Origin: a bacterium | Lineage (GTDB): Bacteria > NPL-UPA2 > JAUVJM01 | Length of the DNA stretch: 44,181 bases | Assembly: GCA_030606215.1 (NCBI GenBank) | Contig: JAUWGW010000012.1 | Span: 1-44,181, forward strand | Direction of reading: 5' to 3' | Part shown: one piece after another, positions 1 through 44,181 of the stretch | Layout: each line of letters begins with the position of its first letter | Numbering within the stretch: the first letter of the stretch is position 1 | The notes under the pieces: generated by a model | What the model saw: the letters and a program-made list of their open reading frames with translations, nothing else | Database searches by the model: none | What the model was told of the DNA's origin: nothing | Translations under genes and position numbers: made by a program

Positions 1-311
1 ACAGAAAATATAACACATACCGAATATCTTGTCAAGTAAAAAACAAAGAATGTTAGCACTATATATAATATAAAAAAATAAGGCTGTGCGACGGGATGGC
101 TAGAAAGATTGTAAAAAAAGTGGCGAAAAAGGCTTGTCAAGGAACAAATTTATATACATTTACATGAAAAGTGGGAAAGACTCAAATTTTTCTTGACGGA
201 GGATGGAAATGAGTGATAATATCAATGATGAGTAAGGGTTTTTGAAAAACATAACTCGCTCAGTAAGTAAATTATGTAGAGTAAATTCAAGGTGACTGCA
301 GTATTTGAACT
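1..311. other. AT-rich stretch without a recognisable gene
   Basis: No convincing reading frame on either strand. The only signal seen is a plus-strand promoter-like pair, TTGACG at 193-198 and TAATAT at 217-222 with an 18-base gap, but it points into the 3' end of a minus-strand gene and has no coding sequence behind it. The stretch lies beyond the 3' end of the acetyltransferase gene and may hold the end of a transcription unit lying outside the window. Confidence 0.4.
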
Positions 312-1436
312 TTATACTTGATCAAGGTTAGGAATGTGGATTGGGAGAGGTAGTAATGCAGAAATTTCCCCAAAATTCCCGCGCTCGGGGAAAGGCCCTC
401 CAATAAGAAGTCTCACTCCATCTCTTTCATCAATCTCTATATAAGGCTCTATTTTCTCTTTTGATATACGAAAGACACCGTTAATATAATTAATAGCAAC
501 AATATCCACCTCTTCTCCAGAACGAAGTCCTAAGGAGATAGAGAAATCTTTCAGGTTTAATTTAGACGCTCTTTTCTCAAGAATAGGAGTAAAAAGTTTT
601 AGAAGCTCGAAACAGTTATTAATCCTGAACATTCCCTCATAAGTTAAATTCCAGTAACTTGCTATCTTCATAAGTCTATTGAAACGCTCTGTATCTTCCA
701 TTCGCATAGTCACTTCTGCTTCCCTTACAAAACACCATTCCATTACTGCTTTTATCAATGAGGATTCTTTCCCTGATGGAGACACTACCTCATTTATCAT
801 CAGCTTATCATCCGCAGTCTGTCCACAAAGATAGCCATCCGCTCCTATCCAGATACGATTTCCAGCCCGTCGCAGAACACCTCCGTCTTTCTTTCCTCTA
901 TCTACACGAAATCTTTGAGTATGATTAAGTTCAATAACTTTGGACTGAGCTTCTTCAAGCAAAATTTCCCGCACGATAGAAGGATCAATCCCCCCTCTTG
1001 CCAGAGAACGTTCTGTCAGATGCAGTAACACTTTCTCCCCTGCAACTTCCCAACCAAAATTCCTATAACGCTGGCGGGCACCCCACAGTACAGAAAGTGA
1101 CCAGTTCCTGCTCTGCATCTCCTCTATAACATGCTGTAGAAGTTTTCCCATATATCCCTTTCCACGCTTCTCAGGTAGTGTAGCTACACCACCTATACCA
1201 CCCAGAATTATCTTCACCTCATCCGCAACCACCTCTAAGGGAAATAATCCTACATGGGATACAATTTCCCCATCTCTTTCAATTATATGAAAACACTGCA
1301 GATATTCTTCCTCGGGGCGGTAAAGGTAGGGATAGTGTTCAGGGAAAAATCCACGTTTATGTCCATAAGACCTTTCAAGAAAACGCATAAAAGCTTCCCA
1401 TTCATCCTTCCTCACCTGTCTGATTATCTCTATCAC
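312..1436 (-). CDS. Eis-like GNAT N-acetyltransferase
   Basis: A 374-residue protein of the GNAT superfamily, which moves an acetyl group from acetyl-CoA to an amine. The N-terminal third holds the acetyl-CoA-binding motif A (GGVATLPEKRGKGYMGKLL, about residues 82-100), with the basic R-G-K-G-Y-M-G loop that grips the pyrophosphate of CoA. Length and the long tail after the GNAT core fit the Eis/predicted-acetyltransferase family (GNAT, second GNAT-like fold, SCP2-like C-terminus), not short single-domain GNATs. The start is GTG at 1434-1436, supported by a GGAGG ribosome site (1444-1448 on the complement) and a promoter just upstream. Substrate unknown; Eis relatives acetylate aminoglycosides or protein lysines, but nothing here tells which. 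It stands alone, divergent from the 1589 gene. Confidence 0.85.
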   Translation of the reverse strand: MIEIIRQVRKDEWEAFMRFLERSYGHKRGFFPEHYPYLYRPEEEYLQCFHIIERDGEIVSHVGLFPLEVVADEVKIILGGIGGVATLPEKRGKGYMGKLLQHVIEEMQSRNWSLSVLWGARQRYRNFGWEVAGEKVLLHLTERSLARGGIDPSIVREILLEEAQSKVIELNHTQRFRVDRGKKDGGVLRRAGNRIWIGADGYLCGQTADDKLMINEVVSPSGKESSLIKAVMEWCFVREAEVTMRMEDTERFNRLMKIASYWNLTYEGMFRINNCFELLKLFTPILEKRASKLNLKDFSISLGLRSGEEVDIVAINYINGVFRISKEKIEPYIEIDERDGVRLLIGGPFPERGNFGEISALLPLPIHIPNLDQV

Positions 1437-1468
1437 TTTTTAGTCCTCCACAGCTATTTTTAACCTAA

Positions 1469-1497
1469 ATATTATCACCAATTTTATTTCTGGACAA
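1469..1497 (-). promoter_or_regulatory. promoter of the acetyltransferase gene
   Basis: On the minus strand TTGTCC (1492-1497), a 17-base gap and TAATAT (1469-1474), with TGA directly before the -10 as an extended -10 element. The GTG start with its GGAGG site lies about 33 bases downstream. Confidence 0.6.
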
Positions 1498-1552
1498 GGA
1501 AATTTTTTGACCTTCTGAAGAATCGATTTTTCAGAGAATAATCAAGAATAGT

Positions 1553-1582
1553 TTGACCCCAGGGTTGAAGCTGTGCTAATAT
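1553..1582 (+). promoter_or_regulatory. promoter of the 1589 gene, probably leaderless
   Basis: TTGACC (1553-1558), 18 bases, TAATAT (1577-1582), preceded by TGC as an extended -10. The expected start of transcription, about 7 bases after the -10, coincides with the ATG at 1589, and there is no Shine-Dalgarno sequence, so the message would be leaderless. It is divergent from the acetyltransferase promoter. Confidence 0.6.
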
Positions 1583-1588
1583 CCCTCT

Positions 1589-1900
1589 ATGAAATGGTTT
1601 GCGAGACTATGGAAAAAAGTATCAGAGCATAAGACTGCACATGGCGAGCCCCTGTATCTATATATCCAGTGTGAAAAGTGCGGCGAGAAGTTGAAAGTGC
1701 TGGTAAAGAAAGAAACAGACCTTGAAAGAGTGTATGAGGAAGAGAAAGGGGGTTCTGCATATAGACTTATAAAAGAAGCCATGGATAGTAAATGTTTTTC
1801 CATTATAACTGTAAGGGCTGAGTTTGACATAAATAAAGACATTATCTCAAGAGACATCAGTAACGGACGTTTCATAACCGAGGAGGAATACCTGAGTTGA
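1589..1900 (+). CDS. small protein with one CxxC knuckle, coupled to an epimerase
   Basis: A 103-residue protein that I cannot assign to a named family. It opens with a basic, aromatic segment (MKWFARLWKKV), followed by a beta-rich stretch with CEKCGEKLKVLV (about residues 28-39), which looks like half of a zinc knuckle; one more cysteine lies near residue 71. A complete four-cysteine site is not present, so metal binding would need a dimer or may be absent. The ATG lies at the predicted transcription start with no ribosome site. Its stop (TGA, 1898-1900) overlaps the TTG start of the epimerase in TTGA, so the two are probably translationally coupled and may act together. Codon use and conserved spacing support a real gene; function unknown. 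Confidence 0.65.
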   Translation: MKWFARLWKKVSEHKTAHGEPLYLYIQCEKCGEKLKVLVKKETDLERVYEEEKGGSAYRLIKEAMDSKCFSIITVRAEFDINKDIISRDISNGRFITEEEYLS

Positions 1901-3411
1901 GATACAGTAAGTATAGTGATTTAGACCATAAGCTCAGGGAAGCGATAGATAGAAAACGATGGAGTGCTGTCCAGAAGATATCTCTAACCCTATTTAATTC
2001 TCTAAGCAAAAAGGTCTCTAAGGAAAAGAGAGCCTTCTTTGATGAAAAACAAGCAAAACCAATGCCCAGTGGCGAACCTGCACAAACTATTTTAATCACA
2101 GGAGGAGCCGGATTTATCGGGTCACACCTCATAGAAGAGTTACTCAGGGAGGGACATTCTGTAGTAGCAATAGATAACTTCAATGAGGTCTATGAGCCAT
2201 ATAAAAAATGGCAGAATGTAGAACGTTTTACAGGCTTACCGAGATTTAAATTAGTTGTGGGTGATATAAGGGATACGGTCGCTCTTAATCGTGCATTCAG
2301 ATTGGCTTATGAATCAGGCAAAGGGGATTTTCAAGTCATTCACTTAGCTGCCCTGGCAGGAGTAATCCAGTCAATTCCCAAATCAGAACCAATAGCTCCT
2401 CTCAATGATAAACAGGCTGCCGGATACTCTCCGGCAGATAGAGAATATTATGAGGTCAATATCATGGGCACGGCTAATGTCCTGGTTCTATCCAGGCGTT
2501 ATGGGGCAAAGAATATAGTAGCGGCCTCTTCCTCATCAGTCTATGGAGGAAATGAAAATCCACCATTTAAGGAAACAGATGATACCGATAGACCACTCGG
2601 CCCCTATGCAGCAAGTAAGAAGATGAATGAATATCAGGCCTGGACATATTATCTGAACCATAACATCCCAATAACAATGCTTAGGTATTTTACCGTTTAT
2701 GGAATAAGGGGAAGGCCGGAGATGGTCTTCTGGTCTTTCTTTGATAATATGAGAAAGGGCTTGCCTATAAAGCAGAGAGGTCCTGATACCTCTACCAGAA
2801 GCTACACCCATATCAGCGATGTCACCAGAGGGATGATTGCATGCACCAGAGAAAAGTATATTAGAGAGAACTTCTATAAGAAAAAGAAGAGGTATTTATT
2901 GGCAGAACGGAAGGGAACAAAAGTTTCTCTTGATGATAGGGACGCGGTAGAGGTATTGAATATAGGTGGCTCTCAGACGGTAGAATTAGGGTACCTGAGG
3001 AAATTGATGGCTAAAAACCTCGGGGTAAAGCCTGAAGTGGATATGCAAAAACCAAATCCAGCAGAAGTACCGGTATCAAGCGCCATCACCTGTAAGGCCG
3101 AACATCTAATTGGGTATAAGGCTCGCATGACTATTGAGAGAGGCGTTGAAGAATATGGCAGGTGGTATCACATTCAGGAAAGATATCAGCCGGTCTACGA
3201 CCGCTACCGCAATCTAAGAGATAAGATGAAGGGAAAGCGAGGTAGAGTTTCCGCTAATGATTTGAAAAAGGCGATTGATGTGGCAGAGCAGCTTAAGCGA
3301 TTGCTCATAGAGTTGGATCCGGATAAGATTAAGGTAGACAAGAGCGAGTACTTGGTGGCTTATAACTACCTCGCGGAAACCTATGGGCTGATTCAGAAGA
3401 TTGCGTGGTGA
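1897..3411 (+). CDS. NAD-dependent epimerase/dehydratase with N- and C-terminal extensions
   Basis: An extended short-chain dehydrogenase (504 residues) of the nucleotide-sugar epimerase type. The Rossmann motif GGAGFIGSHL lies at about residues 68-77; the catalytic Y-x-x-x-K is PYAASKK near residue 232, after the conserved serines of AASSSSVYGG. The mid-part (LRYFTVYGIRGRPEM) resembles UDP-glucuronate 4-epimerases. Unusual are a helical extension of about 65 residues before the Rossmann fold and a charged C-terminal extension of about 80 residues. I chose TTG at 1897 because AGGAGG (1880-1885) precedes it at 11 bases and it overlaps the stop of the previous gene; the internal ATG at 2062 has no ribosome site. 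Likely role: sugar-nucleotide supply for cell-surface polysaccharide; the exact substrate is unknown. Confidence 0.85.
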   Translation: MRYSKYSDLDHKLREAIDRKRWSAVQKISLTLFNSLSKKVSKEKRAFFDEKQAKPMPSGEPAQTILITGGAGFIGSHLIEELLREGHSVVAIDNFNEVYEPYKKWQNVERFTGLPRFKLVVGDIRDTVALNRAFRLAYESGKGDFQVIHLAALAGVIQSIPKSEPIAPLNDKQAAGYSPADREYYEVNIMGTANVLVLSRRYGAKNIVAASSSSVYGGNENPPFKETDDTDRPLGPYAASKKMNEYQAWTYYLNHNIPITMLRYFTVYGIRGRPEMVFWSFFDNMRKGLPIKQRGPDTSTRSYTHISDVTRGMIACTREKYIRENFYKKKKRYLLAERKGTKVSLDDRDAVEVLNIGGSQTVELGYLRKLMAKNLGVKPEVDMQKPNPAEVPVSSAITCKAEHLIGYKARMTIERGVEEYGRWYHIQERYQPVYDRYRNLRDKMKGKRGRVSANDLKKAIDVAEQLKRLLIELDPDKIKVDKSEYLVAYNYLAETYGLIQKIAW

Positions 3412-3437
3412 AATATAACAGAACCTGAAATTGGTTT

Positions 3438-3514
3438 GCCCACGTAGCTCAGTTTGGTAGAGCACGGCATTCGTAATGCTGAGGCCGGGGGTTCGAAGCC
3501 CTCCGTGGGCTCCA
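3438..3514 (+). tRNA. tRNA-Thr (anticodon CGT)
   Basis: A complete 77-nt cloverleaf: acceptor arms GCCCACG (from 3438) and CGTGGGC (to 3510), D-arm AGCTC...GAGC, anticodon stem CGGCA/TGCTG with loop TTCGTAA, T-arm GGGGGTTCGAAGCCCTC, discriminator T and encoded CCA at 3512-3514. The anticodon CGT reads ACG, hence threonine. Its 3' end faces the 3' end of tRNA-Gln (minus strand) across the small AT-rich island. Confidence 0.95.
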
Positions 3515-3620
3515 TCATTTACGAGAATTGGAATGGCTGGGCATCTCAACCCATGTTAGAACAGAGACGAGAATTTTCAGATAAAGAAAAAGAAAGAATT
3601 TTGTCCCTCAAAACGAAGTC

Positions 3621-3659
3621 GCCATCTGGAAGGTGGCTCATTCTGACAAATCAGAATGA
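3621..3659. repeat. two adjacent hairpins, the second of the TCATTCTGA family
   Basis: GCCATCT (3621-3627) pairs with AGGTGGC (3631-3637), one G-T pair. TCATTCTGA (3638-3646) pairs perfectly with TCAGAATGA (3651-3659) over a 4-base loop. The same TCATTCTGA/TCAGAATGA arms reappear in the MITE-like element near 24.8 kb, which suggests a dispersed palindromic repeat. It lies downstream of tRNA-Thr and could also serve as a transcription stop, though no T-run follows. Confidence 0.6.
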
Positions 3660-3698
3660 CGAACCTGCTTTTTCCACCACACATATCTAAATAAATAC

Positions 3699-3739
3699 TT
3701 TACACTACTAAAATTAAATATTATAATATTGTAGTGTAA
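3699..3739 (+). promoter_or_regulatory. promoter inside a spaced palindrome (operator copy 1)
   Basis: TTTACA (3699-3704), 17 bases, TATAAT (3722-3727) is a near-consensus promoter for the two-gene cassette. It is bracketed by TTACACTAC (3700-3708) and its exact inverted copy GTAGTGTAA (3731-3739), 22 bases apart. The left arm covers the -35 and the right arm covers the expected transcription start, as expected for an operator. A GGAG ribosome site (3740-3743) follows at the right distance from the ATG at 3751. Confidence 0.7.
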
Positions 3740-3750
3740 GGAGATTTGAA

Positions 3751-4041
3751 ATGGAAGTTCTAAAGGGAATACTAAACGAAAGTAAAGACTACTATAAAAA
3801 GGAACAAAAAGAATTAAATAAAGAATTATCTAAATTGCCAAAAGGCAGTATTAAAAAAAGAAAATTTGGCAATGGATTCTACTATTATCTACAACATAGA
3901 GAGGGCGAAAAAGTTATTCATGATTATTTGGGCAAATCTGAACCGAAAGAACTCATCAAAAAAATAAAGAGACGCAAAGCATTAGAAAAGGAATTAAAGA
4001 AAGTCAAGGAATCCCTCAAATTACTTTTAAAAGCAAAATGA
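3751..4041 (+). CDS. small basic protein, likely partner of the nucleotidyltransferase
   Basis: A 96-residue, lysine-rich protein. The N-terminal half is helical and charged, followed by GSIKKRKFGNGFYYYLQHREGEK (about residues 31-53), a small beta unit (YYYLQ..REG.K...Y.G) that recurs in short DNA-associated proteins and antitoxin-like partners, and then a long basic helix (residues 70-96) with coiled-coil character. It overlaps the next gene by four bases (ATGA), starts behind a good GGAG site, and its promoter is embedded in a palindrome. I infer, without proof, that it is the DNA-binding, autoregulating half of a two-gene toxin-antitoxin-like module. The region is visibly more AT-rich than its neighbours, which suggests transfer. 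Confidence 0.7.
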   Translation: MEVLKGILNESKDYYKKEQKELNKELSKLPKGSIKKRKFGNGFYYYLQHREGEKVIHDYLGKSEPKELIKKIKRRKALEKELKKVKESLKLLLKAK

Positions 4042-4724
4042 TAAAAGTTGTAAAAGATATTTTGAAGATTTTTGATGAAAACGAATTATGGGAAGAAGGC
4101 ATTGAATTAATAGGTAGCTGGTGCTTTCTATTGTATCAGAAACATTTTAAAGTAAAAAAATACCCATTGCGAACTACCGATATAGACTTTCTTATTCCTT
4201 TTCCCTATAAAGGGAAAACCAATATAGACCTTACCAAACAATTTGAGCAAATAGGCTTTAGACTAGGTTTTAATAGTGATGGTTCTTTTTATCTCCGGAG
4301 TGCTGAAATAAAAATTGAGTTTTTATCACCTGAAAAAGGGCCTGGAACAGACAAAGCATTTGAAATAAAAAAGCTATCTTTAAAAACAACACCATTACGA
4401 TTTTTAGATATATTATCGAAAGACAAAGTTATTGTAAAAGAAGGCAATTTAGATATTTCTATTCCTTCCCCTCTTAACTTTTGCCTACATAAACTACTTA
4501 TAGCACAACGAAGAAAAAAGGAGCCCAAAAAATTGAATGATATAGAGCAAGCTGTTTATACTCTTGAAGCTGTTGATCTGGAACAGTTTAAAAATGAATA
4601 TGATAAATTATTTAAGAAATCAAAGAGGTATATCATGCGAAGTTTGGAAGAAGCCAGAGAACTAATACCACTTCAAGAGAATATCATAAGCAAAACTATC
4701 ATTACACTACAAAATCAAAAATGA
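4038..4724 (+). CDS. nucleotidyltransferase of the GSU2403/AbiEii-like kind
   Basis: A 228-residue protein with the minimal polymerase-beta nucleotidyltransferase signature: GSW (about residues 26-28) followed by RTTDIDFLIPFP (about 45-56), whose D-x-D would hold the metal ions. The later region (PSPLNFCLHKLLIAQRRKK) resembles the helical part of GSU2403-family proteins. Relatives act as toxin halves of type IV or MNT-type toxin-antitoxin systems or transfer nucleotides to RNA or protein; which applies here is unknown. It is co-translated with the preceding small gene. Its last codons and its stop (TGA, 4722-4724) lie inside the second copy of the TTACACTAC palindrome, so the gene end is part of the repeated module. 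It is AT-rich compared with the flanking housekeeping genes. Confidence 0.75.
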   Translation: MIKVVKDILKIFDENELWEEGIELIGSWCFLLYQKHFKVKKYPLRTTDIDFLIPFPYKGKTNIDLTKQFEQIGFRLGFNSDGSFYLRSAEIKIEFLSPEKGPGTDKAFEIKKLSLKTTPLRFLDILSKDKVIVKEGNLDISIPSPLNFCLHKLLIAQRRKKEPKKLNDIEQAVYTLEAVDLEQFKNEYDKLFKKSKRYIMRSLEEARELIPLQENIISKTIITLQNQK

Positions 4725-4741
4725 GCGCAAATGTAGTGTAA
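4702..4741. repeat. spaced palindrome (operator copy 2)
   Basis: TTACACTAC (4702-4710), 22 bases, GTAGTGTAA (4733-4741): same arms and same spacing as the copy at 3700-3739, although the 22 bases between differ. It overlaps the 3' end of the nucleotidyltransferase gene and lies 21 bases before the recombinase remnant. No clear promoter is visible inside this copy. Confidence 0.75.
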
Positions 4742-4762
4742 CTTTATATAGGAGAAACAATC

Positions 4763-4819
4763 ATTAAGTATCTCATTTACGCAAGAAAATCTACTGATGA
4801 GGAAGATAAGCAAATTCTC
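4763..4819 (+). pseudogene. N-terminal remnant of a large serine recombinase
   Basis: Read from ATT at 4763 the sequence gives KYLIYARKSTDEEDKQIL, the typical opening of large serine recombinases (Y-x-R-x-S with the catalytic serine, then TDEEDKQ). A fair ribosome site (AGGAG, about 4750-4754) lies upstream, so ATT probably replaces a lost ATG. The match ends at about 4819; the frame then runs through unrelated codons into tRNA-Gln, so only about 19 residues remain. This is a scar of an integrated element next to the 3' end of tRNA-Gln. Too short to be active. Identification rests on recognition of the N-terminal motif only. Confidence 0.6.
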
Positions 4820-4854
4820 TTTTCTATTTCAAAAAAACTGCCTTATGCGATAAC

Positions 4855-4928
4855 TGGCTGGGGCGGGAGGATTCGAACCTCCGATCCAGGCTCCAAAGGC
4901 CTGTGTCTTACCGCTTGACGACGCCCCA
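4855..4928 (-). tRNA. tRNA-Gln (anticodon TTG)
   Basis: A complete 74-nt cloverleaf on the minus strand: acceptor TGGGGCG/CGCCCCA, anticodon stem CAGGC/GCCTG around loop CTTTGGA (anticodon TTG, reads CAA), T-arm GGAGGTTCGAATCCTCC, encoded CCA at the 3' end (4855-4857). It lies four bases after the spoVG stop, so it is probably cut from the ispE-spoVG transcript. In many bacteria ispE is followed by tRNA-Gln and then prs; prs is missing here and the recombinase scar lies in its place. Confidence 0.95.
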
Positions 4929-4932
4929 AACA

Positions 4933-5334
4933 CTATTCTGCGGCTGGCGTTTCTACCGCAGTATCAGCTGATTTCTCCCTTTCATATGCCTCAAGCACAG
5001 CTTTCTGTATGTATTCTCTGGCTTCAGTAGTTATTGGATGAGCAATGTCGCGGTGTTCTTCCTTATTGTTACCGGGTTTCCGGTCTCTGGCAATTCCCTC
5101 TAAGTTTGTCCCACACTGGTTGCAGAATCTGCTGCCCATTACATTTTTATAGTTGCAGCGAGGGCAGTTCTCCCTGAGCTTACGACTCGGCATTGCTACA
5201 AACAACCCATTTCTCCCGTCAATTACTCTCAAATCGCGAACAACAAAAGCGTTGTCAAAAGTCACCGTCGCATACGCTCTGAGCTTCCTATCTTGTTGTT
5301 CTCTCAAATAGATTTTGACTTCAGTGATTTCCAC
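4933..5334 (-). CDS. spoVG: SpoVG regulator with an inserted zinc ribbon
   Basis: SpoVG is a small RNA/DNA-binding regulator. Residues 1-53 ([10 protein letters not shown]... [22 protein letters not shown]) and about 92-118 ([26 protein letters not shown]) are classic SpoVG sequence, normally joined directly. Here about 38 residues separate them, holding CPRC (57-60) and CNQC (71-74), a four-cysteine zinc ribbon, in the loop where ordinary SpoVG has only a few residues. Total length is 133 instead of the usual 85-100. The start overlaps the end of ispE by 14 bases, so translation is coupled; the ispE-spoVG order is also known from Bacillus. The insertion probably adds a nucleic-acid- or protein-binding surface (inference). 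Confidence 0.9.
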
Positions 5335-6277
5335 TTGTTTCCTCCTCTACAAGAAAATTCGTTGATGCGCCGCCCGTTTCCCCTTCCCCTCTATATGTCC
5401 TTGTTATATAGACCCTTTCCTCCTTTCTTCTCATTGAAATCTCTTTTGCAATTCTCTTCGTTTTCTCACTATCGGGAAAAAGTCCGAAGACGACCGGGCC
5501 GCTTCCGCTCATCAACGCGCCAGCTGCCCCCTCTTGCAAAAGTTCCCTTTTAATACTGCCAATGACAGGATACTTCGGCACAACAACTTCCTCAAATCTG
5601 TTGAATAGAAACTTGGAAATCATGCTCAAATCTCCTGACTGAAAAGTGTCTATAATCATTTTAGAGTCCTTCTTACTCCCTGTCAATTCCAAATGCAAAC
5701 TTTCATACGCCCGCTTCGTGGATACAGCAAAAGAGGGAGCAACCAGAATAAGCCGGCTATCCGGCAGTGAAGGAATATCCGTCAGTTCATTCCCCCTTCC
5801 TTTCCCGAGGAGAGTCCCCCCTGAAAAGGCTGAAGAATCATCATTTGCGAGATGAATAAAAAATGCTATATCAGTTCCAACCTTTCCTGACAGATTGAGC
5901 AGACTGTCTTTTGTCAGCCCTAAATTCCAGAGCTGGTTCAAGGCAATAAATGCGCCCGCCGCATTGCTGCTCGCCCCGCCAAGACCTGAGGCAACCGGTA
6001 TTCTCTTCTCTATTTCAACTCTGACACCACACTTAACGCCTGTCTCATCCAGCAAGAGTTGTGCAGCTTTGAAAATGAGATTCCTTTCATCTGTCGGGAC
6101 TGAACTGTCACTACAATATATGTCCACTCCGCTTTTCTTTACTCTGAAAAAAAGTCGGTCATACAGTTCGATTGTCTGCATGACCGTTGTTACTTCGTGG
6201 TAACCGTCGTCCCTTTCCCCTAGAATTTCCAGGAAAAGGTTTATCTTTGCGGGGCAATCTACCCTTATTTCTTCCAT
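5321..6277 (-). CDS. ispE: 4-diphosphocytidyl-2-C-methyl-D-erythritol kinase
   Basis: Phosphorylates the 2-hydroxyl of CDP-methylerythritol with ATP in the non-mevalonate (MEP) route to isoprenoids. A GHMP kinase of 318 residues: N-terminal [22 protein letters not shown] with the substrate-binding lysine and the D-G-Y-H motif, ATP-binding glycine-rich loop [17 protein letters not shown] (about residues 94-110), and C-terminal [18 protein letters not shown] (about 250-267). Length is slightly above the usual 280-300. The ATG (6277) has no Shine-Dalgarno sequence; an array of heptanucleotide repeats ends one base before it, an unusual initiation region. It overlaps spoVG. Confidence 0.95.
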
Positions 6278-6278
6278 T

Positions 6279-6320
6279 TTTCAGCTTTCAGTCCTCAGCC
6301 GTCAGTTCTCAGCTTTCAAT
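6279..6320. repeat. tandem heptanucleotide repeats, consensus NNTCAGY
   Basis: Six uninterrupted 7-base units, each of the form NNTCAGC or NNTCAGT (the sixth, TTTCAAT, is degenerate). On the ispE coding strand they read RCTGANN and end one base before the ispE ATG. A shorter array of the same consensus lies at 27665-27685 after tRNA-Ser. Confidence 0.8.
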
Positions 6321-6360
6321 TAATAAGTTGCAGCTGATGGATGATAGCCAACCACCTGAT

Positions 6361-7230
6361 TTAATAAATCACTTTGTTGAGAGGGTAGCCAATAATTCCC
6401 TGTGCACCTGCTCTTTTCAACTTCGGGATGATGTCCCGCGCGGTGCGTTCGTCAACTATCGTCTCCACTGCCGACCAGTCTTTCCCGCTTAGTCTGGATA
6501 CCGTCGGTGCTTTCATTGCCGGCAGAACTGAAAGAATCTTCTTTAATTTGCTATCGGGGACATTCATCTTAAGCCCCACTTTTCCCTCGGCAAGCAATGC
6601 CCCATTCAAAAGCATACCGAGGTTTTCAATTTTTTCTCTCTTCCATTTATTTCCAAAGCTTTCTTTATTGGCAATCAGTCTTGTGGTTGAGATGAGCAAT
6701 GTATCAATTATGCGCAGGTTATGAGCTTTCAGAGAGCTTCCGGTTTCTATCAGCTCCACAATTGCATCTGCCAGTTCCGGAGGTTTAGCTTCTGTTGCTC
6801 CCCACGAAAATTCAACTTCTGCTTTTACTCTGTGTTTCTTTAAATAATTTTTTGTAACATTGACAAGTTCTGTAGCAATTCTCTTCCCTTTAAGACCTGC
6901 CGCTGTCCTTATTCTAGAAGATTCAGGAACCGCCAGCACCCATCTGACTGGTGTGAATCCCTTCTTGGAATATGCAAGTTCAGCAACTTCTTTTACTGAA
7001 ACCCCACTTTCTTCAATCCAGTCTTTGCCAGTCAGGCCCGCATCCAGAACTCCATCTGAGACATATCCCGGTATTTCCTGAGCGCGGATTAACATTGGTT
7101 CAAGTTCCTCGTCATCAATGTTCGGGAAATAGGACCTTTCCCTCACACTGATACTAAACCCGGCTCTGCGAAAGATATCCAGCGTCGCTTCCTGCAAACT
7201 TCCTTTCGGCAATCCTATCTTTAATTTCAC
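6361..7230 (-). CDS. hisG: ATP phosphoribosyltransferase, long form
   Basis: Catalyses the first step of histidine synthesis, joining ATP and phosphoribosyl pyrophosphate. The 289-residue length and the C-terminal domain of about 80 residues (from [27 protein letters not shown] onward, ending [13 protein letters not shown]) show the long, histidine-regulated form that does not need HisZ. The N-terminus [21 protein letters not shown], the segment [12 protein letters not shown] and the PRPP loop region [18 protein letters not shown] (about residues 153-170) are diagnostic. Feedback inhibition by histidine through the C-terminal domain is family knowledge. No other his gene lies within the window, so the pathway is scattered. 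The ispE gene follows after about 80 bases. Confidence 0.95.
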
Positions 7231-7281
7231 TCTTAAAACTCCCGGTTCACTACATTAACTTATACACCTTTGCATCCGATG

Positions 7282-7713
7282 TCAAGAAAATTTGTCAAGA
7301 GAATAAAGATTTCCACACCTTGATGCGAAGAAAAGACATACCGTTTTCCAATCACAATCACCACAAATTTCTTCAATATCAGAGCTTTGAAGTTTTGTAT
7401 CTGTCAGTCGGGAAATATCCCCAGCTCTAATTATGGCTCCTTCCTTTAAACCAAGCTTTTCCAAAACCTGTCCGTCCATACCACTCACTTTCTGTTGGGA
7501 ATCTTCCTCTCGCAGACATACACCTTCCTTATTATGAGGGCAGGCAAAGCAAATAGCATCACAACTCCCAACTATCTCTACAGGCAAATCGGGGTTTGTC
7601 TTTATGCACCTGATTACTCTTGTCATATTATCTGTAAAATCCCGGCTGTATCCATGCCCCTGAAAACCCTGGATACACAGGAGATGATGTGCCCTGAGCT
7701 GAACAGAATGCAT
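7282..7713 (-). CDS. DUF1284 cysteine-rich protein
   Basis: A 143-residue protein of the DUF1284 family (N-terminus LRAHHLLCIQGFQGHGYS is typical). It carries many cysteines: CDAICFACPHNKEGVC in the middle and CGDCDWKTVC near the C-terminus, suggesting a metal site or iron-sulfur cluster. The biochemical role of the family is not known to me. It starts two bases after the bioY stop, so the two are co-translated; a link with biotin or another cofactor is possible but unproven. hisG follows 51 bases downstream in the same direction. Confidence 0.8.
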   Translation of the reverse strand: MHSVQLRAHHLLCIQGFQGHGYSRDFTDNMTRVIRCIKTNPDLPVEIVGSCDAICFACPHNKEGVCLREEDSQQKVSGMDGQVLEKLGLKEGAIIRAGDISRLTDTKLQSSDIEEICGDCDWKTVCLFFASRCGNLYSLDKFS

Positions 7714-7715
7714 AG

Positions 7716-8363
7716 TTAATATCTTCTATCCATGTATCTTAATTTGTCTATTTCCCCGTTATATGAGGCCTTGGGTAGAATTGAAAAACTAACACCTGCT
7801 GCAATAGCCGCTTTTACAAGGTCAACGAGGATAAATGGAGCTACGCCTTTAACCATTGTCTCCCAGAAACCCGAACCTATTGCGAGAGAAAGGACAACTG
7901 CGCCAAAAAGATAAATAATTCCAACACCCATCATCATATATTTTATCTGTGGGAGAAAACTGCGCGCAGAGATATATCTGTCCGTATACTTACCGATTAT
8001 GAGTGGTGCAATAATAAACCCTATGAGATACCCGCCTGTAGGCTGAACAAAAATAGTCCAGGAACAAGTTGTGCCGCCTGCAAACCATGGCACTCCTGCT
8101 ATTCCAAGTCCTACATAAATTATCTGGCTGATTGAACCGAACACTCCACCACAAACCACCCCGCTCATAAGAACTCCTAAAACCTGTCCTGTAACCGGAA
8201 CAGGTGTAAACGGTAAGGGAATACGGATAAGCGCAAGAAGGCCTGTAACACACGCCATTCCAGCTGCCATCACAAGTTTATCGACAAGATCAAGACTATA
8301 TCGCCACTTGAAAAACGAATACCTCGCCACAAGATATCTATCAATTACCGATACTGCCTGCAT
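7716..8363 (-). CDS. bioY: BioY biotin transporter S-component
   Basis: Substrate-binding membrane subunit of the energy-coupling-factor (ECF) importer for biotin. The 215-residue protein has about six hydrophobic membrane segments and the family hallmarks IPLPFTPVPVTGQVLGVLMSG and the FVQPTGGYLIGFIIAPLIIG stretch (about residues 103-125). No EcfA or EcfT genes lie nearby, so it would rely on a shared ECF module elsewhere or work alone. No biotin synthesis genes are in the window; accD (a biotin-dependent enzyme subunit) lies 11 kb away. The N-terminus is somewhat longer than usual (about 25 residues before the first membrane segment). Apparent operon with DUF1284. Confidence 0.92.
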   Translation of the reverse strand: MQAVSVIDRYLVARYSFFKWRYSLDLVDKLVMAAGMACVTGLLALIRIPLPFTPVPVTGQVLGVLMSGVVCGGVFGSISQIIYVGLGIAGVPWFAGGTTCSWTIFVQPTGGYLIGFIIAPLIIGKYTDRYISARSFLPQIKYMMMGVGIIYLFGAVVLSLAIGSGFWETMVKGVAPFILVDLVKAAIAAGVSFSILPKASYNGEIDKLRYMDRRY

Positions 8364-8422
8364 TGCTCCCTCCTCAACGTAAGCATTCAGCCAACTGCGT
8401 CATTTTAATGGATTACCATCTT

Positions 8423-9040
8423 CTATTCAACTGAAAAACGGTCAATTACTAACTGCGACCATGTTTCAAACTGCTCTTTCCTGTTTTGTAGTTGCTGAAG
8501 AGCATAAAACTCTAATTTCCCTATACCCCTTTCTTTCCGGAGAGAAACCTCTGGTCTCTCAATTTTTACCAGCCATACAGTCCCAAAATGAACTTTCCCA
8601 ACATCATTGGAATCATCATTGATGAAGCAAATAAGCCTGGGCTCGGCGAGAATTGCTGCTTCTATATTTATTTCCTCACGGATCTCTCTCCAGAGTGCCT
8701 CCAGTAGAAACCCCTCCTTGTGGTCGGAATTGAAAAGACTCAATTGAGTAGTGTCAGCTATGTTTATGTGCCCTCCAATCCCCACTGAATACCTGCTGCG
8801 CAACCTTTCTTCGTTAGTTTTTGATGTCCTTCTATAAGTCAGGAACAAATCCCCCGATTTGATAACAGCGTATACAACAACCTGCTTGAAGTTGTAATCT
8901 TTCTCAGCGACGGAACGCGGGATGCTTTGCAAATTATCAAGGATATGGCGCCAGAGTTTCTCATCATAGAAAACCTTGCGCTTATTCAAACTCCCGGAAA
9001 GCAGTTCTTTCCTGAAACAAATTACCTCTTCCTCTACCAC
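8423..9040 (-). CDS. NUDIX-family hydrolase
   Basis: A 205-residue protein with a NUDIX fold. The NUDIX box is spread by an insert: GGHINIAD (about residues 91-98), then EALWREIREEINIEA (about 117-131), which supplies the R-E-x-x-E-E metal-binding residues. It resembles the group annotated as predicted NUDIX phosphoesterases (COG4112 type), with a long N-terminal part before the catalytic core. Such enzymes cleave nucleoside diphosphates linked to another group; the substrate cannot be read from the sequence. It sits four bases after the flavodoxin gene and 59 bases before bioY, all in one direction. Confidence 0.8.
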   Translation of the reverse strand: MVEEEVICFRKELLSGSLNKRKVFYDEKLWRHILDNLQSIPRSVAEKDYNFKQVVVYAVIKSGDLFLTYRRTSKTNEERLRSRYSVGIGGHINIADTTQLSLFNSDHKEGFLLEALWREIREEINIEAAILAEPRLICFINDDSNDVGKVHFGTVWLVKIERPEVSLRKERGIGKLEFYALQQLQNRKEQFETWSQLVIDRFSVE

Positions 9041-9044
9041 GCTT

Positions 9045-9503
9045 CTACCCGCTTTCTTTCAACCCTCTTGCAAAATTTCTTGCATTTTCTAAATCTTCCT
9101 CATCAGGTTTCCCTTTATTCATCCCGCCGATAAGTTTAAATGGTCCAACTGTATCAAGACCTCTGCAGGAAAACTCCCCTACAATACTAACTCCCTTCTT
9201 CAGCAATTTCTTCCTGAGCGGTCTGTGATAATACCATACAGGACCTATGCCCCTTGTTGAAAAAATAAATACTTTTTTGTCTTTCATTATGGGCATCTTA
9301 GAAACAAAATTAAGTAAGGCTTTATGATGCTTGGAAAAATAAATTCCCGAGCCAAAGCCAATGAGGTCATATTCCGGAAGAGCAGCTATATCAACCTCAC
9401 CAGGTTTCAATAATTCCGCATCAAGGCTCTCAGCCATTGCCCCGGCAATTTTTTCTGTATTACCGTGATGCACCGAAATGTAAATAATCAACGTCTTCAT
9501 CAA
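9045..9503 (-). CDS. flavodoxin-family protein
   Basis: A 152-residue FMN-binding flavodoxin-like protein. The N-terminal phosphate loop is IIYISVHHGNTEKIAGAMA (about residues 5-23), with H-H-G-N-T in place of the usual T/S-x-T-G-N-T; the second flavin loop region is YDLIGFGSGIYFSKHHKALL (about 45-64), also seen in the menaquinone-linked HemG-like flavodoxins. It is probably a small electron carrier or a flavodoxin-domain oxidoreductase. It shares a unit with the NUDIX gene; upstream lies a methyltransferase fragment, which marks the start of the accessory patch. Confidence 0.85.
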   Translation of the reverse strand: MMKTLIIYISVHHGNTEKIAGAMAESLDAELLKPGEVDIAALPEYDLIGFGSGIYFSKHHKALLNFVSKMPIMKDKKVFIFSTRGIGPVWYYHRPLRKKLLKKGVSIVGEFSCRGLDTVGPFKLIGGMNKGKPDEEDLENARNFARGLKESG

Positions 9504-9528
9504 TTAAAAATGTGTCTTTAGACTTAAA

Positions 9529-9729
9529 TCAGGATACTTTCTTTAAATACCTTCCCGGACCACACCCATAGTCTATCACAGTAAAACCTTCTTTAATACC
9601 AAAGTTACTAACACGTTCTCCATGCGGATAAAAAGCATCTTTAAGTTTAAAGATGCATGACATAAGTTTAAATGCTATATCCGGCATTCTTTCTCTCTCT
9701 TTCCCACAAAATACTTTTTTAAGATTCAT
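9529..9729 (-). pseudogene. truncated SAM-dependent methyltransferase
   Basis: A 66-residue reading frame that begins like a class I methyltransferase (helical N-terminus, then GFTVIDYGCGPGRYLKKVS). Motif I, D-Y-G-C-G-P-G-R-Y, binds the methionine part of S-adenosylmethionine and normally lies near residue 50 of a 180-230-residue enzyme. Here the frame stops directly after motif I, so more than two thirds of the protein is missing; the flavodoxin gene begins 25 bases later. It is most likely a deletion remnant. Confidence 0.7.
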
Positions 9730-9762
9730 ATATCAATCCTCTGTTTTAATACCCGACATTTC

Positions 9763-9846
9763 ATCTAACGTCTCCGCTGTTTGTGAAGTGCCGAAGGCAT
9801 TTGGGCGAAGGTGCGTAGCACCGTAGCCTTTTATCCGCTGTTATAC
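9763..9846. repeat. structured intergenic element, faintly attC-like
   Basis: The segment starts with ATCTAAC (9763-9769, fits the R'' box pattern RYYYAAC) and ends with GTTATAC (9840-9846, one mismatch to GTTRRRY). Inside are a GTGCC/GGCAT hairpin, a GGTGC/GCACC hairpin and two copies of TCCGCTGTT (9773-9781, 9834-9842). Box layout and length recall integron cassette recombination sites, but arm pairing is poor and no integrase is present. Confidence 0.3.
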
Positions 9847-9860
9847 ACCGTTGAGTTTGC

Positions 9861-10862
9861 CTATTCTTGATTCCATATTTTCAGTTTTGAAATTATATGT
9901 TGTTTGATTGCTTTCTCTCTTTCAATTACGAAATTATCAAAATGGTCTTCTTTCATATATTCAAACGCTCTTTCAGTTATCAGGTGCCCTTTTAAAATCG
10001 ACTCAACTTCATCATCATTTCCATATTTGTCCGTCATTTCCGCTATATATTGAGAAGGTTTTTTGTTCTTAATTCTGTTATTTGTTTCGTCCAAGAGTAA
10101 AGTCCTATTTACAACGGAATCCCTGATGTCGTTGAATGTTTCACTTTTTTCTGGGTCCAGTCCCTTCACCTGTTTTGGGAAAATATGATGGTCGTTGATT
10201 TTCTCATTTGAATAATCTCCCGTTCCAACTATTCGCCCCTTATAGAAATCCTTAGCGTCATTGAGTGCTAAAATACAAATGATTGCATTATATCGAGCCG
10301 ATCCCTTCTTTACGCTCTTCAAATCCAATCTATCGACAAATTTTTGATTAGGATTAGCAGGATCTTTTGCAGAGAGTATTGAGACTGGGATTATTCCTGT
10401 TTCTGTCCAATTGGCATTGTCTTCTCTTATTTGCTCCCAAGATTGATGAGTTGAATAATATTTATAAGTTATTGCCTCTTCATAATCTTCATTTAGGATT
10501 TTATTTAAGCTCAGGAAAAACACATAATATGATTGCCTATTTGGGAATGGTTTTTTAGGATTATAAATCGCATAATATAATGAAGCCAATCTCTGTTGAC
10601 CATCAAGTATCGCTTTATCAGGAGTACTTTTCAGCTCCGCTCCCCAAACAGGGTCCCATTCCTCGTTCTGAGCTTCTTCCGGATTTAGCTCCCATAGAAG
10701 AATAAGTCCAGCATAGTAGTTTTGTAATGTTGATTCAATCAAATCACAGACCATACTGGGTTGCCATTCAAATCCTCTTTGAAAATACGGAATCACATAA
10801 GAACCACTGTGTACATTTTTCAGTAAATCTTCCACCTTATCAGTTCCGGGATTTTCAGCCAT
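9861..10862 (-). CDS. DUF262/HNH (GmrSD-like) protein, probably shortened
   Basis: A 333-residue relative of GmrS/GmrD-type nucleases, which use NTP binding by a DUF262 domain and an HNH nuclease against modified DNA. Seen here: IPYFQRGFEW (24-33), the DGQQR NTP-binding signature (87-91), and the HNH core DHHIFPK (224-230). Full-length members are commonly 550-700 residues with a helical region between the domains; here the nuclease part (from about SARYNAII, residue 188) joins almost directly to the end of DUF262. That suggests an in-frame internal deletion, though short natural forms exist. AAGGAGG supports the start. The CTAG restriction-modification pair lies upstream on the same strand, making a small defence patch. 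Confidence 0.8.
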   Translation of the reverse strand: MAENPGTDKVEDLLKNVHSGSYVIPYFQRGFEWQPSMVCDLIESTLQNYYAGLILLWELNPEEAQNEEWDPVWGAELKSTPDKAILDGQQRLASLYYAIYNPKKPFPNRQSYYVFFLSLNKILNEDYEEAITYKYYSTHQSWEQIREDNANWTETGIIPVSILSAKDPANPNQKFVDRLDLKSVKKGSARYNAIICILALNDAKDFYKGRIVGTGDYSNEKINDHHIFPKQVKGLDPEKSETFNDIRDSVVNRTLLLDETNNRIKNKKPSQYIAEMTDKYGNDDEVESILKGHLITERAFEYMKEDHFDNFVIEREKAIKQHIISKLKIWNQE

Positions 10863-10940
10863 TTTGTATTACCTCCTTTTTCGTACTTGCAAACTCAATT
10901 TCGTATAACTTAAAATAACCGAAATAGTCCCGTTTATGCG

Positions 10941-10980
10941 CCCAAATTGGCATATTTTGCGAAGTAAAAATTTGGGTAAG
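10941..10980. repeat. inverted repeat between the restriction enzyme and DUF262 genes
   Basis: In the 170-base gap between the two genes, CCCAAATT (about 10941-10948) pairs with AATTTGGG (about 10970-10977). The loop contains TTTTGCGAAGT, and the same order of words (TTTGYGAAGT, then ATTTGGG) recurs in the element at 9763-9846 on the other side of the DUF262 gene. The two may be related, which would place DUF262 between two similar structured elements. Nothing else was recognised here. Confidence 0.35.
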
Positions 10981-11033
10981 TGCCATTATGTACAAAACCT
11001 TTACGCTGTGTTTGACAATGCGACACCTGATTA

Positions 11034-11618
11034 TTACAATATTTTTCCATAATCCACTTCAATCCCATCGTCGATCTTTCTATAATGGATGGTTTTGGTG
11101 TCTATATGCTCTGGCAATGATGCCTTCACCTCGTAGGTGTATGGTTTTATAGACACAGGAATCTCTCCTATATAACCATCAATTCCTTTTGATTCTTCAT
11201 CAGGCTCGGATAAACGGTAATTCGTTCCTTTTATCTCAGCACCTTTCTTTAGTACTGCTTCTTGGAACCTTAATCCTATAAAGGTTTTCACAATCACCAA
11301 ATCTCTTACCCACTGCTCCACCATTGTTCTGTCAATTTTGCCTATTGTATTCTTTAAATTTTCCAACATCTGCAGTATCTTTTCTGTTGCATTTCTGACT
11401 GCGTCAGGTTTTTGCTCTAAATACCATCCTTCCCATTCAGATAAAGTTTTCCCAGTAAATTCCTGAATAAGGTCACTCATCTGACCGACCACTTTTGGTC
11501 GTGTCCCTTGCGCATATTGATTTGCTAAATTGAGCAATGGAGCCACATACTTGGGAAAGTCGGGAGTTTCTATGTCCAAATATCTTCGGATCTCTTTAAT
11601 ACTAATTTTTACTTTCAT
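11034..11618 (-). CDS. MjaI-family type II restriction endonuclease
   Basis: A 194-residue protein that strongly resembles MjaI of Methanocaldococcus: FPKYVAPLLNLANQYAQGTRPKVVGQMSDLIQEF near the N-terminus and SEPDEESKGIDGYIGEIPVSIKP near the C-terminus (about residues 136-158). The latter is a PD-(D/E)xK-like site, with the aspartate of G-I-D-G and the S-I-K lysine as likely metal and catalytic residues. MjaI cuts CTAG, so this enzyme probably recognises CTAG (inference from family). The ATG overlaps the stop of the methyltransferase gene by four bases, so nuclease synthesis is coupled to and follows modification. Confidence 0.88.
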   Translation of the reverse strand: MKVKISIKEIRRYLDIETPDFPKYVAPLLNLANQYAQGTRPKVVGQMSDLIQEFTGKTLSEWEGWYLEQKPDAVRNATEKILQMLENLKNTIGKIDRTMVEQWVRDLVIVKTFIGLRFQEAVLKKGAEIKGTNYRLSEPDEESKGIDGYIGEIPVSIKPYTYEVKASLPEHIDTKTIHYRKIDDGIEVDYGKIL

Positions 11619-12922
11619 CTTATAACTCCATGAACTATTTGTTGTTGTAAATTTAGAAACTTTGATTTGTACTTGTACTCGAGGGCTGTCTCCACATCAG
11701 CCAACCCATTTTTTATCAAATGGGCATTTAAAAATGTTTTATTCTGCAAATAAAGATAGCAAAGCAAATTATTTTTCTTATCATATTTTGTTGTATCAAA
11801 TTTCAAAAATACCTTTTGCCCACGAGTTTTTTCTCTTAAGAATTGGGTTGCCTCTCCATCCTTTTCTGGTCTTTCTTTCACGCCCCATAACCTAATTTTC
11901 AATCCGTTATTTAACATCAATATTTCTGGAGAAATTATTTCTTTCACAGAATAATATATCTCTCTTGTAAAATGGTGGTTGTCTATTTTTGAACCAAACC
12001 TCATTTTTTTAGGATCGATTTTTTTGTCAAATTTTATCGGGTCTTTAAAATTATAAGGTAGTTTTTTAGCTTCTTCTTTAAAATCTATTTTTCTTTGCTC
12101 TTGCTCAATTATTTCAAAAGATGCATTTTGGGAAACAGTTTTTTGCTTTATCCCAAGTCTCTCTTTTATAATAGGTAGAAAATCCATATTGATTTCATAT
12201 CCAATAGAGTTTCTATTAAGATTTTTAGCTGCTAAAGATGTAGTTCCACTTCCTAAGAAAGGGTCAAGTATTGTATCGCCGACAAAACTAAACATTTTGA
12301 TAAGCCGCTTGGGTAATTCTTCAGGAAACATTGCCAGATGTTTATCTTGCTTTTCACCAGCAAAATTCCAATGTCCAGTAAAATATTGATTCCATTCCTC
12401 CTGCGTTAATCTCGACTGTGATTTAACTTCGTGACTTACTTTTGGCTGATTCCCATATTTTTTGAAAATCAAGATAAATTCATAATCAAGTTTAAGAATC
12501 CCACTTCTTGGATAAGGGAAAGAACCCATTACGGTAGCACCGCCTGTCGTATGGCAAGTAGTGACTTTCTGCCAGATAATAGCTCCCATATAGTCAAAAC
12601 CTGCGCTTTCACAAAACTTAATTATCTCTGTTCTTATTGGAATAACTTTATATCTTCCATAATATACAGAACGAGCAAACTGGTCTCCTATGTTAATACA
12701 CAAACGGCAGCCTTTATGCAGAATCCTATGACATTCATTCCAAGCTAAATTAAGATTGTTAATATACTCCTCATAAGTATCATTGAAACCTATCTGTTTC
12801 CCGTTTCCATAATCTTTTAGCTGCCAATAAGGGGGAGAAGTAATAATAAGATGAACTGATTCATCTGTAACTTCTCTCATGCTCCTGGAATCACCAATAA
12901 TTATTTTGTGCCGGGTCTTCAT
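11615..12922 (-). CDS. N4-cytosine-type DNA methyltransferase fused to an SNase-like domain
   Basis: The 435-residue partner of the MjaI-type nuclease. Residues 1-250 are a beta-class DNA methyltransferase: the catalytic motif IV is TSPPYW (28-33), whose S-P-P-Y form favours N4-cytosine (some N6-adenine enzymes share it), and DPFLGSGTTSLAAKNLNRNSIGYE (about 216-239) binds S-adenosylmethionine. From about residue 315 there is a second domain absent from simple MjaI-type methylases: IRLWGVKERPEKDGEA...FLRE...KVFLKFD...YDKKNNLLCYLYLQNKTFLNAHLIKNGLADV matches the staphylococcal nuclease (thermonuclease) fold. The equivalent of Arg87 in the YGR motif is replaced (KNN), and Asp40 seems lost, so this domain may bind rather than cut. 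A good AAGGTGAG ribosome site precedes the ATG. It is the first gene of the R-M operon. Confidence 0.88.
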   Translation of the reverse strand: MKTRHKIIIGDSRSMREVTDESVHLIITSPPYWQLKDYGNGKQIGFNDTYEEYINNLNLAWNECHRILHKGCRLCINIGDQFARSVYYGRYKVIPIRTEIIKFCESAGFDYMGAIIWQKVTTCHTTGGATVMGSFPYPRSGILKLDYEFILIFKKYGNQPKVSHEVKSQSRLTQEEWNQYFTGHWNFAGEKQDKHLAMFPEELPKRLIKMFSFVGDTILDPFLGSGTTSLAAKNLNRNSIGYEINMDFLPIIKERLGIKQKTVSQNASFEIIEQEQRKIDFKEEAKKLPYNFKDPIKFDKKIDPKKMRFGSKIDNHHFTREIYYSVKEIISPEILMLNNGLKIRLWGVKERPEKDGEATQFLREKTRGQKVFLKFDTTKYDKKNNLLCYLYLQNKTFLNAHLIKNGLADVETALEYKYKSKFLNLQQQIVHGVIR

Positions 12923-12963
12923 AATCTCACCTTAAGCTTCTATCAAATCATCAAAGTCTCGTT

Positions 12964-13042
12964 TGGTCGGGGTGGGCGGATTCGAACCGCCGACCTCCTG
13001 CTCCCAAAGCAGGCGCGCTAAACCAAGCTGCGCTACACCCCG
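12964..13042 (-). tRNA. tRNA-Pro (anticodon TGG)
   Basis: A 79-nt cloverleaf on the minus strand: acceptor CGGGGTG/CACCCCG, anticodon stem CCTGC/GCAGG with loop TTTGGGA (anticodon TGG, reads CCA), T-arm GGCGGTTCGAATCCGCC, encoded CCA at 12964-12966. Its 3' end faces the methyltransferase gene, so the accessory patch at 9.5-12.9 kb abuts a tRNA 3' end. Confidence 0.95.
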
Positions 13043-13053
13043 TGTTAATCAGA

Positions 13054-13082
13054 ATTATAATTGGTTAATGCGGGAAAGTCTA
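13054..13082 (-). promoter_or_regulatory. promoter of tRNA-Pro
   Basis: On the minus strand TAGACT (13077-13082), 17 bases, TATAAT (13054-13059). The -10 ends 12 bases before the tRNA. Confidence 0.6.
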
Positions 13083-13083
13083 T

Positions 13084-13110
13084 AAAAAATGGGAGCTGTC
13101 CCTATTTTTT
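13084..13110. terminator. bidirectional hairpin terminator
   Basis: AAAAAAT-GGGA (13084-13094) pairs with TCCC-(T)-ATTTTTT (13099-13110) over the loop GCTG, giving an 11-bp stem with one bulged base and T-runs in both directions. It overlaps the stop codon of the activase gene (13102-13104) and separates it from the tRNA-Pro promoter. Confidence 0.65.
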
Positions 13111-16100
13111 GATTTTTGGGCGGTATTGTTTAGCCTGGTGCATGAAAGCTTCAAGGCGGGTTTTAGTATTTGTCTGTTCCAGACCATCATAAGCCATCAT
13201 GAGACAGGGTATACTGTTATGGTCTTCCTGAAACCTTTTGAATATTGCAGTTGCAATTGTTCCGGGGAGACAGGTGAAAGGCATTACATTGATTATTCCC
13301 GAAAGGCCTTTTTTTACATAGTCATGAGATTTCCCTATACTGAGTGCGGCTTCTCCGAACCATCCGGGAAGGTAAGGTTCACTATTACTCCAGAGTTCAG
13401 TGATAGACGGCTCATGGGGATTCCGCAGGAAACCTTCCACTGCATTTGTGAGTCTTTTCTCATCATAATGCTGGATGAGGTCCGTTATCAAAGCCAGTAT
13501 GAAATTTCTGAACTGTCTCTTGAGACGACTGTATAATTTGAGGGTCCTGTTTATATGGAAGAACCATTCTTCAGTCGGAGCAAGCCATACCTCTCCCCCA
13601 AGATTTTCTATTTCTCTCACAATTCTGTCATTACTGAACTCGTCTGACCTTACAAATATTTCTCCAACTATTCCAATAATCGGTTTTTCATTAATACCAT
13701 TTACCTTAATTTCTTTAAAAGCGTTGACTGATTTTTTCAGAGCGTTGGATGGTTTGTACCCCATTTCAATTGCCTTGAGTATTTCCTGAAGACATTTCCC
13801 ATACACTCTATCAGTTTCACCCGCTGCTGCTTCATACGGACGAGTTTCTCTCACCATTTTATTCAGGATATCAATCGCTACAATTCCTCTCCACGCACTT
13901 CTGAATAAACCTTTGCCATAACCTCCCATCTCATCATGTAGACTGCGAGCCTGATTTGGAGAAATTATGGGGACATTTTCAAAACCGAGTTCATCCAGAA
14001 CCATCCGCTGTAATCTATTATACTGCCCGAAACGGCATGGGCCGCTTGTTGAAGGCATGAAGAAAGCGGATTTCTCCGGATTAAAATCAGTCCGTTTCGC
14101 TATGCGAACCATATCCCCCGTCGTTAGAATACAGGGATAACACTCTTTACCACAGGTAAATTTTCTGCCAAGTTCAAGGGTTTCAGCACCTGATTCAGGA
14201 AACACTTCTGCATTTACTCCTTCTGCTTTAAGTGCAGCCTGAAGAGCAAAAGCCCCATCTCCCATATGCGGGATATAAACGGTGCGGTCACCATCCTTCC
14301 TGAAAACATATGCCCTGTACTTTCTCGCAGGAGTTACCTCGCGAGTTTTCACATTCTCAAGACTGTCAAGGAAAGCTTCACATCTTGTGATTGCCCCCAC
14401 ATCAGCGCTGTGCTCATCAATTTCAATTTCAAGATATGGTTTGCCGCTCATCTTCTCGCGGAAAAAGCGCGTTATAAAAGAGTCAGGTCCACAGCCAAAA
14501 TTGGTTATGTACAGACACTGCAAGCGGTTATCACGGCGGATTATTTCGCCCGCACTTAAAATCTTTTGACCATATCTCCAGTACATATCAGGCCACTCTT
14601 CTGAAAGGTCAACATCATCAAGCGGCAGGTAATCCATCGGGATAGGAAACGCACCGAGTTCGCGCAGTTTTTTCGGAAGATTAAGGTTGATTCCATTGTC
14701 ACATCCATTATATGGACGGGAGACTATACAGATTGGGACTCTGTCAGGGGGAAGAGAATTGAGAATTTCCTTACCGCGCTTGCGAAGTTTCTCATAGAAA
14801 GCTGCCTGCGCCTTATTGGCGAGCGCAATCGCTTTATTAACCTCACCCTTTCTTCTATTCAGTTTTCTGCCGAGAAGTAATAACATTTCCCTTGCTGCTC
14901 TCTCCCCCCAGCCAAATGCCACAACAGGAGTAAGCAATTTAACATCATATTTGTCAAAATCAATTGCAGATTTTGCCATGTAGGAAAAAGCCTGGACATA
15001 GGGACAATTGAAACTCTGCTCAATACTTGGGTTTGACTGTTTCATGTTTATTATGTGCGGTAGAAATATATAGTCAACTTTCTTATCAAGCAAATCCATA
15101 ATATGCCCATGAGCGACCTTTACAGGGAAACATGTCTCAGCCACAACTGTCTCAAGCCCCCTGTGAATTATATCTTTATTCGTCCTCTCTGAAAGCTCTA
15201 CTCTAAATCCAAGTTCCGTAAAAAATGCTTTCCAGAAGGGAAAGAGTTCATGAAATATGAGGGCGCGCGGGATACCTATTTTCTCTCCACTCCCACCGTT
15301 TGAAGATGTGCAGGACTCAAGCAGGAACTTTTCCCTTTCCGCAAAAAGGTCGGGGATATTCTGGAGTTCTTTTTTCTTCTCCTTATCCACATTGTATTTC
15401 TCACATCTGCTTCCATAATAAAGCGGTTCTCTACCTTCCACGGTAACTTCTCTTATCTCGCAGTGGTTCGGGCAATCAGGACATTCAAAAGAACGAAGTT
15501 CATAATGCGCATTTGCAATTTTCTCCCACCCTCTGAACTTACTCTTCTCCCAGTTTGAAGATTTTTCCCCGGCAACCAGAGCCACCCCGATTGCGCCGGT
15601 AACATCATTATTTGGCGGAACGGTTACTTTTTTCCCGAGAACCTTTCCAAAAGCCGCTACCACACCCTGATTGAAAGCTACTGCTCCCTGGAAGAATATG
15701 TTCTCCCCAATTCTTTTTTTGCCAACGACCCTATTCAGATAATTCTGCACAATGGAATAGCTCAAGCCCGCAACCAGATTATCTTTTTTCGCCATAGCCT
15801 GTTGATGATGGATGAGGTCAGATTCCATGAATACTGTGCACCGCTCACCGAGACGGACAGGACATCTTGATTTGAGCGCAAGTTCTCCAAACTCATTTTT
15901 TATATTTATACTTAGTTTCTCAGCCTGTTCTTCAAGGAATGAACCTGTTCCAGCGGCGCAGACCTTATTCATTTCAAAATCCACAACTGCTCCATTCTCA
16001 AGACTTATGAATTTTGAATCCTGACCACCTATCTCAAAAATTGTATCCACTGTCGCATCTATTCGGACTGAGGCTTTTGCCTGCGCAGTTATTTCATTCT

Positions 16101-17301
16101 TGACAATGTCCGCTCCAACGAAATCCCCGATAAGGTATCTTCCCGAACCGGTTGTCCCAACACCTGCAATCTCAACAGAATTCCCGACTTCCTCACCTAT
16201 CTCCTTTACCCCACGACGGACCGCTTCTATCGGACGACCTGAAGTCCACAGATACCGACGGGCAACCAACTCTCCATCTTCATCAATGACCACAACATTT
16301 GTGCTTATCGAACCTACATCAATGCCGAGATACCCTCTCACCCCTGCCCTCTCCCCCCAGGGCCCGCCTGCCGGCGAGGCAGGGAGAGGGTTAAGCCAGC
16401 TTCCACTACCATCAAGAGGTGGTAACCCTTCATCTGTATACTTGTGGTTCTTTATGTATTCCTCAAGTTTTCCCAGGTCAGGTGAACTTCCCTCTTTTTC
16501 CATGCACAGGATTGCTGCGCCAATAGCCCCCATTGATGCGTGATGCTGCGGTATAATCAGTTCGCCTTCCTTCAGTTTCAGGATTTCCCGAAAGGCGCGA
16601 ACCATTCCTTTATTTGCAGCAACTCCCCCCTGGAATGCAACAGGAGGCACAAATTTTTTCCCTTTGCAGATATTGCTCTTGAAATTCCTCGCAAGAGCAA
16701 AACACAAACCCGCAATAATATCATAATCCGGAGTCCCTTCCTGCTGGAGGTGAATCATATCTGTCTTTGCGAAGACACTGCATCTACCTGCAATTCTTGG
16801 AGGATTCTTTGATTTAAGTGAAAGCTTTCCAAATTCATCTTCAATTGATACTCCGAGCCGAACTGCCTGCTGGTCAAGGAATGAACCTGTTCCTGCGGCA
16901 CAGATAGTATTCATTGCAAAATCTTCAATTATTATTGCTTTAAGGATATCATCATAGCGCAATAGTATGATTTTTGAATCTTCTCCCCCAATATCAATTA
17001 CCGTTCTTACATTGGGGTGGAAACGCTCAATAGATTTAGCCTGGGCGACTACTTCATTGACAAAGTGCCCCCTGAGAAGTTGAGCTATCAAATTTCCTCC
17101 GGAACCTGTGGTCCCGACAGCCCGGATAGTTTCACAGGGTATTGTCTCAAACATCCTTCTAAGAACTTTCAACACCGTTACAACAGGCTCTTCTTTCATC
17201 CGTGTATAATCTTCTGCAATAACTTCTCCATCTACATTCAATACCACAGTATTGACGCTGACCGACCCAACATCAATACCAAGAAAGTTTTCCCTTACCA
17301 T
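13102..17301 (-). CDS. giant 2-hydroxyacyl-CoA dehydratase activase (double BcrAD ATPase plus DUF2229)
   Basis: About 1399 residues. Two ATPase domains of the BadF/BadG/BcrA/BcrD (HgdC) type come first, starting at FLGIDVGSVSVNTVV (about residue 6) and YLGIDVGSISTNVVV (about 322). Both keep the cluster-binding cysteines: CAAGTGSFLDQQA and GRCSVFAKTD in the first, CAAGTGSFLEEQA and ERCTVFMESD in the second. Then come FECPDCPNHC (about 604), a DUF2229 region (GIPRALIFHELFPFWKAFF) and an HgdB-like C-terminal half rich in cysteines. Family members couple ATP hydrolysis to low-potential electron transfer through a 4Fe-4S cluster; this fused form is widespread in anaerobes with unknown substrate. 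I chose ATG 17301 rather than the frame's upstream ATG at 17388, since the latter would overlap cysS by 56 bases, and AAAGG precedes 17301. The linker between the ATPase domains holds an inserted palindrome. Confidence 0.9.
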   Translation of the reverse strand: MVRENFLGIDVGSVSVNTVVLNVDGEVIAEDYTRMKEEPVVTVLKVLRRMFETIPCETIRAVGTTGSGGNLIAQLLRGHFVNEVVAQAKSIERFHPNVRTVIDIGGEDSKIILLRYDDILKAIIIEDFAMNTICAAGTGSFLDQQAVRLGVSIEDEFGKLSLKSKNPPRIAGRCSVFAKTDMIHLQQEGTPDYDIIAGLCFALARNFKSNICKGKKFVPPVAFQGGVAANKGMVRAFREILKLKEGELIIPQHHASMGAIGAAILCMEKEGSSPDLGKLEEYIKNHKYTDEGLPPLDGSGSWLNPLPASPAGGPWGERAGVRGYLGIDVGSISTNVVVIDEDGELVARRYLWTSGRPIEAVRRGVKEIGEEVGNSVEIAGVGTTGSGRYLIGDFVGADIVKNEITAQAKASVRIDATVDTIFEIGGQDSKFISLENGAVVDFEMNKVCAAGTGSFLEEQAEKLSINIKNEFGELALKSRCPVRLGERCTVFMESDLIHHQQAMAKKDNLVAGLSYSIVQNYLNRVVGKKRIGENIFFQGAVAFNQGVVAAFGKVLGKKVTVPPNNDVTGAIGVALVAGEKSSNWEKSKFRGWEKIANAHYELRSFECPDCPNHCEIREVTVEGREPLYYGSRCEKYNVDKEKKKELQNIPDLFAEREKFLLESCTSSNGGSGEKIGIPRALIFHELFPFWKAFFTELGFRVELSERTNKDIIHRGLETVVAETCFPVKVAHGHIMDLLDKKVDYIFLPHIINMKQSNPSIEQSFNCPYVQAFSYMAKSAIDFDKYDVKLLTPVVAFGWGERAAREMLLLLGRKLNRRKGEVNKAIALANKAQAAFYEKLRKRGKEILNSLPPDRVPICIVSRPYNGCDNGINLNLPKKLRELGAFPIPMDYLPLDDVDLSEEWPDMYWRYGQKILSAGEIIRRDNRLQCLYITNFGCGPDSFITRFFREKMSGKPYLEIEIDEHSADVGAITRCEAFLDSLENVKTREVTPARKYRAYVFRKDGDRTVYIPHMGDGAFALQAALKAEGVNAEVFPESGAETLELGRKFTCGKECYPCILTTGDMVRIAKRTDFNPEKSAFFMPSTSGPCRFGQYNRLQRMVLDELGFENVPIISPNQARSLHDEMGGYGKGLFRSAWRGIVAIDILNKMVRETRPYEAAAGETDRVYGKCLQEILKAIEMGYKPSNALKKSVNAFKEIKVNGINEKPIIGIVGEIFVRSDEFSNDRIVREIENLGGEVWLAPTEEWFFHINRTLKLYSRLKRQFRNFILALITDLIQHYDEKRLTNAVEGFLRNPHEPSITELWSNSEPYLPGWFGEAALSIGKSHDYVKKGLSGIINVMPFTCLPGTIATAIFKRFQEDHNSIPCLMMAYDGLEQTNTKTRLEAFMHQAKQYRPKIKK
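16345..16390. repeat. GC-rich palindromic element inside the activase gene
   Basis: CCCTCTCCC (16347-16355) pairs with GGGAGAGGG (16382-16390), and inside it CCTGCC (16367-16372) pairs with GGCAGG (16378-16383). It is much richer in GC than its surroundings. It is read in frame as the proline/glycine-rich linker NPLPASPAGGPWGERAGVRG, between the two ATPase domains. The complement-strand reading contains the LTPALSPQG word known from dispersed intergenic palindromes. Confidence 0.7.
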
Positions 17302-17332
17302 ATTAAACCTTTGTATTTTTGAGCGGCTTTCG

Positions 17333-18841
17333 TTACAACCTTCTCCAGAGTGTTCCATCAGGCGTATCCTGAATGCGCACAAACTCACTCAATTTACTTC
17401 TGAGCTTATCTGCTTTTTCCCAGTCGCAAGCCTTTCGCGCAAGTTCCCTCTGTACGATGAGCTTTTCAACATCCGAATCGCTCATTTCACCGCCAATACT
17501 CAACAACTTCTCCACTTCCTCATCACCTAACAGCCCGACCACACGTGTGTGGTCGGGTTTTCCCCCAATTCTAACTTCATGCGGAAACTCTTTATCCTCC
17601 GCTGCCGTTAAACCCAAAACCTCACGCAGTTCTACAAATTCATATGCAATATCAGCGAGCTCCTGCGAAGCGGTATTTCCCTTACCAACCTCAGTGTTAA
17701 GATACTTCATCATATCAAAAATTACAGCAAGCGCTCCTGGAGTATTGAAATCATTGTCCATATGTGTTTCAAATCCTTTGCGGAACTTTGTATTGGTCTT
17801 CTTCTGTTTTGAGGAAATCCGGATTAAATTTTTGAGTTTTCTGTCACATTCCATCAACCTCTCGCATTTCCTCTTTGCCTCCTCCAGCTCTTCATTGTTG
17901 AAATCTATCGGATGACGATAATGGGTGGAAATTAGGAAGAGTCTTACAACCCGGGGTTCATATTTTTCAAGAATCTCTTCCAATGTAAAAAAATTTCCGA
18001 GAGATTTGGACATTTTCTCTCTATCAACTGTAACAAACCCGTTGTGAAGCCAGTATCGGGCAAACTGTCTGTTAGTGTAAGCTTCTGACTGCGCAATCTC
18101 ATTCTCATGATGCGGGAATATGAGGTCCTGGCCACCGCCATGTATATCAAAACTTTCACCGAGATATTTTATGCTCATTGCTGAACATTCAATATGCCAC
18201 CCGGGTCTTCCTCTCCCCCACGGACTTTCCCAGTACGGTTCGTCTTCCTTAGCTTTTTTCCAGAGAGCAAAATCAAGCGGGTCTATTTTTCTTTCATCTA
18301 CTTCCACACGGGCACCGGCTCTCATCTCATCTAATTTTCTTCCGGAAAGTTTCCCGTACGAAGCAAACTTTTTAACAGAAAAAAATACATCCCCGTCCAC
18401 CGTATATGCATATCCTTTCTGGATAAGATCTTTTACAAGCGCAATCATTTCCGGAATATGTTCAGTGGCTTTTGGATAAAAACTTGCCCTCTTCACTCTC
18501 AGCTTATCTATATATTTGAAATATTCTCTCGTATATTTCTCAGCAACTTCTTTTGCTGCTTCCTTCAAAGTTATTCTACCTTGCAGTTCTTTCCTGTAGG
18601 TATTAGCTTTTGCGATTACCTTATCATCAATATCAGTGAAATTCTGGACATGCTGCACCCTGTATCCTTTATATTCAAGGTAACGCCGGATAATATCAAA
18701 ACTAACATAAGCCCTCGCATGTCCGATGTGAATAGTATCATACACAGTTACCCCACAGACGTACATCCTGACAATTCCCTCTTCAACAGGGACAAAAGTT
18801 TCTTTCCGTCTTCCTAAGGTATTATATATTCTGAGGCTCAT
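17333..18841 (-). CDS. cysS: cysteinyl-tRNA synthetase
   Basis: Charges tRNA-Cys; a class I synthetase of 502 residues. The N-terminus RIYNTLGRRKETFVPVEEGIVRMYVCGVTVYDTIHIGHARAYV carries the zinc-binding cysteine (MYVCG) and the HIGH motif; the KMSKS loop is present as EKMSKSLGNFFTL (about residues 267-279). The zinc site continues with WHIECSAM and GGQDLIFPHHENEIAQSEA. It is about 30 residues longer than many members, in the C-terminal region around HEVRIGGKPDHTRVVGLLGDE (about 426-446), where the DNA forms a perfect 10-bp hairpin. The start overlaps the cysE stop by one base (TGATG). Linking cysE and cysS joins cysteine synthesis with its use in translation. Confidence 0.97.
   Translation of the reverse strand: MSLRIYNTLGRRKETFVPVEEGIVRMYVCGVTVYDTIHIGHARAYVSFDIIRRYLEYKGYRVQHVQNFTDIDDKVIAKANTYRKELQGRITLKEAAKEVAEKYTREYFKYIDKLRVKRASFYPKATEHIPEMIALVKDLIQKGYAYTVDGDVFFSVKKFASYGKLSGRKLDEMRAGARVEVDERKIDPLDFALWKKAKEDEPYWESPWGRGRPGWHIECSAMSIKYLGESFDIHGGGQDLIFPHHENEIAQSEAYTNRQFARYWLHNGFVTVDREKMSKSLGNFFTLEEILEKYEPRVVRLFLISTHYRHPIDFNNEELEEAKRKCERLMECDRKLKNLIRISSKQKKTNTKFRKGFETHMDNDFNTPGALAVIFDMMKYLNTEVGKGNTASQELADIAYEFVELREVLGLTAAEDKEFPHEVRIGGKPDHTRVVGLLGDEEVEKLLSIGGEMSDSDVEKLIVQRELARKACDWEKADKLRSKLSEFVRIQDTPDGTLWRRL
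17534..17557. repeat. perfect 10-bp palindrome inside cysS
   Basis: CCCGACCACA (17534-17543) pairs with TGTGGTCGGG (17548-17557) over the loop CGTG; TTTT follows on the plus strand. It is read in frame as part of KPDHTRVVGL in a poorly conserved part of CysS. It may be an inserted palindromic repeat; a plus-strand terminator makes little sense here because both neighbours run on the minus strand. Confidence 0.65.
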
Positions 18842-19485
18842 CAGTCAGGAGGTGAAGCAGTTGACTTCCACTTGCCCAGCACGCCTTCAATCTCATCAAT
18901 TTCAGCCTGGAGTTTCTTAAGCCGCTCAGCTATAGGGTCAGGCAGGTTGGTATGGTCAAGGTTGATACCGGGAACTTTTTCGCCGGCTCTTTTTGCAATA
19001 CGACCTGGCACTCCAACCACAGTTGAATCCGGAGGAACAGACCTCAACACAACTGCATTTGCTCCGATGAGGACATTATCACCAATAGTTATACTACCGA
19101 GCAGCTTAGCTCCTGTCCCCGCTACAACATTATTCCCTAAAGTAGGATGACGTTTTCCTCTTTCCTTACCTGTGCCTCCGAGTGTTACTCCCTGAAAGAG
19201 GGTAACATTATCACCGATAATAGACGTCTCGCCAATGACAACTCCCATACCATGGTCAATGAAAAAACCTTTGCCAATTCTCGCCGCAGGATGAATCTCA
19301 ATTCCCGTGATTGCTCTTGCAATCTGGGAAATAAGCCTCGGAAGGAAGGGTATATGCCACCTGTAAAGACGATGCGCAAATCTGTGGGAAATTATTGCAT
19401 GGAAACCAGAATAAGTAAGAATAACTTCCGGCACATTTGTTGCGGCCGGGTCCCTTTCAAGAACTGCTCTTAAGTCTTGAAACAT
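18841..19485 (-). CDS. cysE: serine O-acetyltransferase
   Basis: Makes O-acetylserine from serine and acetyl-CoA, the first step of cysteine synthesis. The 214-residue protein has the short N-terminal helical part (FQDLRAVLERDPAATNVPEVILTYSGFHAIISHRFAHRLY) and then a left-handed hexapeptide-repeat beta helix: GIEIHPAARIGKGFFIDHGMGVVIGETSIIGDNVTLFQGVTLGGTGKERGKRHPTLG (about residues 60-118). The catalytic histidine lies in the D-H-G-M-G segment. The length is of the short, Bacillus-like type. It starts one base before the accD stop and shares one base with cysS, inside a tight accD-cysE-cysS-activase operon. No cysK is present in the window. Confidence 0.96.
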   Translation of the reverse strand: MFQDLRAVLERDPAATNVPEVILTYSGFHAIISHRFAHRLYRWHIPFLPRLISQIARAITGIEIHPAARIGKGFFIDHGMGVVIGETSIIGDNVTLFQGVTLGGTGKERGKRHPTLGNNVVAGTGAKLLGSITIGDNVLIGANAVVLRSVPPDSTVVGVPGRIAKRAGEKVPGINLDHTNLPDPIAERLKKLQAEIDEIEGVLGKWKSTASPPD

Positions 19486-19486
19486 G

Positions 19487-20344
19487 TCAGGTTAGAAAAC
19501 CAATTAGTCTTGCCAAAGTCAATTTAAGTTCTGGACGACGGATAATCATATCTATCATACCATGCTCAAGAAGAAACTCAGATGTCTGAAAACCCGGCGG
19601 AAGTTCTTGCTGGATTGTCTGTTTGATGACGCGCGGCCCCGCAAAACCGATTAAAGCTTTTGGTTCGGCAATGATGATATCCCCGAGGGAGGCAAAGCTG
19701 GCTGATACTCCTCCCGTGGTTGGGTTGGTAAGAACAGCAATATACGGGAGGGAATCTTCCGCGAAAAGTCCCAGAGCCGCGCTTGTCTTTGGCATCTGCA
19801 TAAGGGAAAAAATCCCTTCCTGCATACGTGCTCCACCTGAACTGCATATCATAATAATGGGCAGTCTTTTCTCCCTTGCTCTCTCAATGGCTCTCGTGAT
19901 TTTCTCACCCACCACCGAAGCCATACTACCCCCCATGAAATTGAAATCAAGGATTCCAATTACCACAGGTGCCTCTTCAATAATCATTTCGCCGGTAACA
20001 ACAGCCTCAGCCAGCCCTGTCTTCTTCTGAGCTTCCACCAGTCTTTCCGCATAGGGTTTACTATCACTAAACTTCAACGGGTCGGTAGGTCTTATATCCC
20101 TGTCATATTCCTGGAAAGTGTCAGCATCAGCAAGCATTTTAACCCGCTCCCACACATTCATCTGAAAATGATAATCGCATTTAGGGCAAACCTTAAAATT
20201 CTCCTCTAATTTTTTGTTATATACGATTTCGCCGCAGGATTGACATTTTGTCCACAACCCATCGGGCATATCCTTCTTCTTGGGAGCCAGTATAGTGTAT
20301 TTTGGTTTTCTGAACCAGACCATTGGCTTAAATGAAAAGAGCAC
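19487..20344 (-). CDS. accD: acetyl-CoA carboxylase carboxyltransferase, beta subunit
   Basis: Transfers the carboxyl group from biotin to acetyl-CoA, giving malonyl-CoA for fatty acid synthesis. The N-terminal zinc ribbon is CQSCGEIVYNKKLEENFKVCPKC (about residues 35-57), followed by the crotonase-like domain: GILDFNFMGGSMASVVGEKITRA and MICSSGGARMQEGIFSLMQM, TNPTTGGVSASFASLGD, IGFAGPRVIKQT. Length 285 is typical. The start is uncertain: GTG at 20344 gives 285 residues, while ATG at 20323 (MVWFRKPKY) matches many relatives; neither has a strong ribosome site. AccA, AccB and AccC are not in the window. Confidence 0.96.
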   Translation of the reverse strand: MLFSFKPMVWFRKPKYTILAPKKKDMPDGLWTKCQSCGEIVYNKKLEENFKVCPKCDYHFQMNVWERVKMLADADTFQEYDRDIRPTDPLKFSDSKPYAERLVEAQKKTGLAEAVVTGEMIIEEAPVVIGILDFNFMGGSMASVVGEKITRAIERAREKRLPIIMICSSGGARMQEGIFSLMQMPKTSAALGLFAEDSLPYIAVLTNPTTGGVSASFASLGDIIIAEPKALIGFAGPRVIKQTIQQELPPGFQTSEFLLEHGMIDMIIRRPELKLTLARLIGFLT

Positions 20345-20383
20345 ATCCGGTAATTACCATCTGCGCTCTTTGTTATTCTAATT

Positions 20384-21019
20384 TTAGCTCAGTCCCAGAA
20401 GTTCCTTAGCCTTGTCAACAGCGCTGCTTGCATCGGGTGCATAACCATCGGCTTTGATTTCATCTGCGTAACTCTGGGTTACCGGAGCACCGCCTATCAT
20501 CGTTTTTATCTGGCCATTTAATCCTGCTTTCTCAATAGCTTCAACTACATCTTTCATCCCTGGCATGGTTGTTGTCAATAAAGCTGACATAGCGACTACC
20601 TTCGCACCACTTTTAGCCGCGGCTACGAATTTCTCAGGTGGAACATCAATCCCAAGGTCATCAATCTCAAAACCTGCTCCCTTGAGCATCATCACTACCA
20701 GATTTTTGCCTATATCGTGCAGGTCACCTTTAACCGTCCCCATAGCTACTTTTCCAATAGGTTCCACTCCGCTTTCCGCCAGCAGTGGCTGCAGAACTTC
20801 CATCCCTGCATGCATTGCCCTTGCGGCAATTAGAACTTCGGGAACATAGAATTCATTATTCTTGAACTTTTTCCCTACAACAGCCATACCGGCAATCAAT
20901 CCTTCATTCAGTATCTCCTTGACAGCCATTTTTTCATTTACCGCAGATTGAACGAGCTCTTTCACCTGAGCCGCCTTCCCGCCTATCAAACTCTGTTTCA
21001 ACTCATCCAGCTTAGCCAT
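20384..21019 (-). CDS. corrinoid (B12-binding) methyltransferase protein
   Basis: A 211-residue corrinoid protein like MtbC/MtmC/MttC: an N-terminal helical cap (about residues 1-85) and a B12-binding Rossmann-like domain. The base-off, His-on motif is GDLHDIGKN (about 113-121, D-x-H-x-x-G), with later SALLTTTMPGMKDVVEAI and GGAPVTQSYA typical of the family. Such proteins carry the methyl group between a substrate-specific methyltransferase and tetrahydrofolate or another acceptor. No cognate MttB/MtbB-like methyltransferase or RACo activator lies beside it, though the neighbouring activase (iron-sulfur ATPase) is loosely similar in role. A good AAGGAGG site supports the start; this gene seems to be its own unit. 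Confidence 0.9.
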   Translation of the reverse strand: MAKLDELKQSLIGGKAAQVKELVQSAVNEKMAVKEILNEGLIAGMAVVGKKFKNNEFYVPEVLIAARAMHAGMEVLQPLLAESGVEPIGKVAMGTVKGDLHDIGKNLVVMMLKGAGFEIDDLGIDVPPEKFVAAAKSGAKVVAMSALLTTTMPGMKDVVEAIEKAGLNGQIKTMIGGAPVTQSYADEIKADGYAPDASSAVDKAKELLGLS

Positions 21020-21069
21020 CTCACTTTCCTCCTTTTGAGCTAAACGCTATCATATTATGAGCTTTCCTG

Positions 21070-21192
21070 TCAAGGGGATTCTATCTTCCTATCTTCTTCC
21101 TTTTTCTTCTTTCTTGAATAAACTTTAGCGCTTTCCTTTATCCTTGCCCTTGGATTTATTTTCCACAGTCTTCTTATTTTCCAAAATTTCAT
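21070..21192 (-). CDS. very basic 40-residue protein, coupled to the MEMO gene
   Basis: Starts in an ATGA overlap with the stop of the MEMO-family gene (ATG 21190-21192, stop TGA 21070-21072). The product begins MKFWKIRRLWKINPRARIKE and goes on through KVYSRKKKKEED, with about 40% lysine and arginine and no hydrophobic segment. The 4-base overlap with the gene ahead is the same coupling seen elsewhere on this strand. Basic composition suggests binding to RNA, ribosomes or DNA (inference). I do not recognise a named family. It could be a chance frame, but it fills a gap otherwise empty of genes. Confidence 0.5.
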   Translation of the reverse strand: MKFWKIRRLWKINPRARIKESAKVYSRKKKKEEDRKIESP

Positions 21193-21986
21193 CTAACAAT
21201 AATCCCTGCATAACCGACAACCTCTCTGTCGTCACCGCTCCTCTCCCCGCTATTCGTATACTTAATTAGTTCAGCTTCTTTCGCCCCAAGTTCTTTGCAG
21301 GCGACAAGCATTACTGCTGCTGGGATATACCCGCACATTGAGATGCGAAACTTCTTTACACGGTTAATTAGTTCCTCCTCATTCAAATTGATAATCGCCT
21401 GGATAGCTTTTTCATCCTTTGCTTTCGCCTCCTCGGCAGACTCATAGTGGGTCATGTCAGAACTCGCAATAACAATTGCATCCTGACTTCTTGTTGCGCT
21501 TGCAACAGCTTTCCCGATTTCCCTGCATACATCAAGAGTACATTCAGAAAGGATAACAGGCACAATCTTTGCATCCTTTCTCAAATACTGCAGGAATGGA
21601 ACCTGGACTTCAATGGAATGCTCGGATTCATGAGCTGAGCTATCCTCAGTCAAAAAACTTGAATTCTTAAGAATTTCTTTCGCCAGAATTGAGTTAATCT
21701 CTACCTCTCCAAGAGGTGTTTTCCAGAAGCCCTGAACCTGTATCGCACAGGCTTCCCCATACCCAGTGTGGTTAGGTCCAATCAGAATAAGAGTCTCGGG
21801 AATTACCAAACGACTGTAGACTGCACCTGCTGTTTCCCCCGAAAATATATACCCGGCATGGGGAACCACCGCACCGAGAGCCTTAGTCTTCTTCGCTTTC
21901 TCTTCTATGAAGCCCTGGATTTCCTTCCGGAGAGAACTCTTCGATGCTGAATAAAACTGACCTGCCACAACCGGTTTTCTAATCAA
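21189..21986 (-). CDS. amrB: AmmeMemoRadiSam system protein B (MEMO family)
   Basis: A 265-residue member of the MEMO1 family, homologous to non-haem iron dioxygenases. Diagnostic segments are RKPVVAGQFYSASKSSLRKEI at the start, VVPHAGYIFSGETAGAVYSRL (about residues 41-61), LIGPNHTGYG, SEHSIEVQVPFLQYL and ASSDMTHYES; histidines at these places form the metal-like site. In bacteria it usually occurs with AMMECR1 (A) and a radical SAM protein, both absent here, so the partners must be elsewhere. Function of the system is not settled. It overlaps the ppdK stop by four bases and is followed by the 40-residue ORF in the same ATGA fashion. Confidence 0.92.
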   Translation of the reverse strand: MIRKPVVAGQFYSASKSSLRKEIQGFIEEKAKKTKALGAVVPHAGYIFSGETAGAVYSRLVIPETLILIGPNHTGYGEACAIQVQGFWKTPLGEVEINSILAKEILKNSSFLTEDSSAHESEHSIEVQVPFLQYLRKDAKIVPVILSECTLDVCREIGKAVASATRSQDAIVIASSDMTHYESAEEAKAKDEKAIQAIINLNEEELINRVKKFRISMCGYIPAAVMLVACKELGAKEAELIKYTNSGERSGDDREVVGYAGIIVR

Positions 21987-24691
21987 AAGTTGCCTTCCTT
22001 CTCACGAAGTACTGCCTGTGCGGCAGAAAGTCTTGCAATTGGAACACGGAATGGTGAACAGCTGACATAATCCATTCCAACACGATGACAGAACTCAACT
22101 GAACTTGGCTCCCCACCATGCTCACCACAAATACCAATTTCAATGTCCTTCCGACCGCTGCGACCTCTTTCAATTCCAATGCGGATGAGTTCCCCCACAC
22201 CTTTCTGGTCAAGAACAGCAAACGGGTTCTCAGAGAGCACTTTCTTATCAATATAAACCGGCAGGAATTTTCCCTCAATATCATCGCGGCTGAACCCAAA
22301 AGTAGTCTGCGTGAGGTCATTTGTCCCGTAGGAGAAAAACTCCGCTTCCTGAGCTATCTCATCGGCCGTAAGCGCAGCTCTCGGCAGTTCTATCATTGTC
22401 CCCACCATATACTTCATCTTTACTCCATTTTCCTTCATCACTTCTTCCGCAACTTCTACTACATCTCTCCTGGTTAACTTCAGCTCATTCACATGACCGA
22501 CAAGGGGAATCATAACTTCCGGAATTGGGTTGTATCCTTCTTTAATCAATCCGCTAGCCGCAGAAAAAATAGCTCTTGCCTGCATACGGTAAACTTCAGG
22601 GAAGGTTATCCCGAGTCTACATCCACGATGCCCGAGCATAGGATTCATCTCCGTCAGTTTTTCAATTGTCTGAAGAAGTTTCTCTTTCTCCGCAATCTCC
22701 CTGTCATCACCGTCCTGCAGCTTGAGTTTTGTAATTTCAACAAGGAGTTCTTCATGGCTCGGCAGAAACTCATGAAGCGGCGGGTCAAGCAGCCTTATAA
22801 TAACAGGCAGACCATCCATTGCCTTAAGGATTCCCTTGAAATCTTCTCTCTGCATAGGAAGTAATTCATCAGCAGCTTTCTTCCTTTCTTCTTCAGTAGC
22901 TGCAAGAATCATTCTCCGGACAACAGGTAATCTCTCTTCACCAAAGAACATATGCTCTGTTCTTGTAAGCCCTATGCCCTCAGCTCCAAAACGCCGTGCA
23001 ATAGCCGCATCTTCAGGAGTATCAGCATTGGTTCTCACACCGAGCCGCCTCACTTTATCAACCCAGCTCATAAGTTTGCTGTAATATCCGTAGAGAACGG
23101 ATTCTTCAGGTTTCATCCTGCCCCGTGTAACTCTTAAAATTTCTGAATCTATTGTTGGAACTTGCCCGAGCATTACCTCTCCTGTGGTCCCATCTAAGGA
23201 AATATACTCGCCTTTCTTAACCTCAATATCTCCGACACTAATTCTTTCCTTTCCATAATCAACATTTATTGCACTGCAACCTGCAACACAGCATTTGCCC
23301 ATACCTCTCGCAACGACTGCCGCATGCGAAGTCATACCACCGCGAGCAGTCAATATCCCCTGCGCAGCTGCCATACCATGTATATCCTCAGGAGAAGTTT
23401 CAAGCCTGACAAGGATTACCTTCTCACCTTTACTCCCCAACTTATCTGCCTCATCAGCGCTGAAAACAACTTTCCCTGTTGCGGCTCCCGGGGATGCATT
23501 AAGCCCTTTTGCAATCACTTCCTTCTTAAACTCAGGGTCAAACATTGGATGAAGCAGCCGGTCAATTTGGGATGGTTCTATACGCTGTATTGCCTCCTCC
23601 TCAGTTATAAGTCCTTCTTTAACCATTTCAACTGCTGTCCTTATTGCCGCTACTGCGGTGCGTTTACCTGTTCGCGTCTGCAGCATCCACAGTTTACCTT
23701 CCTGAATGGTAAATTCTATATCCTGCATGTCACGATAATGTTTCTCAAGGTTACCCCTGATACCTTCCAGGGATTTATATACTTCAGGCATTTCCTCTTC
23801 TAACGATGGGAGAATCTGAGGCGTGCGTATTCCTGCCACTACATCTTCACCCTGCGCATTCATCAGATATTCCCCGTAAAAAATATTCTCTCCTGTTGCA
23901 GGGTCCCGCGTGAAAGCAACTCCAGTCCCGGAATCTTTTCCCATATTGCCGAAAACCATCGCCTGGACATTTATTGCAGTTCCCCAATCTCCGGGTATAC
24001 TATTAATCTTTCTATAGGAAACAGCGCGTGGAGTATCCCAGGAGCAGAAAACAGCACCAATTGCGCCCCATAGCTGGTCCTCGGGGTCTTCCGGGAAAAG
24101 TTTGCCGGTTTTCTCCTTAACAACCGCTTTAAATTCCTTCACAAGTTCTTTAAGGTCGGAGGAAGAAAGTTCCGTATCATTCTTAACTCCTTTTCCTTTC
24201 TTTTTCTCATCAATCAGAGATTCAAAAACTTCTCCATCCACTCCCATCACCACATTACCATACATCTGGATAAACCTTCTGTAACTGTCATATGCTGTTC
24301 TCTCATTCCCGGTTTTCGCTATGAAACCCTTAACTGTCGTATCATTCAACCCGATATTGAGAACAGTATCCATCATACCCGGCATAGAAACTCTCGCTCC
24401 CGAACGAACCGAGACCAATAAAGGATTCTCCGAATCACCGAACCTGGCACCCATAACCTCTTCCATTTTTCTCATATTTTCAGTGACTTCCTGATGAAGG
24501 TTCTCAGGATACTTTCCTTTATTCTCATAGTAAGATGTGCAAACCTCTGTTGATATCGTGAAACCAGCCGGAACATCTATCCCGAGATTAGCCATCTCCG
24601 CAAGGTTTGCGCCTTTTCCTCCAAGAAGATTCCTCATCCCTGCATTACCTTCTGCACTTCTACCTCCAAAAAAATAGACCATCTTTCCCAT
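21983..24691 (-). CDS. ppdK: pyruvate, phosphate dikinase
   Basis: Interconverts pyruvate, ATP and phosphate with phosphoenolpyruvate, AMP and pyrophosphate, serving reversible glycolysis or gluconeogenesis in anaerobes. At 902 residues it is the usual full length: N-terminal ATP-grasp domain (GGKGANLAEMANLGIDVPAGFTIST), central phosphohistidine domain with TARGGMTSHAAVVARGMGKCCVAG (about residues 449-472, catalytic histidine in the S-H-A-A core), and C-terminal PEP-binding barrel (GIGLTRTEHMFFGEERLPVVR, GTMIELPRAALTADEIA, SYGTNDLTQTTFGFSRDD, GICGEHGG). An AGGAGG site precedes the ATG. Activity of family members is controlled by a regulatory protein (PDRP) in some bacteria; none is seen here. 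Confidence 0.97.
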   Translation of the reverse strand: MGKMVYFFGGRSAEGNAGMRNLLGGKGANLAEMANLGIDVPAGFTISTEVCTSYYENKGKYPENLHQEVTENMRKMEEVMGARFGDSENPLLVSVRSGARVSMPGMMDTVLNIGLNDTTVKGFIAKTGNERTAYDSYRRFIQMYGNVVMGVDGEVFESLIDEKKKGKGVKNDTELSSSDLKELVKEFKAVVKEKTGKLFPEDPEDQLWGAIGAVFCSWDTPRAVSYRKINSIPGDWGTAINVQAMVFGNMGKDSGTGVAFTRDPATGENIFYGEYLMNAQGEDVVAGIRTPQILPSLEEEMPEVYKSLEGIRGNLEKHYRDMQDIEFTIQEGKLWMLQTRTGKRTAVAAIRTAVEMVKEGLITEEEAIQRIEPSQIDRLLHPMFDPEFKKEVIAKGLNASPGAATGKVVFSADEADKLGSKGEKVILVRLETSPEDIHGMAAAQGILTARGGMTSHAAVVARGMGKCCVAGCSAINVDYGKERISVGDIEVKKGEYISLDGTTGEVMLGQVPTIDSEILRVTRGRMKPEESVLYGYYSKLMSWVDKVRRLGVRTNADTPEDAAIARRFGAEGIGLTRTEHMFFGEERLPVVRRMILAATEEERKKAADELLPMQREDFKGILKAMDGLPVIIRLLDPPLHEFLPSHEELLVEITKLKLQDGDDREIAEKEKLLQTIEKLTEMNPMLGHRGCRLGITFPEVYRMQARAIFSAASGLIKEGYNPIPEVMIPLVGHVNELKLTRRDVVEVAEEVMKENGVKMKYMVGTMIELPRAALTADEIAQEAEFFSYGTNDLTQTTFGFSRDDIEGKFLPVYIDKKVLSENPFAVLDQKGVGELIRIGIERGRSGRKDIEIGICGEHGGEPSSVEFCHRVGMDYVSCSPFRVPIARLSAAQAVLREKEGNF

Positions 24692-24748
24692 CCAATTTTC
24701 CTCCTATATCCTCAAATGCAAACGGTTATTTAACTACATACCAAATTT

Positions 24749-24862
24749 GTAAATATTCGGTGAACCGTGTGTCATTCTGAACGAAGTGAAGAATCTTTGT
24801 AGATTCTTCGTCACACAGCTCCTCAGAATGACAGGCAGCAACACACTCGACCAAATATTTAC
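24749..24862. mobile_element. MITE-like palindromic element with 13-bp terminal inverted repeats
   Basis: GTAAATATTCGGT (24749-24761) and ACCAAATATTTAC (24850-24862) are inverted copies with one mismatch. Inside them lie GTCATTCTGA/TCAGAATGAC (24771-24780, 24823-24832) and, innermost, AAGAATCT/AGATTCTT (24789-24796, 24801-24808), a nested hairpin of about 114 bp. It fills the gap between ppdK and hom. The right end lies two bases from the hom stop codon. No transposase is encoded, so mobility would depend on an enzyme elsewhere. Confidence 0.65.
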
Positions 24863-24864
24863 TT

Positions 24865-26139
24865 TTAAAGAGCATCAAAAATGCGGATGAGTTTTGGTTC
24901 TCCTTTGATAACATCTATCTGAGATATTCTTTTGAGAGCCTTCCGGATATTTGCCTCAATCGCAGAATCAGTAATAAGAACTATTGGCACAAGACCCCTC
25001 TTTTCTTCTTCTTTCTGCTCCACTTTTGCTATATTAATATTGTTCCCTGCAAGCGCTGAAGAAATACCTGCCAGAACTCCCGGCCTATTAAGCGCTTTAA
25101 AGAGAAGATAATATCTGGACCTTATCATACCTCCCGGAATCAGAGATAATTTCTCCTCAACCATTCCACGAGAAGGCCAGCTAATCGGGGCTCCATCAGC
25201 TGCATCAATAACGTCCTGGATAACAGCACTTGCGGCAGGAGTGCCGCCTGCTCCCTCATATACAGTACCTCCAACTCCTCTCAGAACATCGTCAATCTCA
25301 ATACAATTCTGCACACCCCGCAGCATAGCAAATTTGGTGCCCTGAGGAACAAGGGCGGGATGGACTCTCACATCCATCATATCCCTGCTTCTATTGAGTA
25401 TCCCCAACAGTCTAATCTCATAACCGAGCTGGTCTGCAAATCTAATATCCTCAAGCGCAACTCCCCTTATACCTTCAACAAGCATCCTCTTCCCGGGCGG
25501 TTTGAAACCAAAAACAAGCATGCTCAATATCCTAACCTTGTATTCGGTGTCAATACCATCTATATCTTCAGACGGGTCTTTCTCAGCATACCCAAGCTTT
25601 TGAGCTTCCTTTACCACCTGCTCCTGTTCCTTACCAAGTTCTTTCATCCGGGTCAATATATAATTGCAAGTGCCATTAAAAACTCCAACCACACTGTTAA
25701 TGGGACCTCCGTGAACAAGCTGGTCCATAACTATGTGGCAGCCGGTTATTGCCGCACGAAAACCAAAATAGCGACCGCCTCTTTTCGCTTTCCTCGCCAG
25801 AGCGGGACCTTCCTCCGCAACTATTTTCTTGTTCGCAGTGATGACACTTTTTCTGTTTCTTAATGCGCCGTCAATTATATCCCTGGCTGGATGCTCTCCG
25901 CCGATAAGTTCTATGACAACATCAATTTCAGGGTCATTTAGTATTTTGGCAGGAGAAGCTGCAAATAAATCCCTCTTGAGGGATAGATTACGTCTCTTTT
26001 TGAGATCCTTTTCACATACCCTTTTCAGAATGAATTCATATCCATCCTTTTTCAACTCAGATTTTCTTGCCTTAAGTATATCAACAACACTGCTTCCTAC
26101 AGTGCCAAGACCAAAAAGACCAATTTTCAGCTTTTTCAT
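24865..26139 (-). CDS. hom: homoserine dehydrogenase
   Basis: Reduces aspartate semialdehyde to homoserine on the way to threonine, methionine and isoleucine. The 424-residue protein has the NAD(P)-binding start KIGLFGLGTVGSSVVDIL (about residues 4-21), the central segment with AAITGCHIVMDQLVHGGPINSVVGVFNGTCNYILTRM (about 127-163), the homoserine dehydrogenase signature LGYAEKDPSEDIDGIDTEYKVRIL (about 181-204) and a C-terminal ACT domain (YYLLFKALNRPGVLAGISSALAGNNINI, about 345-372), which binds an amino acid for feedback control, probably threonine. It follows waaA by 11 bases. The MITE-like element starts right behind its stop. Confidence 0.96.
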   Translation of the reverse strand: MKKLKIGLFGLGTVGSSVVDILKARKSELKKDGYEFILKRVCEKDLKKRRNLSLKRDLFAASPAKILNDPEIDVVIELIGGEHPARDIIDGALRNRKSVITANKKIVAEEGPALARKAKRGGRYFGFRAAITGCHIVMDQLVHGGPINSVVGVFNGTCNYILTRMKELGKEQEQVVKEAQKLGYAEKDPSEDIDGIDTEYKVRILSMLVFGFKPPGKRMLVEGIRGVALEDIRFADQLGYEIRLLGILNRSRDMMDVRVHPALVPQGTKFAMLRGVQNCIEIDDVLRGVGGTVYEGAGGTPAASAVIQDVIDAADGAPISWPSRGMVEEKLSLIPGGMIRSRYYLLFKALNRPGVLAGISSALAGNNINIAKVEQKEEEKRGLVPIVLITDSAIEANIRKALKRISQIDVIKGEPKLIRIFDAL

Positions 26140-26150
26140 ATCACTTAATT

Positions 26151-27437
26151 TTATCGTATAGTAGAACTTTTTTCAATCAAATATTTAACCAGTCCCACAT
26201 TCTTTAAAGCTGCTCCTCCCCTATTAAGGATTGCTTCCCTCCCGGCTTCTCCTCTAAGTTTTCTCTCTTGAGGAACTTTCAGAAATTTCTCTGAGATACT
26301 TACAATTTCATCAACATTTCTGACTACAAACCCTGCACCTGCACCCTCAAGCAATTTCTTCCCTTCAAGAAAATCCTCCATTGAGGGGCCATAGAGAACA
26401 ATCTTCCCCCAGGCAGCAGGTTCAAGTATATTTTGCCCCCCCTTCGGGATAAGACTCCCGCCACAGAAAACTATTGTCCCGACACTGTATATCTTGAAAA
26501 GTTCCCCGATAGTATCAACAATTATTATAGGTTTACCTTTCTCCCTCGGGCATTTCTCACTATAGAGATAATAGGAATTGAGCCCGTAAAACTTTAGAAG
26601 TTTTTCAATATCCGTGGTCCTTTTTGTATGTCGCGGGGCAATTATTAAAATAAGTTCAGGAAATTCCTGAAGCAACTTCTTATACGAGCTAATAATCAGC
26701 TCATCTTCCCCTGGATGGATGCTTGCGGCAATGAAAACATCCTCCCCCTCACTAATACTCAGTTTTTCTCTCATCTCCCTTTCATAGGAAGAGAATGTTT
26801 CACAAGTGAGTGTATCAAATTTGGAATTCCCGGTTATGAATACCCTTTCTACTGGCGCGCCAATCATTTTGATTCTGTCCGAATCAATTCGTGAAGCCAT
26901 ACTCAGACAATCAAAATTACGAAGCACTTTTTTGAAGAAAAACCTCCCCATATAATATTTACCTATCGACCTTTTAGAGATACGCCCATTGACGAGCATC
27001 GTTTTCACTCCAATTTTCTTCGCATAGTAGAGGAAGTTCGGCCATATCTCAGTCTCAGCTGTAATGAACAAATCAGGCTTGATAGTTTCAAGTGTTTTCT
27101 TCACAACCCAGGGAATATCCAATGGGAAATAGATATAGCAAGATGCCTCTTTTATGAGTTGATGGGCCATCTTTTGCCCTGTCTCAGTTCCTGTAGAAAT
27201 AATGATAGACGAATGCGGGTAGACTCCCTTTATAGCCTTGACAATGGAACTTACTCCAACAATTTCACCAACAGAAACAGCATTTACCCATATGCGGGGT
27301 TTTCCACTACATTTGTCAAAAGTGCCGGGAGGAAAGAACCCAAGCTTTTGTTTGAAACTGTGTCTGTATTTTTTTCTAAAAAACACCGGCATGGCTAATA
27401 AGCCAAGAAGAAGAAATAACATATTATAAAAAAACAT
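26151..27437 (-). CDS. waaA: Kdo transferase (3-deoxy-D-manno-octulosonic acid transferase)
   Basis: Adds Kdo to lipid A at the inner membrane, so the host makes lipopolysaccharide. A 428-residue GT-B enzyme: one N-terminal membrane anchor (MFFYNMLFLLLGLLAMPVFF), the Kdo-transferase signature RIWVNAVSVGEIVGVSSIVKAI (about residues 48-69) with the catalytic glutamate in S-V-G-E, ISTGTETGQKMA, DLFITAETEIWPNF, and a C-terminal half ending in GGQNILEPAAWGKIVLYGPSMEDF (about 351-374). The promoter is the TTGACC/TATAAT pair at 27465-27493; the 5' leader has no ribosome site and includes a copy of the GTAAATATTCGGTGAA word. hom follows directly, an unusual pair with no clear functional link. Confidence 0.96.
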   Translation of the reverse strand: MFFYNMLFLLLGLLAMPVFFRKKYRHSFKQKLGFFPPGTFDKCSGKPRIWVNAVSVGEIVGVSSIVKAIKGVYPHSSIIISTGTETGQKMAHQLIKEASCYIYFPLDIPWVVKKTLETIKPDLFITAETEIWPNFLYYAKKIGVKTMLVNGRISKRSIGKYYMGRFFFKKVLRNFDCLSMASRIDSDRIKMIGAPVERVFITGNSKFDTLTCETFSSYEREMREKLSISEGEDVFIAASIHPGEDELIISSYKKLLQEFPELILIIAPRHTKRTTDIEKLLKFYGLNSYYLYSEKCPREKGKPIIIVDTIGELFKIYSVGTIVFCGGSLIPKGGQNILEPAAWGKIVLYGPSMEDFLEGKKLLEGAGAGFVVRNVDEIVSISEKFLKVPQERKLRGEAGREAILNRGGAALKNVGLVKYLIEKSSTIR

Positions 27438-27439
27438 AA

Positions 27440-27459
27440 TTCACCGAATATTTACTCTA
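27440..27459. repeat. copy of the ACCGAATATTTAC word, between waaA and tRNA-Ser
   Basis: The 20 bases here match 27701-27720 at 17 of 20 positions in direct orientation, and the first 16 (TTCACCGAATATTTAC) equal the complement of 24749-24764, one end of the MITE-like element. The two copies bracket the tRNA-Ser gene. This copy lies in the waaA leader. Confidence 0.55.
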
Positions 27460-27464
27460 CCCTC

Positions 27465-27493
27465 ATTATAACTTGTGCTCCTAAGGAGGTCAA
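27465..27493 (-). promoter_or_regulatory. waaA promoter
   Basis: On the minus strand TTGACC (27488-27493), 17 bases, TATAAT (27465-27470). The spacer contains the palindrome CTCCT-A-AGGAG, possibly an operator. Divergent from the tRNA-Ser promoter 12 bases away. Confidence 0.65.
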
Positions 27494-27504
27494 AAGGTTT
27501 TCTT

Positions 27505-27533
27505 TTGACCGGATTGGCTTTTTGTGGTATTTT
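27505..27533 (+). promoter_or_regulatory. tRNA-Ser promoter
   Basis: TTGACC (27505-27510), 17 bases, TATTTT (27528-27533), about 40 bases before the tRNA. Confidence 0.5.
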
Positions 27534-27573
27534 ACAGTATAAGAAAGCCCAATAAATTGGGTAGCTACGCAAT

Positions 27574-27663
27574 GGCGGGATGTCCGAGCGGTTGAAGGAG
27601 GCGGTCTTGAAAACCGTTTGGCGGGTAACCGCCACGGGGGTTCGAATCCCTCTCCCGCCGCCA
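27574..27663 (+). tRNA. tRNA-Ser (anticodon TGA)
   Basis: A 90-nt class II tRNA: acceptor GGCGGGA/TCCCGCC, anticodon arm GCGGT-CTTGAAA-ACCGT with anticodon TGA (reads TCA), a long variable arm (GGCGGGTAACCGCC), T-arm GGGGGTTCGAATCCCTC and encoded CCA at 27661-27663. Confidence 0.95.
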
Positions 27664-27664
27664 T

Positions 27665-27685
27665 TTTCAGTCTTCAGCAGTCAGC
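27665..27685. repeat. three heptanucleotide repeats, NNTCAGY
   Basis: TTTCAGT, CTTCAGC and AGTCAGC follow each other without a gap, two bases after the tRNA-Ser CCA end. Same consensus as the six-unit array at 6279-6320. Confidence 0.7.
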
Positions 27686-27719
27686 TTGGTCATAACGCAC
27701 TTTACCGAGTATTTACGCT

Positions 27720-30700
27720 ATGGGTGAATTTGTATTACTTCTCGGAGGGGCAGGTTCCGGCAAGACTTACCGCTGCATACAATTATTCAAGGAATATGTC
27801 AGGAAAGGGGAAGAAGATAGAGCTATATTTATACTGCCGAGGAGGAGCCAGGTTCAAAAAGTACAGGAAAAAATCCTCGCAGAAACCGATGGCTATTTTA
27901 GCTCCGGAATAACCACCTTTGCCCACCTCGCTGAATGGCTCTGTAAGCTCACTGGTCCTCATACAAAGCCCATTTCTACTATCTCAAAAAGACTGCTCCT
28001 TACACAAGTAGTGCAAAATGTTGAACACTTTAAGACCGTAAGGGATTATCCCGGTTTCATTGATAGTTTAGCGGAGCTAATAAAAGAATTGAAGGAAGGT
28101 CTCATAACTCCCTCCATTTTCCGAAAAGCGCTCCGGGATTTTTCTTCTCCAGGGACACAGAAGAAAAAAGAAGCGCTCATTACAATCTATGAAAAGTATC
28201 AGCATACACTCACAGAAAAAAGAATGATGGATGAGGAAGATATTTTAGCTGCCGCCTTGAATTTGATTTCAGAAGAAAATCTCGCTGATAAAGACCGGTT
28301 GATTGTGGATGGGTTTTATAGCTTCACACCGGTAGAATACAGATTTCTTGAAAAACTCCTGAATTTTATCCCGAAAGTCCAGGTAACACTTCCTTTTGAA
28401 AAAGACAGGAGAGAAGTTTATGAAATCGTTGAGCCGGCGTATAAGAAACTACTGGAATTTTCTCCATCCAGGATTGAATGGCTCAAACCCATGCGCTGGC
28501 AGGCGGGAACTGCTCTATCCCACGTTGAGAAGAACTTATTCAGCAGTTTGCCTGAACTGCGTGATGGAGATGACTCGCTGAGGATACTGGAAGTAGTCTC
28601 GGATTATATGGAGGTTGAAAAGATTGCGAAGGAAGTGAGGAAATTAACTCTAAGAGGATACTCATTCGGAGACTTTGGAATAATACTTCGTGATATTGGA
28701 CATTATTCGAATATTTTCAGGGATGTCTTCGGAGAATACTCAATCCCTTTTGAGATTGTGGGAGAAATACCACTTTCATCCAGCCCTCTCATCAAGATAT
28801 TTCTCACTGTCCTACATTTGATTCTCGGCGACTGGAGAAGAGATAATGTAATTGAGCTCTTGAGGTCCAGATACTCGGACTTTGACAGAGGTATTGCTGA
28901 TAAAATGGAAATCGAAGCCCGCTCAAAAGGTATAGACAGGGGGAGAGAAAACTGGCTCCGTGACTGGGGTCTGCCTGAGATTGACAGGGCTAAAAGGAAA
29001 TTCTTGGGAGGAATTTGTGAGCGGCAGGATAATTTCAGTAAACTGGATGAGGCAGGTGACATCTCAAGTTTTTGCCTTAAAGTTATAGAAGAATTTGAAA
29101 TTAGCGGTGACGATGCACCGGCTTTACAGAAGTTACATCACCTGCTTCAGGAAATCAAACTTCACTACCAGCACCTCAACCCGAGAGAGTTTTACGAAAT
29201 CCTTAACTCTACCATTAATTCTTCTTTCTACAGGGTAAAGGGAGGGAGAAGGAATAAAGTCTTAATCCTGAATGCATATGACGCACGGGAGGAGGAATTC
29301 TCAATCGTTTTCATCTGCAGTCTCCTTGAGAAACAATTCCCCCGTCAGGTGAGAGAAAATCCTTTCTTCCGCGATAGGGAGCGGCGTGCAATAAATAAGG
29401 CTGGAGTGATACGACTGAATGAACAGCGTTTAGAAACCTGTGAAGAAAGGTACCTTTTCTATGTAGCACTGACAAGAGCTAAAGAAAAGGTGATCTTGAG
29501 TTTCCCAAGATTTAGCAGGGATGGGGAACTTCTGCCTTCTTTCTATCTCGATGAAGTGAAGAGAATTTTTGCGGAAGGAACTCTTCGCCTGAGCAAGTTC
29601 GATTTCTCAAATCTTATTCCAGCTCCTGAAGATGCCTTAACTCTCAGAGAACTGCTCTCCGGTATCAGTTACTGTTTGTGGGAAAGGCGCGAATTTTCTG
29701 AAGAGGTTGTTGGGAAAAGTCTCCTCTCAGCTCTCCTGCTGCGTGAGCTTGGCAGTGAAATTGGAGCTCCTCCAAAACCTGCGCTACTCACTGATAAAAG
29801 GCTCCTTGAGAAACTAACTGCAAGAAAACAACCTTTCAGCTCGACTGAACTTGAAACTTTTGCCCGTTGTCCCTATCGCCATTTCTGTAATTATGTCCTC
29901 AAAATAAAAGAGCTGGTGGAAGAGGCAACACCTCTTGACCGTGGTCTTATTCTGCATGAGGTCCTCACAAGATTTTACAGGGAAATTTATCGCGATAGCG
30001 GAGGTTTACCCAGCCCATGCGCGCAGGAGCTGGGTTTATTGACTAACTTTGATGAGGAAGAATTAAGAGAGAAGATTTTTCAAATCTTTGATAATGTGTT
30101 CGCTGACTTTCCAACTGGTGGATGGCAGCCGTATCAGGTAGGAATTGAGAAGAACATTATAAAACAACGTCTAGAAAAATTTATAAAATGTGAGCTAAAA
30201 TTTGAAAAAAGCCGCAGGTTAACTCCCCGCTACTTTGAATTAGCTTTCGGGCAGCTGTCAGGTTACAAGGGAGAAGAGGTTGACTCTTCATCAACCGGGA
30301 AATGTCTTGAAATTCAGGCAGAGGATGGGGAGAGCATACCAATTCGCGGCAGGATGGACAGGGTTGATGTTGCAGGTGATGGAAAACGGGCTGTGGTTGT
30401 TGATTACAAAAGTGGGCGCGGTCCGTTCTCTCTTGAAGAGGTGAGAGAAGGACTTAGCCTTCAACTGCCAATCTATACAATTGCCCTTAAGGAAATTTTC
30501 CATCTTGAGCCCGTAGCGGCAGAAATCTACGCCCTTGCTGATGGGAAACGACGAGGCATCTATCAAAAAGAGGGAGTTCAGGGTCTGATTTTAGATGTGA
30601 GGAATAGCGGTATTCTTTCATCAGATGAGTTCTCGCAGCTGCTGGATGAGACCAAAAAAAATATTGTAAATTACGCACATGAAATTCGTCAGGGGAAGAT

Positions 30701-30764
30701 AAGTATTGAGCCGAAGGACTGCAGCAACTGTCCTTACAGCTCCATCTGCGGGTTTGAAGAATGA
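27720..30764 (+). CDS. addB: AddB-like helicase-nuclease subunit
   Basis: Second subunit of the AddAB complex that processes double-strand DNA breaks for RecA. The 1014-residue protein begins with a Walker A site, LLGGAGSGKTYRCIQLF (about residues 7-23), then a helicase-like body, and ends in a PD-(D/E)xK nuclease domain: GRMDRVDVAGDGKRAVVVDYKSGRG (about 878-902) gives the D..D-Y-K site. Cysteines of FARCPYRHFCNYV (about 718) and CSNCPYSSICGF (about 1000) form the 4Fe-4S staple known from B. subtilis AddB. No Shine-Dalgarno sequence precedes the ATG, which is the last base of the 27701-27720 repeat. Its stop overlaps addA in ATGA. Confidence 0.9.
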   Translation: MGEFVLLLGGAGSGKTYRCIQLFKEYVRKGEEDRAIFILPRRSQVQKVQEKILAETDGYFSSGITTFAHLAEWLCKLTGPHTKPISTISKRLLLTQVVQNVEHFKTVRDYPGFIDSLAELIKELKEGLITPSIFRKALRDFSSPGTQKKKEALITIYEKYQHTLTEKRMMDEEDILAAALNLISEENLADKDRLIVDGFYSFTPVEYRFLEKLLNFIPKVQVTLPFEKDRREVYEIVEPAYKKLLEFSPSRIEWLKPMRWQAGTALSHVEKNLFSSLPELRDGDDSLRILEVVSDYMEVEKIAKEVRKLTLRGYSFGDFGIILRDIGHYSNIFRDVFGEYSIPFEIVGEIPLSSSPLIKIFLTVLHLILGDWRRDNVIELLRSRYSDFDRGIADKMEIEARSKGIDRGRENWLRDWGLPEIDRAKRKFLGGICERQDNFSKLDEAGDISSFCLKVIEEFEISGDDAPALQKLHHLLQEIKLHYQHLNPREFYEILNSTINSSFYRVKGGRRNKVLILNAYDAREEEFSIVFICSLLEKQFPRQVRENPFFRDRERRAINKAGVIRLNEQRLETCEERYLFYVALTRAKEKVILSFPRFSRDGELLPSFYLDEVKRIFAEGTLRLSKFDFSNLIPAPEDALTLRELLSGISYCLWERREFSEEVVGKSLLSALLLRELGSEIGAPPKPALLTDKRLLEKLTARKQPFSSTELETFARCPYRHFCNYVLKIKELVEEATPLDRGLILHEVLTRFYREIYRDSGGLPSPCAQELGLLTNFDEEELREKIFQIFDNVFADFPTGGWQPYQVGIEKNIIKQRLEKFIKCELKFEKSRRLTPRYFELAFGQLSGYKGEEVDSSSTGKCLEIQAEDGESIPIRGRMDRVDVAGDGKRAVVVDYKSGRGPFSLEEVREGLSLQLPIYTIALKEIFHLEPVAAEIYALADGKRRGIYQKEGVQGLILDVRNSGILSSDEFSQLLDETKKNIVNYAHEIRQGKISIEPKDCSNCPYSSICGFEE

Positions 30765-33700
30765 ATCTAACACCAAGCCAGAGGAAAGCAAAAACCCAAA
30801 TAGGTAAGAATTTATGCGTGTGCGCCGGAGCGGGTTCCGGTAAGACACAGGTTCTGGCGGAAAGATTCATCTATCTCGCAGACGAGAAAAAAGCTGATAT
30901 AGACAGGCTCCTTACAATAACATTTACCGAGAAAGCCGCATCGGAGATGAAAGAAAGGATTGTTGAACATTTTCAGAAAACAGGCAGGAATGAAGAGAGG
31001 AGAAAAGTTGAAACATCTTTCATAAACACAATTCACGGTTTTTCAGCCAGGCTCCTTTATGAGAACGCTTTTGAAGCTGGTGTCGCCCCTAACTTTGAAA
31101 TTATGGATTCTGCGCGCAGCCTGACCATCCTCCACAGGATCGTGGAGCAGCTTGTCAGAGAAGCATACAGCAAAGAGGATAGAGAGACTATACAACTCGT
31201 AGAAGATTTCAGGTTGGCAAAGTTAAAAGAGATTATACTCACTACTCTTGACAAGGTTAGAAGTCACGGGAGGAAACTCGCCGAATTTCAGGACAGAGAA
31301 AACCCGCAGATTAGAAGTCTATTAGACTTCGCAAGGATGGTTGAAGAAGCTTATGAACTTGAAAAAAGAAGAACCGGACTCATTGACTACGAGGACCTTC
31401 AAATTAAAGCTCGTGACCTTTTGAAGAATAAGGATATCTCATCTTTCTACAGGAACTACTTCCAGTATATTCTTATAGATGAGTTTCAGGACACAAACCC
31501 TCTCCAGAAATCAATTGTTGACCAAATCAAACGGAAAAACAACCTTTTTGTAGTGGGTGATGCGGGACAGTCAATCTATGGGTTCAGAAATGCGGAGGTA
31601 AAGGTCTTCACGGATTTTCAAGATGAAATGGAATCACAGAGAAATGGTGAAGTAATAAAATTGCATGAGAATTTCCGCAGCCGCCCGGAAATAATTAAAT
31701 TCTTAAACTTTTTCTTCGGAAAAATAAGCCCCAAGAATTTCATAAAACTCAAAAGCGCTCTTCCCTTCCCACACAAAGAATTCCCATCAATAGAGTTTAT
31801 TCTTGTGGAGCAGGAAGAGGAAACCCTTAAAGAGGCGCGGGTGAGAGAAGCTGAATTAATAGCGGATAAAATCAAAGAGCTTGCAAACTCATTCAGTTAC
31901 AGGGATATAGCAATTCTCTTCCGTAGCACAACCAGTATAACTACCTATGAAAGAGTACTTGAAGAAAATGGCATTCCATATTTTACAGTTAGCGGCCGCG
32001 GTTTTTACACAAAACGGGAGCTGGCACACATACTGAGTTTACTTCGCGCAATAGATAACCCGCGGGATGACATTGCGCTTGCCTCTATCCTCAAGTCGCC
32101 TTTTGCGGGAATCAATGATGATACTCTCTACTGGCTGGCAAGGAGAGCGCTTATTGACTCTCTCAATAAACTCAATTCAATTAAGGAGATAGAAGTAGAG
32201 GAGAGAGAAAAGCTTCTTCGGTTCAAAGAGCTTTTCAGTAAACTGCGGGATATGAGAGAAGACAGATTAAGCCGGTTATTTGAATTTGTGATTGATACGA
32301 CAAACTATGATATAAAATTATTAACGCAGAAATGGGGATACAGAAGATATTCCAATATAAAGAAATTTCAGGATGTTGTCCGCAGTTTCCAGAGGGAACC
32401 CAGCTTCAGACTGAAGGATTTCCTCAACTATATGGATAGTCTTACCATAATAGAGACAAGGGAAAACGAGGCGCAGATAGAAGCCGAGAGCGCGGATGTT
32501 GTTAGATTGATGACAATTCATAAAGCAAAGGGGCTGGAATTTCCGGCAGTCTTTGTCGCTGATATGGGAAGGGAACGCATTTCGCGAACGGGACCGGTCG
32601 TTTTTTCGCTGGATGCCGGGATTGCTCTGCGTGGTGTTGGGAACTACAAGGATGTGGCAGAAAAAGAGTTAACAAAGGAAAGAGAAGAGGAACTTAGAAT
32701 CCTGTATGTGGCGATGACAAGGGCTAAGGAGCATCTAATTCTTTCAGGAGTTAGCAAGTTTGAGGATGTTAAGGGGAAACCTTTAAACAAGTTGAGGAGA
32801 TGGATTGACCTGGTGCGGAAGGTTACAGGTATTGAGGAGAAGTTAGAAGAAAATTCGGTTATTGAGGCTGCACCTCACCTCAAGGTTTCTATTAAGTATT
32901 CGGGGGCGTCTCTGACCACAATACCCTCATGTCCCGCTCCTGCGCGCAGGGGCTGGATAAAAGTGCAAAAGAGATTCATAGACTATCTCCAGGATGCAGG
33001 TGGAGTATTTCAGGCAGACCTCTCAAATATAGCAAAAGATTGGAATATTGATATGGAGCTGATAGAGAAAAAACGGAAAGAAATTTTAGCGCGAATTAGG
33101 GAAAAAGCATCGCCCTTAGAAGAAGATATTATTTCAACGGGAGTTAGCCAGCTTCTACTCTATGCAAATTGCCCTCTCAGGTATCATATGAAATACAACC
33201 TGGGCATGCCAGAGGTATATGCTGAAGCAATGGATGATGAACCCAGCGGGACAGAACTTGGACAGATAGTTCATAGAATACTTGAAAAATATGAGTTTAG
33301 TAAACCCACTGAAAATCAACTATCACACCTTGTCAGTAATGAATCCGATTTGAAACAGGATGCTGAGGTAAAAATCCGGGATATGATTGATAGATTCATT
33401 CATAGTGAGGTGGGGGAAAAACTGAAAACTGCGAGGAAAATCAAGAGAGAAGTCCCATTCATTCTGAAATTAGATAGAAATGTTGTTCAGGGGCGCATTG
33501 ATTGCCTGTACCAAAACGGGAAAGGGGAATGGGCTGTGGTTGACTATAAGACAAATGACATATCTCCTGAGGAAATTGCCAGTGAGGCGAAAAATTATTC
33601 CCTTCAGCTCTGGCTATATGCGCTGGCTATATTGAAAATAAAGAAATTGGATTCTGTCCGCGTTATATTCTATTTTTTAACACCCGGGAAAGCCTATGAG

Positions 33701-33856
33701 GAAGTAATTACACAGGAAAGCTTAGAGGAAATTCAGAAGGGGATACTCCGCAATATTAACCTTATCAAAGCGAACTTCTTTGAACCGAGAGCCGGCAGCT
33801 GGTGCAGACACTGCCAGTATAAAAAATTCTGTGAACTCAACGATATTTCCCGATAA
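30761..33856 (+). CDS. addA: AddA-like helicase-nuclease subunit
   Basis: UvrD-type helicase with C-terminal nuclease, 1031 residues. Helicase motifs in order: CAGAGSGKTQVLAERF (I, about 21-36), ITFTEKAASEMKERI (Ia), ILIDEFQDTNPLQK (II), VVGDAGQSIYGFRNA (III), VRLMTIHKAKGLEFPAVFV (V), ILYVAMTRAKEHLIL (VI). The nuclease site is VQGRIDCLYQNGKGEWAVVDYKTND (about 909-933). Unlike B. subtilis AddA it also shows cysteines arranged as in an iron-sulfur staple: YANCPLRYHMKY (about 806) and WCRHCQYKKFC (about 1015-1025). It is translationally coupled to addB. The last codons, D-I-S-R-stop, lie in the 28-bp repeat shared with the mtnP end, so the present C-terminus may have been set by the insertion of the following module. 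Confidence 0.92.
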   Translation: MNLTPSQRKAKTQIGKNLCVCAGAGSGKTQVLAERFIYLADEKKADIDRLLTITFTEKAASEMKERIVEHFQKTGRNEERRKVETSFINTIHGFSARLLYENAFEAGVAPNFEIMDSARSLTILHRIVEQLVREAYSKEDRETIQLVEDFRLAKLKEIILTTLDKVRSHGRKLAEFQDRENPQIRSLLDFARMVEEAYELEKRRTGLIDYEDLQIKARDLLKNKDISSFYRNYFQYILIDEFQDTNPLQKSIVDQIKRKNNLFVVGDAGQSIYGFRNAEVKVFTDFQDEMESQRNGEVIKLHENFRSRPEIIKFLNFFFGKISPKNFIKLKSALPFPHKEFPSIEFILVEQEEETLKEARVREAELIADKIKELANSFSYRDIAILFRSTTSITTYERVLEENGIPYFTVSGRGFYTKRELAHILSLLRAIDNPRDDIALASILKSPFAGINDDTLYWLARRALIDSLNKLNSIKEIEVEEREKLLRFKELFSKLRDMREDRLSRLFEFVIDTTNYDIKLLTQKWGYRRYSNIKKFQDVVRSFQREPSFRLKDFLNYMDSLTIIETRENEAQIEAESADVVRLMTIHKAKGLEFPAVFVADMGRERISRTGPVVFSLDAGIALRGVGNYKDVAEKELTKEREEELRILYVAMTRAKEHLILSGVSKFEDVKGKPLNKLRRWIDLVRKVTGIEEKLEENSVIEAAPHLKVSIKYSGASLTTIPSCPAPARRGWIKVQKRFIDYLQDAGGVFQADLSNIAKDWNIDMELIEKKRKEILARIREKASPLEEDIISTGVSQLLLYANCPLRYHMKYNLGMPEVYAEAMDDEPSGTELGQIVHRILEKYEFSKPTENQLSHLVSNESDLKQDAEVKIRDMIDRFIHSEVGEKLKTARKIKREVPFILKLDRNVVQGRIDCLYQNGKGEWAVVDYKTNDISPEEIASEAKNYSLQLWLYALAILKIKKLDSVRVIFYFLTPGKAYEEVITQESLEEIQKGILRNINLIKANFFEPRAGSWCRHCQYKKFCELNDISR

Positions 33857-33870
33857 TAACTTTCAGTTTT
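33843..33870. repeat. 28-bp direct repeat, left copy
   Basis: Identical over 28 bases to 35389-35416, 1546 bases away (ATATTTCCCGATAATAAC is its first part). It covers the addA stop codon. The two copies exactly bracket the DUF4143 ATPase gene and its promoter. Confidence 0.85.
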
Positions 33871-33879
33871 GTTGATGTG

Positions 33880-35196
33880 TCATATTTCAAGCGCCCATTG
33901 GTAAAACGGTACAACACATACACTAAGTCCTTGCCTTGTTATTTTTTCACTCTTGCCTTCAGCGGTAATTATTTTGGATTCTTTCAATTTAAAATATTTC
34001 ATTGCTTCGAGTAAAGCAGAGGTTTCCCTCAAAAAGGTCTCTTTGTCCCCCAATTGATAGCAGACATTTATTAGTTCTACAACCTTTAATCCAGTTTTAC
34101 AGACAAAGTCCACTTCCTGTTTTTCATGAAAATAATAAACCTCTTTTTTCTGTCTTTTTAAGTGGTAAAAGACCGTATTCTCTAACAATTTTCCCTTATC
34201 ACCGGAGAATTTAAATGCTATTGCATTACGCATTCCGTTGTCTACGAAGTAAACCTTGCGATCGGTTTGCATTTGGTTTCTTAGAGAATAAGAAAACCTC
34301 GGTACAAAATCTATTAAAAATGAGTTCTCGAGGTAATGGGAAAAACGGTGGATGGAATCCAGAGACAGAGAAAAATCAGCTACTTTTTTTACTTTGTTAA
34401 AAGTGTATTTGCGTGTGAAATTTGTGCTGTAAAACAGAGCCAGGTTTTTTAGTTTGCCAATATCTTTTACTTTATATCTGTCGACAATATCCTTTGTCAG
34501 GATGTCGTTAAAATACTGAGCTAATAATTCTTTCTGCAATAATCCATCTTTGGTAAGAATAACCTTTGGAAAACCGCCTAGTTCCAGGTATTGCAAAGCG
34601 AAGTTACTTAAGTTGTTTCTGTTTCTTACCAGCCACAATCTGTCAGTTTTTATTTCAAGTCCTCTGAATTTCAGAAACTCCCTGAAATTGAGTGGCGTGA
34701 TAAATAACTGCAGATGTCTTCCTGTCAACACACTGGCAAATTCTGGAGATAGAAGTTCTGCATTAGAGCCAGTAACGAATATCTTTACTTTTTCTTTTTG
34801 GTCATACTTAGCCCTCACCCAATGTTCCCACCCTTTTATTTTCTGTATCTCATCCAGGGCTAAATATACTTTACCACTGGGAACCAAGTAATCAAAATAT
34901 GCTTCCCAGATTTTGTCTAACAAGTCTAAATCCAGTAAATTGTAAAATTTGGGATCTTCAAAGTTAATATACAGCGTATTAATTCGTGGAACCTTATTTT
35001 TAATCAATTGAGACAGGACCTGCAGTAAAATGGTGCTTTTACCTGAACGTCTCACCCCTGTTATTGCCACAACCTCGTCGGTCTTTAGATATCTTTTTAT
35101 TTGCAGTAGATATTCGTCCCTTAGGATACCGGTATCTATATCATTTTCCCAAAAATTCCAGGGAAGTAGTGTTTCTATTATTTGTTCTTTGTTCAT
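33880..35196 (-). CDS. AAA ATPase with DUF4143 domain
   Basis: A stand-alone ATPase of the AAA_14/DUF4143 family, about 438 residues. Walker A is AITGVRRSGKSTILLQVL; Walker B with the following segment is VYLALDEIQKIKGWEHWVRAKYD; the sensor-like FVTGSNAELLSPEFASVLTGRH and the C-terminal DUF4143 part (VYFVDNGMRNAIAFK... LENTVFYHLKRQKKEVYYFHEKQEVDFVCK) with a PD-(D/E)xK-like E-V-D-F core complete the family picture. I set the start at ATG 35196, since AAGGAGG lies just upstream; an ATG at 35241 in the same frame falls inside the -10 box. The role of this family is unknown; it is common in genomes rich in mobile DNA. Bracketed by 28-bp direct repeats. Confidence 0.88.
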   Translation of the reverse strand: MNKEQIIETLLPWNFWENDIDTGILRDEYLLQIKRYLKTDEVVAITGVRRSGKSTILLQVLSQLIKNKVPRINTLYINFEDPKFYNLLDLDLLDKIWEAYFDYLVPSGKVYLALDEIQKIKGWEHWVRAKYDQKEKVKIFVTGSNAELLSPEFASVLTGRHLQLFITPLNFREFLKFRGLEIKTDRLWLVRNRNNLSNFALQYLELGGFPKVILTKDGLLQKELLAQYFNDILTKDIVDRYKVKDIGKLKNLALFYSTNFTRKYTFNKVKKVADFSLSLDSIHRFSHYLENSFLIDFVPRFSYSLRNQMQTDRKVYFVDNGMRNAIAFKFSGDKGKLLENTVFYHLKRQKKEVYYFHEKQEVDFVCKTGLKVVELINVCYQLGDKETFLRETSALLEAMKYFKLKESKIITAEGKSEKITRQGLSVCVVPFYQWALEI

Positions 35197-35223
35197 TTCG
35201 GCCACCTCCTTGTCATCAGATAT

Positions 35224-35265
35224 ATCGGATAATAGAATCATATATCATCCGATGCACTTTGTCAA
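35224..35265 (-). promoter_or_regulatory. promoter with operator-like palindrome for the ATPase gene
   Basis: On the minus strand TTGACA (35260-35265), 17 bases, TATGAT (35237-35242). ATCGGAT (35224-35230) and ATCCGAT (35247-35253) are perfect inverted arms around the -10, a likely repressor site. The ATPase gene with its AAGGAGG starts about 41 bases downstream. Confidence 0.7.
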
Positions 35266-35379
35266 GAATTTTCCAATGCACAGATTCTTTTTCCCCAAAA
35301 CAAACCAACTTAGAGGGGCACGATGTCTCTTCCTAGTGGGAAAAAATGACTGGACTTATAAGGAATTGAACCATAAGTT

Positions 35380-36231
35380 TTAGGATAAATATTTCCCGAT
35401 AATAACTTTCAGTTTTTGTGAAACTTCATCCGGAATATCAGAAGTAATGATTGCATTCTTAAGCGCGCTGCTACAGGCACATTTCCTCTCATCCGGAATT
35501 CTCTCGCAGACCTCTTTGATAATCTTCTTTGCCACATCAGCATTCTTCTTCAGATTCTCAATAACTTCCTCAATGAGCACAGTTTCTCCCTCACGCCAGC
35601 AATCATAATCAGTTACCATTGCCATCGTGGCATAACAAATTTCTGCCTCTCTCGCCAGCTTTGCTTCAGAAAGAGCAGTCATCCCTATTACATCCAATCC
35701 CCATTGACGATAGATTCTGGATTCTGCTCTTGTGGAAAAGGCAGGCCCTTCCATATTTAAATATGTGCCTCCACGGTGCATTTTCGCACCAGCATTGGTC
35801 CCCACCTTATATATAATCTCAAGTAACTCAGGACATACAGGGTCTGCGAATGAGATGTGAGCAACTATTCCATCTCCAAAAAATGTTGTCTTGCGAGCTT
35901 GATTTGTGCGGTCAAAAAACTGGTCAGGCAAAACAATATCAAGTGGTTTTATCTCCTCACGCAAACTCCCAACTGTATTAACTGCAATTATTCTTTCCAC
36001 CCCAAGCAGTTTGAACCCATAGATATTGGCTCTGAAATTAAGCTCCGACGGCAAAATCCTGTGCCCTCTCCCATGGCGCGGGAGAAATACAACTTCCTTA
36101 TCACCAAGTTCTCCGAGGAGAAAGGCGTCAGAAGGAGTCCCAAAAGGTGTTTCTATTCTTTTTTCCTTTAGATTTTTGATCCCATCTATTTCATATAATC
36201 CACTCCCTCCAATAATTCCTATTTTACCCAT
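35380..36231 (-). CDS. mtnP: S-methyl-5'-thioadenosine phosphorylase
   Basis: Splits methylthioadenosine with phosphate into adenine and methylthioribose-1-phosphate, the salvage step after polyamine or ethylene-type use of S-adenosylmethionine; some members prefer inosine or guanosine. The 283-residue protein shows KIGIIGGSGLYEIDGI (start), TPFGTPSDAFLLGEL, VVFLPRHGRGHRILPSELNFRANIYGFKLLGVERIIAVNTVGSL (about 47-90), GGTYLNMEGPAFSTRAESRIYRQWG and VIGMTALSEAKLAREAEICYATMAMVTDYDCW (about 181-212), all classic for MTAP/PNP. It overlaps the HEPN gene by eight bases with AAGGAG as ribosome site in that gene. Its last codons lie in the 28-bp repeat. Confidence 0.93.
   Translation of the reverse strand: MGKIGIIGGSGLYEIDGIKNLKEKRIETPFGTPSDAFLLGELGDKEVVFLPRHGRGHRILPSELNFRANIYGFKLLGVERIIAVNTVGSLREEIKPLDIVLPDQFFDRTNQARKTTFFGDGIVAHISFADPVCPELLEIIYKVGTNAGAKMHRGGTYLNMEGPAFSTRAESRIYRQWGLDVIGMTALSEAKLAREAEICYATMAMVTDYDCWREGETVLIEEVIENLKKNADVAKKIIKEVCERIPDERKCACSSALKNAIITSDIPDEVSQKLKVIIGKYLS
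35389..35416. repeat. 28-bp direct repeat, right copy
   Basis: Identical to 33843-33870. It lies in the 3' end of mtnP and encodes, on the minus strand, K-L-K-V-I-I-G-K-Y. Without the insert mtnP would read across the left copy and stop two codons later (G-K-Y-R-stop), so both genes tolerate the junction. Confidence 0.85.
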
Positions 36232-36622
36232 AATCCTCTCCTTTTTTTGTTACAAAATCCATCACTTCTTCTAAAATAGAAATCGCCTCTTCGGCATCAT
36301 CCTTTTCAGGCATACCTTCGGCAAGTATGCCAGGCAGAGCGTCCGGATATCTGGTAGGTATGTAATAGTCATCCAGTTTAATACATACATTTATCATTTC
36401 CTTGAATTCTTGCTCCACCTTAGCACATAATTTTAAAAGCACACCTATAAAATGAGTCTTAGGGACATCTTTACCTTTTGCTGCAAGGTATCCCTTAAGC
36501 ATCTTCTCTGCGCCCTGATGGGCATGAAAACAAACCTGATTGTAAACCCCTTTTTCTAAAGAAGCATGGGCAACAATCAAATCCTCCTTTGCAAATTCAA
36601 ACCAATTATTACTTTCTTTCAT
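36224..36622 (-). CDS. HEPN-domain protein
   Basis: A 132-residue HEPN protein: WFEFAKEDLIVAHASLEKGVYNQVCFHAHQGAEKMLKGYLAAKGKDVPKTHFIGVLLKLC and the later YYIPTRYPDALPG and C-terminal SILEEVMDFV are typical of the PF05168 group. HEPN proteins pair with minimal nucleotidyltransferases in toxin-antitoxin-like modules, in which HEPN may be an RNase. The strict R-x4-6-H motif of active HEPN RNases is not obvious here, so activity is unclear. It overlaps the MNT gene by 14 bases and mtnP by eight bases, so all three are translationally coupled. Confidence 0.85.
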   Translation of the reverse strand: MKESNNWFEFAKEDLIVAHASLEKGVYNQVCFHAHQGAEKMLKGYLAAKGKDVPKTHFIGVLLKLCAKVEQEFKEMINVCIKLDDYYIPTRYPDALPGILAEGMPEKDDAEEAISILEEVMDFVTKKGEDYG

Positions 36623-36953
36623 AAAGGACTTTCCCTTTTTCCAATATCTCTTTTACTAAAAACCTACGATTCTCTTTTTGCATATCCTTCACCTCTTGAG
36701 GAGTATAAACGATAAAGTCTACACCCTCTCCTGGGTCTGTCATCAAGCGAATCTCATGAAGCCTTTTAATAAATCTCTCTCTTGTTTTTTTAATTATTAC
36801 TAAATCTATATCGCTCCACTCGCGGATATTCCCATTAGCCAGAGAACCAAATAAAATTATTTTTTCTGGAGAATACTCCTGAATGATAATATTTACTATA
36901 CGCCTTATCTCTCTTTCAAGATTCTCTTTTCTTTCTACAAGTTGCGTATTCAT
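36609..36953 (-). CDS. minimal nucleotidyltransferase (MNT) of an MNT/HEPN pair
   Basis: A 114-residue protein with the MNT signature GSLANGNIREWSDIDLVIIKK (about residues 36-56): G-S, then D-x-D for metal binding, and a third acidic residue later (GVDFIVYT). In characterised MNT/HEPN pairs the MNT adds AMP to the HEPN toxin, thereby silencing it. The order MNT then HEPN and their overlap fit that family. Unusually, mtnP follows as third coupled gene. Confidence 0.85.
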   Translation of the reverse strand: MNTQLVERKENLEREIRRIVNIIIQEYSPEKIILFGSLANGNIREWSDIDLVIIKKTRERFIKRLHEIRLMTDPGEGVDFIVYTPQEVKDMQKENRRFLVKEILEKGKVLYERK

Positions 36954-37131
36954 CCTTATATCCCTTTCATCTTCAGTTTACCCAGTATGATTATACCATA
37001 AAAAAAGAAGTTAGGAAGGAGAAAAAGAGGAGCAATATTCTATATGGACTTTTACACGAGGCAATGATATAATTCCATACAGGTGGGGGGGATCTTGAAT
37101 CCACATAAGCGGGGACCTAATTGGGAATTTC

Positions 37132-37160
37132 TTGACAAGCTTAGCATGAATGTGTTAAAT
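37132..37160 (+). promoter_or_regulatory. promoter of the LacI-led cluster
   Basis: TTGACA (37132-37137), 17 bases, TTAAAT (37155-37160). Two GGTAAA words (GGTAAAACGGTAAA, 37168-37181) lie over the expected transcription start and may be part of a LacI-type operator, though no clean palindrome is visible. The LacI start at 37195 has no ribosome site. Confidence 0.55.
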
Positions 37161-37194
37161 TTATAATGGTAAAACGGTAAATCATAGCAAATAC

Positions 37195-38208
37195 ATGAAA
37201 ACTACACGTCTCAAGGATATAGCAAAGAATTTAGGTGTATCAAAGACAGCCGTCAGCAGGGTTTTGAATAACCTGCCAATACGCATCTCAAAGGAGAAAA
37301 GAGAGGCAATTTTGAATCTTGCTAAATCTCTTGAATACAGGCCAAATTTAATTGCAAGAGGATTGCGAAATAAGAAGACAAAGTGTATTGGGATTATAGT
37401 CCCGGATATGAGCACACTTTTCTATCCACAGCTGATTCGGTTGATAGAAAAGCAGTTGTCTCTCCATGGTTACAGAGCAATCATCTGTGACACAGAAAAC
37501 GAGCTTTCTCAGGAAAGATTATATGTAGAAGATTTGCTCGCCAGATATGCAGATGGAATGATTGTTGCTCCTGCTTCAGGAGAAGGAAATATTTCAATGT
37601 TTGAAAATCTTGCTAAAAGTCTTCCTATCATTCTTATGGATAGGAACTTCCCCGGGGAAAAACTCAACTATGTTGTAACGGACAATAGACTTGCCTCACG
37701 CAAAGCAGTCAGAATTATAGCAAGGAAGAAACCTTCGCATCTCTTTTATCTTGGAGAAAAGAAGCGTAATTTTGCAATTGATGAGAGACTTATGGGAGTG
37801 AGAGAAGAAGCTTCTTTGAAGAAAATTCCTTTTACAGGGAAGGATATACTTTTATGTGACACAACTCGTGAAGATGAGAGAGAGAAGAGCAAACAAATAT
37901 TCTCCAGAAAGGTAAAGAATCCAGCAATTTTTTTAGAATCAAATCGCCTACTCATGGGGCTGCTTGACATTGCATATAAGAGAGGCTTAACCATTCCAGA
38001 AGACTTTACAGTAATTGGTTTTGATACATTCAGGCCTGAACTTGCAACACCTTCGGATTTCAACAGTTTGAAAGTGATAAATGAGCCAACCCCTGTAGTC
38101 AGACAGCCTGTTGCTGAGATGGCAGCTCTCGTAACTGAATATATGCTCTCGCCCGGGAAGAGACGAAAATGGCGTATAAAACTGAAGGCACAGATAGAGA
38201 AACAATGA
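37195..38208 (+). CDS. LacI-family transcriptional regulator
   Basis: A 337-residue repressor. Residues 1-50 hold the LacI helix-turn-helix (RLKDIAKNLGVSKTAVSRVLNN) and hinge (RPNLIARGLRNKKTKCIGIIVPDMSTLFYPQLI); the rest is a periplasmic-binding-protein-like sensor for a sugar-like ligand (YADGMIVAP, PIILMDRNFPGEKLNYVVTDN, FTVIGFDTFRPELATPSDFNSLKVI). The C-terminal end is shortened and basic compared with the usual family ending. It starts the plus-strand cluster and overlaps the next gene in ATGA, so it is translated with the genes it probably controls. The ligand is likely the sugar that the cluster consumes. Confidence 0.92.
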   Translation: MKTTRLKDIAKNLGVSKTAVSRVLNNLPIRISKEKREAILNLAKSLEYRPNLIARGLRNKKTKCIGIIVPDMSTLFYPQLIRLIEKQLSLHGYRAIICDTENELSQERLYVEDLLARYADGMIVAPASGEGNISMFENLAKSLPIILMDRNFPGEKLNYVVTDNRLASRKAVRIIARKKPSHLFYLGEKKRNFAIDERLMGVREEASLKKIPFTGKDILLCDTTREDEREKSKQIFSRKVKNPAIFLESNRLLMGLLDIAYKRGLTIPEDFTVIGFDTFRPELATPSDFNSLKVINEPTPVVRQPVAEMAALVTEYMLSPGKRRKWRIKLKAQIEKQ

Positions 38209-39188
38209 AGATAAAAAACATTTTTGTTACAGGCGCCAGCGGGAAGATAGGACGTTCACTTCTTCCAGAGCTTGTCTCCAGAGGGTGTCGCATAAGAGCT
38301 CTTGAGTTTGAGGAGCCTGTTGAGTGTAAAGGTGTGGAAATAATGAAAGGAGATGTAAGGGATCCTAATCTTGCCAAGAAAGCCCTCCAAGATATGGATG
38401 CGGTTATTCATCTGGCGAACTGTAAAGAAAATAGAGAGCTATTCATGGAAGCAAATATAAAGGGAACATTCTATCTGCTTGATGAAGCCAAAAACTGCCC
38501 TCATATACAGCAGTTTATTCAGGCAGGTTCTGATGCAAGAGCAGGCGTTTTCTTTTATCCTCACCCCTTCCCTATTGATGAAACGTATCCTCACAGTGCT
38601 TACCCCGGATACTACGCTTTTTCCAAAGTGCTTGAAGAAGTTATGTGTGAGCAATATATGATTCAATATAAATTACCAATCACTATTCTTCGTTTCTCCT
38701 GGGTGCATGATGAAGATGATTTCCTTGCTCATATTACACTTAGAGAACCTGACTTCGGTATTCCTATTTGGAAGGAACTTGCTAAAACTCCTGAGCAGAA
38801 AAAGTATTTTGAAAAAGACATAGATGCGATAGCAAAACTCATTCATCCTGGAGGAAAACCGGGAATCCGCCATATAGTTGGTATCAAGGATGCAGTCAAG
38901 AGCGTTCTCCTTGCTCTCGGGAATTCTTCTGCTATTGGACACGCATTCACAATTACTGGTCCATCTCCTTTCAGCTATGGATTTGCGGCAGAATATATAT
39001 CGAAAAAACTTAACCTTCCCATAGTAGAATTTGAATATGATGGATTTCACGATTTCACTCATAACATTGCAAAAGCTCGGTCAATACTTGGATATGACCC
39101 GGAACACGATGTTGCAAAAATCATCGATTCTGCCATAGAGTTTAGAAAATCGGGAAAGCAGCGCCATCCAACCAAATATATAGGGTAA
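38205..39188 (+). CDS. NAD-dependent sugar epimerase/dehydratase
   Basis: An extended SDR of about 327 residues: NIFVTGASGKIGRSLLPELVSRG (Rossmann motif), MKGDVRDPNLAKKALQDMDAVIHLAN and YYAFSKVLEEVM (Y-x-x-x-K) are plain. It lacks a clear signature of a single substrate; context suggests oxidation or epimerisation of a sugar or sugar acid. I chose ATG 38205, in ATGA overlap with the lacI stop, over the in-frame ATG at 38169 that would lie inside lacI. Followed after 11 bases by an oxidoreductase gene. Confidence 0.88.
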   Translation: MKIKNIFVTGASGKIGRSLLPELVSRGCRIRALEFEEPVECKGVEIMKGDVRDPNLAKKALQDMDAVIHLANCKENRELFMEANIKGTFYLLDEAKNCPHIQQFIQAGSDARAGVFFYPHPFPIDETYPHSAYPGYYAFSKVLEEVMCEQYMIQYKLPITILRFSWVHDEDDFLAHITLREPDFGIPIWKELAKTPEQKKYFEKDIDAIAKLIHPGGKPGIRHIVGIKDAVKSVLLALGNSSAIGHAFTITGPSPFSYGFAAEYISKKLNLPIVEFEYDGFHDFTHNIAKARSILGYDPEHDVAKIIDSAIEFRKSGKQRHPTKYIG

Positions 39189-39199
39189 AGGGAAAGAAA

Positions 39200-40219
39200 A
39201 TGGATAAGATTGGATACGGGATAATAGGGGTAGGATTCTTTGGAGAAAAGCATATTGAAGTGTTATCAACTCTACCCAATGTAAAACTGGTAGGTATCTG
39301 CCGAAGGTCAATAGAGCCATTAAAACAAATTGCGAAAAAATACAACATTCCTAATGTTTATACTGACTATAGGGAGTTATTAGCTAATAAAGAAATAGAG
39401 GTAGTAAGCATTACAACACATGTTAATGACCACTTAAGACCCACGACAGACGCTTTAAAAGCAGGAAAACATGTTTTCCTGGAAAAACCGATGGCGAGGA
39501 ATGTCTCTGAATGCAATGAAATTATTAAAACAGCCCAATCAACTAATAAATTCTTCATGGTTGGTCATATATGCAGGTTTGACCCGCGTTATGCAGTTGC
39601 TAAGAGGAATATTGATGAAGGGAAAATTGGGAGAATAGTTTCCATTTATGCGAGAAGAAATATACCTGCAGTCGTGAGCGAATCAGTTCTCGAGAAAATA
39701 TCCCCTATAAGTGGTGATATGGTTCATGATGTTGACTTAATGCTCTGGTTTACGGGTGAAGGAATAAAAAGTGTGTATTCAGCTACATTAAGTGTAAGAA
39801 ATCTCCCAAATCCCGACATTGCATGGGCACTTTTTAAATTTGAGACTGGAGCAATAGGGGTTTGTGAAAGTGTCTGGTTCCTCCCTGAGAAAACTCCATT
39901 TGATTTGGATGCAAGGATGGAGATTATAGGAGAAAAAGGTGCAATTTATATTGGTGGACCTGGTGAAACTTTAGCTATAAATACAGATGAAGGATGGAAA
40001 CGTCCTGAGACAGTTTACTGGCCAAAAGTTCATGGAGAAAGAGTGGGCGCGTTGAAAGAAGAACTTTCCTACTTTGTTGATTGCATTATGACTAATAAGA
40101 AACCAGCAATCATAACTCCTGAAGAATCAAGGAAAGCAATTGAGGCAATTGAAGCCGCTGAAGAATCAGCTAAGACTGGACAAACAGTAATGTTACTTGC
40201 AAAACAGCCAACCAAATAA
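39200..40219 (+). CDS. Gfo/Idh/MocA-family oxidoreductase (1)
   Basis: A 339-residue NAD(P)-dependent sugar or inositol dehydrogenase-type enzyme. N-terminal Rossmann site GYGIIGVGFFGEKHIEVL, the family motif HVFLEKPMARNVSECNEII (about residues 92-110, lysine of E-K-P), VGHICRFDPRYAVAKRNI and the catalytic-helix segment SGDMVHDVDLMLWFTGE (about 172-188) with the histidine. Of the three family members here it is the most canonical. Acts on a sugar or sugar derivative; substrate unknown. Part of the LacI-led cluster. Confidence 0.92.
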   Translation: MDKIGYGIIGVGFFGEKHIEVLSTLPNVKLVGICRRSIEPLKQIAKKYNIPNVYTDYRELLANKEIEVVSITTHVNDHLRPTTDALKAGKHVFLEKPMARNVSECNEIIKTAQSTNKFFMVGHICRFDPRYAVAKRNIDEGKIGRIVSIYARRNIPAVVSESVLEKISPISGDMVHDVDLMLWFTGEGIKSVYSATLSVRNLPNPDIAWALFKFETGAIGVCESVWFLPEKTPFDLDARMEIIGEKGAIYIGGPGETLAINTDEGWKRPETVYWPKVHGERVGALKEELSYFVDCIMTNKKPAIITPEESRKAIEAIEAAEESAKTGQTVMLLAKQPTK

Positions 40220-40233
40220 AAGAAGGATTTTAG

Positions 40234-41238
40234 ATGGACAGTTGCGAAATTGTCAAGTGTGCAATAGAATTCAATAAGCCCAAACGAGTCCCACTTATGT
40301 TTCCATTCTTAGGAGTTTCAGATATTCACTATGTGGGGTTAAAAAATCCCAAGGGATGGACACCCAACTTCGACGGAGAGGATGAATGGGGAGTTATCTG
40401 GGAAAAACCAAATCCAGCCTCAGGAACAGTTAACATGGGACAGCCGAAGAATGTTGTCATTGCCGACCTTGATAAAATAGACTCTTATAAATTCCCTGAC
40501 CCTTATGATTCCTCAAGATATGAAGATTTAGAAAAAGAGGTTCGTAAGGCTGGCAAGAAATATGTACTTCTCGGGTGGTTTACTTTATTCGAAAGAGCCC
40601 AACAACTTCGTGGAACAGAAAATCTTTTCACTGATTTTTATGAAAAACCACAGCAAGTTCATAAACTTCTTGAAAAAATAAAAGATTTTATAATAGGGGC
40701 ACTGAATAGTGTTGAAAGATATAAGGGAGATATCCATGGATTCAGGATAGGAGATGACTGGGGTGACCAGAAAGGGCTTCTCATCAGCATCAAGATGTTT
40801 AGAGAATTTTTAAAACCACTGTATGAAGAAATAATTTCCAGAGCGCATTCATTGGGATTCCATGTCTGGCTACATTCAGATGGAAAGATAAATGATTTAA
40901 TACAGGAATTTATAGATATTGGTTTAGATGTGGTAAATATTCAGTCACCCCAAGTTTTGGGGATAGAAGAAATATCTAAAAGATATTCTGGAAGGATTAC
41001 CTTTGAATGCACAGTTGATCTTCAGAAAACTTTACCTTTTGGTTCAAAGGAAGAGGTGGAAAATGAGGCGAAAATGCTTATCCACAAATGGGGAACACCA
41101 CAAGGTGGTTTTATCGGGACTGATTATGGAGCAACTGAAGAAGACCATCTTGCTATTGGAGTAAGCAAGGAAAGAGTTCAATATATGTTAGAGGCATTTG
41201 AGAAGCATGGGCAATATGAGGAGGAGAAAGTAGAATGA
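40234..41238 (+). CDS. uroporphyrinogen-decarboxylase-superfamily protein without zinc ligands
   Basis: A 334-residue TIM-barrel protein of the UroD/MtaA superfamily: DIHGFRIGDDWGDQKGLLISIKMFREFLKPLYEEIISRAHSLGFHVWLHSDGKINDLI (about residues 168-226) and VVNIQSPQVLGIEEISKRYSG are family landmarks. Methyltransferase members (MtaA, MtbA, CmuA) bind zinc with H-x-C ... C; here the place reads WLHSDGK with no cysteine and no second cysteine further on. Haem-type UroD residues are absent too. This subgroup occurs next to sugar oxidoreductases and LacI regulators in several candidate phyla, and its reaction is unknown. A link to the corrinoid protein at 20.4 kb is conceivable but unsupported by the metal site. 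Overlaps the next gene by four bases. Confidence 0.85.
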   Translation: MDSCEIVKCAIEFNKPKRVPLMFPFLGVSDIHYVGLKNPKGWTPNFDGEDEWGVIWEKPNPASGTVNMGQPKNVVIADLDKIDSYKFPDPYDSSRYEDLEKEVRKAGKKYVLLGWFTLFERAQQLRGTENLFTDFYEKPQQVHKLLEKIKDFIIGALNSVERYKGDIHGFRIGDDWGDQKGLLISIKMFREFLKPLYEEIISRAHSLGFHVWLHSDGKINDLIQEFIDIGLDVVNIQSPQVLGIEEISKRYSGRITFECTVDLQKTLPFGSKEEVENEAKMLIHKWGTPQGGFIGTDYGATEEDHLAIGVSKERVQYMLEAFEKHGQYEEEKVE

Positions 41239-41579
41239 CTTTTGACCATATTGGGCTAATAACGGATGAAAAGAAGGAAAAGGGGAACTGGGTAGAGTCT
41301 ACACGGGTATGGGTAACGAATCCAAAGGAGCATCCGTTTAATGTTGAATGGCTCAGGTATGAAAAGGATAGCCCTGTCAAAGGACCTGTAAGAGAGAAAC
41401 CGCACATAGCTTACTCTGTTGATGATATTGAATCCGCATCCAAGGGACTCAAGGTTCTTCTTGAACCGTTTGATGTAGGCAACTTTGTCCGTGTCGGATT
41501 CTATGAGACAAAGGATGGGGCTGTAATAGAATTGATGGAATACAAGGGCAATGCAAACACCTGGTTCAACGAAAAGTAA
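41235..41579 (+). CDS. VOC (glyoxalase-like) protein
   Basis: A 114-residue single-fold vicinal-oxygen-chelate protein: FDHIGLITDEKK at the start, PHIAYSVDDIESASKG in the middle and GFYETKDGAVIELMEYKG at the end provide the usual pattern with metal-ligand candidates (His4, His54, Glu103 approximately). Length equals one half of a VOC pair, so it should act as a dimer. It overlaps the UroD-like gene in ATGA and may act on the same sugar-derived intermediate; reaction unknown. Confidence 0.8.
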   Translation: MTFDHIGLITDEKKEKGNWVESTRVWVTNPKEHPFNVEWLRYEKDSPVKGPVREKPHIAYSVDDIESASKGLKVLLEPFDVGNFVRVGFYETKDGAVIELMEYKGNANTWFNEK

Positions 41580-41597
41580 ACTAAAGGAGCTGGGAGG

Positions 41598-42665
41598 ATG
41601 GAAGGGAATAGAAAAGCAAGGATTGGGTTTGTAGGTTGTGGGGGGCATGCTACCAGTTCTCTATACCCAACAATTCATACAATTCCAGAGATTGATTTAG
41701 CCGCAGTATGTGATTTAAAAGAAGAATTAGCAAAGAGGAATGCAAGGAATTTTGGTGCAAGGAAATGGTATACAGACTTAAATAAGATGCTTTCTGGAGA
41801 GAAGTTGGATGGGGTAGCAATCTGTGGTTTGCCTAAAATGCATTGTGAAGTAGGCAAAAGATGTTTGGATGTGGGTCTTCCCATATTTGTTGAGAAACCT
41901 TCTGCTGTTTGCTATAAAGAAGCATTAGACTTAGCTGAATATGCTAAAGGCAAAGGGTTATTCGGTGCGGTTGCTTTTATGAAAAGGCATTCTACCTGCT
42001 ATCGTATGGCAAAGGCAATTACCGAGAAAGAGGAGTTTGGTGGAATTAACGAGATTGAGGTGCGGTTTGCCAATGGAAGGTATCCAGACCTCAATAAATT
42101 TGGATGGGAATTACAGGTAGAAAGCCCGTCATATTCCTTCCTAATTGGTCAGGCGGTGCATATCTTTGACCTTATCAGGTTTTTCTGCGGCGATGTAGCT
42201 GAGATTTATGCAGTCCTGAACGAAGTAGAAAAAATAGATAACAATGGCATTTTCGGCTATGCCATCACAGTTACATTCAAAAATGGTGTGGTTGGAGTAA
42301 TGAACCTCAACGCATTACAGGGACCTGAATTCCAGATATCAGAGTATTTTCTTGCGGCTGGTCGTGAATGCTGGTTAGAGGTGAAAGATATGGTCTCCTT
42401 AAATTATTATGCTCACACTAAACCTATGCCAGAATTTAATCCTGATGGAAGAGCTCAAATCTCCAGCTGGAAACCAGAATTTACTGAGTTCTTGGAATCC
42501 AAAGCTGAAGGGATGGTAGGTTATAAAGGAGAACTACAGAATTTTGCCAGGGCAATTTTGGGGAAAGAAAAGGTATCTGCAGACCTATATGATGGAGCAA
42601 AAGCCCTGCAGATTGCTGAAGCAATCTGGGAAAGTAGCCAGACCCGGAAACCCGTCAGAACTTGA
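41598..42665 (+). CDS. Gfo/Idh/MocA-family oxidoreductase (2)
   Basis: A 355-residue NAD(P)-dependent enzyme: RIGFVGCGGHATSSLYPTI (nucleotide site), PIFVEKPSAVCYKEALDLAEYAKG (E-K-P motif, about residues 95-118), FMKRHSTCYRMAK, and FLIGQAVHIFDLIRFFCGDVAEIYAVL (about 176-202). It is a distinct branch from the first copy (cysteine in the nucleotide loop, K-R-H after the motif). AAAGGAG precedes the ATG. Sugar substrate unknown; it likely acts in sequence with the other two oxidoreductases. Confidence 0.9.
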   Translation: MEGNRKARIGFVGCGGHATSSLYPTIHTIPEIDLAAVCDLKEELAKRNARNFGARKWYTDLNKMLSGEKLDGVAICGLPKMHCEVGKRCLDVGLPIFVEKPSAVCYKEALDLAEYAKGKGLFGAVAFMKRHSTCYRMAKAITEKEEFGGINEIEVRFANGRYPDLNKFGWELQVESPSYSFLIGQAVHIFDLIRFFCGDVAEIYAVLNEVEKIDNNGIFGYAITVTFKNGVVGVMNLNALQGPEFQISEYFLAAGRECWLEVKDMVSLNYYAHTKPMPEFNPDGRAQISSWKPEFTEFLESKAEGMVGYKGELQNFARAILGKEKVSADLYDGAKALQIAEAIWESSQTRKPVRT

Positions 42666-42772
42666 GATTGTGTTCCTAGCATGCTACCCTTAGAAAGAAG
42701 AGAGTTTAAATTGGTGATAGGGAAGATACAGACTCCATCGGCCGCTAGAAGAGTTATGAAGGGAGAGAGAAA

Positions 42773-43663
42773 ATGCTAAAGATAGGATTAGTTGGTGGAG
42801 TGAAAGAGTTTCATGGGATGACATTTGCTGAGATGTTCAATGGATATGACAGGGATAAAGCAGTGTCAAAGAACTGGGGTGCACTTTACGAAGCAAGAGT
42901 TGGCGAAGATGCCCGGATTACACATATCTGGAATGAGAAAAAAGAGGATGCAGAGGAAGTAGCTGAGATTTGCAATATAGAAAATGTAGCCCCAGACATA
43001 GAAAGTGTTCTTGGAAAAGTTGATGGGGTAATAATTGTTGATGACTGCACAATGAAGCATCAGAGAAGAGCAATTCCTTTCTTAAAAGCAGGAATCCCAA
43101 CATTCATCGACAAACCACTTTCACCTGATGTGAAGGAAGCGGAGGAGATTGTAGGATTAGCCAGGAAGCATAATACAGGCATAATGAGTTGTTCAGCGCT
43201 TCGTTATGCAAAGGAAACAAAAGAAATCAGAGAAGGCAAACACGATTTAGGTAAGATCCTCACAGGTTTTGCTATTTGCAGAGAGTGGCAGGGAAGTCTG
43301 ATTTTCTATGGGATTCATGCAATGGAACTTCTATATTCAGTTGTTGGGCCAGGCATAGAATCCGTTAGAAATATTGGTGAGAAAGCAAAAGACATATTAA
43401 TTGTGAAATACAAAGATGGACGGAAGTTTATAGTTTCTGCTTATGAAAAAATTGCCCCAACTTTTCAGATAAACCTCTATGGCACAAATGGCAATGTCTC
43501 AATCACAGCGGAGGACAGTGATTTCTTCTATTCTGAAATGCTAAGGGATTTTGTCAGGATGGTTAAGACGGGGAAAGAGCCATTCCTCCCAGATGAGACC
43601 CTCGAAATAATCAAGGCACTTGTTATAGATGAGAGGGCAAGGGGATCCGCTGGGAGTGATTAA
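42773..43663 (+). CDS. Gfo/Idh/MocA-like oxidoreductase (3), divergent and short
   Basis: A 296-residue member with an altered nucleotide loop: KIGLVGGVKEFHGMTFAEMFNGYDRD instead of G-x-G-x-x-G plus H. It keeps PTFIDKPLSPDVKEAEEIV (about residues 103-121, D-K-P in place of E-K-P) and FYGIHAMELLYSVVGPGIESV (about 181-201). The missing third glycine suggests different or weaker cofactor use. It is shorter than the two others by 40-60 residues. An untranslated gap of 107 bases with no recognisable signals separates it from the previous gene. Confidence 0.82.
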   Translation: MLKIGLVGGVKEFHGMTFAEMFNGYDRDKAVSKNWGALYEARVGEDARITHIWNEKKEDAEEVAEICNIENVAPDIESVLGKVDGVIIVDDCTMKHQRRAIPFLKAGIPTFIDKPLSPDVKEAEEIVGLARKHNTGIMSCSALRYAKETKEIREGKHDLGKILTGFAICREWQGSLIFYGIHAMELLYSVVGPGIESVRNIGEKAKDILIVKYKDGRKFIVSAYEKIAPTFQINLYGTNGNVSITAEDSDFFYSEMLRDFVRMVKTGKEPFLPDETLEIIKALVIDERARGSAGSD

Positions 43664-43728
43664 TGTCTTCACCAACAACAGGGCATTTTGCCCAGGAGGT
43701 GTGTTATGTTTAGTGTAAACTATTTTAG

Positions 43729-43878
43729 CACAAGGGCCCCAAGCCGACAACTATGGCAGAAGAAGCAGTTAAAAAGTTAGTGGAGAAAATAGGGAGAAAT
43801 AGTGTAGAGCCGGAAAGGATAACTGTCCCAACAAAACTAATCATCAGGGAATCCTGCAAGGAATTGGTCCTGGACTAA
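43729..43878 (+). pseudogene. C-terminal remnant of a second LacI-type regulator
   Basis: The frame ending at TAA 43876-43878 reads PTTMAEEAVKKLVEKIG... and then RITVPTKLIIRESCKEL, which matches the last 45 or so residues of LacI-family sensors (L-T-T ... A-v-x-x-L-l-e ... r-i-x-l-p-t-x-L-i-x-R-x-S). The rest of the gene is missing. In front, ATG at 43706 with AGGAGG gives a 24-codon frame in another phase, perhaps the original start after deletion. Ahead of a secreted-protein gene such a regulator would be in place. Confidence 0.55.
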
Positions 43879-43895
43879 AACGAAAGGAGCGAAAA

Positions 43896-44181
43896 ATGGA
43901 AAAGATGAAAAAGAGTTTAGTTTTGGTAGTTGTTGCTTTAGTTTTAGGCTTTGTTGCCAAGACGAGAGCGGAGGAATCTCTTATGGAAATTGATTCTTCT
44001 CCCTTTAAATGGACAATAGAGAATAGTGGTCAAGCGGAGAAGCCAACTATCCAGATTATCGGGGTTACTGATGAATCTGGCAGGCATACACTTAATCCAA
44101 CAATCAACGGGGTAAAGTTAGCTAATAGAATGCTCACGGGCAGTATCTTGACCATTAAACCAGATGGAACAGGAACATGGG
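43896..44181 (+). CDS. secreted protein, N-terminal part (cut by window end)
   Basis: Starts with ATG at 43896 behind AGGAG (43885-43889). The first residues MEKMKKSLVLVVVALVLGFV form a signal peptide, with a likely cleavage after A-K-T-R-A. The mature part visible (about 70 residues: EESLMEIDSSPFKWTIENSG, PTIQIIGVTDESG, LTIKPDGTGTW) is beta-rich and hydrophilic and resembles a surface or periplasmic domain; I cannot name a family. It lies downstream of the sugar-oxidoreductase cluster and may be an extracellular binding or enzyme component. The 3' end is outside the window. Confidence 0.7.
   Translation, partial: MEKMKKSLVLVVVALVLGFVAKTRAEESLMEIDSSPFKWTIENSGQAEKPTIQIIGVTDESGRHTLNPTINGVKLANRMLTGSILTIKPDGTGTW

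Follow-up and report, generated by a model that had tools for sequence, protein, structure and literature searches.

Two palindromes of identical geometry bracket a two-gene nucleotidyltransferase cassette in the 44,181-nucleotide stretch of bacterial DNA analysed in this study (hereafter the window), and the question raised by the locus is what such a matched pair represents: the operators of a protein encoded between them, the ends of a mobile cassette, control sites of a neighbouring recombinase, or a coincidence of sequence. The cassette lies between a tRNA-Thr (CGT) gene on its left (3438-3514, forward strand) and a tRNA-Gln (TTG) gene on its right (4855-4928, reverse strand), both predicted with ARAGORN. 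It consists of an ORF for a small basic protein of 96 amino acids (3751-4041, forward strand), which is proposed to be an antitoxin-like autorepressor, and a gene for a nucleotidyltransferase (NTase) of 228 amino acids (4038-4724, forward strand), which is assigned to PF12281 (GSU2403 family) and bears the motif GSW...DID...E. From the comparative sequence evidence presented below, we consider it probable that the palindromes are operators of the first gene product, through which the small-protein/NTase operon would repress itself.

Palindromes of the window and their distribution

In the window, a pattern search recovered TTACACTAC-N22-GTAGTGTAA as an exact match at 3700-3739 (P1; arms 3700-3708 and 3731-3739) and again at 4702-4741 (P2; arms 4702-4710 and 4733-4741), confirming the equal arms, spacing and positions reported in the preliminary description. 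P1 contains a promoter-like sequence on the forward strand, TTTACA-17-TATAAT (3699-3727), which agrees with the consensus at 11 of 12 positions and bears out the near-perfect promoter that had been noted there; the palindrome covers the -35 box, the -10 box and the expected transcription start, and sites of like geometry lie upstream of homologs of the small gene. P2 overlaps the end of the second gene, as was also described: its left arm codes for ITLQ, and the site overlaps the stop codon of the NTase gene. Across 18 loci, the conserved arms of the second copy measured 10 bp (TTACACTACA/TGTAGTGTAA) and the interior was unconserved, which refines the earlier view that selection acts on the arms and not on the interior.

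A pattern scan of 84,980 genomes for the TTACACTAC palindrome with a spacer of N21-23 yielded 69 loci, most of them in Omnitrophota and the others in Treponema, Aquificota, deltaproteobacteria, Elusimicrobia and further groups. A homolog of the small gene was located nearby in about three quarters of these loci (53/69); nearly all of these homologs begin right after a palindrome, and most are also accompanied by an NTase gene, i.e., homologous cassettes elsewhere do have the palindrome. The spacer was 22 bp in most Omnitrophota, 21 bp in Aquificota and several deltaproteobacteria, and 23 bp in Treponema. The exact motif was present in 15 of 285 Omnitrophota genomes, with at most one pair in each, and its genome-wide occurrence was far above chance. 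In the genome to which the window belongs (1.52 Mb, spacers N10-40), no copy was found beyond the two in the window.

Short palindromes arise by chance and the second copy overlaps coding sequence, so the pair might be taken for a coincidence or a structural artefact, namely two chance palindromes or RNA hairpins. However, when up to three mismatches were allowed, two copies were found in the window against 0.01 expected, none of 100 shuffled sequences held two copies, and the reversed control pattern occurred in 0 of the 285 Omnitrophota genomes, against the 15 with the motif. In addition, a constant spacing of 21-23 bp is unexpected for hairpin loops, and AT-rich stems with a 22-base loop would make poor terminators, none of which was detected at the palindromes. 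The survey already refutes the chance and hairpin candidates, and the probability that we would still assign to them is negligible.

Exact N22 palindromes without the small gene were also observed on viral contigs (L003, L008, L015, L018, L019 and L020), where N22 was commoner than other spacings; one viral contig has a pair of such sites (L015 and L024) with similar neighbouring genes. The viral contigs with the N22 motif were rejected as carriers of the module, as the small gene was found in none of them and several represent one repeated coding sequence in related viruses. Carriage by phages or plasmids was rejected both for the small protein, which had no relative in phages or viral contigs and one weak plasmid match, and for the NTase, which had distant relatives on rhizobial plasmids (named GSU2403 family nucleotidyltransferase) and none in phages. 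As a separate observation, an Aquificota module (L032) is followed by an array of ~108-bp tandem repeats, 75-80% alike, which extends from 336 to 1530 bp after the P1+1100 point.

Arms, spacing and the cassette proteins

The small protein (alignment A1) was then used for a survey blind to the palindrome, in which 60 of 270 Omnitrophota genomes proved to have a homolog. Of 39 small-gene homologs, 27 were preceded, at a distance of no more than 150 bp, by an exact TTA-type 9-bp inverted repeat with N21-23, against 0.02 expected from dinucleotide shuffles. Homologs outside the TTACACTAC clade have palindromes of like geometry with other arms (TTACCTAAC, TTACCCAAC, TTACCATAC, TTACCAAAC and TTAACTAAC); seven different arm sequences were encountered in this survey, with a spacer of 22 bp in 31 of 32 cases. 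In the other-arm relatives, the -10 box lies between the arms and TTGACA stands right before the left arm, and in the cases read the promoter was within or overlapping the 9-N22-9 site.

One genome (G381) harbors both arm classes, each beside its own homolog (TTACACTAC at L203 and TTACCATAC at L208), which ties the arm to the protein rather than to the host. On the small-protein tree, the arm core changes 9 times (shuffled labels: mean 19.5, minimum 16) and the spacing 8 times (shuffled labels: mean 22.3, minimum 18); this tree of 79 small proteins was built from few alignment columns, many of its forks are weak, and some of its members had been chosen for TTACACTAC. As both arm and spacing follow the tree of the protein, an operator of the small protein is the best interpretation of the palindrome; most simply, the small protein would bind the arms, with site and protein evolving in concert. 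The proposal in the preliminary description that a protein encoded in the cassette binds both arms is likewise supported by these comparisons, in which the geometry tracks the homologs of the 96-amino-acid protein across phyla. No palindrome was present upstream of two homologs within the TTACACTAC clade (L191 and L196); these are also without an NTase gene, possibly representing a second use of the fold.

The model of the 96-amino-acid protein (pLDDT 92.9) consists of a helix, a three-stranded beta-sheet and a second helix, the sheet being compact and the flanking helices long. No known DNA-binding protein matched it significantly in structure; the weak matches include an integrase arm-type domain (E 0.45-1). 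No Pfam family scored above its cut-off for this protein, with DUF6788 (PF20586) reaching 15.8 bits against a cut-off of 27.2, and DUF6788 was also a weak match in 10 of 42 small-protein homologs. The NTase matched PF12281 at 79.4 bits (curated cut-off 26.3; E 4.8e-22). Its residues S27, W28, D48 and D50 are invariant across homologs, and G26 and E94 nearly so; a catalytic-type pattern, GS(W)...DxD with an additional acidic residue, is kept in the family of the window NTase. The best structural matches of the NTase model (pLDDT 94.1) were 5uvd, the MenT1 toxin (Foldseek, E 1e-4) and ANT(2''), and the fold, as modeled, is MenT1/ANT(2'')-like.

At locus L057 (2620-3621, reverse strand), the small protein and the NTase are fused in one continuous ORF of 334 codons, which suggests a joint function of the two. 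Among 49 loci with room to judge, 14 had a broken or absent NTase gene and a small gene that was still open. A small gene that outlasts its NTase is what would be expected of a toxin and its antitoxin, although it is no proof of such a pair, and ordinary decay could have the same result. The literature searched contained no functional paper on PF12281/NTP_transf_8 or DUF6788; a mention of GSU2403 was found in connection with IHF in Geobacter, without a link to an operator or partner protein.

The second site, recombinases and cassette borders

The operators of this family are arranged in two ways. Other-arm relatives have two tandem operators within the promoter, at about -118 and -60 as counted from the small domain (~58 bp apart), and no palindrome at the far end; the TTACACTAC clade in the protein survey has one operator in the promoter and a second ~945-960 bp downstream, over the stop codon of the NTase gene. 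In some TTACACTAC loci (Treponema, Clostridia and deltaproteobacteria), two tandem promoter sites and no P2 were observed. In 18 units the left arm of P2 is always in the same frame, while the interior is free and the position of the stop codon varies. The Leu codon in this arm is CTA in 18 of 18 genes, compared to 7.3% of the Leu codons elsewhere in the same genes, and the Thr codon is ACA in 14 of 14, compared to 23% of the Thr codons elsewhere. Judged by this codon usage, P2 is under selection at the DNA level.

Downstream of P2, the window contains a remnant of the N-terminus of a large serine recombinase (~20 codons; 4763-4822, forward strand), the expected start codon of which reads ATC. 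A gap of ~35 bp separates the end of the remnant from the tRNA-Gln gene, whose 3' end faces it. Its peptide IKYLIYARKSTDEEDKQIL (4763-4819) matches the N-terminus of ORFs of ~500-580 codons in Paceibacterota, with matches in 74 of 192 genomes and best identities of 68-78% over ~20 residues; the N-termini of these ORFs (such as MIKYLIYCRKSTEEEERQILSIEAQL) look like the resolvase-type start of a serine recombinase. The recombinase remnant that had been noted after copy 2 is thus substantiated by a match of ~20 residues; Pfam and PDB searches with the 27-residue remnant gave no match, the query being too short.

Intact recombinases are found beside the module in integrated elements. In G043 (L090) and G041 (L064), the module is located inside an element integrated in an hflC-like gene, in the order hflC-like gene (3' end restored), P1-module-P2, serine recombinase (PF00239 and PF07508) and displaced gene end. 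The displaced end begins at the same codon in both loci, and related genomes have the hflC-like/thioredoxin neighborhood without the module (empty sites in the same family). L088 no longer has the recombinase, and its displaced end is incomplete, with the break 2 bp after P2. These loci (L090 3000-6522, L064 1-6264 and L088 6000-8000) show a very small serine-recombinase integrative element in the 3' part of the hflC-like gene. L090 and L064 share the layout of serine-recombinase elements that restore the 3' end of the host gene, but L090 differs in being very small (~3 kb) and carrying the module, and the window in holding a remnant only. The window fits the picture of module, P2 and recombinase remnant, and its module presumably arrived with such an element. 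The palindromes were rejected as att half-sites of the serine recombinase, as the target in L064 and L090 lies inside the hflC-like gene, away from P1 and P2; integron cassettes were rejected as well, because the attC-like direct repeats around L041, L057 and L088 are fragments of the interrupted host gene.

In the preliminary description, P2 was noted to sit just before the recombinase remnant, and the regulator was suggested to have once controlled the recombinase as well. In a stronger form, P2 would mainly let the cassette regulator control the recombinase of the carrier element, tying integration and excision to the state of the module, and a solitary P2 would be a leftover. The intact serine recombinase of the Omnitrophota element at L090 does start 24 bp after P2, and the remnant in the window starts ~21 bp after it; as these two recombinases look like different subfamilies, the P2-recombinase arrangement may have originated, or been maintained, on more than one occasion. 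However, a downstream recombinase was present only in L064/L079, L090 and the window among the loci checked, and in L064/L079 it is separated from P2 by 3.3 kb. Moreover, P2 is kept in 18 units with 0-2 mismatches and non-random codons, and 12 intact recombinases of Paceibacterota related to that of the window lack a palindrome of this kind in their upstream region. The suggestion is partly supported, by L090 and not by most P2 loci, which are without a recombinase; control of the recombinase as the main role of P2 is, in our view, very unlikely.

The borders of the units invite another explanation, also named in the preliminary description, in which P1 and P2 are the ends of a discrete mobile cassette, cut and joined by an enzyme acting in trans (e.g., the serine recombinase of the host element), and any operator role is secondary or coincidental. 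DNA similarity between units is confined to the stretch from the outer edge of P1 to that of P2, pairs that are 87-90% identical have differing immediate flanks at P2 (L064, L088 and L090), the downstream sequence of L088 switches 2 bp after P2, and internally deleted copies (L052 and L060) retain both ends. An unrelated gene pair, DUF5674 plus a 94-amino-acid gene, stands behind a P1-like promoter half in three Omnitrophota genomes (L212 60-820 in G174, L210 1940-2620 in G277 and L211 1170-1870 in G155). This pair is followed by an exact P2 in L212, the right half of which is a 21-bp inverted copy of the left half of P1, and by a degenerate P2-like site in L211; none was noticed in L210. The DUF5674 pairs suggest either exchange of gene pairs between palindrome ends or promoter capture. 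The patchy distribution (15 of 285 Omnitrophota genomes) would also suit a mobile cassette.

Nevertheless, each genome searched had at most one P1/P2 unit, no target-site duplication was seen by eye at the P1/P2 borders in the flanks of ~22 units, and the unit contains no transposase, with only the small protein and the NTase encoded between P1 and P2. In the other-arm relatives, the two palindromes stand together in the promoter, and the far end has none. An operon with terminal operators also ends, functionally, at these same borders, which accounts for most of the border pattern, and the insertion site in the hflC-like gene that L064, L088 and L090 share is attributable to the serine recombinase element. 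We consider a discrete mobile cassette of this kind unlikely. A combined explanation would be that the operators double as the ends of a modular cassette, the pair of 40-bp sites repressing the module and also marking the borders for exchange or movement of the gene pair. Such a double role would account for a second site at the 3' end, for the exactness of the borders and for the similar ends of the DUF5674 cassettes; to us it seems unlikely. Separately, the sequences flanking the unit at L046 and L092 (~90 and ~250 bp) are present in many copies in genomes of the same genus, in some cases adjoining one another, and the unit there appears to be inserted into a family of repeats.

Operator model and relation to known operons

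In the preferred reading, with the palindromes as operators of the small protein, a dimer of this protein would place its two three-stranded beta-sheets on the two arms, spanning the approximately three helical turns that separate them. The bound protein would cover the promoter and shut off the small-protein/NTase operon, an autorepression as in AbiE/MenAT-type operons. The NTase would be a toxin-like effector, and the small protein would be both its antitoxin and the repressor. The second operator would be auxiliary: from ~1 kb downstream, P2 could loop to P1, which is a proposal only, or stop read-through into the downstream sequence. The P2 of the window would once have preceded a serine recombinase gene, presumably that of an integrated element, now reduced to ~20 codons.

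In the type IV toxin-antitoxin system AbiE (AbiEi/AbiEii), inverted repeats in the promoter are bound by the antitoxin, resulting in negative autoregulation (PMC7319586, PMC3985639). The module described here is similar in being bicistronic, with the regulator/antitoxin gene first and the NTase gene second, and in having inverted repeats that overlap the operon promoter. However, the AbiE toxin belongs to DUF1814 and its antitoxin to COG5340, whereas PF12281 and a 96-amino-acid helix/beta-sheet/helix partner are combined here; the repeat is of the form 9-N22-9, and in this clade the NTase gene has the second site at its 3' end. By sequence, the window NTase was assigned by Pfam to PF12281 only and not to DUF1814 (AbiEii/MenT), and its partner, with 96 amino acids arranged as helix, three strands and helix, is not a two-domain antitoxin of the COG5340 type.

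In the MenAT system of M. tuberculosis (MenT1, Rv2827c-Rv2826c), the Rv2827c promoter contains two tandem sets of inverted repeats (PMC7319586), which resemble the tandem operators of the TTACCTAAC-type relatives. The likeness of the window NTase to MenT1 is at the level of the fold (E 1e-4), as the protein families differ by sequence; for MenT, tRNA modification has been shown (PMC10435456). The window NTase and the GSU2403 family (PF12281, NTP_transf_8) are the same protein family (4.8e-22). By analogy, the module may work like AbiE/MenAT operons without belonging to either by sequence.

An operator placed within the last codons of a toxin-like gene is an unusual arrangement that is worth explaining. 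The module design, with matching changes of the docking sequence, is repeated in many little-known bacteria and seems to be undescribed, and the regulator family is widespread and apparently absent from the literature searched. As the arm letters and the spacing change with the protein, the binding site of this regulator family may be readable directly from the genome, and the PF12281/GSU2403 nucleotidyltransferases gain a candidate partner and a toxin-antitoxin-like setting.

Follow-up and report, generated by a model that had tools for sequence, protein, structure and literature searches.

A zinc ribbon inserted beside the DNA-contact site of SpoVG in at least eight bacterial phyla

According to the literature searched, the pleiotropic regulator SpoVG has been studied in Firmicutes and Borrelia. 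In the S. aureus protein, DNA binding requires both K50 and R51, and the sequence preference is set by a run of 6 residues in the helix after this doublet; the basic doublet following MPS is needed for DNA binding in B. burgdorferi as well, and it is the helix in the C-terminal half which sets the DNA sequence preference of the characterised SpoVGs (PMC3688583). The L. monocytogenes protein binds RNAs, and its DNA binding is weak and nonspecific (PMC4959528). In the Firmicutes and Borrelia proteins, small sequence changes close to the site of DNA contact shift the targets.

A conserved signature indel of 32–36 aa in SpoVG was described for all sequenced Planctomycetes and claimed to be unique to them (Gupta, Bhandari & Naushad 2012; PMC3444138). 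The available passages of that paper are silent on zinc or cysteines, whereas the insert described here is a zinc ribbon. Our literature search found no paper in which SpoVG is linked in this sense to a zinc finger or ribbon, and no binding or metal data for any inserted SpoVG.

The inserted ribbon in the window gene

The window (the whole analysed stretch of 44,181 nucleotides) belongs to a 1.52-Mb draft genome in 34 contigs in which no further SpoVG was found. The spoVG ORF at 4933–5334 on the minus strand encodes 133 aa, starts with GTG and has the ribosome-binding site AGGAGG in front. Pfam SpoVG (PF04026) matches residues 1–118 (E 3.5e-30; 104.4 bits against a cut-off of 29.6; positions 1–81 of the 82 in the model), and Zn_Ribbon_1 (PF13240) matches residues 57–78 (E 4.8e-6; 26.6 bits against a cut-off of 25). 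With NCBIfam NF009749 (SpoVG septation regulator) the insert splits the match in two, and the score of 104.3 bits therefore stays just short of the equivalog cut-off (108, curated).

The N-terminal half of the core (residues 1–52, 5179–5334, minus strand, as are the other parts) ends in the basic doublet R51-K52, the counterpart of S. aureus K50-R51 (PMC3688583). The insert starts directly after this doublet and before the specificity helix, lying between MPSRK and HRDIAHP. The gap from MPS to DIAHP comprises 45 residues as against 9 in B. subtilis SpoVG, which makes the insert 36 aa long. It carries the motif C57-P-R-C60-x10-C71-N-Q-C74 in a ribbon of residues 57–78 (5101–5166), followed by a variable linker of residues 79–94 (5053–5100) which is modelled with low confidence. 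The C-terminal half of the core, consisting of the DIAHPI strand and a helix, occupies residues 95–133 (4936–5052). Solved SpoVG structures align to residues 1–53 and 93–121 and skip the part in between.

To follow the cysteines, 164 distinct SpoVGs with the insert were aligned with 50 that lack it. C57, C60, C71 and C74 are in register in all 164 inserted proteins, and the block is missing from all 50 uninserted ones. The spacing between the two knuckles was exactly 10 in each of the 176 parsed inserted loci, and among 80 further loci from the large phylum of genome G280 the exact motif was present in 79 and the four cysteines in all 80. A single inserted SpoVG (L304) has a longer first knuckle, CPHRGC, with the four cysteines retained. 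Conservation extends beyond the cysteines: N64 is kept in 159/164 inserted SpoVGs, K/R63, K/R69 and F/Y70 are also conserved, and a basic residue is found at position 63 in 157, at 69 in 138 and at 67 in 121 of 162 inserted proteins. The doublet itself is R/K at position 51 in 152 and K/R at position 52 in 154 of the 164. The mean net charge of the ribbon across the inserted homologues is +3.1; only two zinc ribbons were found in neighbouring ORFs for a comparison of charge. The insert length varies between 31 and 43 aa, most often being 36, and the variation sits in the linker behind the ribbon. In a diverse alignment of 69 members, every one matches both SpoVG and DZR, and 24 match PF00641.

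A zinc ribbon CPRC...CNQC within the SpoVG loop, as the preliminary description had proposed, is thus borne out by the Pfam matches, the invariant cysteines and the constant spacing. The same description held that an insert absent from every relative would point to error or degeneration; the insert proved to be conserved in all the insert-bearing relatives examined. An assembly error or a decaying gene has nothing in its favour beyond the draft state of the 34-contig genome, and is ruled out to a negligible residual probability, since more than 160 distinct sequences share the insert with invariant cysteines and an open frame.

An AlphaFold model built from 69 sequences, a zinc-free monomer, reproduces the strands of SpoVG together with the ribbon and, at the C terminus, a long helix. 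Its mean pLDDT is 85, with about 90 in the core and the ribbon and about 60 in the linker. The modelled core superimposes on B. subtilis SpoVG (2ia9_F) with Z 13.0 and an rmsd of 1.6 over 87 residues at 47% identity. In the model the core is intact and the ribbon sits at the tip of the hairpin adjoining the basic doublet. The placement of the ribbon relative to bound nucleic acid would be a guess, because the model is a zinc-free monomer. The ribbon itself gave weak structural matches (Foldseek E above 1) to RanBP2/NZF-type fingers, including the ssRNA-bound ZRANB2 F2, and to eL40 ribbons, and a sequence search of solved structures with the ribbon alone found no significant relative.

Distribution, origin and gene context

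Named genomes searched at the protein level yielded 80 loci, almost all of them from Candidatus Omnitrophota, a sample skewed to inserted forms because the query included the ribbon. Named Candidatus Omnitrophota account for 77 sequences with the insert, which is also present in several small phyla separate from them. A domain-wide sample of 290 bacterial genomes was selected independently of the ribbon. SpoVG was present in 141 of them, and about 20 had the long span, distributed over eight phylum-level groups including that of the window. In the window's own small phylum, 7 of the 9 genomes searched have SpoVG, all 7 with a span of insert length. Within the large phylum of G280, which we infer to be Planctomycetota from the size of its genomes and of the group and from the 36-aa insert, 116 of 199 genomes gave a match, the strong ones having the long span in practically every case; the phyla of genomes G095, G132, G258, G082 and G093 showed a long span in the same pattern. 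The ribbon insert is retained with almost no exception in at least eight bacterial phyla and is not unusual for the lineage of the window. Several genomes with the zinc-ribbon form have, elsewhere in the genome, a diverged second SpoVG copy without the insert (L008 and L216–L220).

We judge the window insert to be the indel of Gupta, Bhandari & Naushad, because its 36 aa fall inside the published range and its ribbon recurs in the proteins from the G280 phylum; the match is one of length and ribbon, not residue by residue. The exclusivity for Planctomycetes given in the passages of their paper is wrong, as Omnitrophota, the phylum of the window and several others have the insert. This correction matters for any use of the insert as a taxonomic marker. 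One locus titled 'Planctomycetales bacterium' (L066) has a SpoVG closest to Omnitrophota (79% identity), and its name may be wrong; for this reason it was left out as evidence for Planctomycetes.

Homologues with CxxC-x10-CxxC inserts were gathered and mapped on a SpoVG tree, as had been proposed in advance, using 81 core columns with the insert columns excluded; the inserted forms fit one clade. The inserted and uninserted states change twice on the tree as compared with 33 changes in shuffles, and constraining the inserted forms to one clade gave a log-likelihood 8.9 above that of the free search and was not rejected (AU p 0.69). The simplest reading of these sequences is one ancient insertion followed by inheritance. 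Repeated independent insertion is unnecessary, a single clade fitting better within the weak resolution of 81 columns; this same resolution means that there may have been a second insertion event or a transfer between phyla.

The gene ispE (5321–6277, minus strand; GHMP kinase domains) lies directly upstream and overlaps the start of spoVG by 14 nt, and tRNA-Gln(TTG), found by ARAGORN at 4855–4928 on the minus strand, lies directly downstream. In the inserted loci with enough flank, ispE is upstream of spoVG in 166/174, and tRNA-Gln(TTG) is close downstream in 34 of the 44 loci scanned. The conserved order ispE–spoVG–tRNA-Gln therefore identifies the inserted protein as the orthologue of ordinary SpoVG and rules out a paralogue. 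Across many phyla, the ribbon-bearing form is the ordinary SpoVG, most likely inherited vertically.

Several other features were seen in the window. Beside tRNA-Gln, a short open stretch at 4763–4846 on the plus strand, IKYLIYARKSTDEEDKQILFSISKKLPY, resembles by eye the start of a serine recombinase and may be what is left of an integrated element. Between tRNA-Thr and tRNA-Gln there is a two-gene set (3751–4724, plus strand) with a toxin–antitoxin-like layout, the second gene of which encodes a nucleotidyltransferase (NTP_transf_8, PF12281). At 11034–12922 on the minus strand, an MjaI-type endonuclease (PF09568, E 5e-68) forms a restriction-modification pair with an N6/N4 DNA methylase. At its C terminus the methylase has a staphylococcal-nuclease-like domain (PF00565, E 1e-8), a fusion that to our knowledge is unusual. 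The pair is adjoined by a GmrSD-type (DUF262) protein (9861–10862, minus strand).

Possible role of the ribbon

We lean, by a modest preference, towards a zinc ribbon which was inserted once and which acts as a basic arm beside the doublet and the specificity helix, contacting DNA or RNA and altering affinity or targets. The ribbon would have entered, long ago, the β-hairpin turn between the two conserved SpoVG halves, and its four cysteines probably bind one structural Zn(II). With its positive charge of about +3 and its position next to R51-K52 and the specificity helix, it could form an additional DNA- or RNA-contacting arm. Such an arm might widen the nucleic-acid-binding face and in this way change the affinity or target choice of a standard SpoVG-type regulator. 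That the ribbon could change nucleic-acid specificity had been suggested in the preliminary description; the position of the insert immediately behind the DNA-binding doublet makes this plausible. Contact of the ribbon with nucleic acid is nevertheless only to be presumed from such features, charge by itself being no proof, and ribbons of the NZF/RanBP2 shape elsewhere also bind proteins (ubiquitin, Ran) or act as mere scaffold.

The main rival is a docking surface for a protein partner such as RNA polymerase, an RNase or the ribosome, with the core binding nucleic acid unchanged. The nearest ribbon folds include the ubiquitin- and Ran-binding NZF/RanBP2 fingers, and the core, in which R51-K52 and the specificity helix are preserved, could bind nucleic acid unaided. 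The strongly basic character of the ribbon and its position adjoining the known DNA-binding doublet speak against docking, for which there is also no known partner, and we consider it rather unlikely. A purely structural ribbon, stabilising the hairpin or an oligomer and contacting no ligand, would fit the observation that conservation within the insert is highest at the four cysteines and that the linker varies freely in length and sequence. However, the core folds without a ribbon in all uninserted SpoVGs, and the non-cysteine surface positions K63, N64 and K69 are conserved too, which makes this explanation a distinctly doubtful one.

Sensing of zinc or of the redox state by the CxxC pairs, switching the activity of SpoVG, had also been raised in the preliminary description. 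CxxC motifs can release zinc when oxidised, but loss or substitution of a cysteine was seen in no inserted homologue across many phyla and hundreds of genomes. The gene context is housekeeping, and sensors tend to be patchier. The sensing idea is unsupported, and the retention of the cysteines in every homologue seen lowers its likelihood; we regard it as very improbable. An extension of the nucleic-acid-contacting arm can be put forward tentatively, as a possibility we would not yet favour: the inserted finger might read its own DNA or RNA sequence beside the core helix, making SpoVG a two-reader global regulator, established on the scale of a superphylum by a single insertion and having targets unlike those in Firmicutes and Spirochaetes. 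If this were true, the single insertion would be a marker of shared ancestry for the phyla carrying the ribbon. The carriers include Omnitrophota, in which gene regulation is hardly known.

Comparison with known SpoVGs and zinc ribbons

The SpoVG of the window is a member of the already reported inserted class. Compared with the available passages of PMC3444138, the identity of the insert as a zinc ribbon, its wider phylum range and its site beside the DNA-contact doublet are new.

Zn_Ribbon_1 and DZR modules are usually terminal or free-standing. The window ribbon resembles them (PF13240/PF12773) in the CxxC-x10-CxxC spacing, in the conserved Asn after the second cysteine and in its length of about 22 residues, and differs from the usual modules in being basic and nested within another domain. 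It also shares the C-x2-C-x3-N-x6-C-x2-C spacing of the RanBP2-type finger (ZRANB2). Membership among the RanBP2-type RNA fingers was rejected: spacing and Asn fit, but the SpoVG ribbon is without the Trp at residue 55 and the conserved aromatic at 65–66.

With the SpoVGs of B. subtilis and Staphylococcus (PDB 2IA9, 2I9X, 2I9Z), the window protein shares the core fold (Z 11.6–13.0), the basic doublet and the C-terminal helix. Unlike the window protein, they have a Cys-free MPS–DIAHP loop of 9 residues. Next to the same DNA-contact site, the inserted class carries a whole zinc ribbon, probably placed there once and since retained in at least eight phyla.

Follow-up and report, generated by a model that had tools for sequence, protein, structure and literature searches.

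What does a staphylococcal-nuclease-like (SNase-like) domain do at the end of a DNA methyltransferase when the residues by which such nucleases cut have largely been replaced? The question is raised by a gene in the window, the whole 44,181-nucleotide stretch of DNA analysed here (contig JAUWGW010000012.1 of assembly GCA_030606215.1, GTDB lineage Bacteria; NPL-UPA2; JAUVJM01). The best explanation of this gene is that it supplies the modification half of a type II restriction-modification (R-M) operon of the MjaI type.

The Fusion Gene and Its Operon

Table 1. Features of the fusion gene and its neighbours (positions in the window)
Feature	Position	Strand	Basis or remark
Methyltransferase/SNase-like fusion gene	11615-12922	minus	435 aa, free of internal stops
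Methyltransferase domain, residues 5-257	12152..12910	minus	PF01555 and TTHA0409 match
Catalytic motif IV TSPPYW, residues 28-33	12824..12841	minus	Sequence
AdoMet-binding motif I DPFLGSGTT, residues 220-228	12239..12265	minus	Sequence; conserved
Variable linker, residues 258-285	12068..12151	minus	High variability, median pairwise dN/dS ~0.49
Conserved connector, residues 286-315	11978..12067	minus	LPYxFKDPxxFDKKIDPKKxxFGSxID; pLDDT partly low
SNase-fold domain, residues 318-428	11639..11971	minus	PF00565, predicted fold; catalytic residues replaced
MjaI-type restriction endonuclease, 194 aa	11034..11618	minus	PF09568, E 5.3e-68
tRNA-Pro(TGG)	12964..13042	minus	41 bp upstream of methyltransferase start; edge of low-GC cassette

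The MjaI-type context proposed in an earlier note on this DNA is borne out by the neighbouring gene, which encodes an endonuclease of the RE_MjaI family (PF09568) and whose ATG overlaps the methyltransferase stop codon by 4 bp (ATGA). The GC content of the R-M cassette is ~0.32-0.38, compared with ~0.42-0.46 in its surroundings. Of 47 other loci examined, only L056 and L062 have a tRNA gene directly upstream of the cassette (in each a tRNA-Ser, ~70 bp before the methyltransferase), and recurrent tRNA-linked integration was rejected on this count. Just downstream of the operon, positions 9861-10862 (minus strand) encode a GmrSD/DUF262-type protein of 333 aa, whose N- and C-terminal domains match while the middle is short relative to the PADLOC HEC-05 models of ~600 aa; it is possibly an internally deleted defence gene. 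At another locus (L017), a 596-aa relative comes after the fused methyltransferase. A 66-aa open reading frame at 9529-9729 (minus strand), ending in DYGCGPGRYLKKVS, resembles a class I methyltransferase reduced to an N-terminal stub and is probably a gene broken at the cassette edge.

The Methyltransferase Half and Its Target

The assignment of the N-terminal half as an N4-cytosine-type methyltransferase, made in the same note, is supported. Pfam places PF01555 (N6_N4_Mtase) on residues 23-254 (E 1.2e-44), and the catalytic motif precedes the AdoMet-binding motif, the order that defines the beta class. The SPPY form of the catalytic motif is typical of N4-cytosine methyltransferases. Of the 102 fusion rows collected, 99 contain TSPPYW, and the other three comprise two N-truncated sequences and one taken from the wrong open reading frame. 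The closest solved structure of this domain is TTHA0409 (2zie/2zif), with a sequence match of E 1.7e-53. Since the motifs are intact, methylation is expected, and we infer that the fusion enzyme is an active N4-cytosine methyltransferase. Its beta-class domain would methylate the cognate site, probably at N4 of the cytosine in CTAG, and so shield the host's DNA from the endonuclease of the adjoining gene.

CTAG specificity is proposed by analogy, from the MjaI-type partner. The genome itself is poor in this tetranucleotide (observed/expected 0.13 in 283 kb sampled), but a family relative that lacks RE_MjaI (G003) is equally poor (0.06); the scarcity is therefore not diagnostic, and it was dropped as proof of specificity. 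GATC (0.23) and GGCC (0.46) are depleted too in the same 283 kb, and values in G003 are similar.

An SNase Fold Without Its Active Site

Pfam recognizes PF00565 (SNase) on residues 357-428 with an E value of 9.8e-9 and a score of 36.1 bits, the curated cut-off being 21. Several members of the family only reach that cut-off or fall short of it, which in part explains why the domain is overlooked by routine annotation. The fusion protein is the sole SNase-family match in its own genome. Structures were predicted with AlphaFold2 from an alignment of 41 family members. The SNase-like domain reaches a pLDDT of ~90 in the full-length model and 94.2 (pTM 0.84) when modelled in isolation, and Foldseek aligns the isolated domain with SNase crystal structures at TM scores mostly of 0.80-0.85 by query length (rmsd ~2.4-3 Å, E ~1e-7). 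The full model retrieves TTHA0409 (2zif, the best match) and, separately, S. aureus nuclease structures. Prediction and superposition thus confirm the SNase fold that had been proposed from the sequence, at a TM score of ~0.8; a predicted structure without that fold, which would have overturned the earlier note's reading, did not arise. The full-length model does not fix how the two domains are oriented to each other (pTM 0.63, with pLDDT under 50 in part of the connector), and it therefore gives no grounds for a DNA contact in the active complex.

The earlier note had also judged the active site degenerate, with two catalytic positions replaced. An HMM alignment to solved SNases agrees on both, the arginine of the YGR motif (R87) being N385 and D40 being K349, and extends the loss further: D19-G20-D21 has become S331-P332-E333 and the E43 loop is shortened, leaving R35 (R344) as the only catalytic residue kept. 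The equivalents of D77, D83, and N100 are retained. In a census of 101 fusions set beside six ordinary SNases caught by the same profile, the set D21, R35, D40, and R87 is intact in none of the fusions, while the bona fide thermonucleases keep their catalytic residues. Aspartate occurs at the D21 column in one of the 101 and at the D40 column in none, the latter holding K in 86 and R in 7; the R87 column is N in 77 and R in nine. Across the fusions, the DGDT motif with D19 and D21 has given way to SPE and the E43 loop is shortened. The protein thus falls outside the active SNase family as defined by D21, R35, D40, E43, and R87, and judged by its residues the domain is a pseudo-nuclease. In place of the lost site a new signature is conserved, comprising K/R349 (93/101), N385 (77), N399 (all 101), and H401 (92).

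These residues bear on the idea that the domain is a nuclease still active through a rearranged site, so that one polypeptide both modifies and cuts. The R35 column, which is R in 79 and K in 19 fusions (98 of 101), and the newly conserved polar residues N394, N399, and H401 could be read in its favor. All acidic metal ligands have been replaced, as has R87 in nearly all members; K or R at D40 would place a positive charge at the Ca2+ site, and the E43 loop is shortened. Because the Ca2+-binding acids and R87 are gone, cutting by the SNase mechanism is not expected, and we find an active nuclease scarcely credible. The domain is also basic, with a median net charge of +7 and a pI of 9.5 among the fusions; the six control SNases carry +5, +3, +2, +1, −2, and −2 (median ~+1.5).

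Distribution of the Fusion

A sequencing or assembly error joining two genes, which the earlier note had named as an outcome that would overturn its reading, is excluded: more than 100 independent loci, spanning many bacterial and archaeal phyla, are fused, and the same architecture with the same substitutions recurs in about 100 loci, well in excess of chance. At least 472 relatives were found on GTDB representative contigs, and the best 80 of these, at 69-86% identity, all reach into or through the SNase-like domain. Their hosts, named as in the records and mostly metagenome-assembled, include Atribacterota, Bipolaricaulota, Nitrospirota, Planctomycetota, Omnitrophota, Chloroflexota, and Bacteroidota, as well as methanogen- and ANME-type archaea. 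Two loci (L153:412-1785 and L156:1501-2892) carry an insertion of ~40 residues in the methyltransferase domain, and in both the SNase-like domain stops before its last helix. No record in the annotated plasmid and phage collections covers 80% of the protein. Fused copies are present in IMG/VR, one of them lying between tail-sheath and tail-tube genes with no adjoining restriction gene. The SNase-like domain was not found as a separate working gene, since the frame of the apparently split L207 is merely shifted and has no start codon of its own, and L119 contains several frameshifts.

Because those relatives were picked by similarity, a second sampling was based on the RE_MjaI gene alone. Of 290 genomes, drawn from 261 genera, 19 encode RE_MjaI. 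In sixteen of the 19 the partner methyltransferase either includes the SNase-like domain or has it alongside, counting one copy that is cut short (L111) and one frameshifted in several places (L119); two lack it (L110 and L112), and in one (L118) only remnants are left. Within the archaeal phylum of a Methanophagales genome (L030), the domain is found in 20 of 25 visible partner methyltransferases, five archaeal loci being without it, and a bacterial phylum yields 26 of 27. Pooled, 62 of 70 visible partners carry the domain, a proportion that is indicative only, because the second and third samples come from phyla already known to have the fusion. This sampling, which was made regardless of SNase, gives no support to the view of the fusion as an exception among MjaI-type systems, and a single exceptional fusion was rejected.

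Relation to the Restriction Gene

The frequent company of RE_MjaI raises an explanation in which the domain is a protein-interaction module, for example one that binds the restriction enzyme to delay or restrain its cutting, or one that dimerizes the methyltransferase. Pseudo-enzymes often turn into scaffolds, and such a role would suit the domain's C-terminal position, the overlap of its coding sequence with the restriction gene that follows, and its presence beside most RE_MjaI genes. The loci themselves speak against it. In the 78 fused loci of the scans whose downstream sequence was long enough, RE_MjaI is near full length in 59, a fragment in eight, and missing in 11. Conservation of the SNase-like domain relative to the methyltransferase does not differ between the 59 loci with RE_MjaI and the 19 without it or with a fragment (Mann-Whitney p 0.20), and the domain persists where the restriction gene has decayed or is absent, including the phage orphan. 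It is mainly this equal conservation that leads us to think that the domain works for the methyltransferase; service to the restriction enzyme is unsupported. The absence of decay in loci lacking the restriction gene could reflect its recent loss. The partner enzymes are diverse, several being only ~25% identical to that of the window, although all six RE-like partners tested against Pfam match PF09568; the SNase-like domain is mostly 50-70% identical across the family. Diverse partners beside so steady a domain argue against a tight interface with the restriction enzyme, as does the domain's strongly basic character against an interaction module. We leave that module, its dimerizing form included, a modest probability, and consider the methyltransferase, not the restriction enzyme, the probable beneficiary of the SNase-like domain.

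Other genes occupy the downstream position in a few loci. In L039 (5272-6378) and L063 (4141-5250) the gene after the fused methyltransferase encodes, instead of RE_MjaI, a protein of ~370 aa that has no Pfam or PADLOC match and is possibly another restriction enzyme. In three loci (L047, L069, and L077) a conserved small protein rich in cysteine (MNESKWxCxRC...) is encoded downstream of the fusion gene.

The domain might instead be an autoregulator that binds the operon promoter or mRNA and limits R-M expression. Methyltransferases of the M.SsoII type control their own operon through an additional domain (PMC3978073), and in the window no separate controller gene lies between tRNA-Pro and the methyltransferase. 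A form of this explanation that acts through promoter methylation was rejected: CTAG is nearly absent upstream, occurring within 200 bp in only two of 78 loci, with a density of 0.13 per kb in these 200-bp upstream regions versus 0.34 in genes. No SNase fold is known to act as a sequence-specific regulator, a further point against autoregulation, which appears quite unlikely.

Selection and History

Compared pair by pair, the sequences give a median dN/dS that rises from ~0.06 in the methyltransferase through 0.13 in the connector (residues 286-315) and ~0.18 in the SNase-like domain to ~0.49 in the linker. These values are rough because dS is saturated in most pairs, so that only their ranking is safe. 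On this evidence the SNase-like domain is under purifying selection, and its alignment contains invariant columns.

In a tree of methyltransferase domains, in which 55 inner branches are without resolution, the bootstrap has not converged, and row L144 (wrong open reading frame, branch length 10) is to be disregarded, the fused enzymes cluster together. The unfused L112 is nested among them with support of 94/91, L110 falls outside the fused clade, and a phage enzyme (L003) lies near the base. The position of L112 fits one fusion followed by at least one later loss. Its genome (G011) has kept the RE_MjaI gene, and the enzyme has kept the connector, ending where the SNase-like domain would start; being strongly conserved and retained there, the connector may have a function of its own.

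That L112 lost the domain without losing the R-M pair would also be expected if the domain were a neutral passenger, functionless and retained by inertia since an ancient fusion. A dN/dS of far less than that of the neighboring linker, the invariant columns, and the wide phylogenetic spread all oppose this, and we judge a passenger very improbable.

A Proposed Function for the SNase-Like Domain

The reading towards which we lean, as a whole, is that the basic OB-fold grips nucleic acid for the methyltransferase domain as a metal-free accessory. Replacement of DGD by SPE, of D40 by K/R, and of R87 by N would have left an SNase OB-fold that does not cut. This remnant most likely holds on to DNA, or to a single separated strand, on behalf of the methyltransferase, and the grip would raise affinity or processivity, the role played by the unrelated C-terminal domain of CcrM, which is the best precedent. 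Basic charge, fold, purifying selection, and persistence without a restriction gene all favor the holding role. Against it, the domain has been dispensable at least once, in L112 within the fused clade with RE_MjaI kept, and is likewise missing from L110 and the five archaeal loci. Nucleic-acid binding or sensing had been suggested before for this domain; binding stands as the most reasonable reading, supported indirectly by charge, fold, and conservation, and sensing gains no specific support.

A bolder version, which we think rather unlikely, has the domain as a strand-holding or single-strand/RNA-sensing module that captures one DNA strand while the site is opened or flipped by the methyltransferase. 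It would be a second, independently evolved solution to CcrM-type strand separation and the normal natural form of MjaI-type methyltransferases, overlooked because the enzymes studied in the laboratory either lost the domain or never acquired it.

The family offers a clear, compact example, open to testing, of a nuclease that has become a probable nucleic-acid-binding accessory of a DNA-modifying enzyme, and should the domain improve methylation, it would be a ready module for methyltransferase engineering.

Comparison with Known Systems

The full-length family has already been catalogued, with the domain unnamed. The PADLOC MTase_II model PDLC03259 (423 positions) matches residues 3-424 of the window protein (E 2.3e-191); its label reads only "Type II methyltransferase", and the entry does not mention the SNase-like part. 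PADLOC also has a REase_II model, PDLC03519. No description of the fusion was found in the open-access literature.

Among beta-class 4mC enzymes for CTAG, M.MjaI, M.MthZI, M.BfaI, and HVO_0794 have the superfamily, the SPPY motif, and the beta order in common with the window enzyme. Characterized CTAG methyltransferases are 303-364 aa long, compared with 435 aa here, and in the portion of the source consulted (PMC5867850) the SNase-like domain goes unmentioned and appears to be absent; it is probably unmentioned because the laboratory-characterized enzymes appear to lack it. A methyltransferase on an M. thermautotrophicus plasmid record (NC_001337) is 35% identical over residues 1-257 only. 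The match to TTHA0409, a putative methylase of Thermus thermophilus (2zie, 2zif, 2zig) with a chain of 297 aa, stops at residue 257 as well, and that protein is without the SNase-like domain. A few short CTAG methyltransferases stand for MjaI-type systems in the literature, yet most sampled genomes with RE_MjaI encode a longer enzyme with a conserved, apparently dead SNase domain, which makes the fusion the usual form in many uncultured archaea and bacteria and the textbook enzyme the exception.

With the SNase/thermonuclease family (PF00565) the domain shares the fold (TM ~0.8) and the equivalents of R35, D77, D83, and N100; it differs in that D21, D40, E43, and R87 are replaced or lost and in being intracellular and fused to a methyltransferase. 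The extra domain of M.SsoII is N-terminal and regulates transcription (PMC3978073), while that of the window enzyme is C-terminal and SNase-like.

CcrM, also of the beta class, has a short linker and a C-terminal domain of ~90 aa that binds DNA non-specifically, keeping hold of the non-target strand, and whose conservation is lower than that of the catalytic part (PMC6787082). The window enzyme resembles it in the position of the extra domain after the methyltransferase domain and in its basic charge. The folds differ, being SAND/PWWP-like in CcrM and a predicted SNase OB-fold here, and CcrM methylates adenine in GANTC and has no restriction partner. The likeness to CcrM, drawn by analogy, is thus one of putative role and not of membership.
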